The notes beneath the pieces were generated by a model. It had not been told where the DNA came from. It did not search any database and saw nothing but the letters and a program-made list of their open reading frames with translations. Source: Paenibacillus wynnii (lineage in GTDB: Bacteria > Bacillota > Bacilli > Paenibacillales > Paenibacillaceae). Taken from it: DNA of 64,000 bases. Below, in pieces: positions 1-64,000 of this stretch. The stretch spans positions 310,001 to 374,000 of the forward strand of contig NZ_JQCR01000003.1 in assembly GCF_000757885.1 (NCBI RefSeq), in the 5' to 3' direction. Each line of letters begins with the position of its first letter. The stretch's first letter is position 1. Position numbers and translations under genes: made by a program.

Positions 1-586
1 CGTCTGCATAGGGCAGGTGCTCTTGCATCGCAGAGGACTGCCAGAGCCCTTGATCCTGTAAATTCATGCTGATCCCGCCTTGAGCCCAATACTGAGTACG
101 GTCGCTGACCTCTAAGTCATCCCCTGAAGAGGCAACCTGTACCGAAAGCTTGCGAGTCTCGCCATCCCATACCAATGTTCCCCGCGGGTATTTGGCATTG
201 AACCATCCAGATCCATAGGCTTTCTTGTCCCCACTTACCGGAATGTCGTTCATGATTGCAATAGATAAGAGGTCTTTACCGTAAAAGAAACCGCCATTTA
301 TTCCGTAAGCCGCCACCTGTCTGAGAGGAGACCCCGCGGCCCGTAGAATAATATTCTCAGGAGATACGGACATCATGTGCAGCCTTATTTTTCCCGGACT
401 CTCTTTTTCTAGATAGGAATAGGAGAGGGGGAGGCCGTCAAAGACCTCCTTAGGTTGCGACTCTTTAGCCAGAAATGAAGCTGAAACCCATATCACTAAG
501 GCCAGCAGTGGGATTATGACTAGCAGCCATTGTTTATGTACCCAAAGCTTGCCCAGCCTACGGCTGTCCTCAGTTTGCGCCGACAT
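1..586 (-). CDS. Phosphodiester glycosidase (NAGPA)-like membrane-anchored protein, 3' end cut by window
   Basis: The minus-strand frame is open for 195 codons and runs off base 1, so the C-terminus is missing. Residues about 15-40 hold one hydrophobic segment (LLVIIPLLALVIWV) fitting an uncleaved anchor, with the rest outside. Residues about 95-101 read GINGGFF, the signature seen in NAGPA/DUF2233 phosphodiester-glycosidase proteins; AQGGISM further on also fits. The proposed ATG (584-586) lies inside the last codons of the upstream M42 peptidase gene with a 17-base overlap and no strong ribosome site, so translation is probably coupled. Substrate unknown; a cell-surface sugar phosphodiester is plausible by family only. 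Confidence 0.75.
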   Translation of the reverse strand, partial: MSAQTEDSRRLGKLWVHKQWLLVIIPLLALVIWVSASFLAKESQPKEVFDGLPLSYSYLEKESPGKIRLHMMSVSPENIILRAAGSPLRQVAAYGINGGFFYGKDLLSIAIMNDIPVSGDKKAYGSGWFNAKYPRGTLVWDGETRKLSVQVASSGDDLEVSDRTQYWAQGGISMNLQDQGLWQSSAMQEHLPYAD

Positions 587-1613
587 AAGCGGCCAGCAGC
601 TTGGCTGTGTTTATCACGGCCAGCTTGTGTGTCCGTTCCATAGAATGGGAAGCGTGGACGCCAGGCCCAATGAGAGCTGCGCGTATGTTATTACCGCCTC
701 TTAAGGCGGCAGAAGCATCAGAACCGTATTGCGGGTAAATGTCGACAGCGTAAGGGACAGCCAGTGCCTCGGCCAGCTCTATTAAGCGGCCTGTCATCAC
801 GTAATCATAAGGACCCGATGAGTCTTTGGCACAAATAGAGACATCCGTTTCCTTGCAGCTAAGATCATCTCCCATGGCTCCCATGTCCACGGCGATCATC
901 TCATTGATATCAGCAGGGATCCACGAAGCTCCGTGTCCAACCTCTTCAAAATTGGAGATTAACAGAGAGAGATTGTGCAACGGCTTCCAGCCCTCGCGCT
1001 TCATACTTTCGAGGAGTCCAAGTAATGCGGCGACACTTGCTTTGTCATCCAGGTGCCGAGATTTAATATAACCGCTAGGGGTAATAACCGCTCTGGCATC
1101 AAAAGAAATAAAATCACCAACAGAGATCCCTAGCTTCATAACTTCATCCTTAGAAGAGACCAGCTCGTCAATACGAACCTCCATGTTCTCCTCCTGGCGC
1201 TTGAAATCGCGTGCATCGGGATATACATGGACCGAGGGATGACTGGTCAGAATGGTGCCGGTGTATGTTTTACTGCTACGGGTATGGATTACGCAGTATT
1301 CATTCTCTATGCTGTGCATTGTGAATCCTCCTACAGAAGTAAGACGAAGCGTACCGTTGGATTTAATAGAGCGGACCATAGCTCCAAGCGTGTCTACGTG
1401 AGCGCTGATTCCAATGGTGCGGGAAGGGTCAAGACCTGGAACGGTCAGGATGACACCGCCTTTTTCATTCCAAGTTAGGGGTACATTGAGCGCTGCAGCC
1501 TCTTCGGCAACAAGGTTCATGACCTGTGCAGTAAAGCCACTAGGGCTGGGTGTATCGAGCAGCTTTTTGAGAATGGAAAGAATGTAGTCTTCATTAGGTT
1601 GAATGGTAAGCAA
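570..1613 (-). CDS. M42 family metallopeptidase (glutamyl aminopeptidase/cellulase-M type)
   Basis: A 347-residue cytoplasmic di-metal aminopeptidase, normal family length. Metal and catalytic residues are visible in order: H72 and D74 in AHVDTLG, D189 in RHLDDK, E223/E224 in EEVGHG, D243 in VDMGA and H323 in GVHASHSME. M42 enzymes usually form large tetrahedral complexes that trim peptides. The start is TTG at 1611-1613, set by AGGAGG eight bases upstream. It follows the LapA-like gene by 36 bases and overlaps the next minus-strand gene, so the three look like one transcript. Specificity cannot be read from the sequence. Confidence 0.93.
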   Translation of the reverse strand: MLTIQPNEDYILSILKKLLDTPSPSGFTAQVMNLVAEEAAALNVPLTWNEKGGVILTVPGLDPSRTIGISAHVDTLGAMVRSIKSNGTLRLTSVGGFTMHSIENEYCVIHTRSSKTYTGTILTSHPSVHVYPDARDFKRQEENMEVRIDELVSSKDEVMKLGISVGDFISFDARAVITPSGYIKSRHLDDKASVAALLGLLESMKREGWKPLHNLSLLISNFEEVGHGASWIPADINEMIAVDMGAMGDDLSCKETDVSICAKDSSGPYDYVMTGRLIELAEALAVPYAVDIYPQYGSDASAALRGGNNIRAALIGPGVHASHSMERTHKLAVINTAKLLAAYVGAN

Positions 1614-1649
1614 GGGTTAGTCCTCCTGTTCATTATTGGAAAATAGTAG

Positions 1650-1970
1650 CTAAAGCTGAGTCGAATGGGAAGTTGATATCCGATCATCTTCGATATTCAT
1701 AGACTCCATAGAAGTATTGGCCTCACGGAGTTTAGTTAGTTCTGCGGTCAAAATTTTGATTTGTTTTTGCAGCCTGTATTGGCGGAATATGCCGTAAGAG
1801 CCCACAATGATTCCACCAATAAGGGCACAGCCGAGGATCACTAGAATAAGCGGGATACTGACTACATCGAAACCGAAATTAACCTGGACCGGATCTACGT
1901 TGATAACAGCAAACAGGGCTGTTAGCAGAGCGAAGATAAGACCGGCAATAAGCGACCATTGAATTTTCAT
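1650..1970 (-). CDS. LapA-family (DUF1049) small membrane protein
   Basis: A 106-residue protein with two membrane helices at about residues 5-25 and 38-62, then a cytoplasmic coiled-coil-like tail (LQKQIKILTAELTKLREA). The motif FAVINVDPVQVNFGF between the helices is characteristic of the lipopolysaccharide-assembly protein A/DUF1049 family, which is also common in Gram-positives where its role is unknown. ATG start with AAGGGGC upstream. It is the first gene of a probable lapA-like, M42 peptidase, NAGPA-like unit on the minus strand. Confidence 0.85.
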   Translation of the reverse strand: MKIQWSLIAGLIFALLTALFAVINVDPVQVNFGFDVVSIPLILVILGCALIGGIIVGSYGIFRQYRLQKQIKILTAELTKLREANTSMESMNIEDDRISTSHSTQL

Positions 1971-2017
1971 AAAGAGCCCCTTTTTGAGAGTGATTTTACT
2001 TTCATACGGTCTAAATG

Positions 2018-2047
2018 TTAAAATCCCCTGCCCGAAGCGGGCAAGGG
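2018..2047 (-). terminator. Likely terminator after pepF
   Basis: On the minus strand a GC-rich hairpin (TGCCCG pairing with CGGGCA around a short loop, 2025-2047) is followed by ATTTTAA. It sits 27 bases beyond the pepF stop. The T run is short, so efficiency is uncertain. Confidence 0.6.
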
Positions 2048-2073
2048 ACTATTGTAATTCTACGCTTCCCGTG

Positions 2074-3864
2074 TTACTTGGTCAACTCTTCCATCTGAGC
2101 GATTACACTTTCAAAAACACTCATCGCTTCGCGGATCGGTTCTGGAGAAGACATGTCAACGCCGGCTTTAGTCAAAATGTTAATGGAGTAGTCGCTTCCG
2201 CCACTCTTCAGAAAACCGAGGTATTTGTCCACCGCCGGTTTGCCCTCTTCAAGAATTTGCTTGGCGAAGCTGGTTGCAGCCGAGAATCCAGTCGCATACT
2301 TATACACGTAGAAGCTGTTGTAGAAATGCGGGATTCTGGCCCACTCCATCTCGATGTCCTTATCTACAACCATACCCTCGCCATAGTACTTCACGTTGAG
2401 GTCATAATAGATCGCTGAAAGATCCTTGGAAGTTAGAGATTCACCTTTCTCAGCACGCTCGTGAATAATCTTCTCAAATTCAGCGAACATGGTTTGCCGG
2501 AACACGGTAGTACGGAACTGGTCGGCATAGTAGGTGAGCAAGAACATTTTTTCCTTCGGATCTGTGGACTTATTCAACAGGTAATCCATCAGAAGAGCCT
2601 CGTTGGTAGTAGAAGCCACCTCTGCCAGGAAAATCGTATATTGGGCATCGCGGTATTTCAGAGCATTATCTGAATAATACGAATGCAATGCATGGCCCAT
2701 TTCATGAGCCAATGTGAACATACTGTTGAGATTATCGTTATGGTTCAAGAGGACATAAGGATGGGTGCCGTAGGCTCCCCAGCTGTATGCGCCTGTACGT
2801 TTGTTCTCGTTCTCATATACATCTATCCAGCCTGTGTCGTAGCCTTCCTGAAGTACGCTCAGATAGTCTTCACCCAGCGGTTTAAGCCCTTCTTTGGTAA
2901 TCTTCTTGGCTTCTTCAAAGGTGATATCCATTTTATATTCATCAACAAGTGGTGCAAATAGATCATACATATGTAGCTCATCTACACCAAGGAGCTTTTG
3001 ACGGAGCTTCATATAACGATGCATCAACGGCAAGCTTTCGTGAATGGTATCAATAAGGTTCGTGTAGACCTCTTTTGGAATGTTGTCGCCGTATAGTGAC
3101 ATTTCCAGTACAGAAGGATATTTGCGCACTCGTGAGTAAAATACGTTTTTATTAACATTGGCGCTGAGTGTTGCAGCGATTGTGTTTTTCTGTTTGCCAT
3201 AGGTTTCATAGACTGCCTTAAAAGCGTTCTTCCGAACCTCGCGGTCTGGACTTTCCAAAAACTTAATGTAGCTGCCATGCGTTAATTCAACTTCTTTGCC
3301 GTCTTCATCCTTAATCTTAGGGAATTTCAAATCGGCATTATTCAGCATGCTGAATATACTTTGCGGTGCTTGGGAAAGGTTGCCTACTTGTGCTAGCAAG
3401 GCTTCTTCGGCTTTAGAAAGAACATGCGCTTTCTCGCGTTTCATCTCTTTGAGAGTGAAGGTGTAGTCAGATAACTCAGGATTCGCAATGAATTGATCCA
3501 GCGTTTCTACAGGCAATGCTAGAATTTCCGGTGTTACAAAAGAGAGTGCCTCACTGGCTTCTACATTCAGCTGCTTCGATTTCTGAGCCAAACCTTGGTA
3601 GACAGAGTCAGCGGTATCTTCATCCTGCCGCATGTGCGCATATACATAAAGACGTTCGGTATTTAGCGATAGCTTATCATCCAGTTGGAAACAATCCTTT
3701 AGGGCATCAGGGGAGTCCAGCTTACCCTGAAAGTCGGAAGCTTTTTTAATCAGCTCTTTAGCTTCTTCATATGCTTGATCCCATTCAGACTGGGAAGAAA
3801 ACATGTCTTCAAGCTTCCAGCGATTTTCGGCAGGCACTTCACTTCTCTTCAATAATTGTTCCAT
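2074..3864 (-). CDS. pepF: Oligoendopeptidase F
   Basis: M3-family zinc metallopeptidase of 596 residues that cleaves short peptides in the cytoplasm. The zinc site HEMGH is at residues 387-391 inside AHEMGHALHSYYSD, with the third ligand Glu about 25 residues later in EVASTTNEAL. The chosen ATG (MEQLLKRSEVPAENRW) has GGAGG six bases upstream and matches the family's usual start and length. The same frame stays open 42 codons further upstream to a TTG at 3990 that also has AGGAGG at eight bases; see findings. Followed by a hairpin terminator. Confidence 0.96.
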   Translation of the reverse strand: MEQLLKRSEVPAENRWKLEDMFSSQSEWDQAYEEAKELIKKASDFQGKLDSPDALKDCFQLDDKLSLNTERLYVYAHMRQDEDTADSVYQGLAQKSKQLNVEASEALSFVTPEILALPVETLDQFIANPELSDYTFTLKEMKREKAHVLSKAEEALLAQVGNLSQAPQSIFSMLNNADLKFPKIKDEDGKEVELTHGSYIKFLESPDREVRKNAFKAVYETYGKQKNTIAATLSANVNKNVFYSRVRKYPSVLEMSLYGDNIPKEVYTNLIDTIHESLPLMHRYMKLRQKLLGVDELHMYDLFAPLVDEYKMDITFEEAKKITKEGLKPLGEDYLSVLQEGYDTGWIDVYENENKRTGAYSWGAYGTHPYVLLNHNDNLNSMFTLAHEMGHALHSYYSDNALKYRDAQYTIFLAEVASTTNEALLMDYLLNKSTDPKEKMFLLTYYADQFRTTVFRQTMFAEFEKIIHERAEKGESLTSKDLSAIYYDLNVKYYGEGMVVDKDIEMEWARIPHFYNSFYVYKYATGFSAATSFAKQILEEGKPAVDKYLGFLKSGGSDYSINILTKAGVDMSSPEPIREAMSVFESVIAQMEELTK

Positions 3865-4076
3865 TGTAATCCTCCTTGAATGATGATATGAAGTAGGCAT
3901 ATTCTTTACCGGAAGCCTGGCGGATAGTAAATCACCCGAAAGCAGGCTAAGCGTTAGCAGAATAGGGAGTGACTTGGTTGGTATGGACAAATGGGCTGCC
4001 TCCTAGTAATCAAAGGTCAGCCTAGTATGTCCTACCAGATCAAGATTATTTATCCTTATCCTGCGTTGTACAGAAT

Positions 4077-4247
4077 TTATGCCAACAAACTATAGATAAC
4101 GAAAACAAAAGCCAATACAATCATAATTACTGCTGTCAAAGCCATCCCCCGCTTAAGCTTGGGAGGCATCTTGTCCTTACCCATAATGAGTACTGCACCT
4201 AGGCAAAGGACAAGAATTACATAAATGGTTAGGTTCTCAGTGTCCAT
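4077..4247 (-). CDS. Small two-helix membrane protein
   Basis: A 56-residue open frame: ATG at 4245-4247, TAA at 4077-4079. Two hydrophobic stretches (LTIYVILVLCLGAVLIMG and LTAVIMIVLAFVFVIYSLL) are separated by a basic turn with KDKMPPKLKRG, giving a helix-turn-helix hairpin in the membrane. It starts only five bases after the stop of the 77-residue gene upstream, so the two are probably co-transcribed. The ribosome site is weak (AGG). No family recognised. The coding case rests on the coherent hydrophobic pattern and tight spacing. Confidence 0.6.
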   Translation of the reverse strand: MDTENLTIYVILVLCLGAVLIMGKDKMPPKLKRGMALTAVIMIVLAFVFVIYSLLA

Positions 4248-4252
4248 TATGC

Positions 4253-4486
4253 TTATACCTGTTTGAATGCTGCGATGATGTTTTTATACTCTTCTTCATT
4301 GTCTTTGTATGACTCTTTGTTGAAGCGATTGTTTACCCACTGCATCATGGCAGGACGGCTTAGAAAAGTATGGGTTTCTTCTCCCCATTGATCAGAAATT
4401 TCTCGAAGGACAATATATTTTCCTTGTACTTCAACGGTCATCATGTTCCATTTGTCTGTTTTGTATATTTCATGTTTTTTAATCAT
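4253..4486 (-). CDS. Conserved-looking small hypothetical protein (77 aa)
   Basis: Soluble, charged 77-residue protein starting MIKKHEIYKTDKWNMM, with no membrane segment. ATG preceded by GGTGGG at a suitable distance. Its start faces the cold-shock gene, so the 170-base gap between them holds divergent control signals. It appears to form a two-gene unit with the small membrane protein downstream. No known domain is recognised; the mixed helix/strand pattern is compatible with a small regulatory or DNA/RNA-binding fold, but nothing specific shows this. Confidence 0.7.
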   Translation of the reverse strand: MIKKHEIYKTDKWNMMTVEVQGKYIVLREISDQWGEETHTFLSRPAMMQWVNNRFNKESYKDNEEEYKNIIAAFKQV

Positions 4487-4584
4487 TGTTTATTCCCACC
4501 CTGGCTATTTTTGGCTTTTGGGTCAATGATAACGCACACACGAAGGGAAAAGCAAATTAAATCCACTTTATGCTTGTTCCTCAA

Positions 4585-4613
4585 TTGATTTGAAGAAAAT
4601 GCTGGAGTATAAT
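4585..4613 (+). promoter_or_regulatory. Sigma-A promoter of the cold-shock gene
   Basis: TTGATT (4585-4590), a 17-base spacer and TATAAT (4608-4613). The predicted transcript begins near 4620, about 38 bases before the start codon. Confidence 0.75.
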
Positions 4614-4658
4614 GTAAGTATACGCCATATATGGCGCTATTTTTAGGAGGTTGTTCAT

Positions 4659-4856
4659 TTGAAAGGTACAGTTAAATGGTTTAATGCAGAAAAAGGTTAT
4701 GGTTTCCTTCAAGTTGATGGCGGCGAAGATGTATTCGTTCACTTTTCAGCAATCCAAGGCGACGGTTTTAAGACTTTGGACGAAGGCCAAGCGGTTGAAT
4801 TTGATGTTACTGACGGTAACCGTGGACCCCAAGCAGCTAACGTAACGAAATTATAA
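4659..4856 (+). CDS. Cold-shock protein (CspA family)
   Basis: A 65-residue single OB-fold RNA/DNA chaperone, exactly the family length. RNP1 (KGYGFLQV) and RNP2 (VFVHFSAI) are intact. The start is TTG at 4659, set by AGGAGG eight bases upstream; there is no in-frame ATG nearby. A 14-base palindrome (4622-4635) lies in the very short leader just before the ribosome site. A strong terminator follows after about 85 bases, so it is monocistronic. Which csp paralogue it is (cspB, cspD and so on) cannot be told from the window. Confidence 0.96.
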
Positions 4857-4942
4857 GAAACGGCTTAGACAGCTCATCTGTCTGCTATAAATATACTGCT
4901 AGTAAGATTCGTGGATTCATGTCCACCAACTAGTCATAGATT

Positions 4943-4975
4943 ACACAGTTCTCTTTTGGGAACTGTGTTTTTTTC
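4943..4975 (+). terminator. Terminator of the cold-shock gene
   Basis: ACACAGTTC pairs with GAACTGTGT around a short loop and is followed by seven T. Textbook Rho-independent terminator. Confidence 0.92.
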
Positions 4976-5024
4976 ATGCATTCATCTAAGTAAGTGGGCT
5001 GAGAAATGTGTTGGTGTATAGGCT

Positions 5025-5054
5025 TTGACCGAACGTATAAGGAAATGATAAACT
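5025..5054 (+). promoter_or_regulatory. Probable promoter of the yebC-like gene
   Basis: TTGACC (5025-5030) and TAAACT (5049-5054) with an 18-base spacer, about 60 bases before the ATG. Confidence 0.5.
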
Positions 5055-5117
5055 AGAATCGTACCCTTTGTTTGGGAAAAGAGAGTAGAAAGTCATTTTG
5101 ATGGGGAGCGTTACGTC

Positions 5118-5861
5118 ATGAAGTTTAAATTATTTAAGGATCGTAAAGGCAAGGCCGATCAAGCCAAGAATAACAAATTCGTTAAGCTGGCTCGCGAAAT
5201 TTATGTCCAGGCACGTAAGGGTGGGCCTAATCCGGAGGCAAACTTCGGACTGAAGACAGCTATCGCCAGCGCAAGATCTATCAATATGCCTGTTGATAAT
5301 ATCGATAGAGCGATTAAGAAAGCCATCGGCGGTGGAGAAGAAGTTGATTACGAAGAAATTTATTATGAAGGTTATGGGCCTGGCGGCGTAGCAATTATGG
5401 TCAAATGTCTTACAGACAACCGTAACCGTACGGCTGCTGATGTTCGGTCCATTTATAATAAACGGGGCGGCAATATGGGAGAGTCCGGCTGCGTTTCTTA
5501 TATGTTCGATGAGAAAGGCGTTCTGGTAATAGACCGCGAAGCCTTCGCAGACTTGGATGAAGATACGGTGATGATGCAGTCTCTGGAGGCAGGTGCGGAG
5601 GATTTATCTGTATCTGAGGAAAGTTTTGAGATTCTTACACATCCTCATGAAGTTGAGGCCGTAAAAAGCGAGCTGGAAGCACAGGGCTATACTTTTGCAA
5701 GCTCTGAGGTCCGCTGGATTCCACAGAATACGATTGATGTCGAAGGTGAAAATGCTGAAAAACTGCTCAAAATGATGGATGCCTTCGAGGACAATGATGA
5801 TGTTCAAGATGTATACAACAATTTTGAAATCAGTGATGAGGAAATGGAACGTATCGGCTAA
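5118..5861 (+). CDS. YebC/PmpR family protein
   Basis: A 247-residue three-domain YebC family protein. Core motifs are clear: FVKLAREIYVQARKGGPNPEAN, MPVDNIDRAIKKA, YEGYGPGGVA and LTDNRNRTAADVRSI. Family members were annotated as DNA-binding transcription regulators, and some are now linked to relief of ribosome stalling at proline runs. The N-terminus (MKFKLFKDRKGKADQAK) differs from the usual MAGHSKWxNIK start, so it belongs to a variant subgroup. ATG with GGGGAG upstream; own promoter and own terminator. Confidence 0.92.
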   Translation: MKFKLFKDRKGKADQAKNNKFVKLAREIYVQARKGGPNPEANFGLKTAIASARSINMPVDNIDRAIKKAIGGGEEVDYEEIYYEGYGPGGVAIMVKCLTDNRNRTAADVRSIYNKRGGNMGESGCVSYMFDEKGVLVIDREAFADLDEDTVMMQSLEAGAEDLSVSEESFEILTHPHEVEAVKSELEAQGYTFASSEVRWIPQNTIDVEGENAEKLLKMMDAFEDNDDVQDVYNNFEISDEEMERIG

Positions 5862-5883
5862 TAGGGTGATGATTTGAATATTA

Positions 5884-5927
5884 AAAGGACCTTGCTCTCT
5901 GAAGTAGTAGAGCAAGGTCTTTTTATA
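5884..5927 (+). terminator. Terminator, probably bidirectional
   Basis: GGACCTTGCTCT pairs with AGAGCAAGGTCT around a 10-base loop, followed by TTTT. It lies between the converging yebC-like and nitroreductase genes, and A-runs on the other side would let it serve both. Confidence 0.88.
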
Positions 5928-5954
5928 TAGTAAGGCAGTACCTAAGCTTACCGC

Positions 5955-6605
5955 TTACTCAATGACAGTTAAGATTTCTGTTACTTCCTTGCGCGCCATA
6001 ATTTTTCTCGCCTGTATCGCAGGATGGCCAAGAGCAACGACCATATTGATAACCCGATCGTCTGGAATAGTCAAATAATCACGAAGCTCTTGTTCAGCCA
6101 GCAGGACGGGGCCAGTCAATGGACAAGTCGCCAGACCTTTGGAGTGAGCAGCGAGCATCATGTTTTGAATAGCAAGACTGCTGCTCTTTAAAGATTCCTC
6201 AGCCCATATAGATGCACTTCCAAATTCAAGCGGATCAAAGATCCGATCTCGAAACTTGGATGCATATGGAGTACTGAGACATACAAGCAGCACCGGTGCA
6301 TTATTGAACGCAGTGGCATAAGGTCCGAAAGATTTCAGCAGTAGTTTTGCTTCCTTTTTAAGGCCTATATCTTCAGCTGCAGCTGCTAGAATATGAAGCT
6401 GCTTCCAAGTAATGGTGTCAATCTCTTTTATCTTATCGCGATTCATTATGGCAATAAATTCCCAAGTTTGTGAATTGGTATCGCTTGGTGCATAACGGGC
6501 GCAATCAATAATATCATGAATGTCGCTGACGGTGACACTTTCCTCACTGAAGTCTCTAATACTCCGCCGTGACTGTACTAGTTGCCTGAATTCTTCAAAG
6601 AGCAT
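5955..6605 (-). CDS. Nitroreductase family FMN-dependent oxidoreductase
   Basis: A 216-residue NAD(P)H:FMN oxidoreductase fold. The N-terminal FMN-phosphate motif RRSIRDF, the APSDTNSQTWEF flavin loop and the C-terminal ALGHP are all visible. Such enzymes reduce nitro-aromatics, quinones or flavins; the natural substrate is not predictable. ATG start with AGGAGG nine bases upstream. It may be transcribed with the MFS gene that lies about 55 bases beyond its start on the opposite side of the operon order, but no shared promoter was identified. Confidence 0.9.
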   Translation of the reverse strand: MLFEEFRQLVQSRRSIRDFSEESVTVSDIHDIIDCARYAPSDTNSQTWEFIAIMNRDKIKEIDTITWKQLHILAAAAEDIGLKKEAKLLLKSFGPYATAFNNAPVLLVCLSTPYASKFRDRIFDPLEFGSASIWAEESLKSSSLAIQNMMLAAHSKGLATCPLTGPVLLAEQELRDYLTIPDDRVINMVVALGHPAIQARKIMARKEVTEILTVIE

Positions 6606-6660
6606 TTCTGTTTTCCTCCTACAGTTGTTACCAGGTACTAATAGCTGATATTAAAACTAA

Positions 6661-7929
6661 TTATAACGTAATTTTTGGAGGCTGAGAAGTCTCATCTGTT
6701 TCGAGAGGGGTATGCTGTATAGTCGGATGAATACCTGAATCCAATGCATGTTTGCCAAGAAATCCAGCACAAGCAGCAAGTGAAAAAATCATGGCTACGG
6801 TGTAGAAGAAGGATCTTCCGGATTCTTCAAATATGATCCCTCCGAAGGTACCGCTTAGCAGACCTGCAGCGCTTGACCATACAACAGTGAAAATAGCAAG
6901 ACCTGTAGCGCGTAAGTGGTCTGGAATGATCCGAGAAATGTAGCGAACCGCGGTCACATAATAAATTCCAAAGGTCACGCTGTGCATAGCTTGAATGGCA
7001 ATCACTGAGCCTGGATGATCCGCCCAGGACATAAGAATGAAGCGTACTGCATACATAAGGCTGGCAAATGCAAGCAGTGGCAATTCTTTAAATCTATCAC
7101 CGTACTTACTAAGTGCGAAGAATACTGGAATCTCACTGAGTGCGGATGTAAGCAATGCCCATCCAATGAGTTCGTCTCCTGCGCCCATCTCCTTAAGGCT
7201 GACAGTTAAAAAAGCTTCGTTCATGCGGTGGCCTAAAGCCAGAACAAAGACGCAGCTAAAAAACCACAGTACCTCTTTCTGAAAAAGAATCTCCCGCAGC
7301 CCGTTTTCTTTGGGCTTTGGAACCTGAGAATTTGCATTTCTTTTATTAGGAGTGTCAGGGGTAATTTTCTTAACATCCTGCAACCACCATGTAATGATGA
7401 GAGCCGTTATAATTATGATGAGACATAATGTCATGCTCCAGGAAGTTCCTAAGGCTCTAAGAATATAGCCAATGGTTAAAGCAAAGAACGCATAGCCGAG
7501 CGAACCGAACACCCGTATAGATATGAAGTTGCGGCCATGTTTCTGTGCGGTTTTAATAGCCATTGTATCTGCGAGGGGGAAAACTGGGTAATAGAAGAAA
7601 TAGAAAAAGGACAATATAAGCATAACTGATGTAAACTCGGTAGCTTTCGATAATAGGAGTACCGAAATCAATTGTCCGCCTAATAAAATCATCATAATTT
7701 TCTTGATTGTACCCAGCCGATCACTTATCATACTCCAAAATAGATTAGAGAGAATGGAAATTAGCGGTCCTAAGGAATACAATAGACCTACCTGAGAATT
7801 GCTGAAGCCCAGATGTCTGTAAAAAAGCGGGAAATAGGAGACCGCTAGAACACTGGTGCCAAAAATGGTGAACATAAACGCACGAAGCCAGTTCTGATCA
7901 CTATAACTGCTGTGGGGATACTCTTTCAT
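6661..7929 (-). CDS. MFS transporter (LacY/nucleoside-permease-like, PF12832 type)
   Basis: About 422 residues with 12 predicted membrane helices and a charged central loop (ITPDTPNKRNANSQVPKPK). The N-terminal run FGTSVLAVSYFPLFYRHLGFSNSQVGLLYSLGPLISI resembles the sugar/nucleoside symporter branch of MFS (HcaT, YwbF). Two starts are possible: ATG at 7929 and an in-frame TTG at 7953. Neither has ideal spacing (GGAGG lies between them), so the start is uncertain. Transported compound unknown. Confidence 0.87.
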   Translation of the reverse strand: MKEYPHSSYSDQNWLRAFMFTIFGTSVLAVSYFPLFYRHLGFSNSQVGLLYSLGPLISILSNLFWSMISDRLGTIKKIMMILLGGQLISVLLLSKATEFTSVMLILSFFYFFYYPVFPLADTMAIKTAQKHGRNFISIRVFGSLGYAFFALTIGYILRALGTSWSMTLCLIIIITALIITWWLQDVKKITPDTPNKRNANSQVPKPKENGLREILFQKEVLWFFSCVFVLALGHRMNEAFLTVSLKEMGAGDELIGWALLTSALSEIPVFFALSKYGDRFKELPLLAFASLMYAVRFILMSWADHPGSVIAIQAMHSVTFGIYYVTAVRYISRIIPDHLRATGLAIFTVVWSSAAGLLSGTFGGIIFEESGRSFFYTVAMIFSLAACAGFLGKHALDSGIHPTIQHTPLETDETSQPPKITL

Positions 7930-8052
7930 AACCTTGTAGTTGCACTCCTCCAATTAAGAAATACGGATAGTATAGCATAAGTAAAGTATACATGTGGGTT
8001 AAAACAGCGGTGTAATAGAATCTTTTATAGGTTCGATAAGTGATTTTGTTGT

Positions 8053-8081
8053 TTGTACAAATACGATGATCATATTATAAT
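8053..8081 (+). promoter_or_regulatory. Sigma-A promoter of the sesquarterpene synthase gene
   Basis: TTGTAC (8053-8058), a 17-base spacer and a perfect TATAAT (8076-8081), about 30 bases before the GTG start. Confidence 0.75.
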
Positions 8082-8110
8082 AATGTTGATTTGGATAAGG
8101 AGACAACAAT

Positions 8111-9208
8111 GTGGAGGCAACGTCATTGAGTGAATTTGAGCAAGGCCGTTACCTTAGCCCGCGTGGTCCAATTGGGCTTATGAGCAGGGTCTACAAGTAT
8201 GTGCTCCCGGAAGTGAGAGAATGTCTCCATTTCTGGCGCGAAGATGCAGAAGGAATTCCCGATCCCGAGCTTCGAAAGCAAGCGCTTGCCAGCATTGAAA
8301 CGAAACAGTTTCATTGTGAAGGTGGTGGAATTTATGCTGCCGGCAATTTGGCCATGAGACATATACTGATTCCGCTTATAGTTGCTTATCAAACGATTAG
8401 TGATTATTTGGACAACCTTTGTGATCGCAGTACGTCACTTGATCCTGCTGATTTCAGGCTCCTGCATCAATCCATGCTGGATGCTATTAATCCGATTGCT
8501 GAACCGGTTAATTATTATGCGCTTCGTAGTGAACAGAATGACGGCGGATACTTGCAACGTCTGGTGCAGAAGTGTCAAGAAATGATCTCCAAGCTGCCGG
8601 GCTACTCAGCTGCGGCATCCGAGATTCATGATTTGGCAGTGCTTTATACTGACCTTCAGGTCTATAAGCATATTCAACCAGAGCTTAGAGAAGATGCACT
8701 TCAAGAATGGTGGAAGGCTGAGGGGAATCGCGCACCGCATTTACAATGGAACGAATTTGCGGCTGCAACAGGATCTACCTTGGGCGTTTTTATGCTTTTT
8801 TTGGCAGCCTGTGATCCCAAGTTAAGTACGTCAGCCTCAGCGACGATACGTTCAGCGTATTTCCCAAATGTGTGCGGTCTGCACATTATGCTGGATTATT
8901 TAATTGACCAGGATGAAGACCTAGCTGGCGGTGACCTCAACTTTTGCAATTATTATGATAACACCGATATCATGCTGAATCGTCTTGCTTCCATAGTAGA
9001 GTGGGCCCGTAAGGATGTCCGGAGTCTACCCGAGACCTCTATGCATCGAATGGTCATCGAAGGATTGCTGGCATTGTATTTATCCGATCCGAAAGTTAGC
9101 GAACAGCGGGAAGTTCGTATGATCTCCAAGCGTTTGATGAAAGGAAGCCCCCTAACGAGGCTGTTCTTCTTCGTCAATAGCCGTTGGATACGCAAGCACA
9201 TGTATTAG
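8111..9208 (+). CDS. ytpB: Tetraprenyl-beta-curcumene synthase family (DUF2600, YtpB-like)
   Basis: A 365-residue member of the unusual large-terpene cyclase family typified by Bacillus YtpB, which turns C35 polyprenyl diphosphate into tetraprenyl-beta-curcumene, the precursor of baciterpenoids/sporulenes. The aspartate-rich metal motif is D98YLDNLCD105, and a second acidic stretch LDYLIDQDEDLAG lies near residues 260-272. The start is GTG with AAGGAG eight bases upstream; an ATG at 8109 is out of frame. Family membership is firm; the exact prenyl substrate is inferred from the family. Confidence 0.88.
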   Translation: MEATSLSEFEQGRYLSPRGPIGLMSRVYKYVLPEVRECLHFWREDAEGIPDPELRKQALASIETKQFHCEGGGIYAAGNLAMRHILIPLIVAYQTISDYLDNLCDRSTSLDPADFRLLHQSMLDAINPIAEPVNYYALRSEQNDGGYLQRLVQKCQEMISKLPGYSAAASEIHDLAVLYTDLQVYKHIQPELREDALQEWWKAEGNRAPHLQWNEFAAATGSTLGVFMLFLAACDPKLSTSASATIRSAYFPNVCGLHIMLDYLIDQDEDLAGGDLNFCNYYDNTDIMLNRLASIVEWARKDVRSLPETSMHRMVIEGLLALYLSDPKVSEQREVRMISKRLMKGSPLTRLFFFVNSRWIRKHMY

Positions 9209-9213
9209 TAATG

Positions 9214-9249
9214 CTGTGGGGTGACCTTATATTTAAGGGAAGCTCCACA
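9214..9249 (+). terminator. Hairpin between ytpB-like gene and pfkA
   Basis: TGTGG and CCTTA on one arm pair with TAAGG and CCACA on the other, followed by AATTTTAAGG that merges with the pfkA ribosome site. It could be a partial terminator or a leader structure for pfkA. Confidence 0.45.
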
Positions 9250-9272
9250 CAATTTTAAGGAGGAACATTAGA

Positions 9273-10244
9273 ATGTCAAAAGTTAAAAAAATCGCCGTAT
9301 TAACGAGCGGTGGAGATTCCCAGGGCATGAATGCCGCTGTACGTGCGGTAGTCCGCAGCGCCCTTTTTTATGGAATTGAGGTTTATGGTGTTCAACGTGG
9401 TTATCAAGGCCTGTTGAACCGTGATATTTTCCCTATGGATCTGCGCAGCGTGGGTGATATTATCCAACGCGGAGGAACCATTCTGCAATCTGCACGTTGT
9501 CTGGATTTTCTGAAACCGGAAGGTCAACAAAAGGGCGCCGACATTTTGAATGAAATGGGAATCGACGGCTTAGTAGTTATTGGTGGAGACGGTTCTTATA
9601 AAGGGGCTAACAAACTTAGCAAATTGGGTATCAATACCATGGCATTGCCAGGTACGATTGATAACGATATTTCCTTTACGGATTGCACCATTGGTTTTGA
9701 TACAGCAGTTGGTGTTGTAGTAGACGCTATTAATAAGTTGCGTGACACAATGTCCTCTCATGAACGTTCTTCCATTGTAGAGGTTATGGGACGTCACTGC
9801 GGAGACATTGCTCTTCATGCAGGACTTGCTTCCGGAGCTGAAACCATTCTGGTACCAGAAATGCCTTATGATCTGAATGAAGTAGCTGACCGTATGCGTG
9901 ATAACTTCGCACGAGGCAAACGCCACAGTATTGTGATTGTTGCTGAAGGCGTTGGTAAAGGGGAAGATGTAGCATTGGCCCTTAAAGATCGTCATGCTTC
10001 CTTGGATGCACGTGTTACTGTTCTTGGACATATTCAGCGTGGAGGCACTCCAACTCCAGTAGATCGCAACCTAGCCAGCCGTCTTGCTGACTTTGCGGTA
10101 CGCAAGCTTATCGAAGGTGAATCGGATAAAGCATGTGGCATTATCAAAGGTGAACTCACACTTACAGATATTGATCTGGTTGTTAACACGAAAAAAGACT
10201 TCGACCTCGAGTTGTACGAATTGGCATCCCGTTTATCCCAATAA
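9273..10244 (+). CDS. pfkA: ATP-dependent 6-phosphofructokinase
   Basis: A 323-residue enzyme that phosphorylates fructose 6-phosphate in glycolysis. GGDGS at residues 104-108 has the glycine typical of ATP-using enzymes, GTIDND (127-132) carries the catalytic aspartates, MGRHCGD binds sugar phosphate and GHIQRGGTP is conserved. The nucleotide loop reads SGGDSQGMNAAVR where the family usually has SPG or APG, a Pro to Gln change. Strong ribosome site AAGGAGG. The usual neighbours accA, accD and pyk are absent here. Confidence 0.94.
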   Translation: MSKVKKIAVLTSGGDSQGMNAAVRAVVRSALFYGIEVYGVQRGYQGLLNRDIFPMDLRSVGDIIQRGGTILQSARCLDFLKPEGQQKGADILNEMGIDGLVVIGGDGSYKGANKLSKLGINTMALPGTIDNDISFTDCTIGFDTAVGVVVDAINKLRDTMSSHERSSIVEVMGRHCGDIALHAGLASGAETILVPEMPYDLNEVADRMRDNFARGKRHSIVIVAEGVGKGEDVALALKDRHASLDARVTVLGHIQRGGTPTPVDRNLASRLADFAVRKLIEGESDKACGIIKGELTLTDIDLVVNTKKDFDLELYELASRLSQ

Positions 10245-10260
10245 GAAGGAACCATTAAAA

Positions 10261-10305
10261 AAGAGACTATCCATCACTAAAAGTGAAGGATAGTCTCTTT
10301 AGTTT
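10261..10305 (+). terminator. pfkA terminator
   Basis: GAGACTATCC pairs with GGATAGTCTC around a 15-base loop, followed by TTTAGTTT. The left flank repeat of the decayed insertion element starts inside the T-rich tail. Confidence 0.88.
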
Positions 10306-10409
10306 GGAGGGGTAAAATAAGTTGTGTACCAAGATTTGGAGCCTAGTCAAGGCACAAAAAAGTAGGGTATTCACAGGATTACGACACCACCAAGAAGGGA
10401 CCCTACTCG

Positions 10410-10520
10410 ATGACTATTTTACCCGAAAACATGCTTAATAATCTATTTGAAAATCTTGTCACTCAATTTGTCAAAAATAACTTGGAATCTATCATGTAAG
10501 CGGAGATTCAGCACTACTAA
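10410..10520 (+). pseudogene. Transposase N-terminal remnant (IS256-like)
   Basis: ATG at 10410 opens 29 codons (MTILPENMLNNL through NNLESIM) and ends in TAA at 10497. The frame then reads AEIQHY and meets another TAA at 10518. In IS256-type transposases this position continues as LESIM-K/R-AEI, so the first stop looks like a Lys or Arg codon turned to TAA. After 10520 homology-like sequence is lost and the right-end segment begins at once. Non-functional. Confidence 0.6.
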
Positions 10521-10525
10521 CAAAA

Positions 10526-10571
10526 ACCCGGGAAGCTACTTTCTACTCTCTTACACAAACTTCTTGACGCT
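10526..10571 (+). repeat. 46-bp direct repeat, copy 1 (internal IS end)
   Basis: Runs from ACCCGGGAAGC to CTTCTTGACGCT. It matches copy 2 at 10832-10877 at 44 of 46 positions. It directly abuts the broken transposase start, as expected for an internal deletion joining the gene start to the element's right end. Confidence 0.85.
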
Positions 10572-10596
10572 ATCCAGGAAATGGATGCAGTCAGTG

Positions 10597-10786
10597 AATA
10601 GATGTACTTTATACACTTATTTCTAGCTTTTGGCGCACGGATGTATGGATAGATGTACTTTGTGCAACTAAAAACACGAATATGCCGATTAAACCTCGCA
10701 ATACGAAAAAATAAGTGTATAAATTGCAATTAAACACCCTAAAGTGTGCTAAAGGAGAAATATAAGTGTATGTTGTGCAACTATAT
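10597..10786 (+). repeat. Four mosaic short repeats
   Basis: Units at about 10598-10620 and 10649-10670 both start ATAGATGTACTTT. Units at about 10711-10731 and 10761-10785 both start ATAAGTGTAT. Unit 3 begins as the exact reverse complement of the end of unit 1 (13 bases), and units 2 and 4 share TTGTGCAACTA. They lie between the two copies of the IS end segment and have no coding frame. Confidence 0.6.
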
Positions 10787-10831
10787 ATATTGAACTCATG
10801 TAGGTAGACGATTTTCCATATTGTCGCGGAT

Positions 10832-10877
10832 ACCCGAGAAGCTACTTTCTACTCTCATACACAAACTTCTTGACGCT
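10832..10877 (+). repeat. 46-bp direct repeat, copy 2 (terminal IS end)
   Basis: Second copy of the right-end segment, two mismatches from copy 1. It ends at the right inverted end and is followed at once by the 10-bp flanking repeat, so this copy is the true element boundary. Confidence 0.85.
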
Positions 10878-10916
10878 CCTTTAGTTTGGGTGATTTCTCT
10901 AAACTTAGATCTGAAT

Positions 10917-12293
10917 TTAGAGTTGGTGCAAGGGTTGAGCTTTATCTTTAGCAGCATAACGGCGTTGCACGGTAATTAGCCGTGATAGGAGGAGTACAGC
11001 ACCGATAGCCAGACCCGTAATAAGCCCTATCCAATAGCCGTAAGCTCCCAAGTTCGTGTAAGTAGCCAGAAGATAACCTGTTGGCAGGCCGATGATCCAA
11101 TACGCCACGAAGCAAATGATAAAAGAAGGATTCACATCCTTATATCCTCGCAGAACACCTTGAGTCGGAGTAGCTATGGCATCTGAAATTTGAAAGAATA
11201 TGGCATAGATGAGGAAGTGCTGAATCAAGGAAATCACCTGCGGATCAGCCGAATACAGGCTGGCAACATGACTTCCGGCAAAGAGTAGAACCAATGCCGT
11301 AGCTAATGACAGTATCGCAGCAAGGCCTATCCCCAGCCAACCATATTGGCGGGCATCCTTAAGCCTTCCAGAGCCCATCTCAAAGCCGACCAGAATCGTC
11401 AGGCTCATGCATATACTAAGTGGAATCATGTATAAAGTAGAAGCAAAGTTAATGGCAGCTTGATGAGCGGCGATGGTCATGGTGTCAAATCGGCTCATCA
11501 GGAGAGTAACAGCTGAAAAGACGGCTGTTTCAAAAAAGATGGAAAAGCCTATAGGCACTCCAATGATAAGTAATTCTTTGATACTTCTCAGCGACAGGGA
11601 ATGGAAATCCCGGAATAGACGAAGATTGATAAACGGCTCTGCGCGGTAAATAAATAACAGTGCAATTGCGAATATAACCCAGTAAGTAATGGCTGAGGCG
11701 ACACCGGCCCCAACGCCGCCCATACGGGGGAATCCGAAATGACCAAAGATTAGTAAATAATTCAGACCTACATTAACAGGCAACGCTATTAGTGTAATAA
11801 ACATGGATACTCTTGTCTGTCCGAGTGCATCAATACAACTGCGAAGCACAGTATATCCGAACAAAGGCAGTATGCCGAATGAAATAGCACCCAGGAATCT
11901 AAAAGCAATATCCCTTACTGAATTCTCCAAATTCATAAAGTTGAGGATAGGGGATAACAATATAAAACCAATAAGTAGGACCAGGGCTGATACGATCAGT
12001 GACAGCCAGATACCCTGCATAACCTGGTAGGCTACATCTTTCTCCTTTTTACTTCCAAGGAGGTGAGAGACAATGGGGGTTATCCCTATAAGAATCCCAC
12101 TAAGGCCAGTTTGTATAGGAATCCAAAGACTGGTACCTATTGCTACTCCGGCCAGATCGGCAGTTCCGAATTTACCAGACATGTTCGTATCGAAAAACGT
12201 AATTGCTGACAGCGCGATCTGAGTAACGAGAATCGGGAATAAAATGTGTAGAAACTGATTTATTTTTTGTCTGAGTGATAGGGTTTGTATCAT
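10917..12293 (-). CDS. MATE family multidrug efflux transporter (NorM-like)
   Basis: 458 residues with 12 predicted membrane helices in two similar halves, the normal MATE size. The opening FPILVTQIALSAITFFDTNMSGKFGTADLAGVAIG is characteristic. MATE proteins export cationic drugs or metabolites using a Na+ or H+ gradient. ATG with GAGG upstream. It is the last minus-strand gene before the insertion remnant. Substrate is not predictable from sequence. Confidence 0.93.
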   Translation of the reverse strand: MIQTLSLRQKINQFLHILFPILVTQIALSAITFFDTNMSGKFGTADLAGVAIGTSLWIPIQTGLSGILIGITPIVSHLLGSKKEKDVAYQVMQGIWLSLIVSALVLLIGFILLSPILNFMNLENSVRDIAFRFLGAISFGILPLFGYTVLRSCIDALGQTRVSMFITLIALPVNVGLNYLLIFGHFGFPRMGGVGAGVASAITYWVIFAIALLFIYRAEPFINLRLFRDFHSLSLRSIKELLIIGVPIGFSIFFETAVFSAVTLLMSRFDTMTIAAHQAAINFASTLYMIPLSICMSLTILVGFEMGSGRLKDARQYGWLGIGLAAILSLATALVLLFAGSHVASLYSADPQVISLIQHFLIYAIFFQISDAIATPTQGVLRGYKDVNPSFIICFVAYWIIGLPTGYLLATYTNLGAYGYWIGLITGLAIGAVLLLSRLITVQRRYAAKDKAQPLHQL

Positions 12294-12345
12294 TAAGTAT
12301 TCCTCGTTATCTTAAGTTTTCGTGGGATTATCTCCCTTACTCTAG

Positions 12346-12376
12346 CAAAAGACCCGGCAGGCGCCGGGTCTTTTAG
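12346..12376 (-). terminator. Bidirectional terminator
   Basis: AAAAGACCCGGC pairs with GCCGGGTCTTTT around a two-to-four base loop, with A and T runs on both sides. Placed just after the DUF4015 gene on the minus strand and before the MATE gene. Confidence 0.9.
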
Positions 12377-12408
12377 ATTATTTATTAGGCGGATAAGAGC
12401 AGTATGCA

Positions 12409-13641
12409 TTATTTCTCGTAATCAACACCGGCAGTATACCGATTATTAGCATTCCATAGCAGAAACTCATCTACATTTTCTTCCTTCAATGCACGAACCT
12501 GATCTTCCACTTGTTGCTTGCCGTATTTCACATAGTGTCCGCTTCCCAGCCAGCTGGCTGTAAAGTCTTGAATCCAAGGGCGGATGATGGGTTTATAGCT
12601 GCCGAGTGGATTAAGCTTCTTATGCGTATCGATCATAGAACCTTTGATAGTTGCGTACGGATTCTTGTCAGGATCTTTCACATCGAACCAGCCGGTCGAG
12701 TAATGACTAGGATAAACCATGGGGCTGATAATATCCACATTCTTAGATATTTTTACAAAATCTTGACCAATTCCTTCAGCGGCTGGAACAGAGGCGGCAT
12801 AGCCGAAAATATCGACAGATACTCGAACCCCGAGAGGGTTGAGCTCAGACTTAGCGTATTTAACGAAATCAGAAATGATTTCTACTCGTGATTTATCATT
12901 TTTGGTGTATTTAAGGGTATCAGCTCTCTTTTCGAAGCCTTCAGGGAAACGAACATAGTCAAATTGAATTTCTTTAAAACCCAATTTAACAGCTTCCTTT
13001 GCAATTTCTATATTATATTTCCAAACGTCTTCATTATAAGGATTAACAAAGCTGTCGCCGCCTTTGTTCCTCCAAACGGAGCCGTCTTTATTCACAAATG
13101 ATAATTGCGGGTTTTTCTTTGCAAGTATGGTGTCCTTGAATACAACAATCCGGGCAATTGGGTAAACGTCATGTTTCTTAAGTCTTTCCATAAGCTTGCT
13201 AACATCACCAATGAAGGGTTGAGGTTTACCAAGTGTTTGTAAATTAACGTTATCAGTCTTATACGTAATGTAACCTGCATCATCCTTGATATCGATAACC
13301 ATTGAATTCAGCTCTGTTTGATCCAAGAGATTCAGAAGGGTTTCCATTCTGGCTCCCCCTGCGCTGTAAGCTGTGACATAAATGCCTTTAACCTTCGGTG
13401 CATCCGGTTGAGGATCAGTGAGAATTACTTGGTTTGGATCTGTCGCTCCAGGAGAAGCGCTGGGACTTGGAGTTACTGAAGGATTTGCAGGTGATGTTGA
13501 TTCAGGATTGCTGCTGTGTTGTGAGACGACGGGGGGATTCATGGCGGACTGCAGAGCGGATACCACTGCGGCTTCATTCTGATCATGCTGTACGCCTACG
13601 CTTCCCAAGGTCATCATCAATAAAGCCCACGTGATGTTCAT
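12409..13641 (-). CDS. Putative glycoside hydrolase, DUF4015 family, exported
   Basis: A 410-residue protein. The start ATG (MNITWALLMMTLGSVGV) has GGGAGAG seven bases upstream; a longer frame to ATG 13668 lacks a ribosome site. An N-terminal hydrophobic segment is followed by a Ser/Pro/Thr-rich linker (residues about 40-75), then a TIM-barrel-like DUF4015 domain with VKGIYVTAYSAG, MVIDIKDDAGYI, EIQFDYVRFPEG and ISPMVYPSHY. DUF4015 is related to GH13-like hydrolases but its substrate is unknown. The linker suggests it works outside the cell, perhaps on the wall. Confidence 0.88.
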   Translation of the reverse strand: MNITWALLMMTLGSVGVQHDQNEAAVVSALQSAMNPPVVSQHSSNPESTSPANPSVTPSPSASPGATDPNQVILTDPQPDAPKVKGIYVTAYSAGGARMETLLNLLDQTELNSMVIDIKDDAGYITYKTDNVNLQTLGKPQPFIGDVSKLMERLKKHDVYPIARIVVFKDTILAKKNPQLSFVNKDGSVWRNKGGDSFVNPYNEDVWKYNIEIAKEAVKLGFKEIQFDYVRFPEGFEKRADTLKYTKNDKSRVEIISDFVKYAKSELNPLGVRVSVDIFGYAASVPAAEGIGQDFVKISKNVDIISPMVYPSHYSTGWFDVKDPDKNPYATIKGSMIDTHKKLNPLGSYKPIIRPWIQDFTASWLGSGHYVKYGKQQVEDQVRALKEENVDEFLLWNANNRYTAGVDYEK

Positions 13642-13807
13642 TCGTTTTCTCTCTCCCTTTATGTACATTGTCTAAATTATATAGGAACGATTGCTCCCAA
13701 AAAGAACAGGTTTGTAACAATCTTGTGGCAGATCTGCTCATGTAGCAAATGGTCAAAAAAGGTTACTTGTTTCTTTAAACGCGAAACGGAAATTATAAAC
13801 CTTCCCC

Positions 13808-13855
13808 TAAAAAGTAAATGCCGTTCAAATTCGGCAAAGAGCCGAACCTGAACGG
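13808..13855 (-). terminator. Terminator after the 64-residue gene
   Basis: On the minus strand GCCGTTCA and TTCGGC pair with GCCGAA and TGAACGGC (two-base internal mismatch), followed by ATTTACTTTTT. It lies 30 bases after the small gene's stop. Confidence 0.75.
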
Positions 13856-13884
13856 CAACAATCAAGACTTGTCTTGCTTGAAGA

Positions 13885-14079
13885 TCATTGAAGATACGCA
13901 GAATTCTGATGCTCACAAATGCTGTAATGAATGATATCCATTGCATCTGCCGGTTCCAGAATACTCAGACCGTCCCGCAGAACTATGACAGAATTCAGTT
14001 CGTTCTGCTTAAGAAACGGCATCATATCAGGATACCACCTCATGACGATTGCTGACAGTTTTACCGTTTCCATTTCCAC
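13885..14079 (-). CDS. Small hypothetical protein (64 aa)
   Basis: Chosen start is GTG at 14079, preceded by AAGGGTG at six bases; GTG at 14088 and ATG at 14073 are in frame alternatives. The product is soluble and has a pattern typical of a real small protein (RWYPDMMPFL, NSVIVLRDGLSILEP, AMDIIHYSI). Its own terminator follows. The competing minus-strand frame 13677-13946 is cysteine-poor, unstructured-looking and reads through this terminator. No family recognised. Confidence 0.6.
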   Translation of the reverse strand: MEMETVKLSAIVMRWYPDMMPFLKQNELNSVIVLRDGLSILEPADAMDIIHYSICEHQNSAYLQ

Positions 14080-14244
14080 AAAAATCACCCTTTCCTTTTT
14101 CGAATAGTACTGAACTGAAATTCAGGGTCATCGGAAAAGCGAAGTGCCTGGAAAAAAGAGGGGTAATTCATAATCTTCATGAAATTGTTAAGGTCCTGCG
14201 TGATCCTAATATATCATAATTTTAAAGCATGTGCATTGTTTGGT

Positions 14245-15066
14245 TTACCGCTTGCGGAAGGAACCCATGACTCCAACCGTCTCCACAATATTCACAAAAG
14301 CTTGAGGATCACTTTTCTTGATGATGCGCTGCAGCTCTGCCAGTTCATATCGGGTGGTTACGGTCATTAACATGTCCTTCTCCACATGGGAGTAAGCACC
14401 TTCTGTTTTGATCTTAGTGACACCTCGTTGAAGACCCAACAGCTGACGGAGTAATTCATCCGTCCGGTTCGTGACAATAAACACTGTAACCTTAATGTGA
14501 CTGATATGAATCATATCCACGACTTTTCCACTGACATAAATGGAAACCATGGATGCAAGTGCTAAATTCCAGTTATTATCGAAATATCCCGCAGCTAAGA
14601 TCACGAGCGCATTTAAGCTGACAAGTACATTACCTACAGGGAAATCCCGGTAGCGAGTAATAATGGAGCCTACAATATCGAAACCTCCAGATGAACCGCC
14701 GATGCGGAAGGAAACCCCGCTGCCAATCCCAACAAGCACTCCTCCAAAAACAGAAGCAAGCAGCATATCGGAAGCCACGGGAATCACAGGAATGAGGGTC
14801 ATCAGCCAGGTGGTGCCCACAACGGAAGCAATGCTTAGAACAATAAACCTCCGTCCAAGCTGGAACCAGCCAGCGGCAAGCAGAGGGATATTAAACAAGA
14901 GATATAGAAGACTAATATTAATGGGGGTGAAGTAACCTACTAACATGGATAGACCCGATACGCCTCCACTTAACAAACGATGTGGAATTAAAAAAAGGTT
15001 GAAACCGGCGGCTATTAAAGCGGAGCCGAAAAAAACAACCGAATAACACCAAATATTCCTTAACAA
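14245..15066 (-). CDS. YitT family membrane protein (DUF161/DUF2179)
   Basis: 273 residues: about five to six N-terminal membrane helices with glycine-rich turns (LSGGVSGLSMLVGYF, GIGSGVSFRIGGSSGGFDIVG), then a cytoplasmic DUF2179 domain from about residue 215 (GAYSHVEKDMLMTVTTRYELAEL). Family members are abundant in Bacillales; function largely unknown. The start is TTG at 15064-15066, set by GAGGTG seven bases upstream. It is divergent from the DEAD-box gene. Confidence 0.92.
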   Translation of the reverse strand: MLRNIWCYSVVFFGSALIAAGFNLFLIPHRLLSGGVSGLSMLVGYFTPINISLLYLLFNIPLLAAGWFQLGRRFIVLSIASVVGTTWLMTLIPVIPVASDMLLASVFGGVLVGIGSGVSFRIGGSSGGFDIVGSIITRYRDFPVGNVLVSLNALVILAAGYFDNNWNLALASMVSIYVSGKVVDMIHISHIKVTVFIVTNRTDELLRQLLGLQRGVTKIKTEGAYSHVEKDMLMTVTTRYELAELQRIIKKSDPQAFVNIVETVGVMGSFRKR

Positions 15067-15152
15067 AAGATTTCACCTCGAAGTCTGAAATGTAAAGTCT
15101 GAAATGTAAATAATGAAAGAAAGGAATACACTGGTATTTATCAATGAGTTTG

Positions 15153-15161
15153 TGATATAAT
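15153..15161 (+). promoter_or_regulatory. Extended -10 promoter of the DEAD-box gene
   Basis: TGATATAAT: a perfect TATAAT (15156-15161) with the upstream TG of an extended -10. No good -35. It implies an untranslated leader of about 230 bases before the helicase start. Confidence 0.6.
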
Positions 15162-15399
15162 GTATAGGATATTCTTGAGTAGGACGTTACAATGGTATTT
15201 TTTCATTGATTCAGATGTAAAATACAGTTGTTCAGGTATAAATTGAAGTACCTGATAATAGGACGAATTTTCGTCCCAATACGCGCTAAACCATGCAGAG
15301 AATCCGGCATGATTGGACAGCCTATATATGTGTTTACCGCTACTTAAGAATACAGACAAGCATGTGGAATGTCCACTGTATAGAAGGAGCATGAATAAT

Positions 15400-17085
15400 T
15401 TGAAAACATTTGCGGAATTTGGCTTGCAGCCTAAAGTTATGCAAGCAATCACAGAACTAGGATTTGAGGAAGCGACACCGATTCAGGAGCAGGCAATCCC
15501 CCTTGCGTTGGCCGGATCGGACTTAATTGGTCAAGCACAAACAGGTACAGGTAAGACTGCAGCATTCGGTATTCCTCTTATTTCTAAAATTGATCGTGAA
15601 GACGAAAGAATCCTCGCGCTGATTATGGCACCTACACGCGAACTTGCGATCCAAGTGGCAGAAGAAATTGGAAAACTAAGCAGATTTAAAGGTCTTCGAT
15701 CCATAGCAATATATGGCGGACAAGACATTAGCCGTCAAATCCGTGGTTTGAAGAAGAAACCACAAATCATTATCGGTACACCAGGTCGTTTGCTCGATCA
15801 TATTAACCGTAAAACAATTCGTCTTGACGATGTTCAGACCGTTGTATTAGATGAAGCAGACGAAATGCTTGATATGGGTTTTATGGAAGATATCCAAAGT
15901 ATCCTGAAGCTTGTTCCGGAAGAGCGTCAAACCATGCTGTTCTCCGCAACAATGCCATCTAACATCCAACGTCTTGCACAACAATTTTTGAAGAATCCTC
16001 AGCATATATCCGTTATTCCAAAACAAATCAGCGCACCTTTGATTGATCAGGCTTATGTTGAAGTACCTGAGCGTCAAAAGTTTGAAGCTCTTAGCCGCTT
16101 GATCGATATGGAGTCTCCTGATCTTGCTATCGTCTTCGGCCGTACTAAACGCCGGGTAGATGAATTGGCTGAAGCTTTGCAAAAACGCGGCTATTCTGCT
16201 GATGGATTGCATGGTGACTTGTCTCAGAATCAACGGGATGCAGTTATGCGCAAATTCCGTGATGGCAGCATTGATGTACTGGTAGCGACAGACGTTGCTG
16301 CTCGTGGTCTCGATGTATCTGGTGTATCCCACGTTATAAACTTTGACCTTCCGCAAGATCCGGAAAGTTACGTTCACCGTATCGGCCGTACAGGTCGTGC
16401 GGGTAGAGAAGGAACAGCATGGTCTTTCGTAACTCCACGGGAAATGGATCACTTACACCTAATCGAGCGTGTTACCCGTCACCGGATTACACGTAAACCT
16501 TTGCCAACTATGGCTGAGGCGATTGAAGGCAAGCAACGCATTACTGCTGAGCGTGTCCTTGGAATGGTGGAGAGCGAGGAACTGAACGAATATAAGAGCT
16601 TGGCGATCCAATTGCTTGAGCAATATGATTCTGTTCAATTACTTTCCGCAGCAATGAAATTGTTGACCGGCGACAAAAAAGACTCAGAAATCGAATTGAC
16701 TCCAGAAGATCCAATTCGTGCAAAACGTCGCGGAGGCAAAAATGACATTCGCAGTGGCCGTAAACCAAGCGGAAGCTATGGCAGCAGCAGCGGTGGTAGC
16801 GGCGGCGGATATCGCGGCGGCAGTGGTGGTTCTGCAGGTACTGGCGGATCCAGCAGCGGCGGTTACCGTGGTAATCGTGATAGTAGCGGCGGCGGAAGCC
16901 GTGGTGGCTACGGTAGTGGCAGTGGCGGTTATGGCGGCGGCTATAAAGGCAATCGTGATGCTGGCGCTGGCGCAGGCGCAAGCAGAGATGCAGGAGCTAA
17001 CCGTACTGGAGAGCGTAAGCCTTCATCACGTCCAAGCAGCAGCGCACCTAGCCGTCCAGCTAAGCGTGAGGATTCCTTCGAGTAA
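15400..17085 (+). CDS. cshA: DEAD-box ATP-dependent RNA helicase (CshA-like)
   Basis: About 561 residues. Helicase motifs run in order: Q-motif ([14 protein letters not shown]), [54 protein letters not shown] and [13 protein letters not shown]. Residues past about 440 form a long Gly/Ser/Arg-rich tail typical of RNA-binding extensions. CshA-type proteins unwind RNA in cold adaptation, ribosome assembly and mRNA decay. TTG at 15400 has GGAG ten bases upstream and gives the family start [12 protein letters not shown] at 15391 is in frame but sits one base from the ribosome site. Confidence 0.94.
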
Positions 17086-17120
17086 AGATAATATGGGTGC
17101 TGTATAAGGCGCCTAATATA

Positions 17121-17157
17121 GAAGACGGTGCCTTTTAGAGGCCCCGTCTTCTTTTTG
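17121..17157 (+). terminator. cshA terminator
   Basis: GAAGACGG-GCC pairs with GGC-CCGTCTTC around a seven-base loop and is followed by TTTTT. Confidence 0.92.
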
Positions 17158-17170
17158 TAGATAAGGGGTA

Positions 17171-17266
17171 TTAGATGAATGTTCGGCTAATAATTACGAG
17201 GAGGATAAACAGGACAAGAATAGTACCGGTGGAAGTCCAAGCGCAATAGGCAACAGGTGCGGACAT
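17171..17266 (-). CDS. YjcZ-type micro-protein (31 aa), copy A
   Basis: ATG at 17264-17266, TAA at 17171-17173. The start has a near-perfect ribosome site (AAAGGAGGT) seven bases upstream. A short N-terminus (MSAPVAYCAWTSTG) leads into one hydrophobic helix, ILVLFILLVIISRTFI. This is the layout of the Gly-rich YjcZ sporulation/membrane micro-proteins of Bacillales. A paralogue with the same helix (ILVLFILLVIISRS) lies at 39514-39606. The C-terminal arginine just before the end is shared by both. Confidence 0.75.
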   Translation of the reverse strand: MSAPVAYCAWTSTGTILVLFILLVIISRTFI

Positions 17267-17442
17267 GGAATTACCTCCTTTATCGGCGAACTTTGTCTTG
17301 TTTTCAATAATAATATATGTCCAATTTTTATATCTAACGTAGACCTTACCTATATTCTGAAACTTGGGCTATGGAAATGACAGGGTCAAATAAGGTATAG
17401 TTAAATTACGCAGTATGCGCTAGATAGACAGGAGGAAGGAAA

Positions 17443-18249
17443 TTGGAGTTTAAAGGAGCAATGGGCGGTTTATACCGTATCACAGAATGGATATCACGCA
17501 TCGCCTTCGGCAACATCTTATGGGCGTTTTGTTCGATACCATTCTTGTTTACCGCCGTCTTAAAAATCATTATGATGGCATCGGAACAAGGGGGGCCTAA
17601 TGAACAAATTACTTTGAACTGGGTACTGGGTATTACCGCACCGTTCACCGTATTCCCCGCTACAGCAGCATTATTTACAGTAGTTCGTAAATGGGTTATG
17701 GGCAACACCGATGTCAGCACGTTCCGAACTTTTTTTCAAGGCTACAAAGAGAATTATGTTAAAAGTATGCTTGGTGGTTTGATTTACAGTCTATTGTTCG
17801 TAGTTATGTATATCGATGTAACGGTATACATGACTCAGATGACCAGCTTCAAGATTGTGGGCATATTAATGCTTGTGCTGATGATTATCCTTTTTGTATC
17901 GATGTTTAATTTCTTCTCCATTATTGTGCATTATCAAATGACCTTTAAAGAAGTGGTCAGTAATTCCATCCTGTTGACGATCGCTCGTCCTATTCGTGTG
18001 TTCTCAACATTGATTGCTGGTGCATTTCTGGTGTATATAGGTCTGAAGTACCCGGTGCTTTACTTTATTTGTATTCCGACGCTTATAGCTATGGTTGCCT
18101 TCTTTAACTTCTATGCTACCTATAACAAGCTGCAATTGCAGGTGGAGAAGAAGAAACAGGAAGAACTAGAGGCGGCTGAAGAAGCGGCGCTGAATGAGGG
18201 TACGGACCGTGAGAATGAGGATAGTGAGCAACAAACAAAACGGATTTAA
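17443..18249 (+). CDS. YesL family protein (DUF624)
   Basis: 268 residues with five to six predicted membrane helices and a charged cytoplasmic tail (VEKKKQEELEAAEEAALNEG). The opening GLYRITEWISRIAFGNILWAFCSIPFL and the segment GNTDVSTFRTFFQGYKENY are typical of DUF624/YesL proteins. Members often sit beside sugar-transport genes, but not here. TTG start at 17443 set by AGGAGG. Function unknown. Confidence 0.88.
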   Translation: MEFKGAMGGLYRITEWISRIAFGNILWAFCSIPFLFTAVLKIIMMASEQGGPNEQITLNWVLGITAPFTVFPATAALFTVVRKWVMGNTDVSTFRTFFQGYKENYVKSMLGGLIYSLLFVVMYIDVTVYMTQMTSFKIVGILMLVLMIILFVSMFNFFSIIVHYQMTFKEVVSNSILLTIARPIRVFSTLIAGAFLVYIGLKYPVLYFICIPTLIAMVAFFNFYATYNKLQLQVEKKKQEELEAAEEAALNEGTDRENEDSEQQTKRI

Positions 18250-18317
18250 GAAGCGCAGCAACATTCGCAACTTCATCTGGAAGATATTATCAAATGTAAA
18301 ATAAAGCGCATACAAGG

Positions 18318-18346
18318 TTTACTTTTTCGTTAAAACGCAATATAAT
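18318..18346 (+). promoter_or_regulatory. Promoter of 6S RNA
   Basis: TTTACT (18318-18323), a 17-base spacer and TATAAT (18341-18346). The transcript should start at about 18353, matching the closing stem of the RNA. Confidence 0.75.
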
Positions 18347-18352
18347 AGTTAT

Positions 18353-18540
18353 AAATCCTGCGATGTTCGTTACGGTTGCTCGTTGTTTTGAACCAATGAT
18401 AATGTCTTGGGAGATCTACACGAAACGCAGCTGAACAGCCCTGTCTATACGACGTGGGGAATTCAAAAACGTTTTCTGCGATCACCCACCTGCTATAGCA
18501 GGTTCAGAAGACACTGTAGCCGGACGGCATAAGCGGGTTT
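18353..18540 (+). ncRNA. ssrS: 6S RNA
   Basis: About 188 bases with no coding frame and 6S architecture. The 5' end (CCTGCGATGTTCGTTACGG, from about 18357) pairs with the 3' end (CCGGACGGCATAAGCGGG, 18520-18537), keeping the GATGTTCG and CGGCAT elements known from E. coli 6S. GTCTT near 18407 pairs with AAGAC near 18510, and CCTGCTATAGCAGG (18489-18502) forms the small hairpin found in the 3' side of the central bubble. 6S RNA mimics an open promoter and binds sigma-A RNA polymerase in stationary phase. Boundaries are approximate; no covariance search was possible. Confidence 0.78.
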
Positions 18541-18552
18541 TCCACTTTTATC

Positions 18553-18594
18553 CAAACGCTCAATTTCCCTTACCGGGAAAGAGGGCGTTTTCTT
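18553..18594 (+). terminator. Terminator after 6S RNA
   Basis: AAACGCTC and TTTCCC pair with GGGAAA and GAGGGCGTTT, followed by TTTTC. It ends a precursor that would be trimmed to the mature 6S RNA. Confidence 0.88.
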
Positions 18595-18677
18595 AATTTA
18601 TAAGGAATTAAGAATTTTATGACACTGTAAGAGAGTGCAAATGCAAAAGAGAAGAAGCATTCCTCTTTTGTTCCGAG

Positions 18678-18700
18678 TGTAAGAGTGTTACACTTATAAT
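18678..18700 (+). promoter_or_regulatory. Promoter -10 with overlapping dyad upstream of the DUF1499-like gene
   Basis: TATAAT at 18695-18700 is immediately preceded by the dyad TGTAAGAGTGTTACA (18678-18692; TGTAA/TTACA). No -35 match is present, so an activator or repressor bound to the dyad is plausible. Confidence 0.4.
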
Positions 18701-18732
18701 AGTGAATTGGGATTTGTAGAGGGGGAAGAATT

Positions 18733-19122
18733 TTGTCGTTAAAGAGAACTTTGGTAGGCTTATTCCGCAGTCATGATGGAACGAGCGACCGTGCAAAAGA
18801 CCCGACATTAAAAACGCGTTATTACAATCTTATGAGGGACAAGGCGTGGGAGGAAGTATCATCGACCTTGAAGAAAATCCCTGGTTACAAGGTATTGCAC
18901 GAGGTGGAATCTGTGGGTGAGATTACACTGGAGAAAAGAACGGCCTTTGGCCGCACGCTTGATATTACGGTATCGGTACTCAATACTTCGCCGATGAGAT
19001 GCGGTGTGGACATTTATTCTGCTTCAAGAGGCTCCCTGGGTGACTTAGGGGCTAATTACCGTGTAATTCAACGTCTATATCAATCCCTTGATAAAAAGCT
19101 GGGAAAATTTAAATTGGATTAA
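18733..19122 (+). CDS. DUF1499-like cytoplasmic protein
   Basis: A 129-residue soluble protein. The segment CGVDIYSASRGSLGDLGANYRVIQRLYQSLD matches the conserved end of DUF1499 proteins (SASRxGxxDLGxNxxRI). Starts at TTG 18733 with AGGGGG upstream. It stands alone between 6S RNA and a shared terminator. Function unknown; the DUF1499 assignment is by motif only and the N-terminal half is not recognisable. Confidence 0.72.
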   Translation: MSLKRTLVGLFRSHDGTSDRAKDPTLKTRYYNLMRDKAWEEVSSTLKKIPGYKVLHEVESVGEITLEKRTAFGRTLDITVSVLNTSPMRCGVDIYSASRGSLGDLGANYRVIQRLYQSLDKKLGKFKLD

Positions 19123-19202
19123 CAAGATGAATCTGAGGCGTTGATTATTCGTTAGGATGAATACGACAGCTTCAGCCTCAGGCATTCGAAGGTTTATATA
19201 GT

Positions 19203-19242
19203 TAAAAAAGCGGGAGAAGGAGTTCCTTCTTCCGCTTTTTCA
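19203..19242 (+). terminator. Bidirectional terminator
   Basis: AAAAAGCGG-AGAAGGA pairs with TCCTTCT-CCGCTTTTT. It separates the converging DUF1499-like and tpx genes. Confidence 0.9.
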
Positions 19243-19277
19243 GAATTTCAGGCTTATAATTGTATATTTGTCTGCAA

Positions 19278-19796
19278 CTACATTAAGCTTTTGACGGCAG
19301 AAACCGCGGCTTCGAAGTTGGGAGACTCGGCCATTTCACCTAAATACTCGACATAAGTAATGATGTTGTTCTTATCTAATACGAAGATTGAACGCATGTC
19401 CAAGCGGAACTCCTTGATCAGTACGCCGTAGGCTTCACCGAATGAAGCTTCTTTGTGATCGGATAATGTTATGACACTCTCAATGCCGCTAGCTCCGCAC
19501 CAACGGGCTTGGGCAAAAGGCAGATCCATACTGATTGTGAGAATAACAACGTCATCACTTAGATCAGCAGCTTCGCTATTGAAGCGGCGGGTCTGAGCGT
19601 CACATACTCCGGTATCAAGAGAAGGTACAACACTGATCAGCTTGATCTTGCCGGCGTAATCACTGAGAGAGGCTTGTTCCAGTAGGTTCTTGCTGATTAC
19701 GAAATCGGGAGCAGAATCTCCAACCTTTAACTCCGGGCCTATGAGAGTGATAGGGCTTCCTTTAAAAGTAGCTACACCTGTTCTTTCTTGTGCCAT
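19278..19796 (-). CDS. tpx: Thiol peroxidase
   Basis: A 172-residue atypical two-cysteine peroxiredoxin that reduces hydroperoxides with thioredoxin. The peroxidatic Cys is in SLDTGVCDAQTRRFN and the resolving Cys in ARWCGASG, both at the usual places. ATG with GAGGAGG ten bases upstream. A near-palindrome TTATAAATTATAA at 19841-19853 overlaps its likely -10 region and resembles a PerR/Fur-type site (see findings). Confidence 0.96.
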   Translation of the reverse strand: MAQERTGVATFKGSPITLIGPELKVGDSAPDFVISKNLLEQASLSDYAGKIKLISVVPSLDTGVCDAQTRRFNSEAADLSDDVVILTISMDLPFAQARWCGASGIESVITLSDHKEASFGEAYGVLIKEFRLDMRSIFVLDKNNIITYVEYLGEMAESPNFEAAVSAVKSLM

Positions 19797-19904
19797 GTTA
19801 TTAAATCCTCCTCATATTTTAAAAATGGATTGTACTGCCATTATAAATTATAATCTTTTTAATAAGACCATGTCCAACTGGATGGGTACATAAGGATGGG
19901 TGCT

Positions 19905-20531
19905 ATGATATTCATACGTTATGAGAATTGGAAAAGCTATCTGAAATTTTATCCGGCTACTTGCTTGTTTCTGTTGGCAAACGTAGTTATGTTTCTAATT
20001 TTGACACTTAACGGCGGTTCTACAGATCCTTATACGTTGATTGACTTTGGCGCTACAGTTGATACCGAACCATACAAGAGTGAACTTTGGAGATATTTGA
20101 CGGCTATCTTTTTGCACAACGGTTTTTCCCATTTTCTGTTCAACAGCTTTGCGTTGCTGGTATTCGCTCCGCCGCTAGAACGTTTGCTAGGTTGGTGGAG
20201 GTACGTGGTGCTGTATTTATTTGGAGGCGTTCTAGCTAACGTTCTATCTATGGCTCTTAGCACTCCTTCTCCGGGGGTGGATGGTACCGTTTCAGTTGGT
20301 GCTTCTGGGGCGATCTATGCTGTATACGGAGCATTTCTGTATATTGCACTATTTCAGCGTGCGAGTATGGATGAGGGGTCCCGTAAAACGTTGTACGGCT
20401 TGCTTGTGATGGGTTTGATAACTTCGTTTGCCATACCAAATGTTGATTACATGGCGCACATCGGGGGAATGATTGCCGGATTCTTTATATATGGTCTAAT
20501 TATCCGGTTATTCAAAAGAAATAGAAGATAG
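19905..20531 (+). CDS. Rhomboid family intramembrane serine protease
   Basis: 208 residues with six predicted membrane helices. The catalytic Ser is in SVGASGAIYAVYGA (GxSG) and the catalytic His in YMAHIGGMIAGF; HNGFSHFLFNSFAL is the usual helix-2 motif. It cleaves membrane proteins within the bilayer; substrate unknown. ATG at 19905 has AAGGA eight bases upstream, better than ATG 19896, which touches the same AAGG. The LysR gene starts 13 bases downstream, so co-transcription is likely. Confidence 0.92.
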   Translation: MIFIRYENWKSYLKFYPATCLFLLANVVMFLILTLNGGSTDPYTLIDFGATVDTEPYKSELWRYLTAIFLHNGFSHFLFNSFALLVFAPPLERLLGWWRYVVLYLFGGVLANVLSMALSTPSPGVDGTVSVGASGAIYAVYGAFLYIALFQRASMDEGSRKTLYGLLVMGLITSFAIPNVDYMAHIGGMIAGFFIYGLIIRLFKRNRR

Positions 20532-20544
20532 GGGCGATATTGAC

Positions 20545-21456
20545 GTGGAGCTTAGACAACTGCAATATTTCCTTAAAGTTGCTCAAAAAGAACACGTCAC
20601 ACGAGCAGCGGAGGAGCTGCATGTGGCGCAATCTGCGGTAAGCCGTCAGATTCATCAACTGGAGCAGGAACTTGGTGTTGACTTATTTGTGCAAAAAGGA
20701 CGTAACTTGCAGCTTACTCCAGTGGGTCAGCTTTTTTGTAAACGGGTGGAAAGCGTGTTGAAGGAGTTGGATCGTTCTGTTGCTGAGATTCATGAATTTC
20801 TCGATCCTGAGCTTGGTGAGATTCGCATCGGCTTCCCTCATAGCCTTGGAACACATCTGATCCCTACAATAGTGGCGGAATTTCGTCAGCATTATCCGCA
20901 TGTGAAGTTTCGATTTAAGCAGGGCTCATATCACTCTTTAATCAAGGATGTAGTATCGGGAGAGGTGGATTTGGCATTCATTTCTCCCTTTCCGGATACA
21001 GATGTGCACGTAACGGGAGATATTGTGATGACAGAGGAGCTGTTCGCTATCCTCCCTCAGAATCACCCTCTCGCAGGAGAGTCGCTCATAAGACTTGAGC
21101 AGCTTAAGGAAGAGAAATTCGTACTATTCAGTGAAGGTTACTCCCTAAGGCCTATAGTGTGGCAGGCGTGCTTACAGGCCGGCTTTGAACCGAAGATTGC
21201 CTTTGAAGGTGGAGAGACAGATACCATTCGAGGTTTGGTGGCTGCAGGCATGGGAGTTAGTCTTCTTCCTGAAATGGCGTTATTTCAGACGAATCCATTG
21301 CAGCCCGCGCAAGTGAGGATCGTAGATCCAACAATAACAAGGACAGTGGGATTGATTCATCGTGCGGATGAGAAGCTCCCGCTGGTTGCTCATTCTTTCC
21401 GTACGTTTCTGTTAAGCTATTTTAGATTGCGAGAGAACGATACCCCGGTAGGCTAA
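20545..21456 (+). CDS. LysR family regulator, GltC-like
   Basis: 303 residues with an N-terminal winged helix (MELRQLQYFLKVAQKEHVTRAAEELHVAQSAVSRQIHQLE, here read in segments) and a periplasmic-binding-like effector domain. The sequence is strikingly close to Bacillus GltC (shared HVAQSAxSRQI, LTPxG, IGFPxSL, GLVxAGMGVxLLPE), the 2-oxoglutarate/glutamate sensor that controls gltAB. No glt gene is near, so the target may be elsewhere. GTG start with AGGGG ten bases upstream. Confidence 0.88.
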   Translation: MELRQLQYFLKVAQKEHVTRAAEELHVAQSAVSRQIHQLEQELGVDLFVQKGRNLQLTPVGQLFCKRVESVLKELDRSVAEIHEFLDPELGEIRIGFPHSLGTHLIPTIVAEFRQHYPHVKFRFKQGSYHSLIKDVVSGEVDLAFISPFPDTDVHVTGDIVMTEELFAILPQNHPLAGESLIRLEQLKEEKFVLFSEGYSLRPIVWQACLQAGFEPKIAFEGGETDTIRGLVAAGMGVSLLPEMALFQTNPLQPAQVRIVDPTITRTVGLIHRADEKLPLVAHSFRTFLLSYFRLRENDTPVG

Positions 21457-21478
21457 TTGCCTACCGGGGTATTGTTTG
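21440..21478 (+). terminator. Terminator overlapping the LysR stop codon
   Basis: ATACCCCGGTAGGC pairs with GCCTACCGGGGTAT around TAATT, and the TAA stop lies in the loop. Followed by TGTTTGT. It can also serve the minus-strand peptidase gene. Confidence 0.85.
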
Positions 21479-21516
21479 TATATTGTGGTATAGAGTTGTT
21501 GAGATTTGTGTTCCAC

Positions 21517-22188
21517 TTAGTCACGGTTGCCTAGAAAAACTGTTACAAGACGAAGCAGTTCGAGTAGGGATACCAGCGCAGCAGCTACGTAAGTTAATGC
21601 TGCGGCATTTAGTACCTTAGCAACACCCCGTTCTTCCTCATTACGAATGTAGCCTTGCTCAACCATGACCTGGCGTGCACGATTGCTGGCGTTGAACTCT
21701 ACAGGTAAAGTTACGAGCTGGAAGGCCACAGCGGCTGAGAAGAAAATAATACCAAGGCCTACAAGATTAAGGTAACCGAATATAAAACCTGCCATCAGCA
21801 TAAAAGGAGCAACTCCGGATGCGAAATTGACGACCGGGAACATTCTATGGCGAAGCGTTAGCATAGGATAGTGCTCCTTATGCTGAATCGCGTGGCCTAT
21901 CTCGTGACAAGCGACGGAGACAGCCGCAATGGAGCTTTCGTAGTATACGGGTTCAGACAGCCGCACTACCCGGTGTATGGGATCATAGTGGTCTGAGAGA
22001 GAACCTCTAACAGCTTCGATAGGAATGTCGCTCAATCCGTTGGCATCCAGCATATGCCGTGCTGCTTCATAACCTGTCATTCCCGTCGAGTTCGCAACCT
22101 TAGACCACTTCTTAAAGGTCCCTTTGACTCTAAATTGTGCCCACAATGAGAAAATAAAGGCGACAATTACTAATAAATACATCATCAT
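21517..22188 (-). CDS. YugP-like membrane zinc metallopeptidase
   Basis: 223 residues, PF04298 family. The zinc motif HEIGHAIQ lies near residue 95 and is followed by helices at about 115-160 and 195-220; one helix also lies at the very N-terminus. Family members are membrane-bound metalloproteases of unknown substrate. ATG with GGAGG nine bases upstream. It starts 36 bases after the MerR gene, which probably heads the operon and may control it. Confidence 0.92.
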   Translation of the reverse strand: MMMYLLVIVAFIFSLWAQFRVKGTFKKWSKVANSTGMTGYEAARHMLDANGLSDIPIEAVRGSLSDHYDPIHRVVRLSEPVYYESSIAAVSVACHEIGHAIQHKEHYPMLTLRHRMFPVVNFASGVAPFMLMAGFIFGYLNLVGLGIIFFSAAVAFQLVTLPVEFNASNRARQVMVEQGYIRNEEERGVAKVLNAAALTYVAAALVSLLELLRLVTVFLGNRD

Positions 22189-22224
22189 ATCTGCATACCT
22201 CCATTGAAGTGTAAAACAATGTTG

Positions 22225-22656
22225 TTACATTGGCGGCCCTTGGGTTAGCAAGAGTCGGATCGCTTCCATGCAAGCCAGGCCCTGAGGCAGCAAATTAGAT
22301 AGAGCTGTGTGAGCCTGTCCCGGTTTGAGTTGGCTGATTATCGGCTCAAGTGCCTTAACTTCGCGTTCAAGTTGTTGCATATGAACTTCAAGCTCCACAA
22401 GCTTATCTGTTACGTCGGCTTCAGGTGTGGCTGAATTCCATTTACTCATCAAGGATTTGATCTCTTCCAATGTATATTTTTCTTGTTTCAACTGATTAAT
22501 ACGTTCTAAGGCAACCAAGGTTTCATGGCTGTAAAGACGGTAGTTCTTTATACTACGTAATTCTGGTGTAATCAATCCCAGCTTAGTGTAATAATCTATC
22601 GTACGCTCACTAATATGAGCTGCCTTGGATAATTCGCCGATTCTGTAGAGTGTCAT
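22225..22656 (-). CDS. MerR family transcriptional regulator
   Basis: 143 residues. The N-terminal helix-turn-helix (YRIGELSKAAHISERTIDYYTKLGLI) and wing (NYRLYSHETLVALERI) are typical, followed by a dimerising coiled coil (LVELEVHMQQLEREVKALEPI). There is no cysteine or obvious ligand domain, so the signal is unknown. ATG at 22656 begins the conserved domain; the frame extends upstream without a better start. Probably co-transcribed with the YugP-like gene. Confidence 0.9.
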   Translation of the reverse strand: MTLYRIGELSKAAHISERTIDYYTKLGLITPELRSIKNYRLYSHETLVALERINQLKQEKYTLEEIKSLMSKWNSATPEADVTDKLVELEVHMQQLEREVKALEPIISQLKPGQAHTALSNLLPQGLACMEAIRLLLTQGPPM

Positions 22657-22899
22657 ATCCCCATGTTCCCACCTCGCAGTTGATATCCGGTAATAGAAAG
22701 GAGTCTGCCGGACTTCATGTAGTACATATAATGATAACAAAGAGGAAACCGTACAGTCAAACGTCACACTTACATAAAGTATATACCTATTTCCGATATT
22801 CATGACATCTAGATATTATGCATAAAGATGCAACATTTTCTTATAGACAATGCCAAAAAAGGTTTTAGCCCATTAATTTCAACTTTCCAAAAAATACTC

Positions 22900-22929
22900 T
22901 TGTCAATTTACCTGACTTCTGATTATAAT
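22900..22929 (+). promoter_or_regulatory. Promoter of the ammonium transporter operon
   Basis: TTGTCA (22900-22905), an 18-base spacer and TATAAT (22924-22929). Expected start of transcription near 22936. Confidence 0.65.
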
Positions 22930-22950
22930 GACATTAAGAGTTTCACGCTT

Positions 22951-22967
22951 TGTTAGAAAATATGACA
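22951..22967 (+). promoter_or_regulatory. GlnR/TnrA-type nitrogen box
   Basis: TGTTAGAAAATATGACA matches the TGTNA-N7-TNACA consensus at every defined position. It lies about 15-31 bases after the predicted transcription start and just before the ribosome site, a position that suggests repression by GlnR when nitrogen is plentiful. Confidence 0.75.
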
Positions 22968-22983
22968 TAGGGGAGTGGGGAAA

Positions 22984-24381
22984 TTGAAAAAGAAATGGTT
23001 GGTGATGGTGTTGGCCATGTTTACACTCATGGCTTACCCAGTTAGCGCGTTTGCGGCAGAGGGTCCTACAAGTCCGGAATTATTAATTGGATTGGATACG
23101 ACATTTACTTTCCTGGCCTTTATCCTAGTATTCTTTATGCAAGCTGGATTTGCAATGCTCGAAGCCGGCTCCGTCCGGATGAAAAATGCCGGTCACGTTG
23201 CTGGTAAAACGGTACTGACGCTAGCTATCGCGAGCCTGTGTTTCTGGGCTGTTGGCTTCGGAATTGGTTTTGGTAACGATGGAGGTAATGGATTCTTCGG
23301 TACCACAGGATTTTTATTCGGTGGAGATTCAACTGGATCATCATTTGAGTCACTAGCATTCTCAGATGTGACATTGAATGTTAAGTTTTTGTTCCAAATG
23401 GCCTTTGCAGCGGTTTCGTTGGCTATCGTATCTGGTGGTATGGCGGAACGTGCAAAGCTGAGTGTATATATCATATTCGGAATTTTGTTCTCCGTCCTCA
23501 TTTATCCGGTAGTTGCTCACTGGGTTTGGGGCGGTGGTTGGTTGGCTGAATTAGGAATGCAAGATTATGCAGGTTCGACAGTTGTCCATCTTACTGGAGC
23601 AACAGCAGCTGTAGTTGCTACAATTTTACTTAAACCTCGTTTAGGTAAATTCAACAAAGAGGGCAAACCTGTTATCATACCTGGTCATAACCAAGTATTC
23701 ACTGTTCTGGGTGTTATCATTCTCTGGGTGGGTTGGTTCGGTTTTAACCCAGGTAGTGCTTTGTCTCCGATGGGCGGATTGTTTGGCCACGTAGCTCTGA
23801 CAACAAATATTGCAGCAGCAGCAGGTGGCTTAGCAGCTCTTATCGCTTCTTGGTTGTACTTTGGTAAGTCGGATATTCCTGCAATGCTTAATGGTGTTCT
23901 GGCAGCTCTGGTTGCCATCACTGGTGCTTGTGCATTCGTTGAACCTTGGGCTGCAATTATCATTGGTCTGGTAGCAGGTGCATTTACATTCATGACTTCC
24001 CAATGGCTGGAACGTGCAGGCTTGGATGATCCGATCTACGCATTTTCCGTTCATGGTATCGCAGGAATGTGGGGAGCGTTATCCACAGGTTTGTTCGCAG
24101 CACCTAGACTAGTAGAAGCTGTTGGTGTAGGTAAAGCAGGCTTGTTCTATGGTGGTGGATTACATCAGCTCGGAGTACAGGCGCTTGGTGTAGCTGGAAC
24201 CTTTGCATTCGTAGCCGTCCTGTCCTTCATTATCTTGTATGTAATGAAAATGGCTATCGGCATTCGTGTAACGGAAGAGGAAGAATTAATGGGATTGGAC
24301 ATCAGCGAGCATGGTACTTACGGTTACCCTGAACAAATGAAGTTGATTGCTGAATCGGAATCCAAAACCCTGAAACATTAA
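22984..24381 (+). CDS. amtB: Ammonium transporter (Amt family)
   Basis: About 465 residues: an N-terminal signal-like segment (MKKKWLVMVLAMFTLMAYPVSAFAA) then 11 membrane helices. Family marks include MQAGFAMLEAG, GGMAERAK, VVHLTGATAAV, WVGWFGFNPGS and FSVHGIAGMWG with the twin pore histidines. It imports ammonium. TTG at 22984 has GGGGAG eight bases upstream; GTG 22975 is too close to that site. Followed 30 bases later by a GlnD-like gene rather than the usual PII gene. Confidence 0.95.
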   Translation: MKKKWLVMVLAMFTLMAYPVSAFAAEGPTSPELLIGLDTTFTFLAFILVFFMQAGFAMLEAGSVRMKNAGHVAGKTVLTLAIASLCFWAVGFGIGFGNDGGNGFFGTTGFLFGGDSTGSSFESLAFSDVTLNVKFLFQMAFAAVSLAIVSGGMAERAKLSVYIIFGILFSVLIYPVVAHWVWGGGWLAELGMQDYAGSTVVHLTGATAAVVATILLKPRLGKFNKEGKPVIIPGHNQVFTVLGVIILWVGWFGFNPGSALSPMGGLFGHVALTTNIAAAAGGLAALIASWLYFGKSDIPAMLNGVLAALVAITGACAFVEPWAAIIIGLVAGAFTFMTSQWLERAGLDDPIYAFSVHGIAGMWGALSTGLFAAPRLVEAVGVGKAGLFYGGGLHQLGVQALGVAGTFAFVAVLSFIILYVMKMAIGIRVTEEEELMGLDISEHGTYGYPEQMKLIAESESKTLKH

Positions 24382-24411
24382 TTGTAATTCAATTAGAGGG
24401 AGGCGGACCGT

Positions 24412-25494
24412 GTGACTTCGATGGAAACAGCAGATTGGAGCAAGAATAAGGACTACATGTCCATCGCAACAGCCGGTTCGCCAACGGAATTAAGGCAGAG
24501 CCGTATTGCTTGCCAGAGTATACTTCTAGAACAGTTAAATCTTATTCCTACCCAGGTATGGATGTTCCGTGTGAATTTGATGCACGACAGGGTTGCTCAG
24601 ACAGCGGTACAAATATGTGAAGCACAAATGAAGGAGGCGGGCTACGGCTCGCCTCCATGTGCTTATTCCTTCATAGTATTCGGCAGCGCTGGCAGACGGG
24701 AGGCTACCCTTTGGAGTGATCAGGATAACGGGTTAATTATTGAAGGGGATCCAGATGAGTCTAAAACACATTATTTTGAGCCCTTTGGAAACATGCTCTC
24801 CGATTTGCTATCAGAGGTTGGATATGAAAAATGCGAAGGAAAGGTCATGTGCTCTGAGCCTATGTGGCGGAAAACGCTGCCGGAATGGGAGCGACAGCTT
24901 CAAGATTGGAGAACACAGTTGGCATGGGAGCCTATACGGTATCTTTTGATATCGTCTGATATGAGGCATATCTTCGGAAGTGATGACCTTTCAAAAAAAT
25001 GGAAGGAATCCTTTCATTCCGGTGTTTCTTCAAATGAGAGACTTTCCACAGCTATTTTAAGGAATACGGTTCGGCACAAAGCGACACTTAATTTGCTGGG
25101 ACAGGTATTGACTGAGCGTTTCGGAGATCATGCCGGTGGATTTGATATTAAGTACGGAGTTTATATTCCTCTAGTAAATTATGTAAGGCATTTATCTTTG
25201 CAGCATGGTATTTGGGAAACGTCTACCTTACAAAGACTTGAAGCTCTTCAGTTATTAGATGAAAACAATCTAGTGGAAGGTATTCGGGAGGCATTTTTGA
25301 CGGGACTCCGTATGCGTGTAAATACACCTTATATTAGTCAGGACGGGCTCTTATCCAGTAGTGATTATGTCGCTGATACGGTGTTAAAGAATAAACAACA
25401 ACTGTCTGAGCTGCGCGATAGTCTGCTGATTGTAAGGCGAATGCATCGTACCCTGCAACGCCAGCTCCGATCAGCGGAAAGGAGGCAGTTATGA
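24412..25494 (+). CDS. DUF294 nucleotidyltransferase (GlnD-like)
   Basis: 360 residues. The nucleotidyltransferase motif is FGSAGRREATLWSDQDNGLI (residues about 86-105), the same GSxGRxE...SDQDN pattern as the uridylyltransferase domain of GlnD; a helical DUF294_C-type domain follows. No CBS or cyclic-nucleotide domain is present, unlike many DUF294 proteins. GTG start with GGGAGG eight bases upstream. Placed between amtB and a DEDDh exonuclease, the latter overlapping by four bases. A role in protein or RNA nucleotidylation linked to nitrogen is inference. Confidence 0.87.
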   Translation: MTSMETADWSKNKDYMSIATAGSPTELRQSRIACQSILLEQLNLIPTQVWMFRVNLMHDRVAQTAVQICEAQMKEAGYGSPPCAYSFIVFGSAGRREATLWSDQDNGLIIEGDPDESKTHYFEPFGNMLSDLLSEVGYEKCEGKVMCSEPMWRKTLPEWERQLQDWRTQLAWEPIRYLLISSDMRHIFGSDDLSKKWKESFHSGVSSNERLSTAILRNTVRHKATLNLLGQVLTERFGDHAGGFDIKYGVYIPLVNYVRHLSLQHGIWETSTLQRLEALQLLDENNLVEGIREAFLTGLRMRVNTPYISQDGLLSSSDYVADTVLKNKQQLSELRDSLLIVRRMHRTLQRQLRSAERRQL

Positions 25495-26240
25495 AAGAGC
25501 CGAATAAAGGCGGAGGATTCTGGAATAATCTGAGACAAGGCGGAATGCCGTCCGCAATTGCATCTATGAGGGGTGGAGAGTCTGCTCAACAAACCGCTCA
25601 GCAGATGGCTTTTATTCGTTCCTTGATGCGCGAGAAGCGGCGGCCTGAAGTACTGCATACTCCGCTGTCAGAACTGGAGACGGTTATATTTGATCTCGAG
25701 ACTACGGGTTTTTCACATCAGCATGGCGATGAGATTATGTCCTTTGGAGCTATTAAGGTAATCGGGCAAGAAATTAAGGAAGACGAGTGCTTTTATACAC
25801 TGGTTAACTGTCAAACCCAAATCCCTACGAATATTACGGAGTTAACCGGTATTTCGGGAGAAATGACACGGGAAGCTCCTTCCTTAATGGACTGTCTTCA
25901 TAACTTTATGTCTTTTGTAGGGCAAAATGTTATGGTTGCTCATGCGAGTACCCATGATAAGTCATTTCTTAATGCTGCTCTGTGGAAAACATCGAAGGTT
26001 CAGCTTACCAACAGGGTACTGGATACCATGATGCTTGCCCGTTGGCTGGAGCCTCATCGTGCAAGTTATAACCTTGATGAACTGCTTAGTGAACACGGAA
26101 TACCGATCTACGGGCGACACAATGCTCTGGAGGATTCCAAAATGACAGCTAAATTATGGGTTTCTTATCTTAAGGAAATCGCCCAGCGGCGTCAAGTAGA
26201 TACATTGGGAGATCTTTATGCTTATTTAAGCAGAGCATGA
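25491..26240 (+). CDS. DEDDh 3'-5' exonuclease (DnaQ/epsilon-like)
   Basis: 249 residues with a DnaQ-type exonuclease domain: ExoI FDLETTGF (residues about 65-72), ExoII VAHASTHDKSFL, ExoIII HNALEDSKMTAKLW. The first 60 residues are extra and basic. Such stand-alone proteins may proofread, repair or trim RNA. ATG overlaps the upstream stop (ATGA), so the two proteins are made together. The pair DUF294 plus DnaQ-like exonuclease recurs in many bacteria, from memory. The 3' end overlaps the converging M67 gene. Confidence 0.9.
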   Translation: MKEPNKGGGFWNNLRQGGMPSAIASMRGGESAQQTAQQMAFIRSLMREKRRPEVLHTPLSELETVIFDLETTGFSHQHGDEIMSFGAIKVIGQEIKEDECFYTLVNCQTQIPTNITELTGISGEMTREAPSLMDCLHNFMSFVGQNVMVAHASTHDKSFLNAALWKTSKVQLTNRVLDTMMLARWLEPHRASYNLDELLSEHGIPIYGRHNALEDSKMTAKLWVSYLKEIAQRRQVDTLGDLYAYLSRA

Positions 26241-26695
26241 ATAGGGGCTTGTACAAGACGAAGGGACAACTTTCCGTTAGAGTCCCTCCGGCGATCGATA
26301 TGGTATCCATTCACAAGGGGGATGTTAGTATTTCTTCCAAGTGATCCAATTAAGTAAACGAGAAATTCGGGGCCTAGGGCAGGCAATCCCCTTAGATCAG
26401 CTAGAGAAGGATTAGGCGCTGATTTAGGGTGGGAGTGGAACAGACCGATTGGGCCCGGTTCAAGATAAAGAGCTCCCACCCAATCCCTGGGATCAGGGAT
26501 GAAAGCGTGCAGCGGGTCAGGCGCTACGTTGCGAAGAGGCACATACGTTTCGATTCGCATGCCCCCCGCTGCGGCAGCTCCCAGCAGGATTCCGCAGGCT
26601 TCATGCGGATAACAGGACAGCAGGTGCTCCCCCAGTGCTTGCTGTACGGAATGTGCCAGCTCTATGGGCTGGATATTTCCCTGGAATGCTGTCAT
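26222..26695 (-). CDS. M67 family (JAMM/Mov34) metallopeptidase
   Basis: 157 residues. The JAMM zinc site is complete: Glu in PHEACGILLG, HSHP at about residue 91-94 and S-x2-D in PSLADLRG. Bacterial JAMM proteins can cleave C-terminal tails from ubiquitin-like or sulfur-carrier proteins, for example in cysteine or thio-cofactor pathways. No sulfur-carrier gene is adjacent. ATG with AGGGGTG upstream. Its last 19 bases overlap the exonuclease gene tail to tail. Confidence 0.92.
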   Translation of the reverse strand: MTAFQGNIQPIELAHSVQQALGEHLLSCYPHEACGILLGAAAAGGMRIETYVPLRNVAPDPLHAFIPDPRDWVGALYLEPGPIGLFHSHPKSAPNPSLADLRGLPALGPEFLVYLIGSLGRNTNIPLVNGYHIDRRRDSNGKLSLRLVQAPIHALLK

Positions 26696-26762
26696 GTTTC
26701 ACCCCTCTCTCTTCATTGGGTTCCGTCTCTGACGGAATCTCTTTTTTTATCCCTTTTTAGGT

Positions 26763-26790
26763 TTGAATCTTCGGTCAATGGGGGTACAAT
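26763..26790 (+). promoter_or_regulatory. Probable promoter of the ResA-like gene
   Basis: TTGAAT (26763-26768), a 16-base spacer and TACAAT (26785-26790), about 40 bases before the ATG. Confidence 0.5.
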
Positions 26791-26828
26791 AGGAGAAACT
26801 ATCCCATTTGCAAAGGACAGACACCCTC

Positions 26829-27392
26829 ATGAAAGCTGTTAATAAACGTAATTTAACGGTTATTGCTCTTGTTGTTTTTCTTGCTGTCCTTGCGCTTTGG
26901 CGTAATAATCCTGCGGAGTCTGTATCTGTTTTTGAACAGCAGAATGAATCTATAGCAGGGAATGCTGTGAAGTCTGGTCAGCTCGCCCCTGAATCTACTC
27001 TGCAGGGGGACGGTGGCAAAACCTACACCATCGGGGGACCCAAGGAAAAAGCTGTCCTATTGAATTTTTGGGCATCCTGGTGTGAACCTTGTAAGATGGA
27101 GGCTCCGGAACTCAATGCATTAGCAGAGAAATACAAGGATTCATTGGACATTTATGGGATTAATGTGACCAGTCATGATTATAAACCCAACGCAGAACGT
27201 TTTATAAAAAAATATAGTCTGACATTTCCGGTCATGTTTGACCTAAAGGGTGACGTCTTTGCCCAATACCATGGCATTGCATTTCCAACGAACGTGCTAA
27301 TTGACAAGAATGGAGTCATTTCCGAGATTGTTCTGGGATTGTTGACACCAGAGGAACTGGAAGAGAAAATCAAGGCTGTAACAGAACCGTAG
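26829..27392 (+). CDS. ResA-like membrane-anchored thioredoxin-fold protein
   Basis: 187 residues. One N-terminal helix (LTVIALVVFLAVLALW) anchors it outside the membrane. The redox site is WASWCEPCKMEAPEL (CEPC), as in ResA/TlpA proteins that reduce apocytochrome c or other exported thiols; FPTNVLIDKNGVI holds the conserved cis-proline region. ATG 26829 has AAAGGA upstream; a TTG at 26808 would add seven residues. No cytochrome-maturation partner genes are beside it. Confidence 0.9.
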   Translation: MKAVNKRNLTVIALVVFLAVLALWRNNPAESVSVFEQQNESIAGNAVKSGQLAPESTLQGDGGKTYTIGGPKEKAVLLNFWASWCEPCKMEAPELNALAEKYKDSLDIYGINVTSHDYKPNAERFIKKYSLTFPVMFDLKGDVFAQYHGIAFPTNVLIDKNGVISEIVLGLLTPEELEEKIKAVTEP

Positions 27393-27442
27393 TTTTTATC
27401 AGAATAGCATAAATGACTCGAGAACGTGAATCATGAATCAAA

Positions 27443-27494
27443 TAACACCCCCAATGAGCTGATGTGGTTGAACCAGCTCATCGGGGGTGTTTGT
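27443..27494 (+). terminator. Bidirectional terminator
   Basis: AACACCCCC-ATGAGCTG pairs with CAGCTCAT-GGGGGTGTT around a 12-base loop, T-rich on both strands. It separates the converging ResA-like and cimA genes. Confidence 0.92.
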
Positions 27495-27513
27495 ATACCA
27501 AGCTCGATATTAT

Positions 27514-29133
27514 TTAATGATTGACCAGTCCTCTAGGTTCTCTTTCCGTGTTTGCGTCGTTTCCCTGAGAGATCTGTCCCAGAAGCGCATAGCGCATACT
27601 GTCTACAAGAGCCTCCCAGCTTGCTTCAATAACATTTCCGGATACACCCACGGTGCTCCAAGTATCTGCAAAGTTCTTGGATTCGATAAGTACTCGCACC
27701 TTAGCAGCAGTTTGATCTTTCTCATCAAGGACCCGCACCTTGTAATCCGATAGATGCATTTCCTTTAGTTGAGGGAAATAGGCCAGCAGTGCTTTACGTA
27801 GTGCGTTGTCCAGAGCATTTACCGGACCGTTGCCTTCCGCAGCCGTATATAGACTTTCGCCACCGACTTTTATTTTCACGAAGGCTTCGGAGATGACGGG
27901 TCTGCCGGCTGTTTTCTCTACAAGCATTTTGAAGGATTCGAAGGCAAACAGCTCATTCACTTCACCGGTGGCTTCACGAAGAAGCAGTTCCAGAGAGGCG
28001 TCTGCGCCCTCGAATTGATAACCTTGATGTTCTAGATCTTTGATCTTGTCGATAACTTTGCGCGCTTGTTCGCTGCTTGGGTCTAATGTCAATCCTATAT
28101 CCTGTGCTTTGGAGAGCACGTTGCTCTGACCCGCCAGCTCGGAGACTAGCACACGTTGCTTGTTTCCGACCTTTTCAGGTGCTATATGTTCATAGGTACG
28201 GGAATCCCGTAATATAGCTGATACATGGATACCGCCTTTATGAGCAAAAGCTGCCGCACCCACGTATGGCTGGTTTACAGGCATGTTGACATTTGCTACT
28301 TCGCTAATATAGCGCGCTGTATTTGTAAGTTGTGAAAGTGCTTCTTCAGGAATGCATTGGAGACCCATTTTGAGCTGCAGCGTGGGTAGGATAGAGCATA
28401 GATTAGCGTTCCCGCAGCGTTCACCGTACCCGTTGATCGTTCCCTGAACCTGTCGGACACCTGCACTGATAGCGCTTAGCGTATTGGCGACTGCCAGCTC
28501 ACAATCGTTATGAGTATGAATGCCTAACTGTGCTCCTGAAAGCTGAAGTGACACAGTGGAGATAATGTCATGTACTTCCTGCGGTAATGTACCACCGTTC
28601 GTATCACACATAGTAAGCCAATCGGCTCCGGCTTCCCGTGCTTTGGCGAGAACAGCAGCAGCATACTCCGGATTGTGCTTATAGCCGTCGAAGAAATGTT
28701 CAGCATCGAAAATAACTTCGAGCCCGTTGCGCTTAAGGTACGAGATCGAATCGCCGATCATGGCGAGGTTTTCTTCCAAGGTCGTTTGGAGTGCCGTATG
28801 CACATGGAAGTCCCATGATTTGCCGACTAGCGTGACTGCCGGGACACCTGCATCGATCATTCTCTTCAGGTTGTCATCTTGCTCGGCAAGTGAATTTTTG
28901 CGGCGGGTGCTGCCGAATGCGGTGATTTTTGCATTCAAATGCAGGTCTTTGACTCTTTTGAAAAATTCAATGTCTTTATTGTTGCTTCCCGGTATGCCAC
29001 CTTCAATATAGTGCACACCCAGATCATCAAGTTTCTTGGCGATTTTTAACTTATCATCAGCCGAAAGACTGATACCTTCGCCTTGGGTGCCGTCACGAAG
29101 AGTTGTATCGAAGATGGAGATGGACTTAGACAT
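27514..29133 (-). CDS. cimA: (R)-citramalate synthase
   Basis: 539 residues, the length of CimA rather than LeuA. It condenses pyruvate with acetyl-CoA in the threonine-independent isoleucine route. The TIM barrel opens FDTTLRDGTQGEGISLS, with the metal site HTHND and the family signature GTINGYGERCGNANL; the C-terminal third is the regulatory LeuA dimer domain (AAEGNGPVNALDNALRKAL). ATG with AAGGAGG six bases upstream. Isolated from other branched-chain genes, with no T-box leader seen upstream. Confidence 0.94.
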   Translation of the reverse strand: MSKSISIFDTTLRDGTQGEGISLSADDKLKIAKKLDDLGVHYIEGGIPGSNNKDIEFFKRVKDLHLNAKITAFGSTRRKNSLAEQDDNLKRMIDAGVPAVTLVGKSWDFHVHTALQTTLEENLAMIGDSISYLKRNGLEVIFDAEHFFDGYKHNPEYAAAVLAKAREAGADWLTMCDTNGGTLPQEVHDIISTVSLQLSGAQLGIHTHNDCELAVANTLSAISAGVRQVQGTINGYGERCGNANLCSILPTLQLKMGLQCIPEEALSQLTNTARYISEVANVNMPVNQPYVGAAAFAHKGGIHVSAILRDSRTYEHIAPEKVGNKQRVLVSELAGQSNVLSKAQDIGLTLDPSSEQARKVIDKIKDLEHQGYQFEGADASLELLLREATGEVNELFAFESFKMLVEKTAGRPVISEAFVKIKVGGESLYTAAEGNGPVNALDNALRKALLAYFPQLKEMHLSDYKVRVLDEKDQTAAKVRVLIESKNFADTWSTVGVSGNVIEASWEALVDSMRYALLGQISQGNDANTEREPRGLVNH

Positions 29134-29289
29134 GAGAGTCCTCCTTAAGGGAAATGAATTTTTATATTATATCATTTTTACGCGGGAATGTAACAAAGAA
29201 CTTTGCAGACTTCCTCTATATTGACCTTAGGGTTGGGTAGGGGTATTCTAAATTGGACAATAGAAACCATAGATAAGAAGGTAGATATT

Positions 29290-30582
29290 GTGCAGAATGT
29301 AGATCAATATTATCCCACGAGCGGCAGGGTAATCCTGCATGTGGATATGAACGCTTTTTATTGCTCTGTCCACGAAGCCGAGGACCCGGACCAATACCGG
29401 GGGAAACCAACTGCGGTTGCGGGCAGTGTTGAACTGAGGAAGGGGATCATTGTAACCTGTTCCTATGTTGCGCGGAGACTGGGGATTTCAACGGGGATGC
29501 AGGTGCAGAAAGCGCTCCGGATCTGTCCCTCACTGATGGTAATTAAACCGGACTTTCATCTATATCGTAAATATTCCAATGCGTTCATGCAAATAGCATA
29601 CAGTTATACACCCATGCTTGAGGCCGTTTCTATTGATGAATGCTATCTGGATATTACAGGATCGAAGCAGTTTGGTACGCCATTAGAGATTGCGGAGAGT
29701 ATTCAGCGACGTATTATGGAAGAGCTTAGTCTGCCGTGCTCCATCGGGATTGCCCCTAACAAGCTGCTGGCCAAAATCGCATCTGATCTGAAAAAACCGA
29801 ATGGTATTTCCGTGCTGCGTTTACGGGATGTCGCAAAAGTCCTATGGGATAAGCCTTGTAATGAGATGTTCGGGATTGGCGACAGAACCGCTGAGAAGCT
29901 GCGTAAGCTTGGAATCTACAGTATAGGACAGCTGGCTGCAGCTGAAGAGGGGATGCTGATTCAAAACTTCGGCGTCTTGGGTTCTTGGCTGAAGCGAGCT
30001 GGCAATGGGGTTGATCACTCCTTAGTGAATCCGGAGCGGGAGCAGAGCAAGTCTATAGGGCACACAACAACACTGCCAAGGGATGTATTAGGTATTGTTG
30101 AGGCCCGGCCGATACTGCTTAATCTGTGTGATCAAGTAGCGCGAAGACTTCGGCGGCAGAGCCTAATGGCATCAGGGATTCAACTCACGATCCGTACTCC
30201 GGATATGAAGACCATAACTCGTTCCTGCCAACTGGATACGGTATCTGAAAGTGCTGAAGATATATATAAAGCAGTCTGTAATCTGTTTATAAAGCACTGG
30301 AAGGCTGAGAAGCCTGTAAGATTACTGGGTGTGACTTTGCAGGGTCTAAAAGCGAAAGAAGAATCCGCCATCCAATTAGATTTATTTGATTATGAACGCC
30401 AGCCAAAGAAGGAATCCTTAAACAAGGCTATGGATATGCTTCGCAACAAGTTCGGGGAGAATGCTGTATTGACGGCAGGCATGCTAAGTGACACACATTC
30501 AGCGCGTTTGCGAAATCATAAGGAACGCGGAACCTCCCTGCAGAAGGATAATTTAAAGGATATAGATCATGATAATGTATGA
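29290..30582 (+). CDS. dinB: Y-family DNA polymerase (DinB/Pol IV)
   Basis: About 430 residues. Catalytic carboxylates are in ILHVDMNAFYCSV and SIDECYLDITGS; the helix-hairpin-helix region reads FGIGDRTAEKLRKLGI, then the little-finger domain. QLDLF near the C-terminus is a classic beta-clamp binding peptide. It performs error-prone bypass of DNA lesions. GTG at 29290 has AAGG eight bases upstream; the frame extends to 29203 but has no better start. No LexA-type GAAC-N4-GTTC box was seen in the gap upstream. Confidence 0.93.
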   Translation: MQNVDQYYPTSGRVILHVDMNAFYCSVHEAEDPDQYRGKPTAVAGSVELRKGIIVTCSYVARRLGISTGMQVQKALRICPSLMVIKPDFHLYRKYSNAFMQIAYSYTPMLEAVSIDECYLDITGSKQFGTPLEIAESIQRRIMEELSLPCSIGIAPNKLLAKIASDLKKPNGISVLRLRDVAKVLWDKPCNEMFGIGDRTAEKLRKLGIYSIGQLAAAEEGMLIQNFGVLGSWLKRAGNGVDHSLVNPEREQSKSIGHTTTLPRDVLGIVEARPILLNLCDQVARRLRRQSLMASGIQLTIRTPDMKTITRSCQLDTVSESAEDIYKAVCNLFIKHWKAEKPVRLLGVTLQGLKAKEESAIQLDLFDYERQPKKESLNKAMDMLRNKFGENAVLTAGMLSDTHSARLRNHKERGTSLQKDNLKDIDHDNV

Positions 30583-30654
30583 CACGCAGGATCTAAAGCG
30601 TGTAAATTAAGTTGCCGTATATTGCGTCAGAAATGCAAACGTCTTGAAAACCCA

Positions 30655-30683
30655 TTGAAATTGAAGTCTATTTATATTAATAT
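30655..30683 (+). promoter_or_regulatory. Probable ferredoxin promoter
   Basis: TTGAAA (30655-30660), a 17-base spacer and TAATAT (30678-30683). Confidence 0.55.
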
Positions 30684-30723
30684 GAGAAAAATAACACGCT
30701 GCTATAAGGCGTTGTATGTTTAA

Positions 30724-30984
<261 letters not shown>

Positions 30985-31015
30985 TCATTCTGTAAGTTAG
31001 TATTGTAAGATTACG

Positions 31016-31063
31016 AGAGACATCCCGTTTGCCGGCTTCATTCGGCTGGGATGTCTTTTTTTA
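31016..31063 (+). terminator. Ferredoxin terminator
   Basis: AGACATCCC and TGCCGG pair with TTCGGC and GGGATGTCT, followed by seven T. Confidence 0.92.
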
Positions 31064-31118
31064 TTAGCCGGTTATGCCGATATATTAAGGAAGATATCAT
31101 TACATGACGGAGGTTCCG

Positions 31119-32543
31119 ATGAAAAACTCGCAGCACCTCAAGGCATATGTACAGATGCACCCTGATAATAAGATGGCATGGTACTTGCTTGGTAAGGAAT
31201 ATTATAAGAATGGCCAGGAAGGTAAAGCGAATTACTGTTTCAATGAAGCTGGAGAGGTGTATGAGGCGTTCGAGCATAGCAAGGTGCCTGGTGAAGTCCT
31301 GCGGGAATATGAAGAGGGACTGATGAGAGCGGACCAACAGCGTCAATTAAGCAAGCTTAAAGTCCGCCGATGGCTTCTGGGGTTGATGCTACTACTTCTG
31401 CTCATAATGCCATCATACGTCTCCACGGATACATACATAGATAAAGAAACTGGGAAGGCACCGGCAAATAATCTTGCAGCGGATACGGCATCTACACCTA
31501 CTCTCAATGAACTCACTCCTGAAGCTGAGACTGCTGAATTTCTATTCACAGCAGAGGAAGTAAATGGGGTTGCTTCCGGGAAGGCGTTCATGAATATTCT
31601 GCAGAATAAAAATACACCTTCTCGAATAGCTGTGTTAGGTCTTGAACGTTCTGGTAAATGGCTGCTCTGGAAGGAGAAGCTTCCTCTTAAATTTACAGTG
31701 GCGAAAACAGATGACGGGCAAGCAACGTATCAAACCTACGATCCGGCAGCCTGTTCATGTCAACCTCCAGAGCATGGAGAGCTGACGGCAAAGGCAGCAC
31801 AGTGGCAGGAACAGCAGGTAGAGAAGGCAGCGTTGTGGAGCTCAATTAGAGCCTTCAATAACAGTAAAGGGCGCCCACCTGCTTCACTGAAGGAGCTGGC
31901 CGGCCCCTTCCCGGGGAATTGGCTGGCAGGTACCACTCCTGCGATGAAGAAATCCTTCATGCCGCTTAAGAAAGCTGCTGCAGCCAGTACCTCAACCCTT
32001 CCGGCAACTCCAGATAAGCCGCTCTCCTCTGAAGGAGCTTCTGGGGGAACAGTTGCCACTCCATCTGCAGCAATAAGCGAAGCGGGACTGCCGTTTCTGT
32101 CAGATCCGCTAACAATCATTGTGGATAAACAAAAATACCGTCTGGCTGTGACCAGCGGTTCTATAATTCTACGAAACTATGAGGTAGGTCTTGGCGGCAA
32201 TAAAACACCGGAAGGAAGCTTTGTTATATCCGATAAGGTCGTTAATCCGAACGGTCATGACAATGGTGAATTTGGCAGTCGGGGATTACAATTATCGGAC
32301 AGCAACTATGCCATTCACGGTACAAATGAGCCTGAAAGTGTAGGGAAGGATGAATCACTGGGCTGTATAAGGATGAAGCGTGAGGATGTGGAGGAGTTGT
32401 TTGCGCTAGTACCGAGAGGTACAAAGGTGCAAATTAGTAAAGGGGTTCTGCCCGCTGAGCTGTTAGTACCGAAGGAGCGCTTCTCCCCCTCTGCAACTCA
32501 GAACCAGACCAACCCCCGCAAAGTATATCATTGGCTGAATTAA
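31119..32543 (+). CDS. Membrane-anchored L,D-transpeptidase (YkuD domain)
   Basis: About 474 residues. The N-terminal 65 residues look like TPR helices in the cytoplasm (HPDNKMAWYLLGKEYYKNGQEGKA), then one membrane helix (WLLGLMLLLLLIMPSYV), a long Ala/Pro/Thr-rich outer linker and a C-terminal YkuD domain from about residue 330. The catalytic motif is HGTNEP followed by SLGCIRM (active Cys). Such enzymes make 3-3 cross-links or otherwise edit peptidoglycan. ATG 31119 has GGAGG five bases upstream; ATG 31104 is an in-frame alternative. Confidence 0.9.
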   Translation: MKNSQHLKAYVQMHPDNKMAWYLLGKEYYKNGQEGKANYCFNEAGEVYEAFEHSKVPGEVLREYEEGLMRADQQRQLSKLKVRRWLLGLMLLLLLIMPSYVSTDTYIDKETGKAPANNLAADTASTPTLNELTPEAETAEFLFTAEEVNGVASGKAFMNILQNKNTPSRIAVLGLERSGKWLLWKEKLPLKFTVAKTDDGQATYQTYDPAACSCQPPEHGELTAKAAQWQEQQVEKAALWSSIRAFNNSKGRPPASLKELAGPFPGNWLAGTTPAMKKSFMPLKKAAAASTSTLPATPDKPLSSEGASGGTVATPSAAISEAGLPFLSDPLTIIVDKQKYRLAVTSGSIILRNYEVGLGGNKTPEGSFVISDKVVNPNGHDNGEFGSRGLQLSDSNYAIHGTNEPESVGKDESLGCIRMKREDVEELFALVPRGTKVQISKGVLPAELLVPKERFSPSATQNQTNPRKVYHWLN

Positions 32544-32677
32544 TTACCCGCTACAATTAATAAGACAATGATTAGAAGTACGAGTAATACAAGGCTTACT
32601 CCTACCCATAGAATTGCCCTACGGTTCACATCTTCTTTCTTCTGCTGCAATGTGGGAGGTTTACGTTTAGTTGACAT
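32540..32677 (-). CDS. Small single-helix membrane protein (45 aa)
   Basis: ATG at 32675-32677, TAA at 32540-32542. A basic N-terminus (MSTKRKPPTLQQKKEDVNRR) is followed by one hydrophobic helix, ILWVGVSLVLLVLLIIVLLIV. AAGG lies nine bases before the start. Its last bases overlap the stop of the converging L,D-transpeptidase gene by four. No family recognised. Confidence 0.62.
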   Translation of the reverse strand: MSTKRKPPTLQQKKEDVNRRAILWVGVSLVLLVLLIIVLLIVAGN

Positions 32678-32721
32678 ACAGCTCTACCTTCTTTCTCTAT
32701 TCATCGGTGGTTACCCTTACA

Positions 32722-32750
32722 TTGTAATTCGTTTGTAAGAAAAATACTAT
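32722..32750 (+). promoter_or_regulatory. Probable pyrD promoter
   Basis: TTGTAA (32722-32727), a 17-base spacer and TACTAT (32745-32750). Transcription would start near 32757, at the PyrR-site-like sequence discussed in findings, leaving a leader of about 130 bases. Confidence 0.5.
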
Positions 32751-32884
32751 ACTCTGTAGAGAGGTCCCAAGAATCGTAGGGGCAAAAAACTTTTCTTTTC
32801 AACTGGAAAAGGCTAAAATTAAGAAGAAACCTACAGAACCAGGGGAAACGACATAGTAATGGACCCCTTGAAGGAGCGAGAGCG

Positions 32885-33979
32885 GTGTTGTATCGTAATA
32901 TTGCCAAACCTTTTTTCTTTAAAATGGACCCGGAAAAGGCGCACCATCTCGTCGTAGGCGGTCTGGAGAAATCATCAGCTCTCCCAGGCGGTCGCGCAGC
33001 TTTACGTTTAATGTATGGTGTTCCTGAAACGGCTGATCTATCGATAGATCTGTTCGGGCAGCATTTTCCGACCCCGGTGGGACTGGCGGCCGGACTCGAC
33101 AAGAACGCCCAGGCGGTTGAAGGCTTCTCTTCCATTGGCTTTGGGTTTATGGAGGTTGGGACGGTAACCCCTAAAGGACAGCCGGGTAATGAGAGCCCGC
33201 GGTTGTTCCGTCTTCCCTCGGACGAAGCGCTTATTAATCGCATGGGCTTCAATAATGAGGGTGCGGAGAGTATGGCTCAGCGGCTTAAAAAGATCACAAA
33301 ACGTCCCATTCCGATTGCGGTGAATATAGGGCGAAATAAAGCTACAAGCAATGATGCGGCTCATGAGGATTATCGACAGTGTATCCGTACCCTATACCCG
33401 TACGGTGATTTTTTTGTGGTAAATATCAGTTCGCCTAACACACCTGATTTACGCAGTCTTCAGCATGGCAGTGAATTGTCATTTCTGTTAAGCCAGGTTA
33501 AAGAAGAGATGGACGTTCAGCGTCAGGCTAACGGCATTCGTAAGAGTCTGTTGGTCAAGATTGCACCGGACGTTACTGCTTCGGAGCTAGAGTACATGGT
33601 ACATACGCTGACAGAAACCGGAATGGACGGGATCATTGCTACCAATACAACGATTAGCCGTGAAGGCTTGAAGCATTCAAGTGCCGGAGAGACCGGAGGC
33701 TTAAGCGGCAGGCCGCTGCGGGATCGTTCAACGGAGATCATCCGCTCGATTTACCGTCAGACCGAAGGGAAGCTGCCTATTATAGGCTCTGGGGGTATTT
33801 TTACAAGCCAACATGCTTATGAGAAAATCCGGGCAGGCGCAAGTCTGGTCGAAATTTATACAGCCCTCATTTACGAAGGACCGGAAGTTAATCGCAGAAT
33901 TCATGCCGGACTGCGGCAATTGCTGCGGCGTGATGGATTCCGGAATATTTCGGAAGCAGTGGGTGCAGATCATCACTGA
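32885..33979 (+). CDS. pyrD: Dihydroorotate dehydrogenase (quinone), class 2
   Basis: 364 residues. It oxidises dihydroorotate to orotate in pyrimidine synthesis and passes electrons to membrane quinone. The class 2 marks are an N-terminal membrane-associating extension (YRNIAKPFFFKMDPEKAH) and a serine base in NISSPNTPDLR; GLAAGLDKN and GSGGIFT bind FMN. Bacillus subtilis uses class 1B with PyrK, which is absent here. GTG start with AAGGAG eight bases upstream. It is separate from other pyr genes and may be co-transcribed with the RelQ-like gene 27 bases later. Confidence 0.94.
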   Translation: MLYRNIAKPFFFKMDPEKAHHLVVGGLEKSSALPGGRAALRLMYGVPETADLSIDLFGQHFPTPVGLAAGLDKNAQAVEGFSSIGFGFMEVGTVTPKGQPGNESPRLFRLPSDEALINRMGFNNEGAESMAQRLKKITKRPIPIAVNIGRNKATSNDAAHEDYRQCIRTLYPYGDFFVVNISSPNTPDLRSLQHGSELSFLLSQVKEEMDVQRQANGIRKSLLVKIAPDVTASELEYMVHTLTETGMDGIIATNTTISREGLKHSSAGETGGLSGRPLRDRSTEIIRSIYRQTEGKLPIIGSGGIFTSQHAYEKIRAGASLVEIYTALIYEGPEVNRRIHAGLRQLLRRDGFRNISEAVGADHH

Positions 33980-34006
33980 AGGTGATTAGGACAGGAGGAC
34001 AGGAAG

Positions 34007-34819
34007 ATGGACGTCAGGGACTGGGGAACTTTTCTACTTCCATATGAACAGGCTGTGGAAGAACTGAAGGTTAAATTCAAAACGATGCGTTCGGAACTGA
34101 AAAAGAGAGAGGAATATACCCCGATCGAATTCGTGACCGGACGAGTCAAACGGCTGTCTAGTATTTTGGAAAAAGCACAGCGGCTAGATGTTAAAATGGA
34201 AGATCTGGAGACAGGCATCGAGGATATTGCAGGAATCCGCATCATGTGCCAATTTGTGGAGGATATCCGCAGAGTGGCCGAATTTATCCGAAATCGCAAG
34301 GATCTTGAGGTTCTTTACGAGAAGGATTACATCACTAATTATAAAGAGAGCGGTTACCGCAGCTTCCATATGATTATAAAATATCCTGTACAAACGGCTC
34401 TGGGACAAAAGATTGTACTGGCTGAAATTCAAATTCGCACACTGGCGATGAATTTCTGGGCCACCATTGAGCACTCTTTGAATTATAAATACCGGGAGAG
34501 TCTGCCGGACGAAATGCGGATTCGCTTGAAGACAGCAGCGGAAGCCGCGTCGATATTGGATAGTGAGATGTCCAGTATACGGGAAGAGATTCTCGAGGCA
34601 CAGAAGACTTTTGAGGAAAATTCCAATGCTACAACACAAGTGCTGAAAGCTATCCACCAATTGTATTTCTATCATCTAGTTAACGAAGCTATAGAATGCC
34701 AAGGGCGTTTTAACGAGATCTGGCAAGCGCAAGATATGGATGCTATGAAAGACTTGTTAGATCACGTAAGAAAACTGCTATCCGAGGCGAAGAAGGGCAG
34801 CCAGCCCTATGGCTTATGA
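34007..34819 (+). CDS. relQ: Small alarmone synthetase (RelQ/YjbM type)
   Basis: 270 residues with a synthetase domain and no hydrolase, TGS or ACT domain. Key motifs are PIEFVTGRVKRLSSILEKA, DIAGIRIMCQFVEDI, KESGYRSFHMII and EIQIRTLAMNFWATIEHSLNYKY, closely matching Bacillus YjbM. It makes ppGpp/pppGpp from ATP and GDP/GTP under stress. About 60 extra C-terminal residues extend past the usual end. ATG with AGGAGGACAGG upstream. It overlaps the DUF309 gene by 11 bases. Confidence 0.93.
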   Translation: MDVRDWGTFLLPYEQAVEELKVKFKTMRSELKKREEYTPIEFVTGRVKRLSSILEKAQRLDVKMEDLETGIEDIAGIRIMCQFVEDIRRVAEFIRNRKDLEVLYEKDYITNYKESGYRSFHMIIKYPVQTALGQKIVLAEIQIRTLAMNFWATIEHSLNYKYRESLPDEMRIRLKTAAEAASILDSEMSSIREEILEAQKTFEENSNATTQVLKAIHQLYFYHLVNEAIECQGRFNEIWQAQDMDAMKDLLDHVRKLLSEAKKGSQPYGL

Positions 34820-35261
34820 GAATCTTTATATAGCTTATCTCATCTATTTTAATCGTGACCGCGATTATTTTGAATGTCATGAAGTGTTGGAGGAGTTGTG
34901 GCTTGCACGGGAGCGTGATCCGATTTATAAAGGATTGCTTCAGGTGGCAGTGGGTCTGTATCATTTTCGTAACGGGAATGTACGCGGTGGGACTATATTG
35001 TTAAGAAGTGCGACGAACAAGCTGAAGGATTATCCGGCATTGACATTAGGCATCAATCTCGCTAAGTTGGTGTCGGAGGCGATGGATTATGCCGGACGCT
35101 TGGAGATCTATGAGGAACTGCCATTCCCCTACTACGATCTAACCATCGAAATAGTAGATCATCAGCTTGCCTTGGAAGTAGAGGCGGCATCCCCCGGTAT
35201 AAAGCCCAATATTCCTCAGCGCCGAGGTCCACAAAAGCCTCAGGCATCTTATCATAAATAA
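34809..35261 (+). CDS. DUF309 family protein (YpuF-like)
   Basis: 150 residues. The helical DUF309 signature is clear: YFECHEVLEELWLARERDPIYKGLLQVAVGLYHFRNGN. The family has a conserved H-E-x3-E-x2-W core and unknown function; metal binding has been suggested by the His/Glu pattern. It starts inside the relQ 3' end, so translation is coupled. The C-terminal 30 residues are Pro/Gln-rich and likely flexible. Confidence 0.9.
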   Translation: MAYENLYIAYLIYFNRDRDYFECHEVLEELWLARERDPIYKGLLQVAVGLYHFRNGNVRGGTILLRSATNKLKDYPALTLGINLAKLVSEAMDYAGRLEIYEELPFPYYDLTIEIVDHQLALEVEAASPGIKPNIPQRRGPQKPQASYHK

Positions 35262-35293
35262 ACAATATCCAGCAGCAAATATGGATCAGCTAG

Positions 35294-35318
35294 AGGGACA
35301 CCCGCAGGGGTGTTCCTT
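35294..35318 (+). terminator. Weak hairpin after the DUF309 gene
   Basis: AGG-ACACCC pairs with GGGTGTTCCT around a short loop, but no clear T run follows. Confidence 0.4.
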
Positions 35319-35362
35319 GAGTCATTCATCACCTATTGTTTGGATTCAGGAGGACAGTATTC

Positions 35363-36907
35363 ATGGCAGTGCAATTACCGCACTCTTTCATCGAAAGAAT
35401 GAAGGAGCTGCTCGGTACAGAATATGAGCAATTTGCAAATTCGTATACCGAAATCCCTTATGGCGGTATCCGTGCTAATACACTGAAGATAACGGCGGAA
35501 CAGCTGCAAGAAATTTCACCTTTTCAGTTGGAGCCGATTCCTTGGTGCCCTACAGGGTTTTATACCCCGGAGGGTGCCAGACCGGGCAAGCATCCCTACT
35601 ATCATGCAGGGTTGTATTACATTCAGGAGCCTAGTGCAATGGCACCGGTAGAATTGCTCAGCGTTATTCCAGGTGACCGCGTATTGGATTTATGCGCTGC
35701 TCCCGGTGGGAAATCAACCCAGATTGCAGCCAAGCTGCAAGGTAAGGGGCTGCTGGTGAGCAACGATCTTCACCCTGAACGAACCAAAGCGCTGGCTAAA
35801 AACCTGGAACTGTACGGAACTCGCAACGGGATCGTCCTGAATGAGAGTCCCGAACGGATCGCTGCAGCTTTCCCTGCTTTTTTTGATAAAATTCTAATCG
35901 ATGCTCCATGCTCTGGAGAAGGAATGTTCCGTAAAGATGAAGACATGGTTAAGCAGTGGGATTCAGAGACACCGGCCAAATATGCTGCAATGCAGCAAGA
36001 AATTCTGAGCTCTGCTGCCGCGGCGTTGGCTCCCGGTGGAACGCTGGTCTATTCAACCTGTACTTTTGCAATGGAAGAGAACGAGGGATCCATTGCGAAG
36101 TTCCTCTCCGGACATCCGCAGTTTTCCGTTGTCCCGGTTGGAGGGACTGGCCCATTCGCCGAGGGCTATGGAGAGTTACCGGGGACTGCTCGGCTATGGC
36201 CGCATAAAGTGAAGGGCGAAGGGCATTTCATGGCTGTGTTAAGACATAATGGAATCCCTGCAGATCGGACGAATGCGGAAGACACGGTGATATCCAATTA
36301 CACCCAACAAGTGAAGCCGAAGCCCGAGGATAGAAGCCGTGAGAAGAGAAGGCAGGATTCTTCCGTGAAATTAGCGCCTAGGCAGAAAAACGGTGGGGGA
36401 AAGGGTGGCCGCCCCCAAGGGAAAATGGATGGGAGCAGCAGTCGTAACCTACCAGCTCTAGTTGAGGAGGAGGCCTTAGCGGCCTACGGTCAATTTGTTG
36501 AGGAACAGTTGATGTTTCAGCCGGGGGGTTATCCTGTTTTCTTCGGAGATCATATCTATATATCCCCATTACCTAAGGAAGCTTTAGATGGATTGAAGAC
36601 GATTCGCCCCGGATGGTATATGGGATCCATGCGCAATGGTCGGTTCATTCCTGGGCATCCATTTGCTACAGCGTTGCGTGCAGAAGAAAGCCGCCGCAGC
36701 CTGTCCCTTTCCACTGAGAATAGTGAAGCGGTGTCTTACCTCAAGGGGGAGACATTGACTGTTCCGTCGGAACGCCTAGATGTACAAGAGGGCATTCCTT
36801 ATAAGGGGTATGTTCTGGTCTGCATTGATGGGTATAGTGCAGGTTGGGGTAAATGGCAGGACGGTATGCTCAAAAATGAATATCCCGCAGGTTGGAGGTG
36901 GACGTAG
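35363..36907 (+). CDS. RsmF/NOP2 family RNA cytosine-C5 methyltransferase, copy 1
   Basis: 514 residues. The class I fold reads VLDLCAAPGGKSTQIAAKL (SAM site), LIDAPCSGEGMFRKD (motif IV, PCSGEG with a catalytic Cys) and VYSTCTFAMEENEG (motif VI, the second Cys). A basic linker at about 315-375 (KPKPEDRSREKRRQD, GGGKGGRPQGK) precedes a C-terminal PUA-like/FAU domain. It should make 5-methylcytosine in rRNA or tRNA. ATG with AGGAGG nine bases upstream. A diverged paralogue lies at 39741-41126. Confidence 0.92.
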   Translation: MAVQLPHSFIERMKELLGTEYEQFANSYTEIPYGGIRANTLKITAEQLQEISPFQLEPIPWCPTGFYTPEGARPGKHPYYHAGLYYIQEPSAMAPVELLSVIPGDRVLDLCAAPGGKSTQIAAKLQGKGLLVSNDLHPERTKALAKNLELYGTRNGIVLNESPERIAAAFPAFFDKILIDAPCSGEGMFRKDEDMVKQWDSETPAKYAAMQQEILSSAAAALAPGGTLVYSTCTFAMEENEGSIAKFLSGHPQFSVVPVGGTGPFAEGYGELPGTARLWPHKVKGEGHFMAVLRHNGIPADRTNAEDTVISNYTQQVKPKPEDRSREKRRQDSSVKLAPRQKNGGGKGGRPQGKMDGSSSRNLPALVEEEALAAYGQFVEEQLMFQPGGYPVFFGDHIYISPLPKEALDGLKTIRPGWYMGSMRNGRFIPGHPFATALRAEESRRSLSLSTENSEAVSYLKGETLTVPSERLDVQEGIPYKGYVLVCIDGYSAGWGKWQDGMLKNEYPAGWRWT

Positions 36908-36909
36908 AG

Positions 36910-37674
36910 ATGAAGAAACTGTCATCTGGCAAAGAAGGAAAGAAACAACGTCTGGATAAGGTGCTGTCTCATATAGGAATTGCTTCACGCAGTGAGATTC
37001 GAAAGCAGGCGAAGCAAGGGTTGATTACTGTGAATGGCGCTGTAGTTAAGGATAGCAGTGTACATGTTGATCCTTATACAGATGCTATTGAAGTAGGTGG
37101 AGAAAGGGTTCTCTACCGTGAATATGTTTATCTAATGATGAACAAGCCTCCCGGTGTATTATCGGCAACTGAAGATCGGAAGGACCGCACGGTACTCGAT
37201 TTGCTATCTACGGAATACGCTCAATTCGAGCCTTTCCCTGTAGGCAGACTGGATAAGGATACGGTGGGGCTGCTTCTCTTGACCAATGATGGGAAGCTTG
37301 CACATGAGCTACTGTCTCCTCGTAAACATGTTCCTAAAACCTATGAAGCAACAGTAGAAGGTGAAGTGGACTCCGACGATGTAGCCGCCTTTGCAGCAGG
37401 AGTACAATTAGAGGATGGTTACGTCACTCAACCCGCTCAGTTGAACATTCTAAGCAGAGAACGGGGCACGAAAGTAATTTCCCATATATCGCTAGTAATT
37501 ACCGAAGGAAAATTTCACCAGGTAAAGCGAATGTTTCAGGCTGTCGGCAAAAAGGTAACTTTTCTGAAGCGAGTATCCATGGGAGAACTGAAGCTGGATG
37601 AGACATTGCCGCTTGGTTCTTATCGTGAATTGACTGCCGAGGAGCTAGGTTTATTAAATAGTTCAACTAAATAG
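36910..37674 (+). CDS. Pseudouridine synthase, RsuA/RluB family
   Basis: 254 residues with an N-terminal S4 RNA-binding domain (RLDKVLSHIGIASRSEIRKQAKQGLITVNGAVV) and a catalytic domain. The nucleophilic Asp is in GRLDKDTVGLLLLTNDG; KTYEATVEG and EGKFHQVKRMF are typical. It isomerises a uridine in 16S or 23S rRNA; the site cannot be told. ATG at 36910 is two bases after the upstream stop, with GGAGGT ten bases before; a TTG at 36892 is an alternative. Co-transcribed with the methyltransferase. Confidence 0.92.
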   Translation: MKKLSSGKEGKKQRLDKVLSHIGIASRSEIRKQAKQGLITVNGAVVKDSSVHVDPYTDAIEVGGERVLYREYVYLMMNKPPGVLSATEDRKDRTVLDLLSTEYAQFEPFPVGRLDKDTVGLLLLTNDGKLAHELLSPRKHVPKTYEATVEGEVDSDDVAAFAAGVQLEDGYVTQPAQLNILSRERGTKVISHISLVITEGKFHQVKRMFQAVGKKVTFLKRVSMGELKLDETLPLGSYRELTAEELGLLNSSTK

Positions 37675-37718
37675 ATTGAACTTGATAAACTTCAAAAAGG
37701 ATTGAAGTAACGGAGGGG

Positions 37719-37882
37719 AATTTTGGAACTGGAAGAGCGATAGCGGCCGCCCGAAAGCTTTCCGTAGGAAAGCTCGCTTCGAAAGCATAAGCTGTCTCCG
37801 GATTTCATCCGCTAATAGCGGTAAAAATCCAGAAATCCGGAGACAACAGCGGCTGGAAGTCCAACATTCACCGTAGTTACGA
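37719..37882 (+). repeat. Structured intergenic repeat-like element
   Basis: No coding frame. It begins GGAACTGGAAGAGCGATAGC and ends AGCGGCTGGAAGTCC. Inside are a hairpin AGCTTTCC/GGAAAGCT (37757-37775), a 14-base inverted repeat TGTCTCCGGATTTC/GAAATCCGGAGACA (37793-37846) and an inner hairpin CCGCTA/AGCGG. From memory, similar blocks recur in Paenibacillus intergenic regions; only one copy is in this window. Confidence 0.55.
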
Positions 37883-37958
37883 CCCAAACCCAATGTAGCA
37901 AAATCTTAAGTTCATCTTATATAAATAGATAAATAGGAATAGACAGGGATGGTGGAGT

Positions 37959-38759
37959 ATGAGATACAAACTAATAGCGCTTGATGTAGATGGAACACTG
38001 TTGAGTGATGATCATCACCTTAGCGATGAGAACAAAGCAGCAATTGCCGAGGTTACCCAAAAGGGAGGACAAATCGTCTTATGTACGGGGCGGAGTCCCC
38101 AGAACTCCATACCTTTCATGGAGGAAATGGGATTGTCGGGATATGTGCTTGGTCATAACGGAGCAGCAACGGTAAGAGTGAAGGATCGTGAGATTCTGCA
38201 CCAGTATGGTTTGGATGCGCGCGGCCTTGATCCCTATATTGAATACTGCCGAGAACGGGACATTCATTTTGATGTAAACACTGCGTTTGACATGTACGTG
38301 GATAATGTGGAAAACCTGACCAAGGAAGCAAATTATATGTACGAGCATTTCCGGATCCTGCCGGCAACGCTTCCCGCCTGGGAAGACTTCCGCGACCCGA
38401 TTCTGAAGTTTACGGTATTTACCCAATCCGATATTCTAGATGAGGCTGAACGGGAGTGGCGCACATGGGGTGGAGAGTATAATATTCTCCGCAGCGGTGA
38501 GTTCTTTGTTGACTTTATGCATCCAGAGGCTTCCAAAGGCAATGCGCTTAAGCATTTGGCCATGCAGCTCGGAATTCCGCAACAGGAAGTACTCTCAATT
38601 GGCAATTATTATAATGACATCTCCATGCTGACTTATGCGGGAATGGGAGTAGCGATGGATAACTCACCCATTGAAGTCAAGGCTGCTGCTAATGCTATAA
38701 CAGGTACGAATAATGAACACGGTGTACGTGATGCACTGATTAAATACTGCTTATCCTAA
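37959..38759 (+). CDS. Cof-type HAD-IIB phosphatase
   Basis: 266 residues. Motif I is DVDGTL (nucleophile Asp), motif II LCTGRSP, the IIB cap is in the middle and SKGNALKHLA supplies motif III Lys. Motif IV reads GNYYND where most members have GDxxND, so one metal-facing acid is Asn. Family members dephosphorylate sugar phosphates, FMN or pyridoxal phosphate. ATG with GGTGG upstream. Monocistronic with its own terminator. Confidence 0.91.
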   Translation: MRYKLIALDVDGTLLSDDHHLSDENKAAIAEVTQKGGQIVLCTGRSPQNSIPFMEEMGLSGYVLGHNGAATVRVKDREILHQYGLDARGLDPYIEYCRERDIHFDVNTAFDMYVDNVENLTKEANYMYEHFRILPATLPAWEDFRDPILKFTVFTQSDILDEAEREWRTWGGEYNILRSGEFFVDFMHPEASKGNALKHLAMQLGIPQQEVLSIGNYYNDISMLTYAGMGVAMDNSPIEVKAAANAITGTNNEHGVRDALIKYCLS

Positions 38760-38772
38760 CACATTCCAAACA

Positions 38773-38816
38773 TAAAGCATAAAGTAAGCCATACCGATTG
38801 CTTTGTGCTTTTTTTA
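38773..38816 (+). terminator. Terminator of the HAD gene
   Basis: AAAGCA-AAAG pairs with CTTT-TGCTTT around a long loop, followed by seven T. Confidence 0.75.
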
Positions 38817-38832
38817 GATAGGGGAGAAGAAA

Positions 38833-39423
38833 ATGGGACTATTACAGACACTAATTGGTCAGGCCAAAAATCCTAGAGGATTTGTGGGTAATGTGATGAT
38901 CAAGATTATGAATAAGGCTCATTCGACTATGACTACGTGGGCTTTTTCACAAATGACGATTCGAAAGGATGCCCCTGTACTTGATATTGGCTGCGGTGGG
39001 GGACAAACCATACATATGCTTTCCCGATTAAAGTTGCCGATTGATATTTACGGTGTTGATTATTCTCAGCAGGCTGTTGAAACCTCGATCCTTAAGAACA
39101 GGGAGGCAGTCGACTTAGGTACAGTGAACATCAGCAGAGGAGAGGTGTCGTCATTACCCTTTCCAGACCAATTCTTTGGGACGATCACAGCAGTTCAGAC
39201 GCATTATTTCTGGCCGGACCTGAAGAATGATGTAAAAGAAATCTTTAGAGTACTTAAACCTGGAGGAACTTTTATTATCGTCTCAGAAATCTATAAGATT
39301 AATTATCATATGCAGAGTTATACGCAAAACGAAGAAATGGAGCAGCTATTTCAGAAGGCTGGATTTCAAAAAATTGAGATCCGGGAGAACAAGAAATGGA
39401 GATGTTATCTGGGATACAAATGA
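38833..39423 (+). CDS. Class I SAM-dependent methyltransferase
   Basis: 196 residues. The SAM loop is VLDIGCGGGQTIHML (residues about 49-63), followed by IYGVDYSQQAVE, SLPFPDQFFGTITA and IFRVLKPGGTFIIV, the pattern of UbiE/Methyltransf_11 small-molecule enzymes. The N-terminus (AKNPRGFVGNVMIKIMNKAHSTMTTWA) is typical of a Firmicute subgroup. ATG with AGGGGAG upstream. Substrate unknown; stands alone with its own terminator. Confidence 0.9.
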   Translation: MGLLQTLIGQAKNPRGFVGNVMIKIMNKAHSTMTTWAFSQMTIRKDAPVLDIGCGGGQTIHMLSRLKLPIDIYGVDYSQQAVETSILKNREAVDLGTVNISRGEVSSLPFPDQFFGTITAVQTHYFWPDLKNDVKEIFRVLKPGGTFIIVSEIYKINYHMQSYTQNEEMEQLFQKAGFQKIEIRENKKWRCYLGYK

Positions 39424-39437
39424 AGTGAATTTTCTAT

Positions 39438-39488
39438 TAAAAAAGCGGCCATGCCCATCCTAAAAAAGGATGACACAGCCGCTTTTGT
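39438..39488 (+). terminator. Bidirectional terminator
   Basis: AAAAAGCGGC pairs with GCCGCTTTT, with an inner stem CATCCT/AGGATG. It serves the methyltransferase gene and the converging micro-protein gene. Confidence 0.88.
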
Positions 39489-39513
39489 GTAGGTGCTACA
39501 CTAGGTGTGAAAT

Positions 39514-39606
39514 TTAGACGAATAACGAACGGGAAATGATTACGAGCAAGATGAAAAGCACTAAAATTGCTCCGGTAGATGTGAAGCCTACTCCTGGTGC
39601 GCCCAT
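39514..39606 (-). CDS. YjcZ-type micro-protein (30 aa), copy B
   Basis: ATG at 39604-39606, TAA at 39514-39516, with GGGAGG upstream. The short Gly-rich head (MGAPGVGFTSTG) and helix (AILVLFILLVIISRSLFV) are nearly the same as copy A at 17171-17266. The terminal arginine and following hydrophobic residues are also kept. Such micro-proteins are membrane-inserted and in Bacillus some are linked to sporulation, which is inference here. Confidence 0.78.
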   Translation of the reverse strand: MGAPGVGFTSTGAILVLFILLVIISRSLFV

Positions 39607-39740
39607 GTCTGATTCCTCCCTTGTCACTTGTCTAGTTCCCAATACCACGTCTAATGCCGCAGTATCTACTGGGATAATGACATCATATGTAGAAGGGAGC
39701 CTCGGGGACTGGCCGGAAGCCTATATACGCTCAATATGGG

Positions 39741-41126
39741 CTATAGAATACGCAATCCCTTGGGTAGATGGTTTTTAAGCTGACCCAAACTAGCCTTACC
39801 CCAACCTATGGGTAAACCATCAACCGTTACAAGCGTCCAACCATGCAGATCGGAGGATACAGGAAGACTCTCTCCACGCAGCCATGCTTTTATTTCGGGT
39901 CCACTGGAAGCCAAATCCAATCTGCGGGAGACTTGGTCAGGGTGGAGTGCCATAGCTAAGGCATGTGCAGGTTCTATCCTGTTTTTCTTCAAATGGGCGA
40001 TATGAAGACCAGCACGAGGGATACGCAGCCCGTCAAGCAACCCGATATGCATACGGTCATTGAAAGCTTCAGGCAGTAGATATAAAGAGTCCCCGAAAAG
40101 CAGCGGTACGCCCTTCCCAAGAAACCCTGGCAGTTCAGTCGAGGCCCAAACTTGAAACTGTTGAAAAGCATCACGGACAGAGGCATTGACTCTTCCAGCA
40201 TTTTTGCCGCGTCCTCCACCTGAATTACGTTTAGCAGTAACTTGTCTATCCTCCGACACCACAACTTCTTGTTTACGCAGCAGAGCTACAAAATGCCCCT
40301 CGCCTTTTTCCAAATGCGGCCATAACCGTTTATGGGTAATCAGTTCCAAATCCGGGTAGCTATCCGTTAACCGGGCAATAATCTCTTCGTTCTCATTGCG
40401 ATTAAAAGTACAGGTGGAGTAAGCCAGGCTTCCACCCGGTTTCAGCATTGTATAGGCATCCTGAAGGATATCCCATTGGCGAGCTGCACACATCAATACA
40501 TGCTCTGGTGACCATTCCGCTATGGCATCGGGGTCCTTGCGGAACATCCCCTCACCTGAGCAAGGTGCATCCAGCATGATCTTGTCAAAGGCCTCGGGGA
40601 ACCGCAAGGCCAGCTCACCGGGTGTTGCGCTAGTAACCAGGGTAGAAGTATGTCCGAGTCGTTCAACATTCTCTGCCAGAATTTTCGCTCGTTCCGGATG
40701 GATTTCGTTGGATACAAGGAGTCCTTGTCCCTGCATCAAGGCAGCAAGATGTGTGGTTTTTCCACCTGGTGCGGCAGCTAGATCCAATACGATCTCCCCG
40801 GGCAGCGGAGACAGCAGCTCGGCAGCGGACATTGCCGATGGCTCCTGAATATAATATAATCCGGCAGTATGATAGGGATGTCTGCCAGGACGCGAAGGCT
40901 CTTCGTAATAATATCCATCAGGACACCAAGGGATAGGTTCCAAATTGAATAGGGAAATCGTATTCGAGACCGTATGATATTCTGCATTCATATAGCTTTT
41001 TAACCGGTTAAAGCGTAGTCCCTGAGTTCTCGGGGCCGTGTAGCTTTCCAGAAAAGCGTCCGCCTCTTGTCCCAGCATATCTCTCATAGTTGTGGTGAAA
41101 GCGGCGGGCAGCCGTTCTTCCGTCAT
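39741..41126 (-). CDS. RsmF/NOP2 family RNA cytosine-C5 methyltransferase, copy 2
   Basis: 461 residues, the same domain order as copy 1 at 35363: SAM site LDLAAAPGGKTTHLAAL, LDAPCSGEGMFRKDPDAIAEW and AYSTCTFNRNENEE with both catalytic cysteines, then a PUA-like C-terminal domain. Shared stretches such as FNLEPIPWCPDGYYYEEPSRPGRHPYH versus the equivalent part of copy 1 show they are paralogues, but they are well diverged, so distinct target cytosines are likely. ATG with AAGGAG nine bases upstream. Confidence 0.92.
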   Translation of the reverse strand: MTEERLPAAFTTTMRDMLGQEADAFLESYTAPRTQGLRFNRLKSYMNAEYHTVSNTISLFNLEPIPWCPDGYYYEEPSRPGRHPYHTAGLYYIQEPSAMSAAELLSPLPGEIVLDLAAAPGGKTTHLAALMQGQGLLVSNEIHPERAKILAENVERLGHTSTLVTSATPGELALRFPEAFDKIMLDAPCSGEGMFRKDPDAIAEWSPEHVLMCAARQWDILQDAYTMLKPGGSLAYSTCTFNRNENEEIIARLTDSYPDLELITHKRLWPHLEKGEGHFVALLRKQEVVVSEDRQVTAKRNSGGGRGKNAGRVNASVRDAFQQFQVWASTELPGFLGKGVPLLFGDSLYLLPEAFNDRMHIGLLDGLRIPRAGLHIAHLKKNRIEPAHALAMALHPDQVSRRLDLASSGPEIKAWLRGESLPVSSDLHGWTLVTVDGLPIGWGKASLGQLKNHLPKGLRIL

Positions 41127-41280
41127 AATTCATTCTCCTTTTTGTCTGTTGCTGTTTCAGGTGTATACCGATAAAATCAAGTTATGGAACTTTGCGTACC
41201 TGAAAATGTACATATACACAACTATATCATAATTGCCAGGCTACACCGTAACGGGGGCAATAGTAAAGGGGATGTACCTA

Positions 41281-42417
41281 ATGAATTTGCTGCAAGCGCT
41301 CTTCTTCCCGCCGGAACAACCCGGTGGAGTCTCTTCTATGATCCCATATCTTCAGGAACGCTTTCGTTCAAGTCGTTGGGAAATGGACCTCTTCTGGCTG
41401 CCTAAGCGGATTCGTAACAAAGGTCACGAGGAGATATTATTTGAGACATTTGATTGGACACCATTCGCCGAAAGTCCAATTGTGCAAAAATATATTCAGA
41501 CGTATCGTGATTATTTATGGTGGACGAGACTTCGTGTAAACAAGAAATATGATCTTATTCATGCACATCATCCTATTGCCGGTTTAGCCATGAAAAAAGT
41601 GTTCCCAGACGTTCCATTGATTCAAACCCTGCACTCTAGTTATGAGCGCGAGTTGATATTAAACGGGGTAATTGTAGAGAATGGATTGGAGCATCAGTTC
41701 TTAGTGTCTTTATACCGTGAAATGGAGCATGTCAGTGAACGGTTAATGACGGTGTCGCTCTCATTTGCCGAGTATCTGTCTCCTTATATAGCTGAGCCCT
41801 CTCAAATCGGAGTTATTCCGAACGGTTTCGATGAGAAAAGATTCAAGCCTGTTTCCCATGACAACAGCATTCCACAGTTGGTCACGGTAACCCGCCTTGT
41901 CCCAGCAAAGGGGATTGACACCTTAATTAAGGCTTGTGCCGAATTAAAGAAACGAGGACATGAATATGTCCTGCATATAATCGGAGACGGACCTTCACGG
42001 ACGGATCTGGAGAGCCTGGCCCAATCTCTGGGAATATATAATGAGACTATTTTTTACGGATATACGCTGCACCCGGAGGAGTTCATGCCGTTCTTTGATA
42101 TTTTTGTTCTACCTTCAAGAGCGGAGGCGTTTGGATCTGTATTTGCAGAAGCAGCGCTTAGCTGCCTTGCCTTGGTAGGTACGAATGTAGGCGGAATTCC
42201 GGAACAGATTGAAGATGGAGTGAACGGATTGCTGGTCAATCCTGACGATGAGATAGCCCTGGCGGATGCTCTGGAAAAGGTTATAGCCGATCCTTCCTAC
42301 CGATATGAGCTTTCACGTTCAGCCTGGGAGAAAGCAAAAAGCCTGTATTCGCTGACGCGGGTCGCCAATGAACTGAAGAAGACTTATCTGCAATATCACC
42401 CGGGAACTAAGGGGTGA
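41281..42417 (+). CDS. Glycosyltransferase family 4
   Basis: 378 residues, GT-B fold. The donor-site motif is PSRAEAFGSVFAEAALSC (E-x7-E) and the N-terminal loop QPGGVSSMIPYLQERF fits GT4. IGVIPNGFDEKRF and VTVTRLVPAKGIDTLIKA are typical. It transfers a sugar from a nucleotide donor, perhaps to a lipid or wall glycan. ATG 41281 has AGGGGA eight bases upstream. It overlaps yhaO by four bases, so a DNA-repair pair is translated from the same message, an odd combination. Confidence 0.9.
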   Translation: MNLLQALFFPPEQPGGVSSMIPYLQERFRSSRWEMDLFWLPKRIRNKGHEEILFETFDWTPFAESPIVQKYIQTYRDYLWWTRLRVNKKYDLIHAHHPIAGLAMKKVFPDVPLIQTLHSSYERELILNGVIVENGLEHQFLVSLYREMEHVSERLMTVSLSFAEYLSPYIAEPSQIGVIPNGFDEKRFKPVSHDNSIPQLVTVTRLVPAKGIDTLIKACAELKKRGHEYVLHIIGDGPSRTDLESLAQSLGIYNETIFYGYTLHPEEFMPFFDIFVLPSRAEAFGSVFAEAALSCLALVGTNVGGIPEQIEDGVNGLLVNPDDEIALADALEKVIADPSYRYELSRSAWEKAKSLYSLTRVANELKKTYLQYHPGTKG

Positions 42418-42422
42418 CAGCT

Positions 42423-43772
42423 ATGATTCCGTTCCGTTTTCTACATGCTGCAGATTTACATTTAGACAGCCGATTTACCGGGCTGGCTCATATACCGCCA
42501 GCTGTAAGATCGCTGCTACGGGAGTCCACCTTTGCCGCCCTCGGGCGGCTTGTTGGCGTGGCCATTAAGGAACAGGTTGATTTTGTGGTAATTAGCGGAG
42601 ATGTATATGATGTCTCTGATTCTTCACTGCAGGGACAGCTCAGATTTCAGGAGGCACTTCAGGAGTTGGGAAGTGCGGGTATTGGTGTGTTCATAATTCA
42701 TGGAAATCACGATCCGTTGGATGGGCCGCGGTTGGTCAGTAATCCACCGAAGCATGTAACGGTGTTTGGCAGTGATACTCCTGAAAATGTAACCGCTACG
42801 CGACGTTCTGACGGGTGTGAGGTTGCTATTATAAGTGGACTTTCCTACCCCACCATGAAGGTGACAGAGAACACGGCACAAAGATTTGAACGTAAGCCGG
42901 GATCTGATTTGTACCACATCGCTCTGCATCATTGTAATGTCGACGGCGATCTACAACATGAAACTTACGCTCCATGCAGCCGAAAGGATCTAATTGAAAA
43001 AGGCTATGATTATTGGGCGCTGGGGCATATACATACAAGAAGTATTTTGCATGAACGCCCCTTTATTGTCTATCCGGGGAATATCCAGGGGCGAAGCATC
43101 AAGGAAACCGGAGCAAAGGGCTGTTACGTAGTTGATGTGGATGAAGACGGCGCTTCTTCCCTTAAGTTCCATGAACTGGATGTTGTACGCTGGCAAGTCC
43201 GGGAAGTATCCATTCAAGGGCTGAAGGATGAAACTCAGTGGATTGAAGCAATTGAACAGGCCTTAGAGGCAATTAGAGGAGAGTATCCTCAGATGATGTC
43301 CGTAGTCCGGTTTCGGTTAACAGGTCGAGGTTTAGTTCACAGGCTGCTAACTGAAAAAGGGGCCGTGGCTGATCTATTAAGTGAGCTGCAGCGCCGTGAA
43401 GGGGTCAAAGCGGAACAAAAGGCATTTCAGGGATTAGTATGGACAGAGGGTTTCACCTTAGAAACCGGTGTGGAGATGGATCAAGAACGACTTTTGCAGG
43501 AGGATAGTTTTCTGGGTGAGCTACTCCGTTTCGCAAATTTCAGTAAAGAGTCTACGGAAGAGCTCGATGGTTTGTTTCGCACAGCTCTCGCGCCTATGAT
43601 GGAGAACCGGGAGTTGAGAAGGCTTTTGTCTGAGACCGGAGTGGAAGAGAAGCGTAACTGGCTGGAACGGGCTGCTGAACTAGGAGCAACGCTGCTGAGC
43701 GGAATGGAAGAGTCCGGGAAGGATGAACACAAAACGGCTTTTCACGGTCATGATGGAGGTCTGGATATATGA
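42423..43772 (+). CDS. yhaO: DNA repair exonuclease, SbcD/Mre11-like (YhaO)
   Basis: 449 residues. Calcineurin-like phosphoesterase motifs are intact: ADLHLDS, SGDVYD, HGNHDP, HHCNVDG and GHIHTRS. The extra C-terminal domain (from about 300) is the YhaO type. With YhaN it resembles an SbcCD-like nuclease that processes DNA ends or hairpins. ATG at 42423 has AAGGGG eight bases upstream; GTG 42414 overlaps the upstream stop as an alternative. Overlaps yhaN by four bases. Confidence 0.91.
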   Translation: MIPFRFLHAADLHLDSRFTGLAHIPPAVRSLLRESTFAALGRLVGVAIKEQVDFVVISGDVYDVSDSSLQGQLRFQEALQELGSAGIGVFIIHGNHDPLDGPRLVSNPPKHVTVFGSDTPENVTATRRSDGCEVAIISGLSYPTMKVTENTAQRFERKPGSDLYHIALHHCNVDGDLQHETYAPCSRKDLIEKGYDYWALGHIHTRSILHERPFIVYPGNIQGRSIKETGAKGCYVVDVDEDGASSLKFHELDVVRWQVREVSIQGLKDETQWIEAIEQALEAIRGEYPQMMSVVRFRLTGRGLVHRLLTEKGAVADLLSELQRREGVKAEQKAFQGLVWTEGFTLETGVEMDQERLLQEDSFLGELLRFANFSKESTEELDGLFRTALAPMMENRELRRLLSETGVEEKRNWLERAAELGATLLSGMEESGKDEHKTAFHGHDGGLDI

Positions 43773-46700
43773 AAATTCAGCGGCTGGAGATTAGCGGTTT
43801 TGGCCGTCTTCGTAATGTAGAGATCGAATTAGGGGATGGGGTAACGGTGCTTTACGGGCGTAATGAGGCGGGCAAAAGTACCATGCTTCAATTCATGCGC
43901 TCTATGCTGTTTGGCATTCCTTCGCGGAGTAATCCGCATGAGAGATATGAGCCGGTTACGGGAGGTCTTCACGGAGGTGTCATGACCGCCGTTGACGGGG
44001 AGGGTGGAAGCTGGAGAATTCACCGTTATAATGCGGGTCCTTCAGGACAGGGCAAGAATGAAAAGCTGACCGTAACCTTAAGCCGTCAGGATGGAACGAT
44101 AGAAGAGCTGGGCCAGACCGAGCTGGAACGAAATTTACTTGGTGGCATCTCACGCACGATGTTCCGTCAATTGTTTGCCGTTACCTTGGACGAGCTTCAG
44201 CAGCTGGGCGCACTCCAATCGGAAGAAATGAGCAGCTATTTATTCCATGCGGGAATGGGCGGCGGCGGTGATATCATGCGCGCGGAGCGGCGACTTCTTG
44301 CGGAGGCCGAAAGGCTGTATAAGCCGCGAGGCAAGCTGCAGGAAGTGGCTAAAATATTGCAGGATATGGAGAAGCTGGAGCTTCAAATTACGGAGAGTCG
44401 ATCTTATTTACCGCGCTACAACGAGAACATTACTGTGCTTGCAGCAACGGAGAATGAACTGTCGGAGTTGGAAATGAGCCGCGTTCATACCAGCATTCGA
44501 CTTAATCGGCTGCGGAAGGCTTTGGAAATTCGTGAAGTTTGGCTGAAATGGAGCGAAGCTCGGCTTGAGCTTACAGAACTGCCGATTCTAGACTCCTTCC
44601 CGCAGGATGCCGTGGCTCGTTGGGAAGGTCTAGAAATAGAAATCAGAAATGCGGATGGGTTAGTTGCCCGATTAGAGCGAAACCAAAGGGAGCTCCTTGC
44701 GGAATTTGAAAAGACTCAGCCTGATGAGCTTCTTACCGCACAAGGGCCGGCAATTGAGAGTCTGGACCGCCGTCGAGGAGGCTATGAGGATCGAAGATTG
44801 GAACGGCAGCGGCTTGTAGGCGAACTTCGGTCGGTACAGGATCATCTGGGGAGGCTACTGCGAACCATCCATACCGATTGGAGCTCTTCCGAGCTGGCTT
44901 CGTTTCCTGGAGCGGCAGTAGACCGTGAAGCTGCGCGGCGTTATGCGGCGACATTTGCGGCTTATGACCGCCGCATGGAGGGATTTGGTGCGGAGCGGCA
45001 TGCTCTGCGCTCGCACCTTGCCGCCTCAGCCGCGGGGCTGCAGGCTGCGGATCGGGCACTGGCGCGGGAGCAAGCCGCAGGTGCAGAGCTGTTCACCGCG
45101 CTGCGTCCCGTAAGCGCGCATGAAACAGCGCAGCTGTGGGATGAGCTGCAGCAGGCCGCCGAACATTGGCGCGAAGGCCTGCTGCGCACGCCGCAGAGCA
45201 GCCGCGGCGGCGAGAGCGAGGCCATGCTGCGCCAGCGCATGGCTTCGCTCTATCGGCGCCTGCTGCTCGCCGGCGCAGCGCTGACGGCGCTGCTGCCGTC
45301 AGCGCTGTGGCTGACCGGTGCGCCGCCGGTCAGCGCCTGGATCGTGCTAGGCCTGCTGGCCGCCGCCGATCTGGCCCTTTGGGCCGGCGTGCTTGCGCAG
45401 CGCCGGCCGTCCCTGTCCCCGCCAGAGCTCGGCGGGGACGGCAGCGCAGCCGAGATGCTTCGGCTGCGGGGGCTGCTGCTCTCCGGCGCTGCGCCGGAGA
45501 GCGACCCAAGCGGCCGACCGGCGCTGCGCCGGTCAACCGCCAACCCAACCGCCGCCAGCCCTGATGCAAGCGGGCTGGAGGCGGGTATGAAGGATCTCCG
45601 CAAGCTAATGGATGCTTGGGGAGCCTGGCAGCAACGCTTGGTGAAGCTTACGCAGGACCGCGATGCTGCCCGAACAGAATTGGAGTCCTTGACCGGGCAG
45701 GAAAAGGTGCTTGCGGACGAGCTGGACCAAGCGGAGAGATCCTTTCAAGACACTGCTGCGCGATATGAACAATGGCTGCAGGAGCATAACCTGCCTGACG
45801 GGTTATCGCCTGAAGGGCTGCCTGATATATTCAGCACTGTAGAACAAGGTAATGAATTGCTGCGCCAGGAAAGCAAATTATCGCATCGATTGAAGGAGCT
45901 GGAGCAGGAGTGTACGGTCTTCGAAGAGGAGTGCCGGGCTCTGGCTATTCAATGTGGAACAGAAATAGATCCCATAACACGTCTTAGTTGGCTAGAGGCA
46001 CGTAAGAACGAGTGGGATCAGATGAAGGCGAGAATGCTGCGCCGTGAAAGTCTGACCCTAAGCTTGATTAAAGTAGAAGATGAACTAGTCGAGAGCCGCC
46101 GGGAGCTTGAGGAATTGAAAGTACGATGCAGGGACTTACTAATTGAAGGGGAGGCCGTGAACGGGGAAGACTTCCTGCGTCGAGCGGCTACTGCCCAGCA
46201 ACGTATAGAGTTAATCAAGTCTATCAGGCAATGGGAGATTGCCATGTTCGGCGGTCTCGATGCCGAGGGGACAGAAGAAGTCCTGAAGCTTCTGGATCAT
46301 ATGGATTCTTCAGTACTGAATGAAGAATATCTAATACTGGAGACTGCTGCAGTGGAGGAAGAGCAAAGACGGAACCGTCTTCTGGAGCAGCGGGGAAAGC
46401 TCCTCCAGGAACAAGCAAACCTGAAGGAGCGCTGCCTCGAAGATTCCCCGCTTCAGCGCTTGGAGGAGCAGCGCGCTGCACTAAGGGACCTTGCGGAGCA
46501 ATATGCGATTACTGTTCTAGCAGCCGAATTAATAGGTAGAACCCGCCGGATTTATGAGCAGGAGAAGCAACCACAGGTATTACTGCTCGCATCCGCTTAT
46601 TTTGAGCACTTGACTGAAGGGGAATATCGGCGGGTCGTAATGACACTAGGACACAAGGTACTCAAAGCAGAGCACAGGGATGCTGGCTTAGTGGACAGCG

Positions 46701-46960
46701 GTCTGCTCAGCAGAGGAACCGCAGAGCAGTTGTATCTGGCTCTAAGACTGGCTCTAGCGGAGACGATGACGCATCAGGCTCCTTTACCACTGCTGTTTGA
46801 CGATTTATTCGTTAACTTTGATGAGCAACGGCTGCATGCAGCCCTTTCATTACTCGGCAAATTATCCGTTTCCAGGCAGGTTGTGATGATGACCTGCCAT
46901 CGGCATGTTGCTGAAGCGGCAGCCGCGTTGATTCCTGCTGCAAAGATTATTTCCGTGTAG
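43769..46960 (+). CDS. yhaN: YhaN-like SMC/Rad50-type AAA ATPase
   Basis: 1063 residues. Walker A YGRNEAGKST is at about residue 29-38; the C-terminal lobe has the signature LSRGTAEQLYLALRLALAE and Walker B LPLLFDDLFVNFD. Long coiled coils lie between. Two hydrophobic helices near the middle (LLLAGAALTALLPSALWL and AWIVLGLLAAADLALWAGVL) form the membrane hairpin known for YhaN. It is the ATPase partner of YhaO. Bases about 44900-45600 are far more GC-rich than the rest of the gene. Confidence 0.91.
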   Translation: MKIQRLEISGFGRLRNVEIELGDGVTVLYGRNEAGKSTMLQFMRSMLFGIPSRSNPHERYEPVTGGLHGGVMTAVDGEGGSWRIHRYNAGPSGQGKNEKLTVTLSRQDGTIEELGQTELERNLLGGISRTMFRQLFAVTLDELQQLGALQSEEMSSYLFHAGMGGGGDIMRAERRLLAEAERLYKPRGKLQEVAKILQDMEKLELQITESRSYLPRYNENITVLAATENELSELEMSRVHTSIRLNRLRKALEIREVWLKWSEARLELTELPILDSFPQDAVARWEGLEIEIRNADGLVARLERNQRELLAEFEKTQPDELLTAQGPAIESLDRRRGGYEDRRLERQRLVGELRSVQDHLGRLLRTIHTDWSSSELASFPGAAVDREAARRYAATFAAYDRRMEGFGAERHALRSHLAASAAGLQAADRALAREQAAGAELFTALRPVSAHETAQLWDELQQAAEHWREGLLRTPQSSRGGESEAMLRQRMASLYRRLLLAGAALTALLPSALWLTGAPPVSAWIVLGLLAAADLALWAGVLAQRRPSLSPPELGGDGSAAEMLRLRGLLLSGAAPESDPSGRPALRRSTANPTAASPDASGLEAGMKDLRKLMDAWGAWQQRLVKLTQDRDAARTELESLTGQEKVLADELDQAERSFQDTAARYEQWLQEHNLPDGLSPEGLPDIFSTVEQGNELLRQESKLSHRLKELEQECTVFEEECRALAIQCGTEIDPITRLSWLEARKNEWDQMKARMLRRESLTLSLIKVEDELVESRRELEELKVRCRDLLIEGEAVNGEDFLRRAATAQQRIELIKSIRQWEIAMFGGLDAEGTEEVLKLLDHMDSSVLNEEYLILETAAVEEEQRRNRLLEQRGKLLQEQANLKERCLEDSPLQRLEEQRAALRDLAEQYAITVLAAELIGRTRRIYEQEKQPQVLLLASAYFEHLTEGEYRRVVMTLGHKVLKAEHRDAGLVDSGLLSRGTAEQLYLALRLALAETMTHQAPLPLLFDDLFVNFDEQRLHAALSLLGKLSVSRQVVMMTCHRHVAEAAAALIPAAKIISV

Positions 46961-48062
46961 TTCGTGTTACAGGTTTAGCATGTAGGTAAATATGGCCACT
47001 ATCTTTAGAGTCATTTTTATTTTTAGGGGGAGGGGTCATCGGACTGAGGATTAGCTTATATACCCACACAATGGATAACCCTCCAAATATTGGGTAGAAC
47101 AGGGATAGCAGTGAACTGAAGCCAAATTGGCTCAGGGCATAACAGATGATCATCACGCCCGGTGTGATAAGCTTTGGTGCAATGGCCAAATGCTGTTTAA
47201 GCTGTACCGTGACCCCATAAATGTCAGCAACAAAGGTACTGAAAATTTCTAGGGAAATAAGCAGTAAGTATACGATCTGTACAATACTGCCCAATTGAAA
47301 AGCAATGCTGCCCATTGGAATCTCAAATTGTAGGATCCCAGGCATTTGTGAACTCATCGCGAAATGTGCAGTCAACAACATAAAACCAATACCAGCACCA
47401 CCGAGGATTCCACCCCATTTGAGTGCTCTGACATCCTTGGTATGGCGTGCAAGGGGAACCAGTACAGCCTGAGCCATCCCTAGATTAAAGGCAGTGTACA
47501 GTATTGGTGATAACCAGGCCCGAATCGGGCTACGTTCTGTATCAAGCCATAAGAAATGTCCTGCTTCAGGTATTTTAAGGGTATTAATCACGATGATGAT
47601 TGATAGGGTAAGCATCAGCGGTACAACCGTACTGTTTATTTGCATAATGCCGGAAATCCCTCGTCTTAAAAGAAAATAAGATCCTACGATTGTCAGCAGC
47701 AGCCCGGTTTGATAATGGAGTCCAAGATGCTCTTCGAAGATAGCTCCTGCCCCTGCCAGCATGATACTGTTGACACCAATTAAAATGATAAGTGTAAAGA
47801 GACTTATAAGGCTTCCGGCATAATCTCCGAATAGATGCCGATTGAAGTCTTCATAGGATTCGGCTTTGATTCGCTGTGCGATGATCATCATTTTGGTGCC
47901 TAACCACATAAATAGCATCGTGGATACCAGAATGGTCAGCATTGCCCAGCGGCCGTATTGAGTAAAAAACTGAAGAATCTCCTGTCCTGTAGCAAAACCG
48001 GCACCGACTATTGTGCCAATATAAGTGAAAGCAATCTGTAAAGTGCGGACCTTTGTTTTCAT
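46947..48062 (-). CDS. YkvI family membrane protein (APC-like transporter)
   Basis: 371 residues with about ten predicted helices. The opening QIAFTYIGTIVGAGFATGQEILQFFTQYG has the Gly-rich unwound first helix of APC/LeuT-fold transporters and matches Bacillus YkvI; substrate unknown. ATG at 48062 with GGGAG nine bases upstream; the frame extends upstream without a good start. The last 14 bases overlap the end of yhaN tail to tail. Confidence 0.87.
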   Translation of the reverse strand: MKTKVRTLQIAFTYIGTIVGAGFATGQEILQFFTQYGRWAMLTILVSTMLFMWLGTKMMIIAQRIKAESYEDFNRHLFGDYAGSLISLFTLIILIGVNSIMLAGAGAIFEEHLGLHYQTGLLLTIVGSYFLLRRGISGIMQINSTVVPLMLTLSIIIVINTLKIPEAGHFLWLDTERSPIRAWLSPILYTAFNLGMAQAVLVPLARHTKDVRALKWGGILGGAGIGFMLLTAHFAMSSQMPGILQFEIPMGSIAFQLGSIVQIVYLLLISLEIFSTFVADIYGVTVQLKQHLAIAPKLITPGVMIICYALSQFGFSSLLSLFYPIFGGLSIVWVYKLILSPMTPPPKNKNDSKDSGHIYLHAKPVTRTTRK

Positions 48063-48148
48063 TTCATGGATCTCCCTCCGTGTGTCTTTAGCAGGATTGC
48101 CTTGTGCAGTCCATATAGTACAGGTTATGATGAGGAACAGAAGGACAT

Positions 48149-48198
48149 GACTTCCGCCTGTCCCTGACTGTGGGTATTTATTACAGCGGAAGGTCTGC
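48149..48198 (+). promoter_or_regulatory. Possible leader hairpin upstream of xpt
   Basis: GACTTCCGC (48149-48157) and GCGGAAGGTC (48184-48193) are inverted and could pair. The purine-riboswitch core expected for many xpt genes is not present. Confidence 0.3.
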
Positions 48199-48227
48199 AA
48201 TTATAAAGGTATTGGAGGTTCGAAATC

Positions 48228-48800
48228 ATGGAAGTATTGAAGCAGCGGATTTTGGAAGAGGGTATCGTCATTTCGGATCAGGTATTGAAACTGGATGCTC
48301 TGCTGAATCATCAGGTTGATCCCCAGTTGACGATGGATATGGGACGGGAGTTTGCTGAGCGATTTGCGGATAGTGGGGTTACCCGTATTGTTACCGTGGA
48401 GTCTTCGGGTATTGCCGTAGCATTTGCCACCGCGTTTGTAATGAATGTGCCGCTGGTATTTGCACGCCGCAAGAAGACTTTGCTCGCTGATCCAGATGCA
48501 TTGTGCGAGAGAGTACCTTCCTTCACCAAAGGTATTGTTACCGACATTATGTTATCACGCCAGTTTATAGGGCCAGAGGATAAGATCTTGTTCATAGATG
48601 ATATTATAGCGAACGGTGATGCAGCACGCGGGCTAATTAAGATCATTCAACGCTCAGGGGCTGAGCTTGTGGGGTTGGGCGTAGTTGTTGAAAAGAGCTT
48701 TCAAGCAGGTGCCCGTACAATCAGAGAGCAAGGCATTCGTTTGGAGTCTTTGGTTAGAATTATGTCTCTAAGTGAAGGTAAGATTGTTTTTGACGATTAA
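48228..48800 (+). CDS. xpt: Xanthine phosphoribosyltransferase
   Basis: 190 residues, normal length. It salvages xanthine with PRPP to give XMP. The PRPP site ILFIDDIIANGDAARG is conserved, with TVESSGIAVAFATA and ARRKKTLL nearby. ATG with GGAGG nine bases upstream. The usual partner pbuX (xanthine permease) does not follow, and no guanine riboswitch precedes it. Confidence 0.95.
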   Translation: MEVLKQRILEEGIVISDQVLKLDALLNHQVDPQLTMDMGREFAERFADSGVTRIVTVESSGIAVAFATAFVMNVPLVFARRKKTLLADPDALCERVPSFTKGIVTDIMLSRQFIGPEDKILFIDDIIANGDAARGLIKIIQRSGAELVGLGVVVEKSFQAGARTIREQGIRLESLVRIMSLSEGKIVFDD

Positions 48801-48832
48801 GAGGGAAATGTACCCAATTTTGAAACAACTGC

Positions 48833-48861
48833 TTTTCACCCTCTGAGTTTTCCTTTATAAT
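48833..48861 (+). promoter_or_regulatory. Promoter of the 105-residue gene
   Basis: TTTTCA (48833-48838), a 17-base spacer and TATAAT (48856-48861). Confidence 0.6.
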
Positions 48862-48892
48862 AAAAAATAGACATAGGAGAGGAGGCGTCACA

Positions 48893-49210
48893 ATGGGGAA
48901 AGAACCGGTGACAGAGCAATTTTTTATTGATAAATTAACCGAGGCTAAGGATCACTTCGAGCGCGCTTTGGATTGCAAACATACGGAGTTTGATGATCTT
49001 TATCCCTATATGATTGAACATCCTCAGTTTTTTTGGTACAAACGCTATGTAGCCTGGTCAGAGTTGCTGACCATCAAAGGGCTTTGTGAGGAGCTGTCCT
49101 ACTCCTGGAGGGAGAAGTTTACAGCCAAGCAAGTGGAGTATCTTGAAACACGAGTGATGTCTGCTAAAGTTCTCGACTTTTGGTTTGAGAAGAATGAAGC
49201 GCTGATATAG
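48893..49210 (+). CDS. Hypothetical protein (105 aa)
   Basis: Soluble, helical, acidic protein starting MGKEPVTEQFFIDKLTEAKDHFE and rich in aromatics in the middle (HPQFFWYKRYVAWSELL). Good ribosome site (GGAGAGGAGG) and its own sigma-A-type promoter and terminators, so it is clearly expressed as a single gene. No cysteines pairs, membrane segment or known domain seen. Function unknown. Confidence 0.78.
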   Translation: MGKEPVTEQFFIDKLTEAKDHFERALDCKHTEFDDLYPYMIEHPQFFWYKRYVAWSELLTIKGLCEELSYSWREKFTAKQVEYLETRVMSAKVLDFWFEKNEALI

Positions 49211-49221
49211 GTGAATTGGAT

Positions 49222-49290
49222 GAGAGAGGCATAATCTCTTTTTATTGCTTACATGAGACCCAATGATTTATCATTGTGGTCTTTTTTATA
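49222..49290 (+). terminator. Tandem terminators
   Basis: AGAGA/TCTCT followed by TTTTATT (49222-49246), then GAGACC-AATGAT paired with ATCATT-GGTC followed by TTTTTT (49255-49288). Confidence 0.8.
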
Positions 49291-49363
49291 CTCTGTGTGT
49301 CCGGCTCCTGGTTTTTCTTTGGATAGGAAATGGACATAGTATGAAGGAAGGGGGATATAGAGG

Positions 49364-49579
49364 ATGATTAGTGATGAACAACTGAATGAATACCGAATCT
49401 CAGGGGAGAAAATTCGTGTGGTACGTGACGGATTGGAAAGTAATGATATTAAGGGGATTGTACTGGCCTGGGACGAAACTCAAGTCATGATCCGCCGCCC
49501 GAACCGTCGGGTGGTGAAGCTGGACCGGAATTATATCTTCCAGCCTTTTACTGAACCTAGGGCAGATGTCTTGTCCTAA
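49364..49579 (+). CDS. Hypothetical protein (71 aa), Sm/SH3-like pattern
   Basis: Starts MISDEQLNEYRISGEKIRVV; the second half alternates short strands (IKGIVLAWDETQVMIRRPNRRVVKLDRNYIFQP). That strand pattern with many arginines is like small Sm-fold or SH3-like barrels, so nucleic-acid contact is conceivable, but no family is recognised. ATG with AAGGAAGGGGG upstream. Followed by a strong terminator. Confidence 0.72.
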   Translation: MISDEQLNEYRISGEKIRVVRDGLESNDIKGIVLAWDETQVMIRRPNRRVVKLDRNYIFQPFTEPRADVLS

Positions 49580-49599
49580 GACAGTCTATATTACATCGA

Positions 49600-49642
49600 T
49601 AAAAAAGCTCCCCGCTCATAGCAAAATGAGTAGGGAGCCTTA
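49600..49642 (+). terminator. Bidirectional terminator
   Basis: AAGCTCCC-GCTCAT pairs with ATGAGT-GGGAGC, with six A on one side and TTATTT on the other, between converging genes. Confidence 0.85.
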
Positions 49643-49658
49643 TTTGTCTTACGGAGCT

Positions 49659-50105
49659 TTAGAGGATCATTGCCAGCTGTTCCGCATGTTCCTCACGGTT
49701 GAGGACGGAAAATTCAGTGGCGAGGCCTAGATAGGCACGCATTCGCAGCATCATTTCACGGCGAAAGCCCGGCCACAAAATATTAAGTTCACCAGGGCAT
49801 TCTCTGCAATGGTACCGGGCGACTACGCCTTGTACATCCTGAAGAATAGTAACGATTCTTAGATCATGAAGCTCCAGCTCACGCTTGACCTCCTTCAGCA
49901 TTAATGACGTCTTCTTGGCTCCGGTGGATACCAGTTCCATATATAGCTGTGGTGTCTTGAACAGACCACTCTTACCGATGACACGGCAATCACGCTCAAA
50001 GACTTTATGAATGAAAGTTAGCAGCAGGTAGCTTCTTACGAGTGACAGTTCTTCTTGAGTTATATCCCTTGCTGCGTCTTGAGTAGATATCTTAGTAGTC
50101 GCCAT
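49659..50105 (-). CDS. Hypothetical protein (148 aa) with CxxC
   Basis: Soluble protein starting MATTKISTQDAARDITQEEL; GAGGTG six bases upstream fixes the ATG at 50105. It has a helical first half (SLVRSYLLLTFIHKVFERDCRVI), then a short Cys pair in HCRECPGELNILWPGFRREMMLRMRAYLG that might hold a metal only if paired with other ligands. No known domain. Function unknown; monocistronic with a terminator. Confidence 0.75.
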   Translation of the reverse strand: MATTKISTQDAARDITQEELSLVRSYLLLTFIHKVFERDCRVIGKSGLFKTPQLYMELVSTGAKKTSLMLKEVKRELELHDLRIVTILQDVQGVVARYHCRECPGELNILWPGFRREMMLRMRAYLGLATEFSVLNREEHAEQLAMIL

Positions 50106-50219
50106 ATAAATCACCTCATTTATAGGATGCGAACCTTTGTTCTCATTATAACCCAAACCGAACTATGATAGCAATATTTATGCAGAAAATAAACTGAATT
50201 AACAAAATTCAAAAAAATG

Positions 50220-50248
50220 TTGACGATTATTTTTCAGCATGGTATGAT
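50220..50248 (+). promoter_or_regulatory. tRNA-Leu promoter
   Basis: TTGACG (50220-50225), a 17-base spacer and TATGAT (50243-50248), 38 bases before the tRNA. Confidence 0.75.
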
Positions 50249-50285
50249 CTATCTTGTGACCGCGAGAGCGGAATCATCATAATAT

Positions 50286-50369
50286 GCGGTCGTGGCGGAA
50301 TTGGCAGACGCGCACGGTTCAGGTCCGTGTGGTAGCAATACCGTGGAGGTTCGAGTCCTCTCGACCGCA
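50286..50369 (+). tRNA. tRNA-Leu (anticodon CAG)
   Basis: 84 bases in class II form. Acceptor arms GCGGTCG and CGACCGC pair fully, discriminator A, D-loop GGCGGAATTGGCAGAC, anticodon loop TTCAGGT giving CAG (reads CUG), a long variable arm and T-arm GGTTCGAGTCC. CCA is not encoded. Stand-alone gene with its own promoter and terminator. Confidence 0.95.
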
Positions 50370-50378
50370 TAATAAGTG

Positions 50379-50418
50379 AAAGCACCTATCGATTCTAATC
50401 GGTAGGTGCTTTTTTTTG
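50379..50418 (+). terminator. tRNA-Leu terminator
   Basis: AAAGCACCTA-CGAT pairs with ATCG-TAGGTGCTTT, followed by eight T. It also lies just past the converging AraC gene. Confidence 0.92.
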
Positions 50419-50459
50419 CGTTGTCATATGGATACCGCAACATCATCCTCGGAGTGCCG

Positions 50460-51314
50460 TCACTTATAGAAAAGTAGTCGTTTGGAGTAGGCATTTCTGA
50501 ACTCAGTCGCTGTTAACCCTACAATTTTCTTAAAGGATTTCATGAAATTATGGCAATCCTTGTAGCCTAGCTGTGAGGCGATTTCATTGATGTTTTGATT
50601 GGTGTCGGTAAGTATAAATTTGGCCATCTCCATCTTTTGCTGCAGAATGTATTGCTTCAACGACACACCGGAGATGGTCGTGAACAGATGGGAGAGATAC
50701 TTTTCGTTATAACCAAAATAATCGGCCAACTCTGAGACCTTTATCTGCTCATGCTGATTCCATTTAATATGATCCACAATATCATTATAGAGCTGCTCCT
50801 GTTTGGATCGTTTGAGTGAACTGAGCCGGGAGGAAGTAAGCTGGTTATGGAGTTCACATAGGATCACCGTTGACATGTAATCGTTAAGTGTTTTCTCATT
50901 ATAGCAGCGGACTGAATCCTGAAGCTGTTTCATCATTACGATGATCTTCTCAACATTGTTGAGCTTCCCTCGCTGCGGAATAACAATTAGACCCGGCTTA
51001 TTAACGGGAGCTGTATTGGAGATTTCAACCACTTTGAGTGCCTGTTTGGAGTGAAAATGCAGCCAATAAAAACTGCAATTAGAAGCTTTGTAGCCGTGCT
51101 GATTCGTTAACGGTGGGAGAAGCAGGAACTCGCCTTTATTCACCACAAAGTGGTTATTATCCCCAGCAATATACAAGGTACCTTCAGTAACAACGATTAG
51201 TTCATAATCCTGCAAAGATCGGGAGAGATGAATCCATTCCGGAGACGGGGCAATAAACTTACCTGTAATCTCCATGGTGAGAGGTGTGTCAACTAGAAGC
51301 TCATAAGCGATCAT
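50460..51314 (-). CDS. AraC family transcriptional regulator
   Basis: 284 residues. The N-terminal part is a cupin sugar-binding domain (ELIVVTEGTLYIAGDNNHFVVNKGEFLLLPP), the C-terminal 100 residues two helix-turn-helix motifs (VSELADYFGYNEKYLSHLF and INEIASQLGYKDCHNFMKSFKKIVG). It is divergent from the GH127 and sugar-ABC genes, so it most likely controls them in response to the imported sugar. ATG 51314 with GGTGG ten bases upstream. Confidence 0.92.
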   Translation of the reverse strand: MIAYELLVDTPLTMEITGKFIAPSPEWIHLSRSLQDYELIVVTEGTLYIAGDNNHFVVNKGEFLLLPPLTNQHGYKASNCSFYWLHFHSKQALKVVEISNTAPVNKPGLIVIPQRGKLNNVEKIIVMMKQLQDSVRCYNEKTLNDYMSTVILCELHNQLTSSRLSSLKRSKQEQLYNDIVDHIKWNQHEQIKVSELADYFGYNEKYLSHLFTTISGVSLKQYILQQKMEMAKFILTDTNQNINEIASQLGYKDCHNFMKSFKKIVGLTATEFRNAYSKRLLFYK

Positions 51315-51386
51315 TGTGATTATTCCACCACCTTTTCTAACCTTTTTACACACAGTAAGCTTAATCACTCACCATAAAAATAACAT

Positions 51387-51400
51387 AGTAAGCGTTAACA
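51387..51400 (+). promoter_or_regulatory. Candidate cre (CcpA) site
   Basis: AGTAAGCGTTAACA matches the TGWAANCGNTNWCA consensus at 13 of 14 positions. It lies in the 266-base divergent control region of the AraC and GH127 genes, consistent with catabolite repression. Confidence 0.6.
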
Positions 51401-51580
51401 ATCTATATATTAATTGACTTTATTGAAATACGGGTTAGAACGGGTACGTGAAAATTAATACTAACCTTTTAACACATATTCGAACTTTGAACTATTTATT
51501 CTATATATAAAAGGGCGTAAGCTTAAAACAAGCCGGGGGTGATTACTAACAACACTGTATCGGAGACTGGAGAATCAGAC

Positions 51581-54169
51581 ATGGAGAAGAACAACAATAA
51601 TTACACCAACCCAATTAGAAAAAACAGCCTGAAGGATTTTCGTATGGACCAGGTTAAACTGACAAGCGAGGTTCACATTCATGCTTTTTCGAAAGAAATA
51701 GAGTATTTAAAAAGTTATAATTCGGATCGGCTGGTAGCAGGTTTTCGAGAAAATCGAGGTTTGGATACGAAGGCTGCTGTATACCCCGGCTGGGAAAGTA
51801 CAGAAATTAAGGGGCACACCTTAGGGCACTATTTGACAGCCTGTTCGCAGGCATACCTCAATACAAGAGATTCAGAACTCAGACAACGGATGGATTACCT
51901 GATCAAGGAGTTGTCCTCTTCACAATTTGAAAACGGATACATTTCGGCATTTCCGGAAATGCTGTTCGACCATGTGGAGAATAATCAACCTGCCTGGGTA
52001 CCTTGGTACACCATGCACAAGATTATAGCAGGAATTCTGGACGTGTATGAGGCTACAAACAATCAGAAGGCTTTTGACATTGTAAAGAAGCTTGGAGATT
52101 GGGTGGCAGAACGGACAGAGAGGTGGACCCCGGAAGTTCATGCAAGAGTATTGTCGGTTGAATATGGCGGGATGAATGATTGTTTATATGAGTTATACAA
52201 AAGTTCCGGTGATGAGAGGCATCTTCAAGCAGCCCATCGTTTTGATGAGTTAACCTTATTCACACCGGTTCAGCAAGGAAATGACATTCTAAAAGGCAGA
52301 CATGCAAACACAACGATCCCGAAATTTCTGGGTGCATTGAACAGATATATGGTATTAGGGGAGAGTGAGTCCTTTTATCTGGAGGCCTGCGTACAATTCT
52401 GGGATATGGTCGTGCATGAGCATAGCTATATCACAGGCGGGAACAGTGAGTGGGAGCACTTTGGTGAACCCGGTATCCTGAACAGCGAAAGATCCAACTT
52501 TACGTGTGAGACCTGCAATAGCTACAACATGTTGAAGCTGACAAGGGAGCTCTTCAAGATCACGGGGGACGTGAAATACGCTGATTTTTACGAAAATACT
52601 CTGATTAATGCCATTTTGTCCTCACAGAACCCGGAGACAGGGATGACGATGTATTTTCAACCGATGGCTACAGGATATTTCAAGGTGTACAGCTCGCCTT
52701 TCGAACACTTCTGGTGCTGTACAGGGACAGGCATGGAAAGCTTTACGAAGCTAAACGACAGTATTTATTTTCAAGGCGGGATCAGCCTCTATGTGAATCA
52801 ATACGTTGGATCGACCTTAACTTGGGAAGAGAACGGCATTCAACTAATCCAATCTACAACCCTTCCTTACACAGATACGGTACAGTTTGTAATCCATACC
52901 TTAGATTCATTGGATAAGGAGTTTGCCCTTCATCTTCGTATGCCTTACTGGTCTGCGGGTCCGCTCGAGCTCACTTTAAATGGTGTAGGGATTCAAGGCT
53001 CACTGCAGGATCATTACCTCTTGCTGGATAGACAATGGAGGGATGGAGATCTTCTCGAAGTTAGAATTCCAATGGCTGCCTCTTATGAAAGCTTACCGGA
53101 TGCCAAGCATGTAGTAGGTTTTCGATACGGTCCGGTGGTGCTGAGTGCAGGTCTAGGAGCAGACGATATGGTGAAGTCCTCTACAGGCGTTATGGTTAGC
53201 GTCCCAACCCAAAGCATGCTCATTAAAGATTTTATTACCACCAAGGGAATAAGTGCAGAACAGTGGCTTGAACATTTTTCGGAGCATTTTGTGAAAAAAG
53301 AGGATGAGCTAGCCTTTAAGTTGAGGAATACCGATGAGGATGAACACTTGGTATTTACCCCCCATTATAAACAGCATGAAGAAAGGTACGGAATCTACTG
53401 GAGCCTTGTGGAGGCAGATTCTGAGGAGCTCCAGCAGCATCTTTTGCAGACTAAAAAGAATCAAAGAACAGCAGACGCTACCATAGACAGTTTGCCTGTG
53501 GGAAATGATCAATATGAGCTGGTACATCAAATACATGGGGAACGGACAACCGTCGGTACTTGGGATGGATACACCTTTAGGCGAGCACATGAAGGGGGAT
53601 GGTTCAGCTATCAAATGAAGGTAATCCCTGACGTTGATAATTATTTATCCGTCCTATGTTTTTCTGGGAATACAGGAAGGGCCTTCGAGCTTTATGTGGA
53701 CGGAAGGTTGTGCGAGAGCGAGTCGGAAGAACCTTATGTGACAAGATCTTTTTATGAAGTACGGTATTTACTCCCGGCAGAGTTATTGAACCGTAAACAG
53801 CAGATGGAGGTCAAGTTCGTTGCCAAAGACGGAATGAATGGAATATACGATTTACTTCGTACGATGAAGAGCTATGACAATAATGCGGACTTAACCTCTT
53901 TAAGCTTTGATATAGGGCAACTGTCTCCTGAGTTCCATCCAAAAGTAGCTGATTATACCTTACGTATTCCCGAAGGAACATCTCAGGTACAGTTCAATGC
54001 AGTCCCGGAACATAAAAATGCACTGATCTTCCTGAATGATCTCTTAATTGATGAATCAATACCAAGAGAGGTTCTGATCCAGGATCAAATGACTCAACTG
54101 AACCTAGTTGTAAAAGCAGAGGATTTCAGCACGTTTAACTCTTATAAAGTTGTAATCGCAAAGGGGTAA
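51581..54169 (+). CDS. Glycoside hydrolase family 127 (beta-L-arabinofuranosidase, DUF1680)
   Basis: About 862 residues. The zinc/catalytic set of GH127 is visible: the ETC pair in FTCETCNSYNMLKL and the Cys-Cys in HFWCCTGTGMES, with Glu in WEHFGEPG as probable acid/base. A beta-sandwich domain follows, and the last 90 residues (LTSLSFDIGQLSPEFHPKVADYTLRIPEG, split here) look like a cadherin-like beta-sandwich. There is no signal peptide, so it acts in the cytoplasm on imported oligosaccharide. ATG 51581 has GGAG eight bases upstream; GTG 51539 is a weaker option. Likely operon with the ABC genes. Confidence 0.92.
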   Translation: MEKNNNNYTNPIRKNSLKDFRMDQVKLTSEVHIHAFSKEIEYLKSYNSDRLVAGFRENRGLDTKAAVYPGWESTEIKGHTLGHYLTACSQAYLNTRDSELRQRMDYLIKELSSSQFENGYISAFPEMLFDHVENNQPAWVPWYTMHKIIAGILDVYEATNNQKAFDIVKKLGDWVAERTERWTPEVHARVLSVEYGGMNDCLYELYKSSGDERHLQAAHRFDELTLFTPVQQGNDILKGRHANTTIPKFLGALNRYMVLGESESFYLEACVQFWDMVVHEHSYITGGNSEWEHFGEPGILNSERSNFTCETCNSYNMLKLTRELFKITGDVKYADFYENTLINAILSSQNPETGMTMYFQPMATGYFKVYSSPFEHFWCCTGTGMESFTKLNDSIYFQGGISLYVNQYVGSTLTWEENGIQLIQSTTLPYTDTVQFVIHTLDSLDKEFALHLRMPYWSAGPLELTLNGVGIQGSLQDHYLLLDRQWRDGDLLEVRIPMAASYESLPDAKHVVGFRYGPVVLSAGLGADDMVKSSTGVMVSVPTQSMLIKDFITTKGISAEQWLEHFSEHFVKKEDELAFKLRNTDEDEHLVFTPHYKQHEERYGIYWSLVEADSEELQQHLLQTKKNQRTADATIDSLPVGNDQYELVHQIHGERTTVGTWDGYTFRRAHEGGWFSYQMKVIPDVDNYLSVLCFSGNTGRAFELYVDGRLCESESEEPYVTRSFYEVRYLLPAELLNRKQQMEVKFVAKDGMNGIYDLLRTMKSYDNNADLTSLSFDIGQLSPEFHPKVADYTLRIPEGTSQVQFNAVPEHKNALIFLNDLLIDESIPREVLIQDQMTQLNLVVKAEDFSTFNSYKVVIAKG

Positions 54170-54193
54170 ATAGATCACTTGGAGGAATGAGAA

Positions 54194-55822
54194 ATGAGAA
54201 AAGTTCTAATCGCGGGTCTTGTGCTTTGTCTAAGTGCATTTACAGTAGCAGGCTGCAGTGGCGGCGGGAATACTAAAGAAAATGAAGCTGGCGGGGGAAA
54301 TACACCTAAGGAAGGCAAGGTGAAGTTAACGGCAATCATGACCAAACATCCTCTAACTCAAGAATTCTCAAAAATGAAATGGCTGCAGGATGCCGAGGAT
54401 CGTGCCGGCGTTGAGATTGAATGGCAGGAGGTCACTGCCGACTGGGACCAGAAGAAGGGTACATTGCTTGCGAGCGGTGATATTCCGGATCTGATCATCG
54501 GACCTAACTCGATTACGGATGCTGACTTTGCTCAATTTCAGGGATTATTTCAGGATCTAACCGGACTAATAAAGGATAATGCACCCAATGTTCAGGTGAT
54601 GTTCGATGCAAAGCCGGAGACCAAAGTTATTGCTACACAAACGGACGGCAAAATTTACGGTCTGCCTAAATATCAAAGATTCTGGCCTGAAACCACTACA
54701 AGACAATTCATTAATCAGAAATGGCTGGATAATCTAGGTCTGGAAATGCCGACGAATTGGGATGAATTATATGACGTTTTGAAAGCGTTTAAAGAAAAAG
54801 ATGCGAACGGAAACGGCGATCCGAACGATGAGATTCCAATGGATTTTGCGCCTACCGGAACAGTAGCTCTAGGTGCATTTATGCCTACTGTATTGTTAGG
54901 TAGCACGGGTATTACATTAACGGATAACAGCGGACTGGGATATTTCCTGGAAGATGGAGTAGTGAAAAACTTCTTCACCGATGAACGATATAAAACGCTG
55001 GTGACCTTCTTGAATAAATGCTACAGCGCCGGACTTATTAACCCTGAAGTATTTACTCAGGACTACACTAAATTCCAATCGGTAGCTCGGGGTAACGGTG
55101 AGAATGCCGCTGTTGGGTTTACATGGGGCTGGGAAGTGACGGACCGCTTGGGGAACACTCTTAGTCCGCAATATACATCGATGTCACCTTTAAAAGTCTC
55201 GGCAAGTTCGTCAGAAACCTTATCATGGGATTATGACTTTAACGCTCTGAATTACGGTATGAACATGGTGCAGATGTCAGCATCCTCCAAGAATAAGGAA
55301 GCCGCCATGAAATTTATTAATGAGTTGTATGATCCTGAAGTAAGTATGCAGGTGCTGTTCGGTTCGATAGGTACGAATATCTCTGATAATGGGGACGGCT
55401 CCTTCACGATACTTCCGCCTGCTGATGCCGCAATGGATCCTGGTACATGGAAATGGACCTCTTCATGGGCGGATAACGGTCCTATGTATATTGCAGACTC
55501 TTTAAAGCTTACTTTGGGAACCGACATGCAGTCCGTAGGCAAACAAACGGAACCGCTGCAAGGCGCTTTGAGTGCTATTGATAAGGAAAATGATGTATTG
55601 CCAAGCATGTTCCTTAAATACAGTACCGCTGACAACAGTATGATGGGCCTGAATAATACGAATCTGATGTCCCTGTCCCTAGCCAAATGGTCGCAATGGA
55701 TCACAAATGGCGGAATTGATTCCGAGTGGGATGAGTATGTGAAAAACGTTGGAAAAACCGGGTTGACGCAAAACTTAGAAATCATGCAAAAATACTACGA
55801 CGAATATAAAGCTAAACAGTAA
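54194..55822 (+). CDS. ABC sugar transporter substrate-binding lipoprotein (LplA/YtcQ-like)
   Basis: 542 residues. The signal peptide ends in the lipobox VAGC at about residues 18-21, so it is tethered outside. The remaining domain (ILASGDIPDLIIG-type loop, KYQRFWPETTTRQFINQKWLDNLG) is the large binding protein of complex-glycan importers of the lplABC/ytcQP type. It lies 24 bases after the GH127 gene. The sugar bound is not known; arabinose-containing oligomers are inferred from the neighbour. Confidence 0.92.
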   Translation: MRKVLIAGLVLCLSAFTVAGCSGGGNTKENEAGGGNTPKEGKVKLTAIMTKHPLTQEFSKMKWLQDAEDRAGVEIEWQEVTADWDQKKGTLLASGDIPDLIIGPNSITDADFAQFQGLFQDLTGLIKDNAPNVQVMFDAKPETKVIATQTDGKIYGLPKYQRFWPETTTRQFINQKWLDNLGLEMPTNWDELYDVLKAFKEKDANGNGDPNDEIPMDFAPTGTVALGAFMPTVLLGSTGITLTDNSGLGYFLEDGVVKNFFTDERYKTLVTFLNKCYSAGLINPEVFTQDYTKFQSVARGNGENAAVGFTWGWEVTDRLGNTLSPQYTSMSPLKVSASSSETLSWDYDFNALNYGMNMVQMSASSKNKEAAMKFINELYDPEVSMQVLFGSIGTNISDNGDGSFTILPPADAAMDPGTWKWTSSWADNGPMYIADSLKLTLGTDMQSVGKQTEPLQGALSAIDKENDVLPSMFLKYSTADNSMMGLNNTNLMSLSLAKWSQWITNGGIDSEWDEYVKNVGKTGLTQNLEIMQKYYDEYKAKQ

Positions 55823-55834
55823 TGCATTTTGATT

Positions 55835-55869
55835 CGGGGAGATGCTTGGATGAACAGAACATCTCCCCG
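55835..55869 (+). terminator. Intra-operon hairpin after the binding protein
   Basis: CGGGGAGATG pairs with CATCTCCCCG around a 15-base loop with no T run. Such hairpins protect and boost the upstream binding-protein message relative to the permeases. Confidence 0.75.
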
Positions 55870-55891
55870 GGATCATTAAGGAGGGTACCTT

Positions 55892-56854
55892 ATGATTTCA
55901 CAAACCAAAAAAATCAACAAGAACACCATCCAGCTAAAAACAGTGAAAAAAGAAACGGTGTTGGGTACACTCAAACGAGATTACCAATTATGGATCATGA
56001 TTGTACCTGCAATTATTGTTATTGTTATCTTCAATTATATCCCGATGTACGGGATTCAATTAGCTTTCCGTGATTATGATTTCACGAAGGGGCTGACAGG
56101 CGGGGAGTGGCGAGGACTTTTTTATTTTAAGCAATTTTTTGACAGCTACCTGTTTGCAGATCTCATGAAAAACACCATTTTTATTAGTTTAGCAACCATT
56201 ATCTTGGGTTTTCCTGCACCTATCATTCTGGCTCTTCTTCTGAATCAGGTGAAGTGGAAAAGAGCGAAAAAAACACTACAGACCACCGTATATTTACCGC
56301 ATTTTATCTCCATTGTTGTAATGGTCGGGTTGTTAAATGTCCTGCTATCTCCGAATACGGGGATTATCGGTTATATTCTGACTGCTGCGGGCTTTGGGGA
56401 CGTGAACCTGCTGGGTTCTACAAAGACCTTTGTAGGTGTATATGTCCTGTCAGATATATGGCAGCATTGCGGCTGGAACAGCATTATCTATCTGGCGGCC
56501 TTGTCTACCGTAGATCCACAATTATATGATTCCTCCAAAATTGATGGGGCGAATCGGTGGCAGACCATTAGGCATGTGGACATTCCTGCCCTTATACCAA
56601 CCATTGTGATTTTGTTCGTGCTGGGCATGGGCAACGTACTCGGTACAGGCTTTGAGAAAGTATTCCTGATGCAAAACGCCTTGAACCTTCCTGTATCTGA
56701 GGTAATTTCAACCTATGTATACAAAATCGGAATCATCAGTAACCAATTCAGTTATTCTGCAGCGATTGGTCTGTTCAATACAGTGATTAATTTTGTTTTC
56801 CTGTATGTGGTGAATGCTCTTTCCAGAAAGTACTCAGATATTAGCCTGTGGTAG
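55892..56854 (+). CDS. ABC sugar transporter permease (LplB-like)
   Basis: 320 residues with six predicted helices after a basic cytoplasmic start. The permease loop reads SKIDGANRWQTIRHVDIPALIPTIVILF, the EAA-like motif of carbohydrate uptake class 1 transporters. ATG with AAGGAGG seven bases upstream. No ATPase gene is in the locus; lpl-type systems commonly share a global MsmX-like ATPase. Confidence 0.93.
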   Translation: MISQTKKINKNTIQLKTVKKETVLGTLKRDYQLWIMIVPAIIVIVIFNYIPMYGIQLAFRDYDFTKGLTGGEWRGLFYFKQFFDSYLFADLMKNTIFISLATIILGFPAPIILALLLNQVKWKRAKKTLQTTVYLPHFISIVVMVGLLNVLLSPNTGIIGYILTAAGFGDVNLLGSTKTFVGVYVLSDIWQHCGWNSIIYLAALSTVDPQLYDSSKIDGANRWQTIRHVDIPALIPTIVILFVLGMGNVLGTGFEKVFLMQNALNLPVSEVISTYVYKIGIISNQFSYSAAIGLFNTVINFVFLYVVNALSRKYSDISLW

Positions 56855-56868
56855 AGGAGGAGAACGTC

Positions 56869-57765
56869 ATGGTTTTATTGAGCAAAAAAAGTCTGGGCGA
56901 CCTGTGCTTTGACCTTGCTGTTATTGTACTATGTACCTTCGTATTTTTAATCGTAGCCTATCCGCTATATTTCGTAATCATTGCCTCTATAAGTGACTCT
57001 ACCCTAGTCTCCACCGGCCAAGTCACCTTGTTCCCTAAGAACATTAGTTTCTTCGGATACAAGGAAATCTTCCATGACGCCCGAATCTGGACCGGATATA
57101 AGAATACAGTCGTTTATACGTTTGTGGGTACTGCAGTTAACCTGTTATTTACATTACCGGCCGCATATGTTCTATCTAGACCCGAGTTCCGGGCCAGACG
57201 TTTTTTGATGTTTGTTTTTGTACTCACTTTATTTTTTAACGGTGGACTCATTCCAACCTATCTGTTGATGAAAGGTCTGCATATGACGGATACAATGTGG
57301 GTATTTATATTTCCGTTTTGTGTGAATGTGTTTAACCTGATTATTACGCGGTCTTTTTTTGAGCACTCGATTCCCAGGGAACTGCATGAGGCGGCCTCTA
57401 TGGACGGGTGCAGTCATTTTAAGTTTTTCATAAAGGTTGCGCTGCCATTGTCAAAAGCGGTGGTCTCTGTTATCGGACTTTATTATCTGGTTGGCCACTG
57501 GAATGATTTTTTCACCGCGCTGGTATATATCCGTAGCAATGATCTACAACCTTTGCAAATTGTTCTGAGAGACATCCTTCTATCTAACCAGGTATTCTCG
57601 CAAGGTGCGGGCAGCGGCGGTGCAGCGGGTGGTTATGCTCAACAGTATGCAGACCAGATCAAATACGCGGTTATCATTGTATCCACTTTGCCTATCCTAA
57701 TCGTGTACCCGTTTATTCAAAAGTATTTTGAAAAAGGGGTTATGATCGGTTCTGTTAAAGGGTAA
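56869..57765 (+). CDS. ABC sugar transporter permease (LplC/YtcP-like)
   Basis: 298 residues with six helices; the EAA-like loop is HEAASMDGCSHFKFFIKVALPLSKAV. It pairs with the preceding permease to form the channel. ATG 56869 has GAGGAGG upstream; the frame opens at 56848, overlapping the previous gene's end. It ends PFIQKYFEKGVMIGSVKG, typical of the YtcP branch. A terminator follows, closing the sugar locus. Confidence 0.93.
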   Translation: MVLLSKKSLGDLCFDLAVIVLCTFVFLIVAYPLYFVIIASISDSTLVSTGQVTLFPKNISFFGYKEIFHDARIWTGYKNTVVYTFVGTAVNLLFTLPAAYVLSRPEFRARRFLMFVFVLTLFFNGGLIPTYLLMKGLHMTDTMWVFIFPFCVNVFNLIITRSFFEHSIPRELHEAASMDGCSHFKFFIKVALPLSKAVVSVIGLYYLVGHWNDFFTALVYIRSNDLQPLQIVLRDILLSNQVFSQGAGSGGAAGGYAQQYADQIKYAVIIVSTLPILIVYPFIQKYFEKGVMIGSVKG

Positions 57766-57802
57766 GGACAGCAAAATTCGGATACTCTTCAGTTCTTATA
57801 TC

Positions 57803-57839
57803 CATAAACCTCCATGAATGAAGTGGAGGTTTATTTTTT
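57803..57839 (+). terminator. Terminator of the sugar locus
   Basis: ATAAACCTCCA pairs with TGGAGGTTTAT around a nine-base loop, followed by TTTTTTA. It marks the border with the AT-rich cluster. Confidence 0.92.
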
Positions 57840-57967
57840 ATGTTTCATATCAGAGCAAGTCAATTTTTCTCTAGAAAAGTGCGTAGTTGATCCTTCGAAT
57901 ATTAGGGAATATATAGAAATTAAGTTAAATTATAATAAATAATAAATTTAAATGTTCACTAAGTATT

Positions 57968-57998
57968 CGAAATATTTGACAAATTTTTATATATTTCG
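57968..57998 (+). promoter_or_regulatory. Inverted repeat around a consensus -35 upstream of the peptide gene
   Basis: CGAAATAT (57968-57975) and ATATTTCG (57991-57998) flank TTGACA (57976-57981). A -10 at ideal spacing is not clear. The stretch 57840-58132 is otherwise AT-rich and holds no gene; it is probably the control region of the cluster. Confidence 0.4.
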
Positions 57999-58148
57999 AC
58001 AGTAAAATACAAAATATCCCAATGTATTAAACAATGAAAAGGATTAATATATATTATCATAAATACATATTTATACATGAATTTTTAAAAAAACAATTTG
58101 TGTTTTCACGAATGATACTCATAGTTCATACGAAAGGAGGTGATAAAT

Positions 58149-58217
58149 ATGAAAAAGTATACGAAGCCCAAAGCAGTTAAAGTGCAGATTCCTGCTGCAC
58201 TTACGCATGAAGCATAA
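58149..58217 (+). CDS. Putative RiPP-like precursor peptide (22 aa)
   Basis: ATG 58149, TAA 58215-58217, with an ideal ribosome site (AAAGGAGGTG, eight-base spacing). The peptide begins MKKYTKPKAVKV and ends QIPAALTHEA. The K-K-Y-x-K-P start resembles YxxP-type leader peptides recognised by PqqD-like domains in Firmicute lasso and related RiPP systems. A hairpin follows at once, as is common after highly expressed precursor genes. The downstream genes are an intramembrane protease, exporter and modification enzymes. It is very short for leader plus core, so it could also be a signalling or leader peptide. Confidence 0.55.
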   Translation: MKKYTKPKAVKVQIPAALTHEA

Positions 58218-58233
58218 GCTGCAATAAATAGTG

Positions 58234-58266
58234 AGGTAGATGGCCGTGTATATGTCATCTACCTAC
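58234..58266 (+). terminator. Attenuating hairpin after the peptide gene
   Basis: AGGTAGATG pairs with CATCTACCT around a 13-base loop, followed by ACTATTATTAAC. The weak T tract suggests partial read-through into the operon. Confidence 0.65.
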
Positions 58267-58285
58267 TATTATTAACTTCAAATAG

Positions 58286-59041
58286 GTGATAACGATTAGT
58301 CCAAATAATTATATGAGAATTAATGAAGTGCTACAATGGCTCACTGTGCTAATTTTTTTGGTTTTCTCATTTTCGATAGGTTATGAATATTTGGATATTC
58401 TATTTTATTGGGTGCTTACTATATTAATTATTGGTAATGTCAGAAGATTATTCTATAAACCCTACGAGAATTATTTATTTGTAATTAGAAGATCACTTTA
58501 TGTTATTCCGTTTTTCTTACCTCTATTTAAAGAAGCAAAACTTGATTTCCTGAATACTGCAAGTGGGTCGTGGGTGGCTTTGGGCATCCTACTGGGTATT
58601 TCATGCATTCTTCCGAAGTGGAAAGACTGGAGAATTGCTTTGTCCAAAGATTTTATCCCTTTCAACACTTATCAAAGTTCGTGGAAGAGAGTTTATATAA
58701 TCATTATTTTATGTGCGGTTCCATTTGCTGAAGAATATTTTTTTAGATACTTCATCATTGAAACAGCTCCTTCATCAAGGATAGCACTCAATATATTTCT
58801 TAGTGCTTTCTTATTTTTTTTATCACACTATGGAACTAAATGGTCATCATCCAGTTTCAGCATATATGATTTTTTGATTCAATTTGTTTTCGGATTGTTA
58901 TCAGCTTTGTTGTTCGTTTTTTCACATTCGTTAATCCCTAGCATTTTGGCACATTTAATTTACAATTCTCCTCATGTAATAAATAACATGCTTAACATCT
59001 TGAACAACTTTAAAACCCATAAAAGTATTAAGGAGCCGTAA
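58286..59041 (+). CDS. CPBP family intramembrane metalloprotease
   Basis: About 251 residues with seven to eight predicted helices. The CPBP/Abi motifs are EExxxR (E149, E150, R154 in AEEYFFR), FxxxH (H181) and HxxxN (H223 and N227 in HLIYN). In peptide clusters such proteins act as leader peptidases, maturation proteases (as proposed for SkfC) or immunity proteins. Start is uncertain: GTG 58286 lacks a good ribosome site, ATT 58295 has AGGTG at six bases and ATG 58313 has none. The stop overlaps the ATPase start (TAATG). Confidence 0.85.
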   Translation: MITISPNNYMRINEVLQWLTVLIFLVFSFSIGYEYLDILFYWVLTILIIGNVRRLFYKPYENYLFVIRRSLYVIPFFLPLFKEAKLDFLNTASGSWVALGILLGISCILPKWKDWRIALSKDFIPFNTYQSSWKRVYIIIILCAVPFAEEYFFRYFIIETAPSSRIALNIFLSAFLFFLSHYGTKWSSSSFSIYDFLIQFVFGLLSALLFVFSHSLIPSILAHLIYNSPHVINNMLNILNNFKTHKSIKEP

Positions 59042-60006
59042 TGGATAAGATTATCGAAATTAAAAATCTTGTGAGAGATTATACAAGCTCTGGTTTTTTG
59101 AGAAAGAAAAAAGAGTCGATAAGGGCCGTAAATGATTTAAGTCTGGATATTTATCGGGGAGAAGTCTTCGGATTGCTTGGTCCAAATGGAGCTGGGAAAA
59201 CTACTACAATTAAAATTTTGACAACTTTACTGGCGCCAACTTCTGGGGAGGTACGTGTGTTAGGGTATCGCCCATTTGGGGAAGAGAAGAAAATTAGGCC
59301 TTATATTAACTTTATTTATGGAGGAGAGAGAAATCTATACTGGAGAGTTTCCGCAAGAGATAATTTGAGTTATTTCTCCGATTTGTATAAAATAGACCAC
59401 CGTCAAAAAAAGAAAAGAATTGAAGAACTCCTCGATATGGTTGGCTTGACGGACAGAGCAGATGAGAAAGTGGAGAACTATTCTAAAGGAATGAAACAAC
59501 GATTACAGATTGCCCGCGGGCTAGTCAATGATCCAGAGATTCTTTTTTTAGATGAACCTTCGATAGGATTAGATCCTTTAGGTGCCAAAGATTTGAGAGA
59601 TATCATTAAAAAACTTTCGAAAAACGGGAAAACAATAGTACTAACCACTCATTATATGTATGAAGCGGATGAGCTGTGCAATCGAATAGCCATTGTTAAC
59701 AAAGGGAGCGTGGTAGCGTTAGACAGCCCCGATAATCTCAAAAAAGTAAATATAGATTTATCTGTAATTGAAATAAGCATTGTCAATAATGTTCGTTTGG
59801 ATTTTTCTAGTTTCATTGACCATGCTCATATTCATTATATCAAGCAAGACTATTCAGAAAACTTACTTATCTTGAGAATTCAAACCAATAATCCTTCAAT
59901 CGCATTGAATGATCTGATGCCCTTTTTGAAAGGAACAATAATAGTCAATATAGAAACAAAAAAAGCAAGCCTGGAAGATGTCTATGTTAATTATGTGAGG
60001 GAATAG
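59041..60006 (+). CDS. ABC transporter ATPase (DrrA-type)
   Basis: 321 residues. Walker A GPNGAGKTTT at about 47-56, signature YSKGMKQRLQIARG, Walker B ILFLDEPS and the H-loop TTHYMYEADEL are all intact, so it is active. The C-terminal 85 residues fit the DUF4162-like extension of drug and peptide exporters. ATG overlaps the upstream stop with GGAG five bases before. It powers the two following ABC-2 permeases. Confidence 0.94.
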   Translation: MDKIIEIKNLVRDYTSSGFLRKKKESIRAVNDLSLDIYRGEVFGLLGPNGAGKTTTIKILTTLLAPTSGEVRVLGYRPFGEEKKIRPYINFIYGGERNLYWRVSARDNLSYFSDLYKIDHRQKKKRIEELLDMVGLTDRADEKVENYSKGMKQRLQIARGLVNDPEILFLDEPSIGLDPLGAKDLRDIIKKLSKNGKTIVLTTHYMYEADELCNRIAIVNKGSVVALDSPDNLKKVNIDLSVIEISIVNNVRLDFSSFIDHAHIHYIKQDYSENLLILRIQTNNPSIALNDLMPFLKGTIIVNIETKKASLEDVYVNYVRE

Positions 60007-60008
60007 CA

Positions 60009-60788
60009 ATGGAGAATATAAGAGTTATAGTTGCCAGCTTAATCTTGCATCAAAAGCAGAGTTTGTCGAGGTCTACATTTAGATTCGTAGTGTTAGTTCA
60101 ACCGATACTTTATTCCTATTTATTATTTATGATGTTTCGAAATTCAACCAGTTCGAACGTTGGAGAGCAAATAGTTCTAAGCGCAGGAATAATTAATCTA
60201 TGGAGCTCTGTTGTTTTTTCTTCTGCAGGAGATATTGATAGAGAAAGATATATGGGAACTTTAGAATTGATCTATTCAACTCCGAGTGATTTTCGAGTTA
60301 TTTTTTTAGGGAAGATCCTTGGAAATATAATACTAGGCATGTTCTCAGTAATCTTAAGTTTAATCTGTGTGGTTTTTGTTTTTGGTATTCAAATTCAGAT
60401 TGCGAATTATAGCCATTTTATTATTTCGTCTGTTGTTACAATATTATCGTTTATATCCATATCTTTATTTGCAGCAACCATGTTAACCCTATCCCGCGTT
60501 TCAGGACTTTTGATGAATTGTCTGGAATATCCAATATTTATTTTATGTGGAATCTCTTTTCCCATTAGTATTCTTCCTGAGTGGACTCGATTCTTGTCTT
60601 ATATATTACCTCCTACTTGGGCTGCACGACTATTAAGGGAAAGCATTGTGTCTGGTACCCATACACTTTTTGCAAATGACTTAATTTTCATGATAGTTCT
60701 AATTGTTTTTTATTTTTTAATTAGCATTCTGCTCTTTAAGTATATTGATATTCTGATTAGAAAAAGAGGCACATTAGGGGTGTTTTAA
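60009..60788 (+). CDS. ABC-2 type permease, subunit 1
   Basis: 259 residues with six predicted helices. The loop DIDRERYMGTLELIYSTPSDFRVIFLGK is the typical ABC-2 cytoplasmic segment after helix 2, and FPISILPEWTRFLSYILPPTWAARLLRESI is the conserved end. It starts three bases after the ATPase gene. With the next gene it forms a two-subunit exporter. Cargo unknown; the clustered peptide is the likely candidate. Confidence 0.9.
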   Translation: MENIRVIVASLILHQKQSLSRSTFRFVVLVQPILYSYLLFMMFRNSTSSNVGEQIVLSAGIINLWSSVVFSSAGDIDRERYMGTLELIYSTPSDFRVIFLGKILGNIILGMFSVILSLICVVFVFGIQIQIANYSHFIISSVVTILSFISISLFAATMLTLSRVSGLLMNCLEYPIFILCGISFPISILPEWTRFLSYILPPTWAARLLRESIVSGTHTLFANDLIFMIVLIVFYFLISILLFKYIDILIRKRGTLGVF

Positions 60789-61579
60789 TGAACTCGATAT
60801 TTTTAAGATTTGTACGCCAGTCTGTAATATCCTATAAAGCTCTTTATGGAATTATGGATATAAAAACATTCATTTTAATAAAACTCATAAACCCACTCTT
60901 TCAAATTACTTTCTTTGTTCTGCTAACCAGATATATATATAACACAGATGATTTATCCCCTTGGGTAATAAGCAACGCAATTTTGTTAAGCTGCAGCAAT
61001 GCTTTATTTGGAGTGGGTTTTATTATGATTCAAGAAAGAAGATTTGGAACATTAAAATTAGTTTTAATTACTCCCGCTAACAAGTTTTTTGTCTATATAG
61101 GCAGAACGTTCATTCATGTAGTGGATGCTATTTTGACAGTTGGTTTTGGATTGCTTTTTGGCTATGTTGCTTTCGGTGTGCAATTTAATAACACTAACCC
61201 ACTGGCATTGATTGTTGCTTTGTTGATTACTGTATTTGCTTCTGTTGGTTTTGGATTAATGCTTGGTTCCGTTGGAACAATAATTCCGGATTTGAATTTA
61301 GTGATGAATTTTTGCTATTTTTTATTGCTAATACTTAGCGGTGCACAATTTCCTATCAGTCAGCTTCCAGACATTCTGCAAAAGGTATCGTACGTCATTC
61401 CCTTGACTAGAGGAATTGAGGCAGTTCGCTTGATCGTTCAGGGAGCACGAATTATTGATGTTTCCAGCTTGTTAATAGGCGAACTTTTTTTAGGTATCAT
61501 TTTTTTTATCGCAGGGTATTTTTTTATGAGATTATTCGAAAAAATATCTATAGTAAGAGCTTCTTTGGATATTTATTAG
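60788..61579 (+). CDS. ABC-2 type permease, subunit 2
   Basis: 263 residues, six helices, related to subunit 1: IMIQERRFGTLKLVLITPANKFFVYIGR and FPISQLPDILQKVSYVIPLTRGIEAVRLI align with its matching segments. The start overlaps the previous stop (TAATG), so the two are made in equal amounts. Probable heterodimeric exporter or immunity pump. Confidence 0.9.
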   Translation: MNSIFLRFVRQSVISYKALYGIMDIKTFILIKLINPLFQITFFVLLTRYIYNTDDLSPWVISNAILLSCSNALFGVGFIMIQERRFGTLKLVLITPANKFFVYIGRTFIHVVDAILTVGFGLLFGYVAFGVQFNNTNPLALIVALLITVFASVGFGLMLGSVGTIIPDLNLVMNFCYFLLLILSGAQFPISQLPDILQKVSYVIPLTRGIEAVRLIVQGARIIDVSSLLIGELFLGIIFFIAGYFFMRLFEKISIVRASLDIY

Positions 61580-61598
61580 TAATTAAGGAGTGTGGCAA

Positions 61599-62420
61599 AT
61601 GATTGAACTGGTTCCCATATCAAAGTCTATATATAAAGCTGATATTTTGAATGTAATTACCTATAAAAATGAGGATATAGTTTTCGCTAGCGGCTCTCTT
61701 GTTCAAGGAATAGGAAATGGTAAATCGGATTTGGATCTTTTCGTTATTACACAGGATTTCAATGAAAAAGATATCAATATTACATATGATCAGTTGAATT
61801 TTAAAGTTGGGTTTAATCGCTTAGAGGGAGTTAATTGTGACATTGAATACTGGCTGCTTGATGTAGTGGAAGAATTAATTGATCAGGTTAATAGCATTGA
61901 TTTTGGAGATATAAATGTAAGGTCCTTCAACCAGCTTAAAATTAAAGGCTATAATAGTCCCGCGCTGACATCCTTTCTTCATCGTTTTATTATTAGCAAG
62001 AACATATATAATGACACAAAATATAAAGAACTATATGAAAAACTAAATAAGAACAATTATTTTAGATTAATGGCAAGAATCTATGTGAATCATGTTGATA
62101 ATGCCTACGATGATGTAGTAGGGAACTTAGAGCAACATGAATATGAAACAGCTTATCTTATAGCAAGAGAGACGTTGCTTTTAGCAATGACCGCCTATGT
62201 TTTTAGCATGAAGCAGACTATAGACAGAACCAAGTGGACTTATAAAATGATGAAAGTAATTGCGATTGAAAACCAGGAAGCAGCAAGAATTTTGAACAAG
62301 TGCAATGAAATCCTTTTCCCAGTTTCACTTTCCAAGGGTAATTTAGAAAACAGCTCAGAACAAGCTCTTTCATTAATTAACAGTATTATTTCAAGTATTA
62401 ATGATGCGGGAGGAGTATAA
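61599..62420 (+). CDS. Nucleotidyltransferase-fold protein
   Basis: 273 residues. The catalytic pattern is complete: G32-S33 in ASGSLVQGIGNGKSD, D44 and D46 in SDLDLFV, and a third acid D81 in VNCDIEYW. A helical C-terminal domain of about 150 residues follows, as in substrate-modifying nucleotidyltransferases. Clusters for phosphorylated lasso peptides in Bacillales sometimes carry such a gene, which is recalled and not checked. ATG 61599 has AAGGAG eight bases upstream; GTG 61590 is rejected. It likely modifies the peptide or a small molecule. Confidence 0.85.
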   Translation: MIELVPISKSIYKADILNVITYKNEDIVFASGSLVQGIGNGKSDLDLFVITQDFNEKDINITYDQLNFKVGFNRLEGVNCDIEYWLLDVVEELIDQVNSIDFGDINVRSFNQLKIKGYNSPALTSFLHRFIISKNIYNDTKYKELYEKLNKNNYFRLMARIYVNHVDNAYDDVVGNLEQHEYETAYLIARETLLLAMTAYVFSMKQTIDRTKWTYKMMKVIAIENQEAARILNKCNEILFPVSLSKGNLENSSEQALSLINSIISSINDAGGV

Positions 62421-62422
62421 AA

Positions 62423-62686
62423 ATGGAAATAACTTATAAAAAAAATCTGAACTTTCGAGTCAGAATGATAGCTAAACAGGTTTTGTTGTTTGGTGAATCT
62501 TCTGCTTATCAACTTAATGATACTGGGAATTTAATCTGGAATGAATTAGATAGTGTGAAAACTATTGATGAGATTCTGAACTCTATAAAATCCCAATATG
62601 AAGATTTATCTGTAAATTATGAAAAGGATGTACTTGAATTTCTTGATTTTTTGTTGGGAATAAATGCAATCAAAATTTCAAATTAA
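62423..62686 (+). CDS. PqqD-like protein (RiPP recognition element)
   Basis: 87 residues, the normal PqqD/lasso B1 size. The strands (VRMIAKQVLLFGESSAYQLNDTGNLIWNEL, in parts) and helices (TIDEILNSIKSQYED, VLEFLDFLLGINAI) follow the PqqD winged-helix: beta-hairpin, conserved ALNxTGxxIW-like YQLNDTGNLIW, then acidic helix. Such domains bind the leader peptide and present it to modifying enzymes. ATG with GAGGAG upstream, two bases after the previous stop. This is the strongest sign that the cluster makes a modified peptide. Confidence 0.82.
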   Translation: MEITYKKNLNFRVRMIAKQVLLFGESSAYQLNDTGNLIWNELDSVKTIDEILNSIKSQYEDLSVNYEKDVLEFLDFLLGINAIKISN

Positions 62687-62722
62687 CAAATTTGTGTATC
62701 AATCTGGAAGGAGGAGATCGAG

Positions 62723-63202
62723 ATCAGTATTACACTTATTATGCTTAAACCGGATGCCCTAGAAAGAAATCTTGTATATCCTATCTTCAATATATTGCTG
62801 CAAAGTGGATTAATTCTCTCTGCCCTGAATCTTACAGTGGCTACTTCTAAAATAATAACTCAGCATTATAATAAGCAAATCGTTATTGGTGGCCAGCATT
62901 CATTAGATAGAATGAATGACTATTATATTGGTAAACCTGTTCTTGTTTCAATATTTGAGGGAGACGGGGCTATTAACAAGGCTAGAAAAATGATAGGTAA
63001 TACTGACCCTGCTAAATCATCTCCTGGTACCATTCGTGGAGATTGGGGAATAGATTCATTTGAAGCAGCTGATTATGAACATCGAAGCTGTAGAAACCTC
63101 ATACATGGTTCAGACACTTTGGATAATTCAATAAGAGAAATAAAATTATGGTTTCCAGACTATCCGATTGAAAACTATGTATCTACCCAAGGAGAAAAGT
63201 AA
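62723..63202 (+). CDS. Nucleoside diphosphate kinase-like protein, probable non-ATG start
   Basis: About 159 residues. LIMLKPDALERN, GNTDPAKSSPGTIRGDWGID and the active-site RNLIHGSD (His about 128) are all family consensus, so the phospho-histidine chemistry should work. About ten residues are inserted before RNLIHGSD. The first ATG (62741) would cut off beta-strand 1; ATC at 62723 has AGGAGG at exactly eight bases and gives MSITLIMLKPD, matching other NDKs. It sits in a peptide cluster, not with housekeeping genes, so a role in peptide tailoring or NTP supply is inferred. Confidence 0.8.
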   Translation: MSITLIMLKPDALERNLVYPIFNILLQSGLILSALNLTVATSKIITQHYNKQIVIGGQHSLDRMNDYYIGKPVLVSIFEGDGAINKARKMIGNTDPAKSSPGTIRGDWGIDSFEAADYEHRSCRNLIHGSDTLDNSIREIKLWFPDYPIENYVSTQGEK

Positions 63203-64000
63203 TGAATATAGAGTACAGATTTTCACAAGTGGAATATGAACAATACCTACATTCATTGAAACAATATTTTAATGAACTGGAAATAGAGTGCGAACAGAAT
63301 AGCGACCATATCTACTTTCAAATTACACGGCAGTATGCAACTGAACTTCAGGCTTATCTCGGAGATAAATTATTCAGCAAGAGTTCAAATCAGAAATCGA
63401 TATTGTCTTCCAGTGATAGAAGGGCCACAAAATATCTTGATTTTGTTGAAGCCTATAGGTTGGTGAGATATCAATATTCCAGATATGGACAGTTTAAGCG
63501 TTCTTATACGGAGGCTGTGTACTCTTCTTTTATAGCTGAAGTATTACGGTATATGCATGAGCATGTACATTCCCCGCTGCATATTATGGATGCAGGCTGT
63601 GGGCCTTCCCGGCTTTCATATGAATTTTCAACTATTTTTCACAATGCACAAATTGATTTAATTGATTATTCCATTATCAACTTATTTTTTGCTTGGAGGC
63701 TCATCTCCAGCGGTAAGGATGTTAGTGTTCCTTATCGAATCTTTAACGACAATTGGAAAGAAGATGGCGATGATACTGGATTATTGCATATCAAAGCCAA
63801 GAACAATACCAATACCAATTTGATAATAGCCGATTTATCCAGCCTGCAATGGAAACAACCAATAGCTCTATATGATTTAGTAGTTTCAAACCATGCGCTA
63901 AATTTGTTGCACAATCCTAAACAAGTAATCGAATCACTAATTGATCAGGTGAAGACGGGAGGGTTTATAATTATCTCCGATTTATTGGGCTGGAAAGAAA
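63202..64000 (+). CDS. SAM-dependent methyltransferase, 3' end cut by window
   Basis: ATG at 63202-63204 overlaps the NDK stop (TAATG); the frame is open to base 64000 for 266 codons. Residues 127-138 read HIMDAGCGPSRL, the SAM-binding loop; later come YDLVVSNHALNLLHNPKQVIESL and VKTGGFIIISDLLGW, the usual motif II/III region. The first 120 residues are an extra charged, Tyr-rich domain (QYSRYGQFKRSYTEAVYSSF) possibly for substrate docking. It may methylate the peptide or a nucleotide-derived group. The C-terminus is unknown. Confidence 0.82.
   Translation, partial: MNIEYRFSQVEYEQYLHSLKQYFNELEIECEQNSDHIYFQITRQYATELQAYLGDKLFSKSSNQKSILSSSDRRATKYLDFVEAYRLVRYQYSRYGQFKRSYTEAVYSSFIAEVLRYMHEHVHSPLHIMDAGCGPSRLSYEFSTIFHNAQIDLIDYSIINLFFAWRLISSGKDVSVPYRIFNDNWKEDGDDTGLLHIKAKNNTNTNLIIADLSSLQWKQPIALYDLVVSNHALNLLHNPKQVIESLIDQVKTGGFIIISDLLGWKE

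Follow-up and report, generated by a model that had tools for sequence, protein, structure and literature searches.

The window analysed here, a 64,000-nucleotide stretch of the Paenibacillus wynnii genome, ends inside a gene cluster whose members all lie on the plus strand. A terminator-like hairpin with a T-run precedes it at 57804–57834, also on the plus strand (the hairpin search found one, and shuffled sequences gave a mean of 0.1). The cluster opens at 58149 with a putative precursor peptide of 22 residues (MKKYTKPKAVKVQIPAALTHEA; 58149–58217), which carries a Y-x-x-P-K motif, has a strong Shine-Dalgarno sequence and has homologues in 11 other clusters. After a gap of 68 bases follow a CPBP/Rce1-type intramembrane protease (58286–59041; PF02517, 51.6 bits), the ATPase of an ABC exporter (59041–60006; PF00005, 106.6 bits; 59% identity to its counterparts in genomes G263 and G231), two ABC-2 permeases (60009–60788 and 60788–61579; both PF01061), a nucleotidyltransferase (NTase; 61599–62420), a PqqD-like peptide-binding protein, i.e., a RiPP recognition element (RRE) (62423–62686; PF05402, 46.6 bits, cut-off 23.4), a nucleoside diphosphate kinase (NDK; 62723–63202; PF00334, 99 bits), and a SAM methyltransferase (63202–64176), which the window end cuts at 64000. 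Where an NDK usually starts, this frame offers neither ATG nor GTG nor TTG; the probable start codon is a non-canonical ATC (or ATT), and the first ATG is at 62741. A second NDK of the same genome is located elsewhere, away from the cluster. The contig sequence past 64000 extends the operon by about 5 kb, with, in window-equivalent numbering, a B12-type radical SAM protein (64193–65413), a FomB-like kinase (65421–66446), a second radical SAM protein, possibly spore photoproduct lyase-like (SPL; 66464–67543), a HAD protein (67536–68081), a DUF1450 protein (68038–68286), and a second HAD protein, HAD2 (68327–68989). The first-pass annotation was right about the genes from peptide to methyltransferase, the PqqD call, the upstream terminator and the AT-rich DNA (GC content of 33% at 57840–64000 vs 45.5% at 1–57800). 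It had placed the start at 57840 rather than 58149, and its limit of about 40 bases on the intergenic gaps breaks down between the peptide and CPBP genes. Of the enzymes that it proposed to look for beyond 64000, radical SAM proteins are present, two in number, and a lasso cyclase or B2-type protease is found neither in nor near the cluster.

The window cluster belongs to a rare and apparently undescribed bacterial cluster family, the existence of which is well supported. NTase searches led us to 15 loci, 12 with PqqD and three without (G107, G971 and a Neorhizobium plasmid), which were counted apart. All 12 loci that combine NTase and PqqD, the window cluster included, also have CPBP, an exporter and a Y-x-x-P-K peptide of 18–24 residues; neither CPBP nor the peptide occurs in any of the three PqqD-less loci. 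The HMMs used to score the loci were built partly from the same loci. Homologues of the peptide, CPBP, NTase and PqqD stay clustered in relatives, which supports the first-pass annotation on this point. The spacing varies: in G242 the exporter stands some 5 kb away from the core, in G834 other reading frames spanning about 1.5 kb come between NTase and peptide, and around the second NTase-PqqD pair of G1013 no separate tiny peptide was found. In a phylum sample of 398 genomes, the NTase profile matched one genome only, its own. Computation thereby shows which genes are present, that the peptides form a family, that the core is conserved and that modules are swapped.

The genes beside this core differ between loci, and judged from their families they often seem to handle nucleotides or phosphates. 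Thymidylate-kinase-like proteins occur in seven of the 12 PqqD-type loci by an HMM built partly from those same proteins, all seven of which also pass the Pfam cut-off; none was seen in the stretches examined of the window, G231, G140, G834 and the Parageobacillus plasmid. Membership in the Thymidylate_kin family need not mean a nucleotide kinase. Two thymidylate-synthase-like proteins, a NUDIX protein and two thymidylate-kinase-like proteins accompany the core in G1013, an AICAR-transformylase domain in G242, a MoaA-like radical SAM protein (206.7 bits, cut-off 284) in G231, and LarC/LarB-type genes in G234. The Lar and kinase genes of G234 are divergently oriented and may form a separate operon. 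In G140 and Parageobacillus the core is accompanied by an inositol-phosphate synthase and a protein with a pyruvate-kinase barrel, which suggest modules for phosphate or sugar rather than strictly nucleotide chemistry.

The B12-type radical SAM protein of the window cluster's module, used as a probe at E values up to 1e-20, matched two of 394 family genomes; a probe of genome contigs gave seven loci, with a close relative only at L009 (L010–L015 were scanned with the small-ORF regex only). The FomB-like kinase scores 185 bits against the FomB family over residues 12–327 of 341 (cut-off 400), which marks it as a distant relative; FomB itself phosphorylates fosfomycin monophosphate to the diphosphate, as described in PMC4790336. 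The second radical SAM protein has a CxxxCxxC motif and a weak match to PA0069 (16.4 bits), its AlphaFold model is too poor for use (pLDDT 42), and PDB sequence searches with it and with the kinase returned chance-level matches only. A fosfomycin or phosphonate pathway was rejected: FomB and PhpK-like scores are far under their cut-offs, and no PEP mutase was found among the cluster proteins. Relatives of the second radical SAM protein adjoin NDK and thymidylate synthase on two of four plasmids inspected, both from Streptomyces; on the other two, the neighbours are an exonuclease and an AAA ATPase or an AAA ATPase alone, which is a weaker link.

The NTase gives a sub-threshold Pfam match only, with an intact GSxxxGxGNxxSDxD catalytic motif. 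Alignments, a predicted structure and a fold search with that model, in which it resembles LinB, KNTase and ANT4 structures, point to an aminoglycoside/lincosamide-NTase-like fold. NTases with such a fold usually take triphosphates as donors. PqqD-like proteins steer RiPP enzymes (PMC7470986, PMC12710340), and RRE-dependent RiPP clusters are recognised by a PqqD/RRE protein with a short precursor gene in its vicinity, a pairing that is present here. In a literature search of mainly open full texts, we found nothing that joins PqqD with thymidylate kinase, and the accessible passages that join it with a nucleotidyltransferase concern lasso clusters or unrelated genes only.

We explain the cluster by two halves, a peptide core (peptide, PqqD, NTase, CPBP and ABC exporter) and a payload-making module, which together would yield an exported peptide-nucleotide conjugate; in our judgement the chances for and against this explanation are evenly balanced. 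The methyltransferase, the two radical SAM enzymes, the FomB-like kinase, the HAD proteins, DUF1450 (a possible Fe-S partner) and NDK would make an unusual nucleotide; the FomB-like kinase would convert it to its diphosphate, from which NDK would form the triphosphate donor for the NTase. The core would bind the ribosomal carrier peptide of 18–24 residues via its Y-x-x-P motif, which PMC12710340 gives as a characterised motif for RRE recognition in lasso peptides, the NTase would attach the nucleotide-type group, and the conjugate would be trimmed, exported and probably act as a Trojan-horse antibiotic. That the donor is a nucleotide is our inference, as are the attachment site, the role of CPBP and the activity.

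The first-pass annotation had all tailoring enzymes act on the peptide. In its fullest form, this is a RiPP whose residues are modified by radical SAM, methyltransferase and kinase, with a tag such as AMP added by the NTase, an arrangement that agrees with the role of PqqD-like proteins in steering RiPP enzymes and with the HMM detection of one or more radical SAM proteins in six of the 12 PqqD-type clusters (window, G263, G231, G101, G251 and G049). We consider it rather unlikely, and the distribution of the module speaks against it. A Lachnospira MAG and G295 both carry parts of the window module in clusters that lack PqqD, and the window-type NTase was found in neither assembly; G295 holds only the radical SAM pair, HAD and DUF1450, and in the Lachnospira MAG the module appears partly disrupted (methyltransferase in two frames, second radical SAM gene cut to about 145 residues). 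Moreover, peptide tails cluster with the NTase and not with module type, a grouping that G251 and G049 cannot help to separate, having the same tail and the same module type, and the window, G263 and G231 combine one tail type with three different modules. LarB/LarC-type proteins, thymidylate synthase, inositol-phosphate synthase and AICAR-transformylase are small-molecule enzymes. A small-molecule module with a constant peptide core fits better, since module parts exist elsewhere without PqqD and NTase and the modules beside other cores differ.

Another unlikely reading keeps the small molecule and changes the fate of the peptide, which would be a recycled scaffold on whose C-terminus the molecule is built or held before being cleaved off. 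PEARL-type pathways, PqqA and the carrier LysW are precedents for scaffold peptides. The peptides are very short, their N-terminal motif is conserved whereas the short tail varies, their penultimate residue is Asn in six, Lys in three and Glu in two, the only exception of the 12 having Pro, and the CPBP protease found in 12 of 12 loci could release the product. Recycling sits poorly with an exporter in every one of these loci, even if that of G242 is set apart from the core, and no ATP-grasp or PEARL-type match was found among the window cluster proteins.

Both readings, like our own, take the small ORFs for precursors. It is very unlikely that they are instead regulatory leader peptides or chance ORFs, although short ORFs are common, an inverted repeat, read by eye, follows the window ORF, and the PqqD-less locus L026 has, on its opposite strand, a look-alike (MKYTQPQLYIYRIDRPS) that lacks a Shine-Dalgarno sequence. 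The 22-codon ORF is preceded by AAAGGAGGTGA, and M, Y, P and K are invariant in an alignment of ten of the 12 peptides (Y-x-x-P-K in all 12). Four related pairs differ by 6, 4, 5 and 7 synonymous codons vs 7, 4, 4 and 5 amino-acid changes. Across 28 sources (513 kb, of which 10 kb entered twice), a regex for motif plus Shine-Dalgarno matched nowhere outside the core loci; when 10 sources were shuffled 10 times, it matched once. After the motif had been fixed, the unchanged search yielded two of the 12 peptides in newly found genomes; the Parageobacillus peptide, with a longer upstream start, is missed by the regex and was identified by eye. On this sequence evidence, the 22-residue peptide is genuine.

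Bacillota also make phosphorylated or phosphoglycosylated lasso peptides such as paeninodin and pseudomycoidin, but that the window holds a decayed or unusual cluster of this type is extremely unlikely, and this reading was rejected. In its favour, kinase-plus-nucleotidyltransferase logic is described for that type (PMC8498205), as are a PqqD-type B1 protein and Y-x-x-P as a lasso leader motif (PMC7533575, PMC12710340), and lasso_PqqD_Bac matches weakly (29.2 bits, cut-off 80). Against it, no Asn-synthase-family (cyclase) or B2-type match lies in or near the cluster: the genome has three of the former and one of the latter, which is at C2:1.18 Mb with an Asn-synthase-family match next to it. 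In addition, CPBP is an extra component, and the much shorter peptide of 22 residues, a short form common to 12 clusters, has little space for a leader and a lasso core. Pyrroloquinoline quinone (PQQ) biosynthesis shares a tiny precursor (PqqA) and a PqqD-family protein with the window cluster. A PQQ-like pathway was rejected as well: PqqE, PqqB and PqqC matches are absent among the scanned proteins, the window PqqD (32.5 bits) falls below the cut-off of 46 for the PQQ-pathway equivalog, and of the two radical SAM proteins in the operon one is B12-type and the other of a different family.

The product proposed by the two-half explanation may resemble the antibiotic microcin C. Like the mcc clusters outlined in PMC9239234, the window cluster pairs a very short, ribosomally made peptide with a nucleotidyltransferase, an exporter and accessory enzymes that would decorate the nucleotide. 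They differ in that no ThiF match (MccB) was found among the scanned proteins, the window NTase has a predicted aminoglycoside/lincosamide-NTase-like fold, PqqD and CPBP are added, and the window peptide ends in ...THEA, not in Asn as the microcin C precursor does. The PqqD-less locus of G971 combines a related NTase with an S66 peptidase that matches MccF best in the PDB, and also holds a second alanyl-tRNA synthetase, ATP-grasp proteins and a thymidylate-kinase-like protein; a longer alanyl-tRNA synthetase lies elsewhere in that genome. No aminoacyl-tRNA synthetase or MccF relative was seen in the window cluster. The pairing of radical SAM and nucleoside kinase recalls, by description rather than by sequence, the pathways of 4'-thiothymidine (thmABC) and of albomycin, a thionucleoside inhibitor of tRNA synthetase; the available text of PMC12691670 mentions no ribosomal peptide in them.

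Taken more broadly, and somewhat more tentatively than the two-half explanation itself, the family may consist of modular ribosomal peptide-nucleotide Trojan horses, with a constant carrier, PqqD-dependent conjugation by the NTase and interchangeable pathways for rare nucleotides or sugar-phosphates, that of the window proceeding via two radical SAM enzymes. If true, ribosomal peptides would have a new route to conjugation with nucleotides that does not depend on the ThiF-like MccB, and the combination of NTase, PqqD, CPBP and a Y-x-x-P-K micro-ORF would be a simple genomic handle for clusters with differing payload pathways. Such clusters could supply new nucleotide payloads for peptide antibiotics, and what several orphan radical SAM families act on could be tested directly.

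The gene set described in the first-pass annotation is present in full on the plus strand, in the order tiny peptide, CPBP protease, ABC ATPase, two permeases, nucleotidyltransferase (NTase, 61599-62420), PqqD-like peptide-binding protein (PqqD), NDK and methyltransferase, with a terminator-like hairpin upstream. A look beyond position 64000 for modification enzymes had been suggested, and two radical SAM proteins are encoded there; the operon extends past the window edge in the same genome (window, G000:C3:310001-374000; L004, a stretch running past the window end). On our reading of L004, the methyltransferase gene ends at 64176 in continued window numbering (plus strand) and is followed by genes for a B12-type radical SAM protein, a FomB relative (185 bits against a cut-off of 400, matching residues 12-327 of 341), and a second radical SAM protein, and then for HAD, DUF1450 (with a CxxxCxxC motif), and second HAD proteins; genes that lack an HMM call were named by sight. 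GC content is 33% in the cluster DNA of the window versus 45.5% in its surroundings, and 34% in the second half of the operon versus 46% beyond it, in agreement with acquisition as one unit. Mannosidase-like glycosidase fragments lie immediately 3' of the cluster (L004:15028-16159) and are perhaps a decayed gene at the insertion edge.

The window peptide is real. Peptides were sought through homologues of the NTase rather than of the peptide itself, and each NTase locus was then scanned for small ORFs. Within the same GTDB family, the NTase protein search matched 7 of 245 genomes and the NTase profile 10 of 394. The order peptide-CPBP-ABC-permease-permease-NTase-PqqD is kept in G263 and G231, which encode clear homologues of the window peptide (MKYVAPKAVEIKLPAALAVESLPY and MKKYNKPKATEIKIPAALMHEQ). 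Peptides of 18-22 residues lie close to PqqD in G242, G101, G234, G251, G049, and G140, and a further one is carried by a Parageobacillus plasmid found by tblastn. All ten peptides (window, eight family genomes, Parageobacillus) follow a Shine-Dalgarno-like sequence, and M, Y, P, and K are invariant in their alignment. A search for the motif Y-x-x-P-K with a Shine-Dalgarno sequence in 28 sources (513 kb, counting the 10-kb window/L004 overlap twice) recovered the nine family peptides and nothing else, missing the Parageobacillus peptide; ten triplet shuffles of ten sources gave one match. Because the motif was derived from these peptides, further genomes were examined. A wider NTase profile matched 6 of 398 genomes in a class sample, three of them new (G834, G1013, and G971), and the unchanged motif search found one peptide each in G834 and G1013 (MYKAPKLVAVKGVAGMINA and MYKAPKLKSVKLLAGMENA), located between NTase and PqqD; in G834, ~1.5 kb of other frames follow the NTase ahead of the peptide. 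Both of these genomes have PqqD, and at the G971 NTase locus neither PqqD (HMM) nor a motif peptide (unchanged motif search) was found.

The penultimate residue is Asn in six of the 12 peptides, Lys in three, Glu in two, and Pro in one. Tail types follow NTase relationships: PAAL in the window, G263, and G231; GM-x-N-x in G101, G234, and G242 (the last placed by identity and weakly supported in the tree); and ASQK-x in G251, G049, and G140. Y-x-x-P is a motif through which lasso leaders bind their RRE, according to the available text of PMC12710340, so the tiny peptides look like putative ligands of PqqD that end in a short tail.

The NTase and PqqD belong to a conserved core. As the proposed cluster implied, they and their homologues are clustered with CPBP and the peptide in 12/12 NTase-PqqD loci, that of the window included (the HMMs were built partly from the loci scored), and HMMs and the motif search detected neither CPBP nor the peptide at the remaining three NTase loci, which lack PqqD (G107, G971, and a Neorhizobium plasmid). 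An exporter is likewise present in 12/12, of ABC type in the window, G263, G231, G101, G234, G834, and G1013, and of MFS type in G251, G049, G140, Parageobacillus, and G242 (~5 kb downstream in G242). GSxxxGxGNxxSDxD, in which some x positions vary, and one more Asp are invariant in NTase alignments. The AlphaFold model of the NTase (pLDDT 85) gave 14 fold matches (E up to 0.001; TM-scores 0.42-0.61), the nearest being the nucleotidyltransferase-like protein 3c18, LinB, and kanamycin/aminoglycoside 4'-nucleotidyltransferases. Enzymes of the LinB/aminoglycoside-nucleotidyltransferase fold move a nucleotide from an NTP onto a small acceptor. Two NTase-PqqD pairs and a third PqqD share one cluster in G1013 (L066, G1013:C5:86000-105000).

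The module of tailoring genes beside the core varies between loci. The window module includes two radical SAM proteins together with NDK and the FomB-like kinase, and a thymidylate-kinase-like protein occurs in seven of the 12 NTase-PqqD loci. G1013 has two thymidylate-synthase-like and two thymidylate-kinase-like proteins, a NUDIX hydrolase, and a CYTH domain; G263, a radical SAM protein ('variant_rSAM' model) and a thymidylate-kinase-like protein; and G242, an AICAR-transformylase domain with inositol-monophosphatase-like and thymidylate-kinase-like proteins. The G231 module holds a radical SAM protein resembling MoaA (206.7 bits versus a cut-off of 284), a histidine phosphatase, and a weak HprK-related match (34.3 bits versus a cut-off of 200) with no Pfam match. 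G234 carries divergently oriented LarC- and LarB-type genes and a PP-loop protein, which we take to be LarE. Three radical SAM proteins and a flavoprotein are found in G101, U32-peptidase-family proteins with one radical SAM protein in G251 and G049, and a pyruvate-kinase-barrel protein, PLP decarboxylase, CYTH protein, and histidine phosphatase in G140. By annotation, the Parageobacillus plasmid encodes a HAD hydrolase, myo-inositol-1-phosphate synthase, and methionine adenosyltransferase. Sight reading of the G834 locus revealed transposase-like genes and no recognisable module.

Parts of the window module also occur away from the core. In G295, a radical SAM pair whose members share 29-31% and 68% identity with their window counterparts adjoins a fused HAD-DUF1450 protein, in a cluster with thymidylate-kinase-like and NTP_transf_5 proteins and a class II (D/K/N) tRNA-synthetase relative; upstream are a tRNA-synthetase-core protein, a carrier-protein domain, ATP-grasp, a class III aminotransferase, and ABC exporters. 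The G295 match list does not include the methyltransferase, FomB-like kinase, or second HAD, the NTase profile found no match in that genome, and its only PqqD match is ~3 Mb away on the contig. The G295 stretch (L016) reads as a non-RiPP relative holding a LysRS-type protein, and ~7 kb downstream a further ORF begins whose N-terminus is LysRS-like (only the OB-fold matched). A Lachnospira MAG keeps the methyltransferase, B12-type radical SAM protein (56% identical), FomB-like kinase, a truncated gene for the second radical SAM protein, and both HADs together; neither PqqD nor NTase was found in this assembly, and MAGs may be incomplete. Its methyltransferase is spread over two frames and its second radical SAM gene is shortened (L009:9158-12656), which may reflect decay or an assembly error.

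Relatives of the second radical SAM protein adjoin NDK, thymidylate synthase, exonuclease, and P-loop genes on two Streptomyces plasmids; in Rhizobium and Nostoc, the neighbours are exonuclease/AAA or AAA genes. These four plasmid records were the ones inspected out of 36. The cassette conserved on the Streptomyces plasmids (L045:5815-11066 and L046:5835-11054) comprises thymidylate synthase, a double NDK, the radical SAM protein, a 3'-5' exonuclease, a P-loop protein, and an aldo/keto reductase, and looks like an orphan nucleotide pathway. Two of three plasmid records with FomB relatives were inspected: in Streptomyces the neighbours are cytidylyltransferase and NUDIX genes, and in Leptospira they are MazG, HisG, and AIR-synthase-related genes. 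Both tailoring families are thus often in nucleotide company, and from this company we infer a nucleotide payload.

Among known systems, microcin C follows the same logic, with a short peptide, nucleotidyltransferase, exporter, and nucleotide decorators in the available text of PMC9239234; however, the window cluster lacks the features that define it, a ThiF-like enzyme and a terminal Asn, and is therefore not a microcin C member. Lasso clusters with a kinase and a nucleotidyltransferase, known from the accessible part of PMC8498205, have some parts in common with it, and a lasso reading was rejected as the required cyclase and B2 are absent from the cluster. A separate lasso-type cluster in the same genome (G000:C2:1179276-1182394; L001, L051, and L055) encodes an Asn-synthase-family protein, an HprK-like protein, PqqD, and a B2-type protein. 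No description of the window gene set was found in the literature covered, which excludes most subscription papers and bioRxiv preprints.

We propose that the radical SAM/methyltransferase/HAD module would make an unusual nucleoside phosphate, to which the FomB-like kinase would add phosphate onto phosphate, as FomB itself does with fosfomycin monophosphate in the available portion of PMC4790336. NDK would then make the triphosphate, and the NTase would move its nucleotide part onto the PqqD-presented peptide; CPBP could trim the product or confer immunity, and the ABC transporter would export it. The genome already has another, higher-scoring NDK elsewhere (185.6 versus 104.8 bits), so a dedicated cluster NDK suggests a special substrate. 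A good Shine-Dalgarno sequence precedes the NDK gene, but the usual NDK start has no ATG, GTG, or TTG (62708-62743); initiation from ATC (62723) or ATT (62729) would yield a normal N-terminus, ISITLIMLKPDA, indicating either a rare start codon or a sequence error.

Two NTase relatives without PqqD stand in other gene company. In G107 (L026, G107:C67:428000-447900), the neighbours are GTP cyclohydrolase I, PTPS/QueD-type, and NDK-like proteins and a radical SAM protein read as QueE, possibly forming a deazapurine cluster. In G971 (L067, G971:C2:72000-90000), the NTase relative is accompanied by ATP-grasp, thymidylate-kinase-like, and MFS-like proteins and by an S66 peptidase, for which MccF gives the best matches among solved structures. 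The locus also encodes a second alanyl-tRNA synthetase (471 bits), the longer one of the genome being on another contig, and a further weak AlaRS-like match lies at C2:73532. This locus is a possible AlaRS-directed peptidyl-nucleotide cluster, and by analogy its gene company suggests that a Trojan-horse role may apply.
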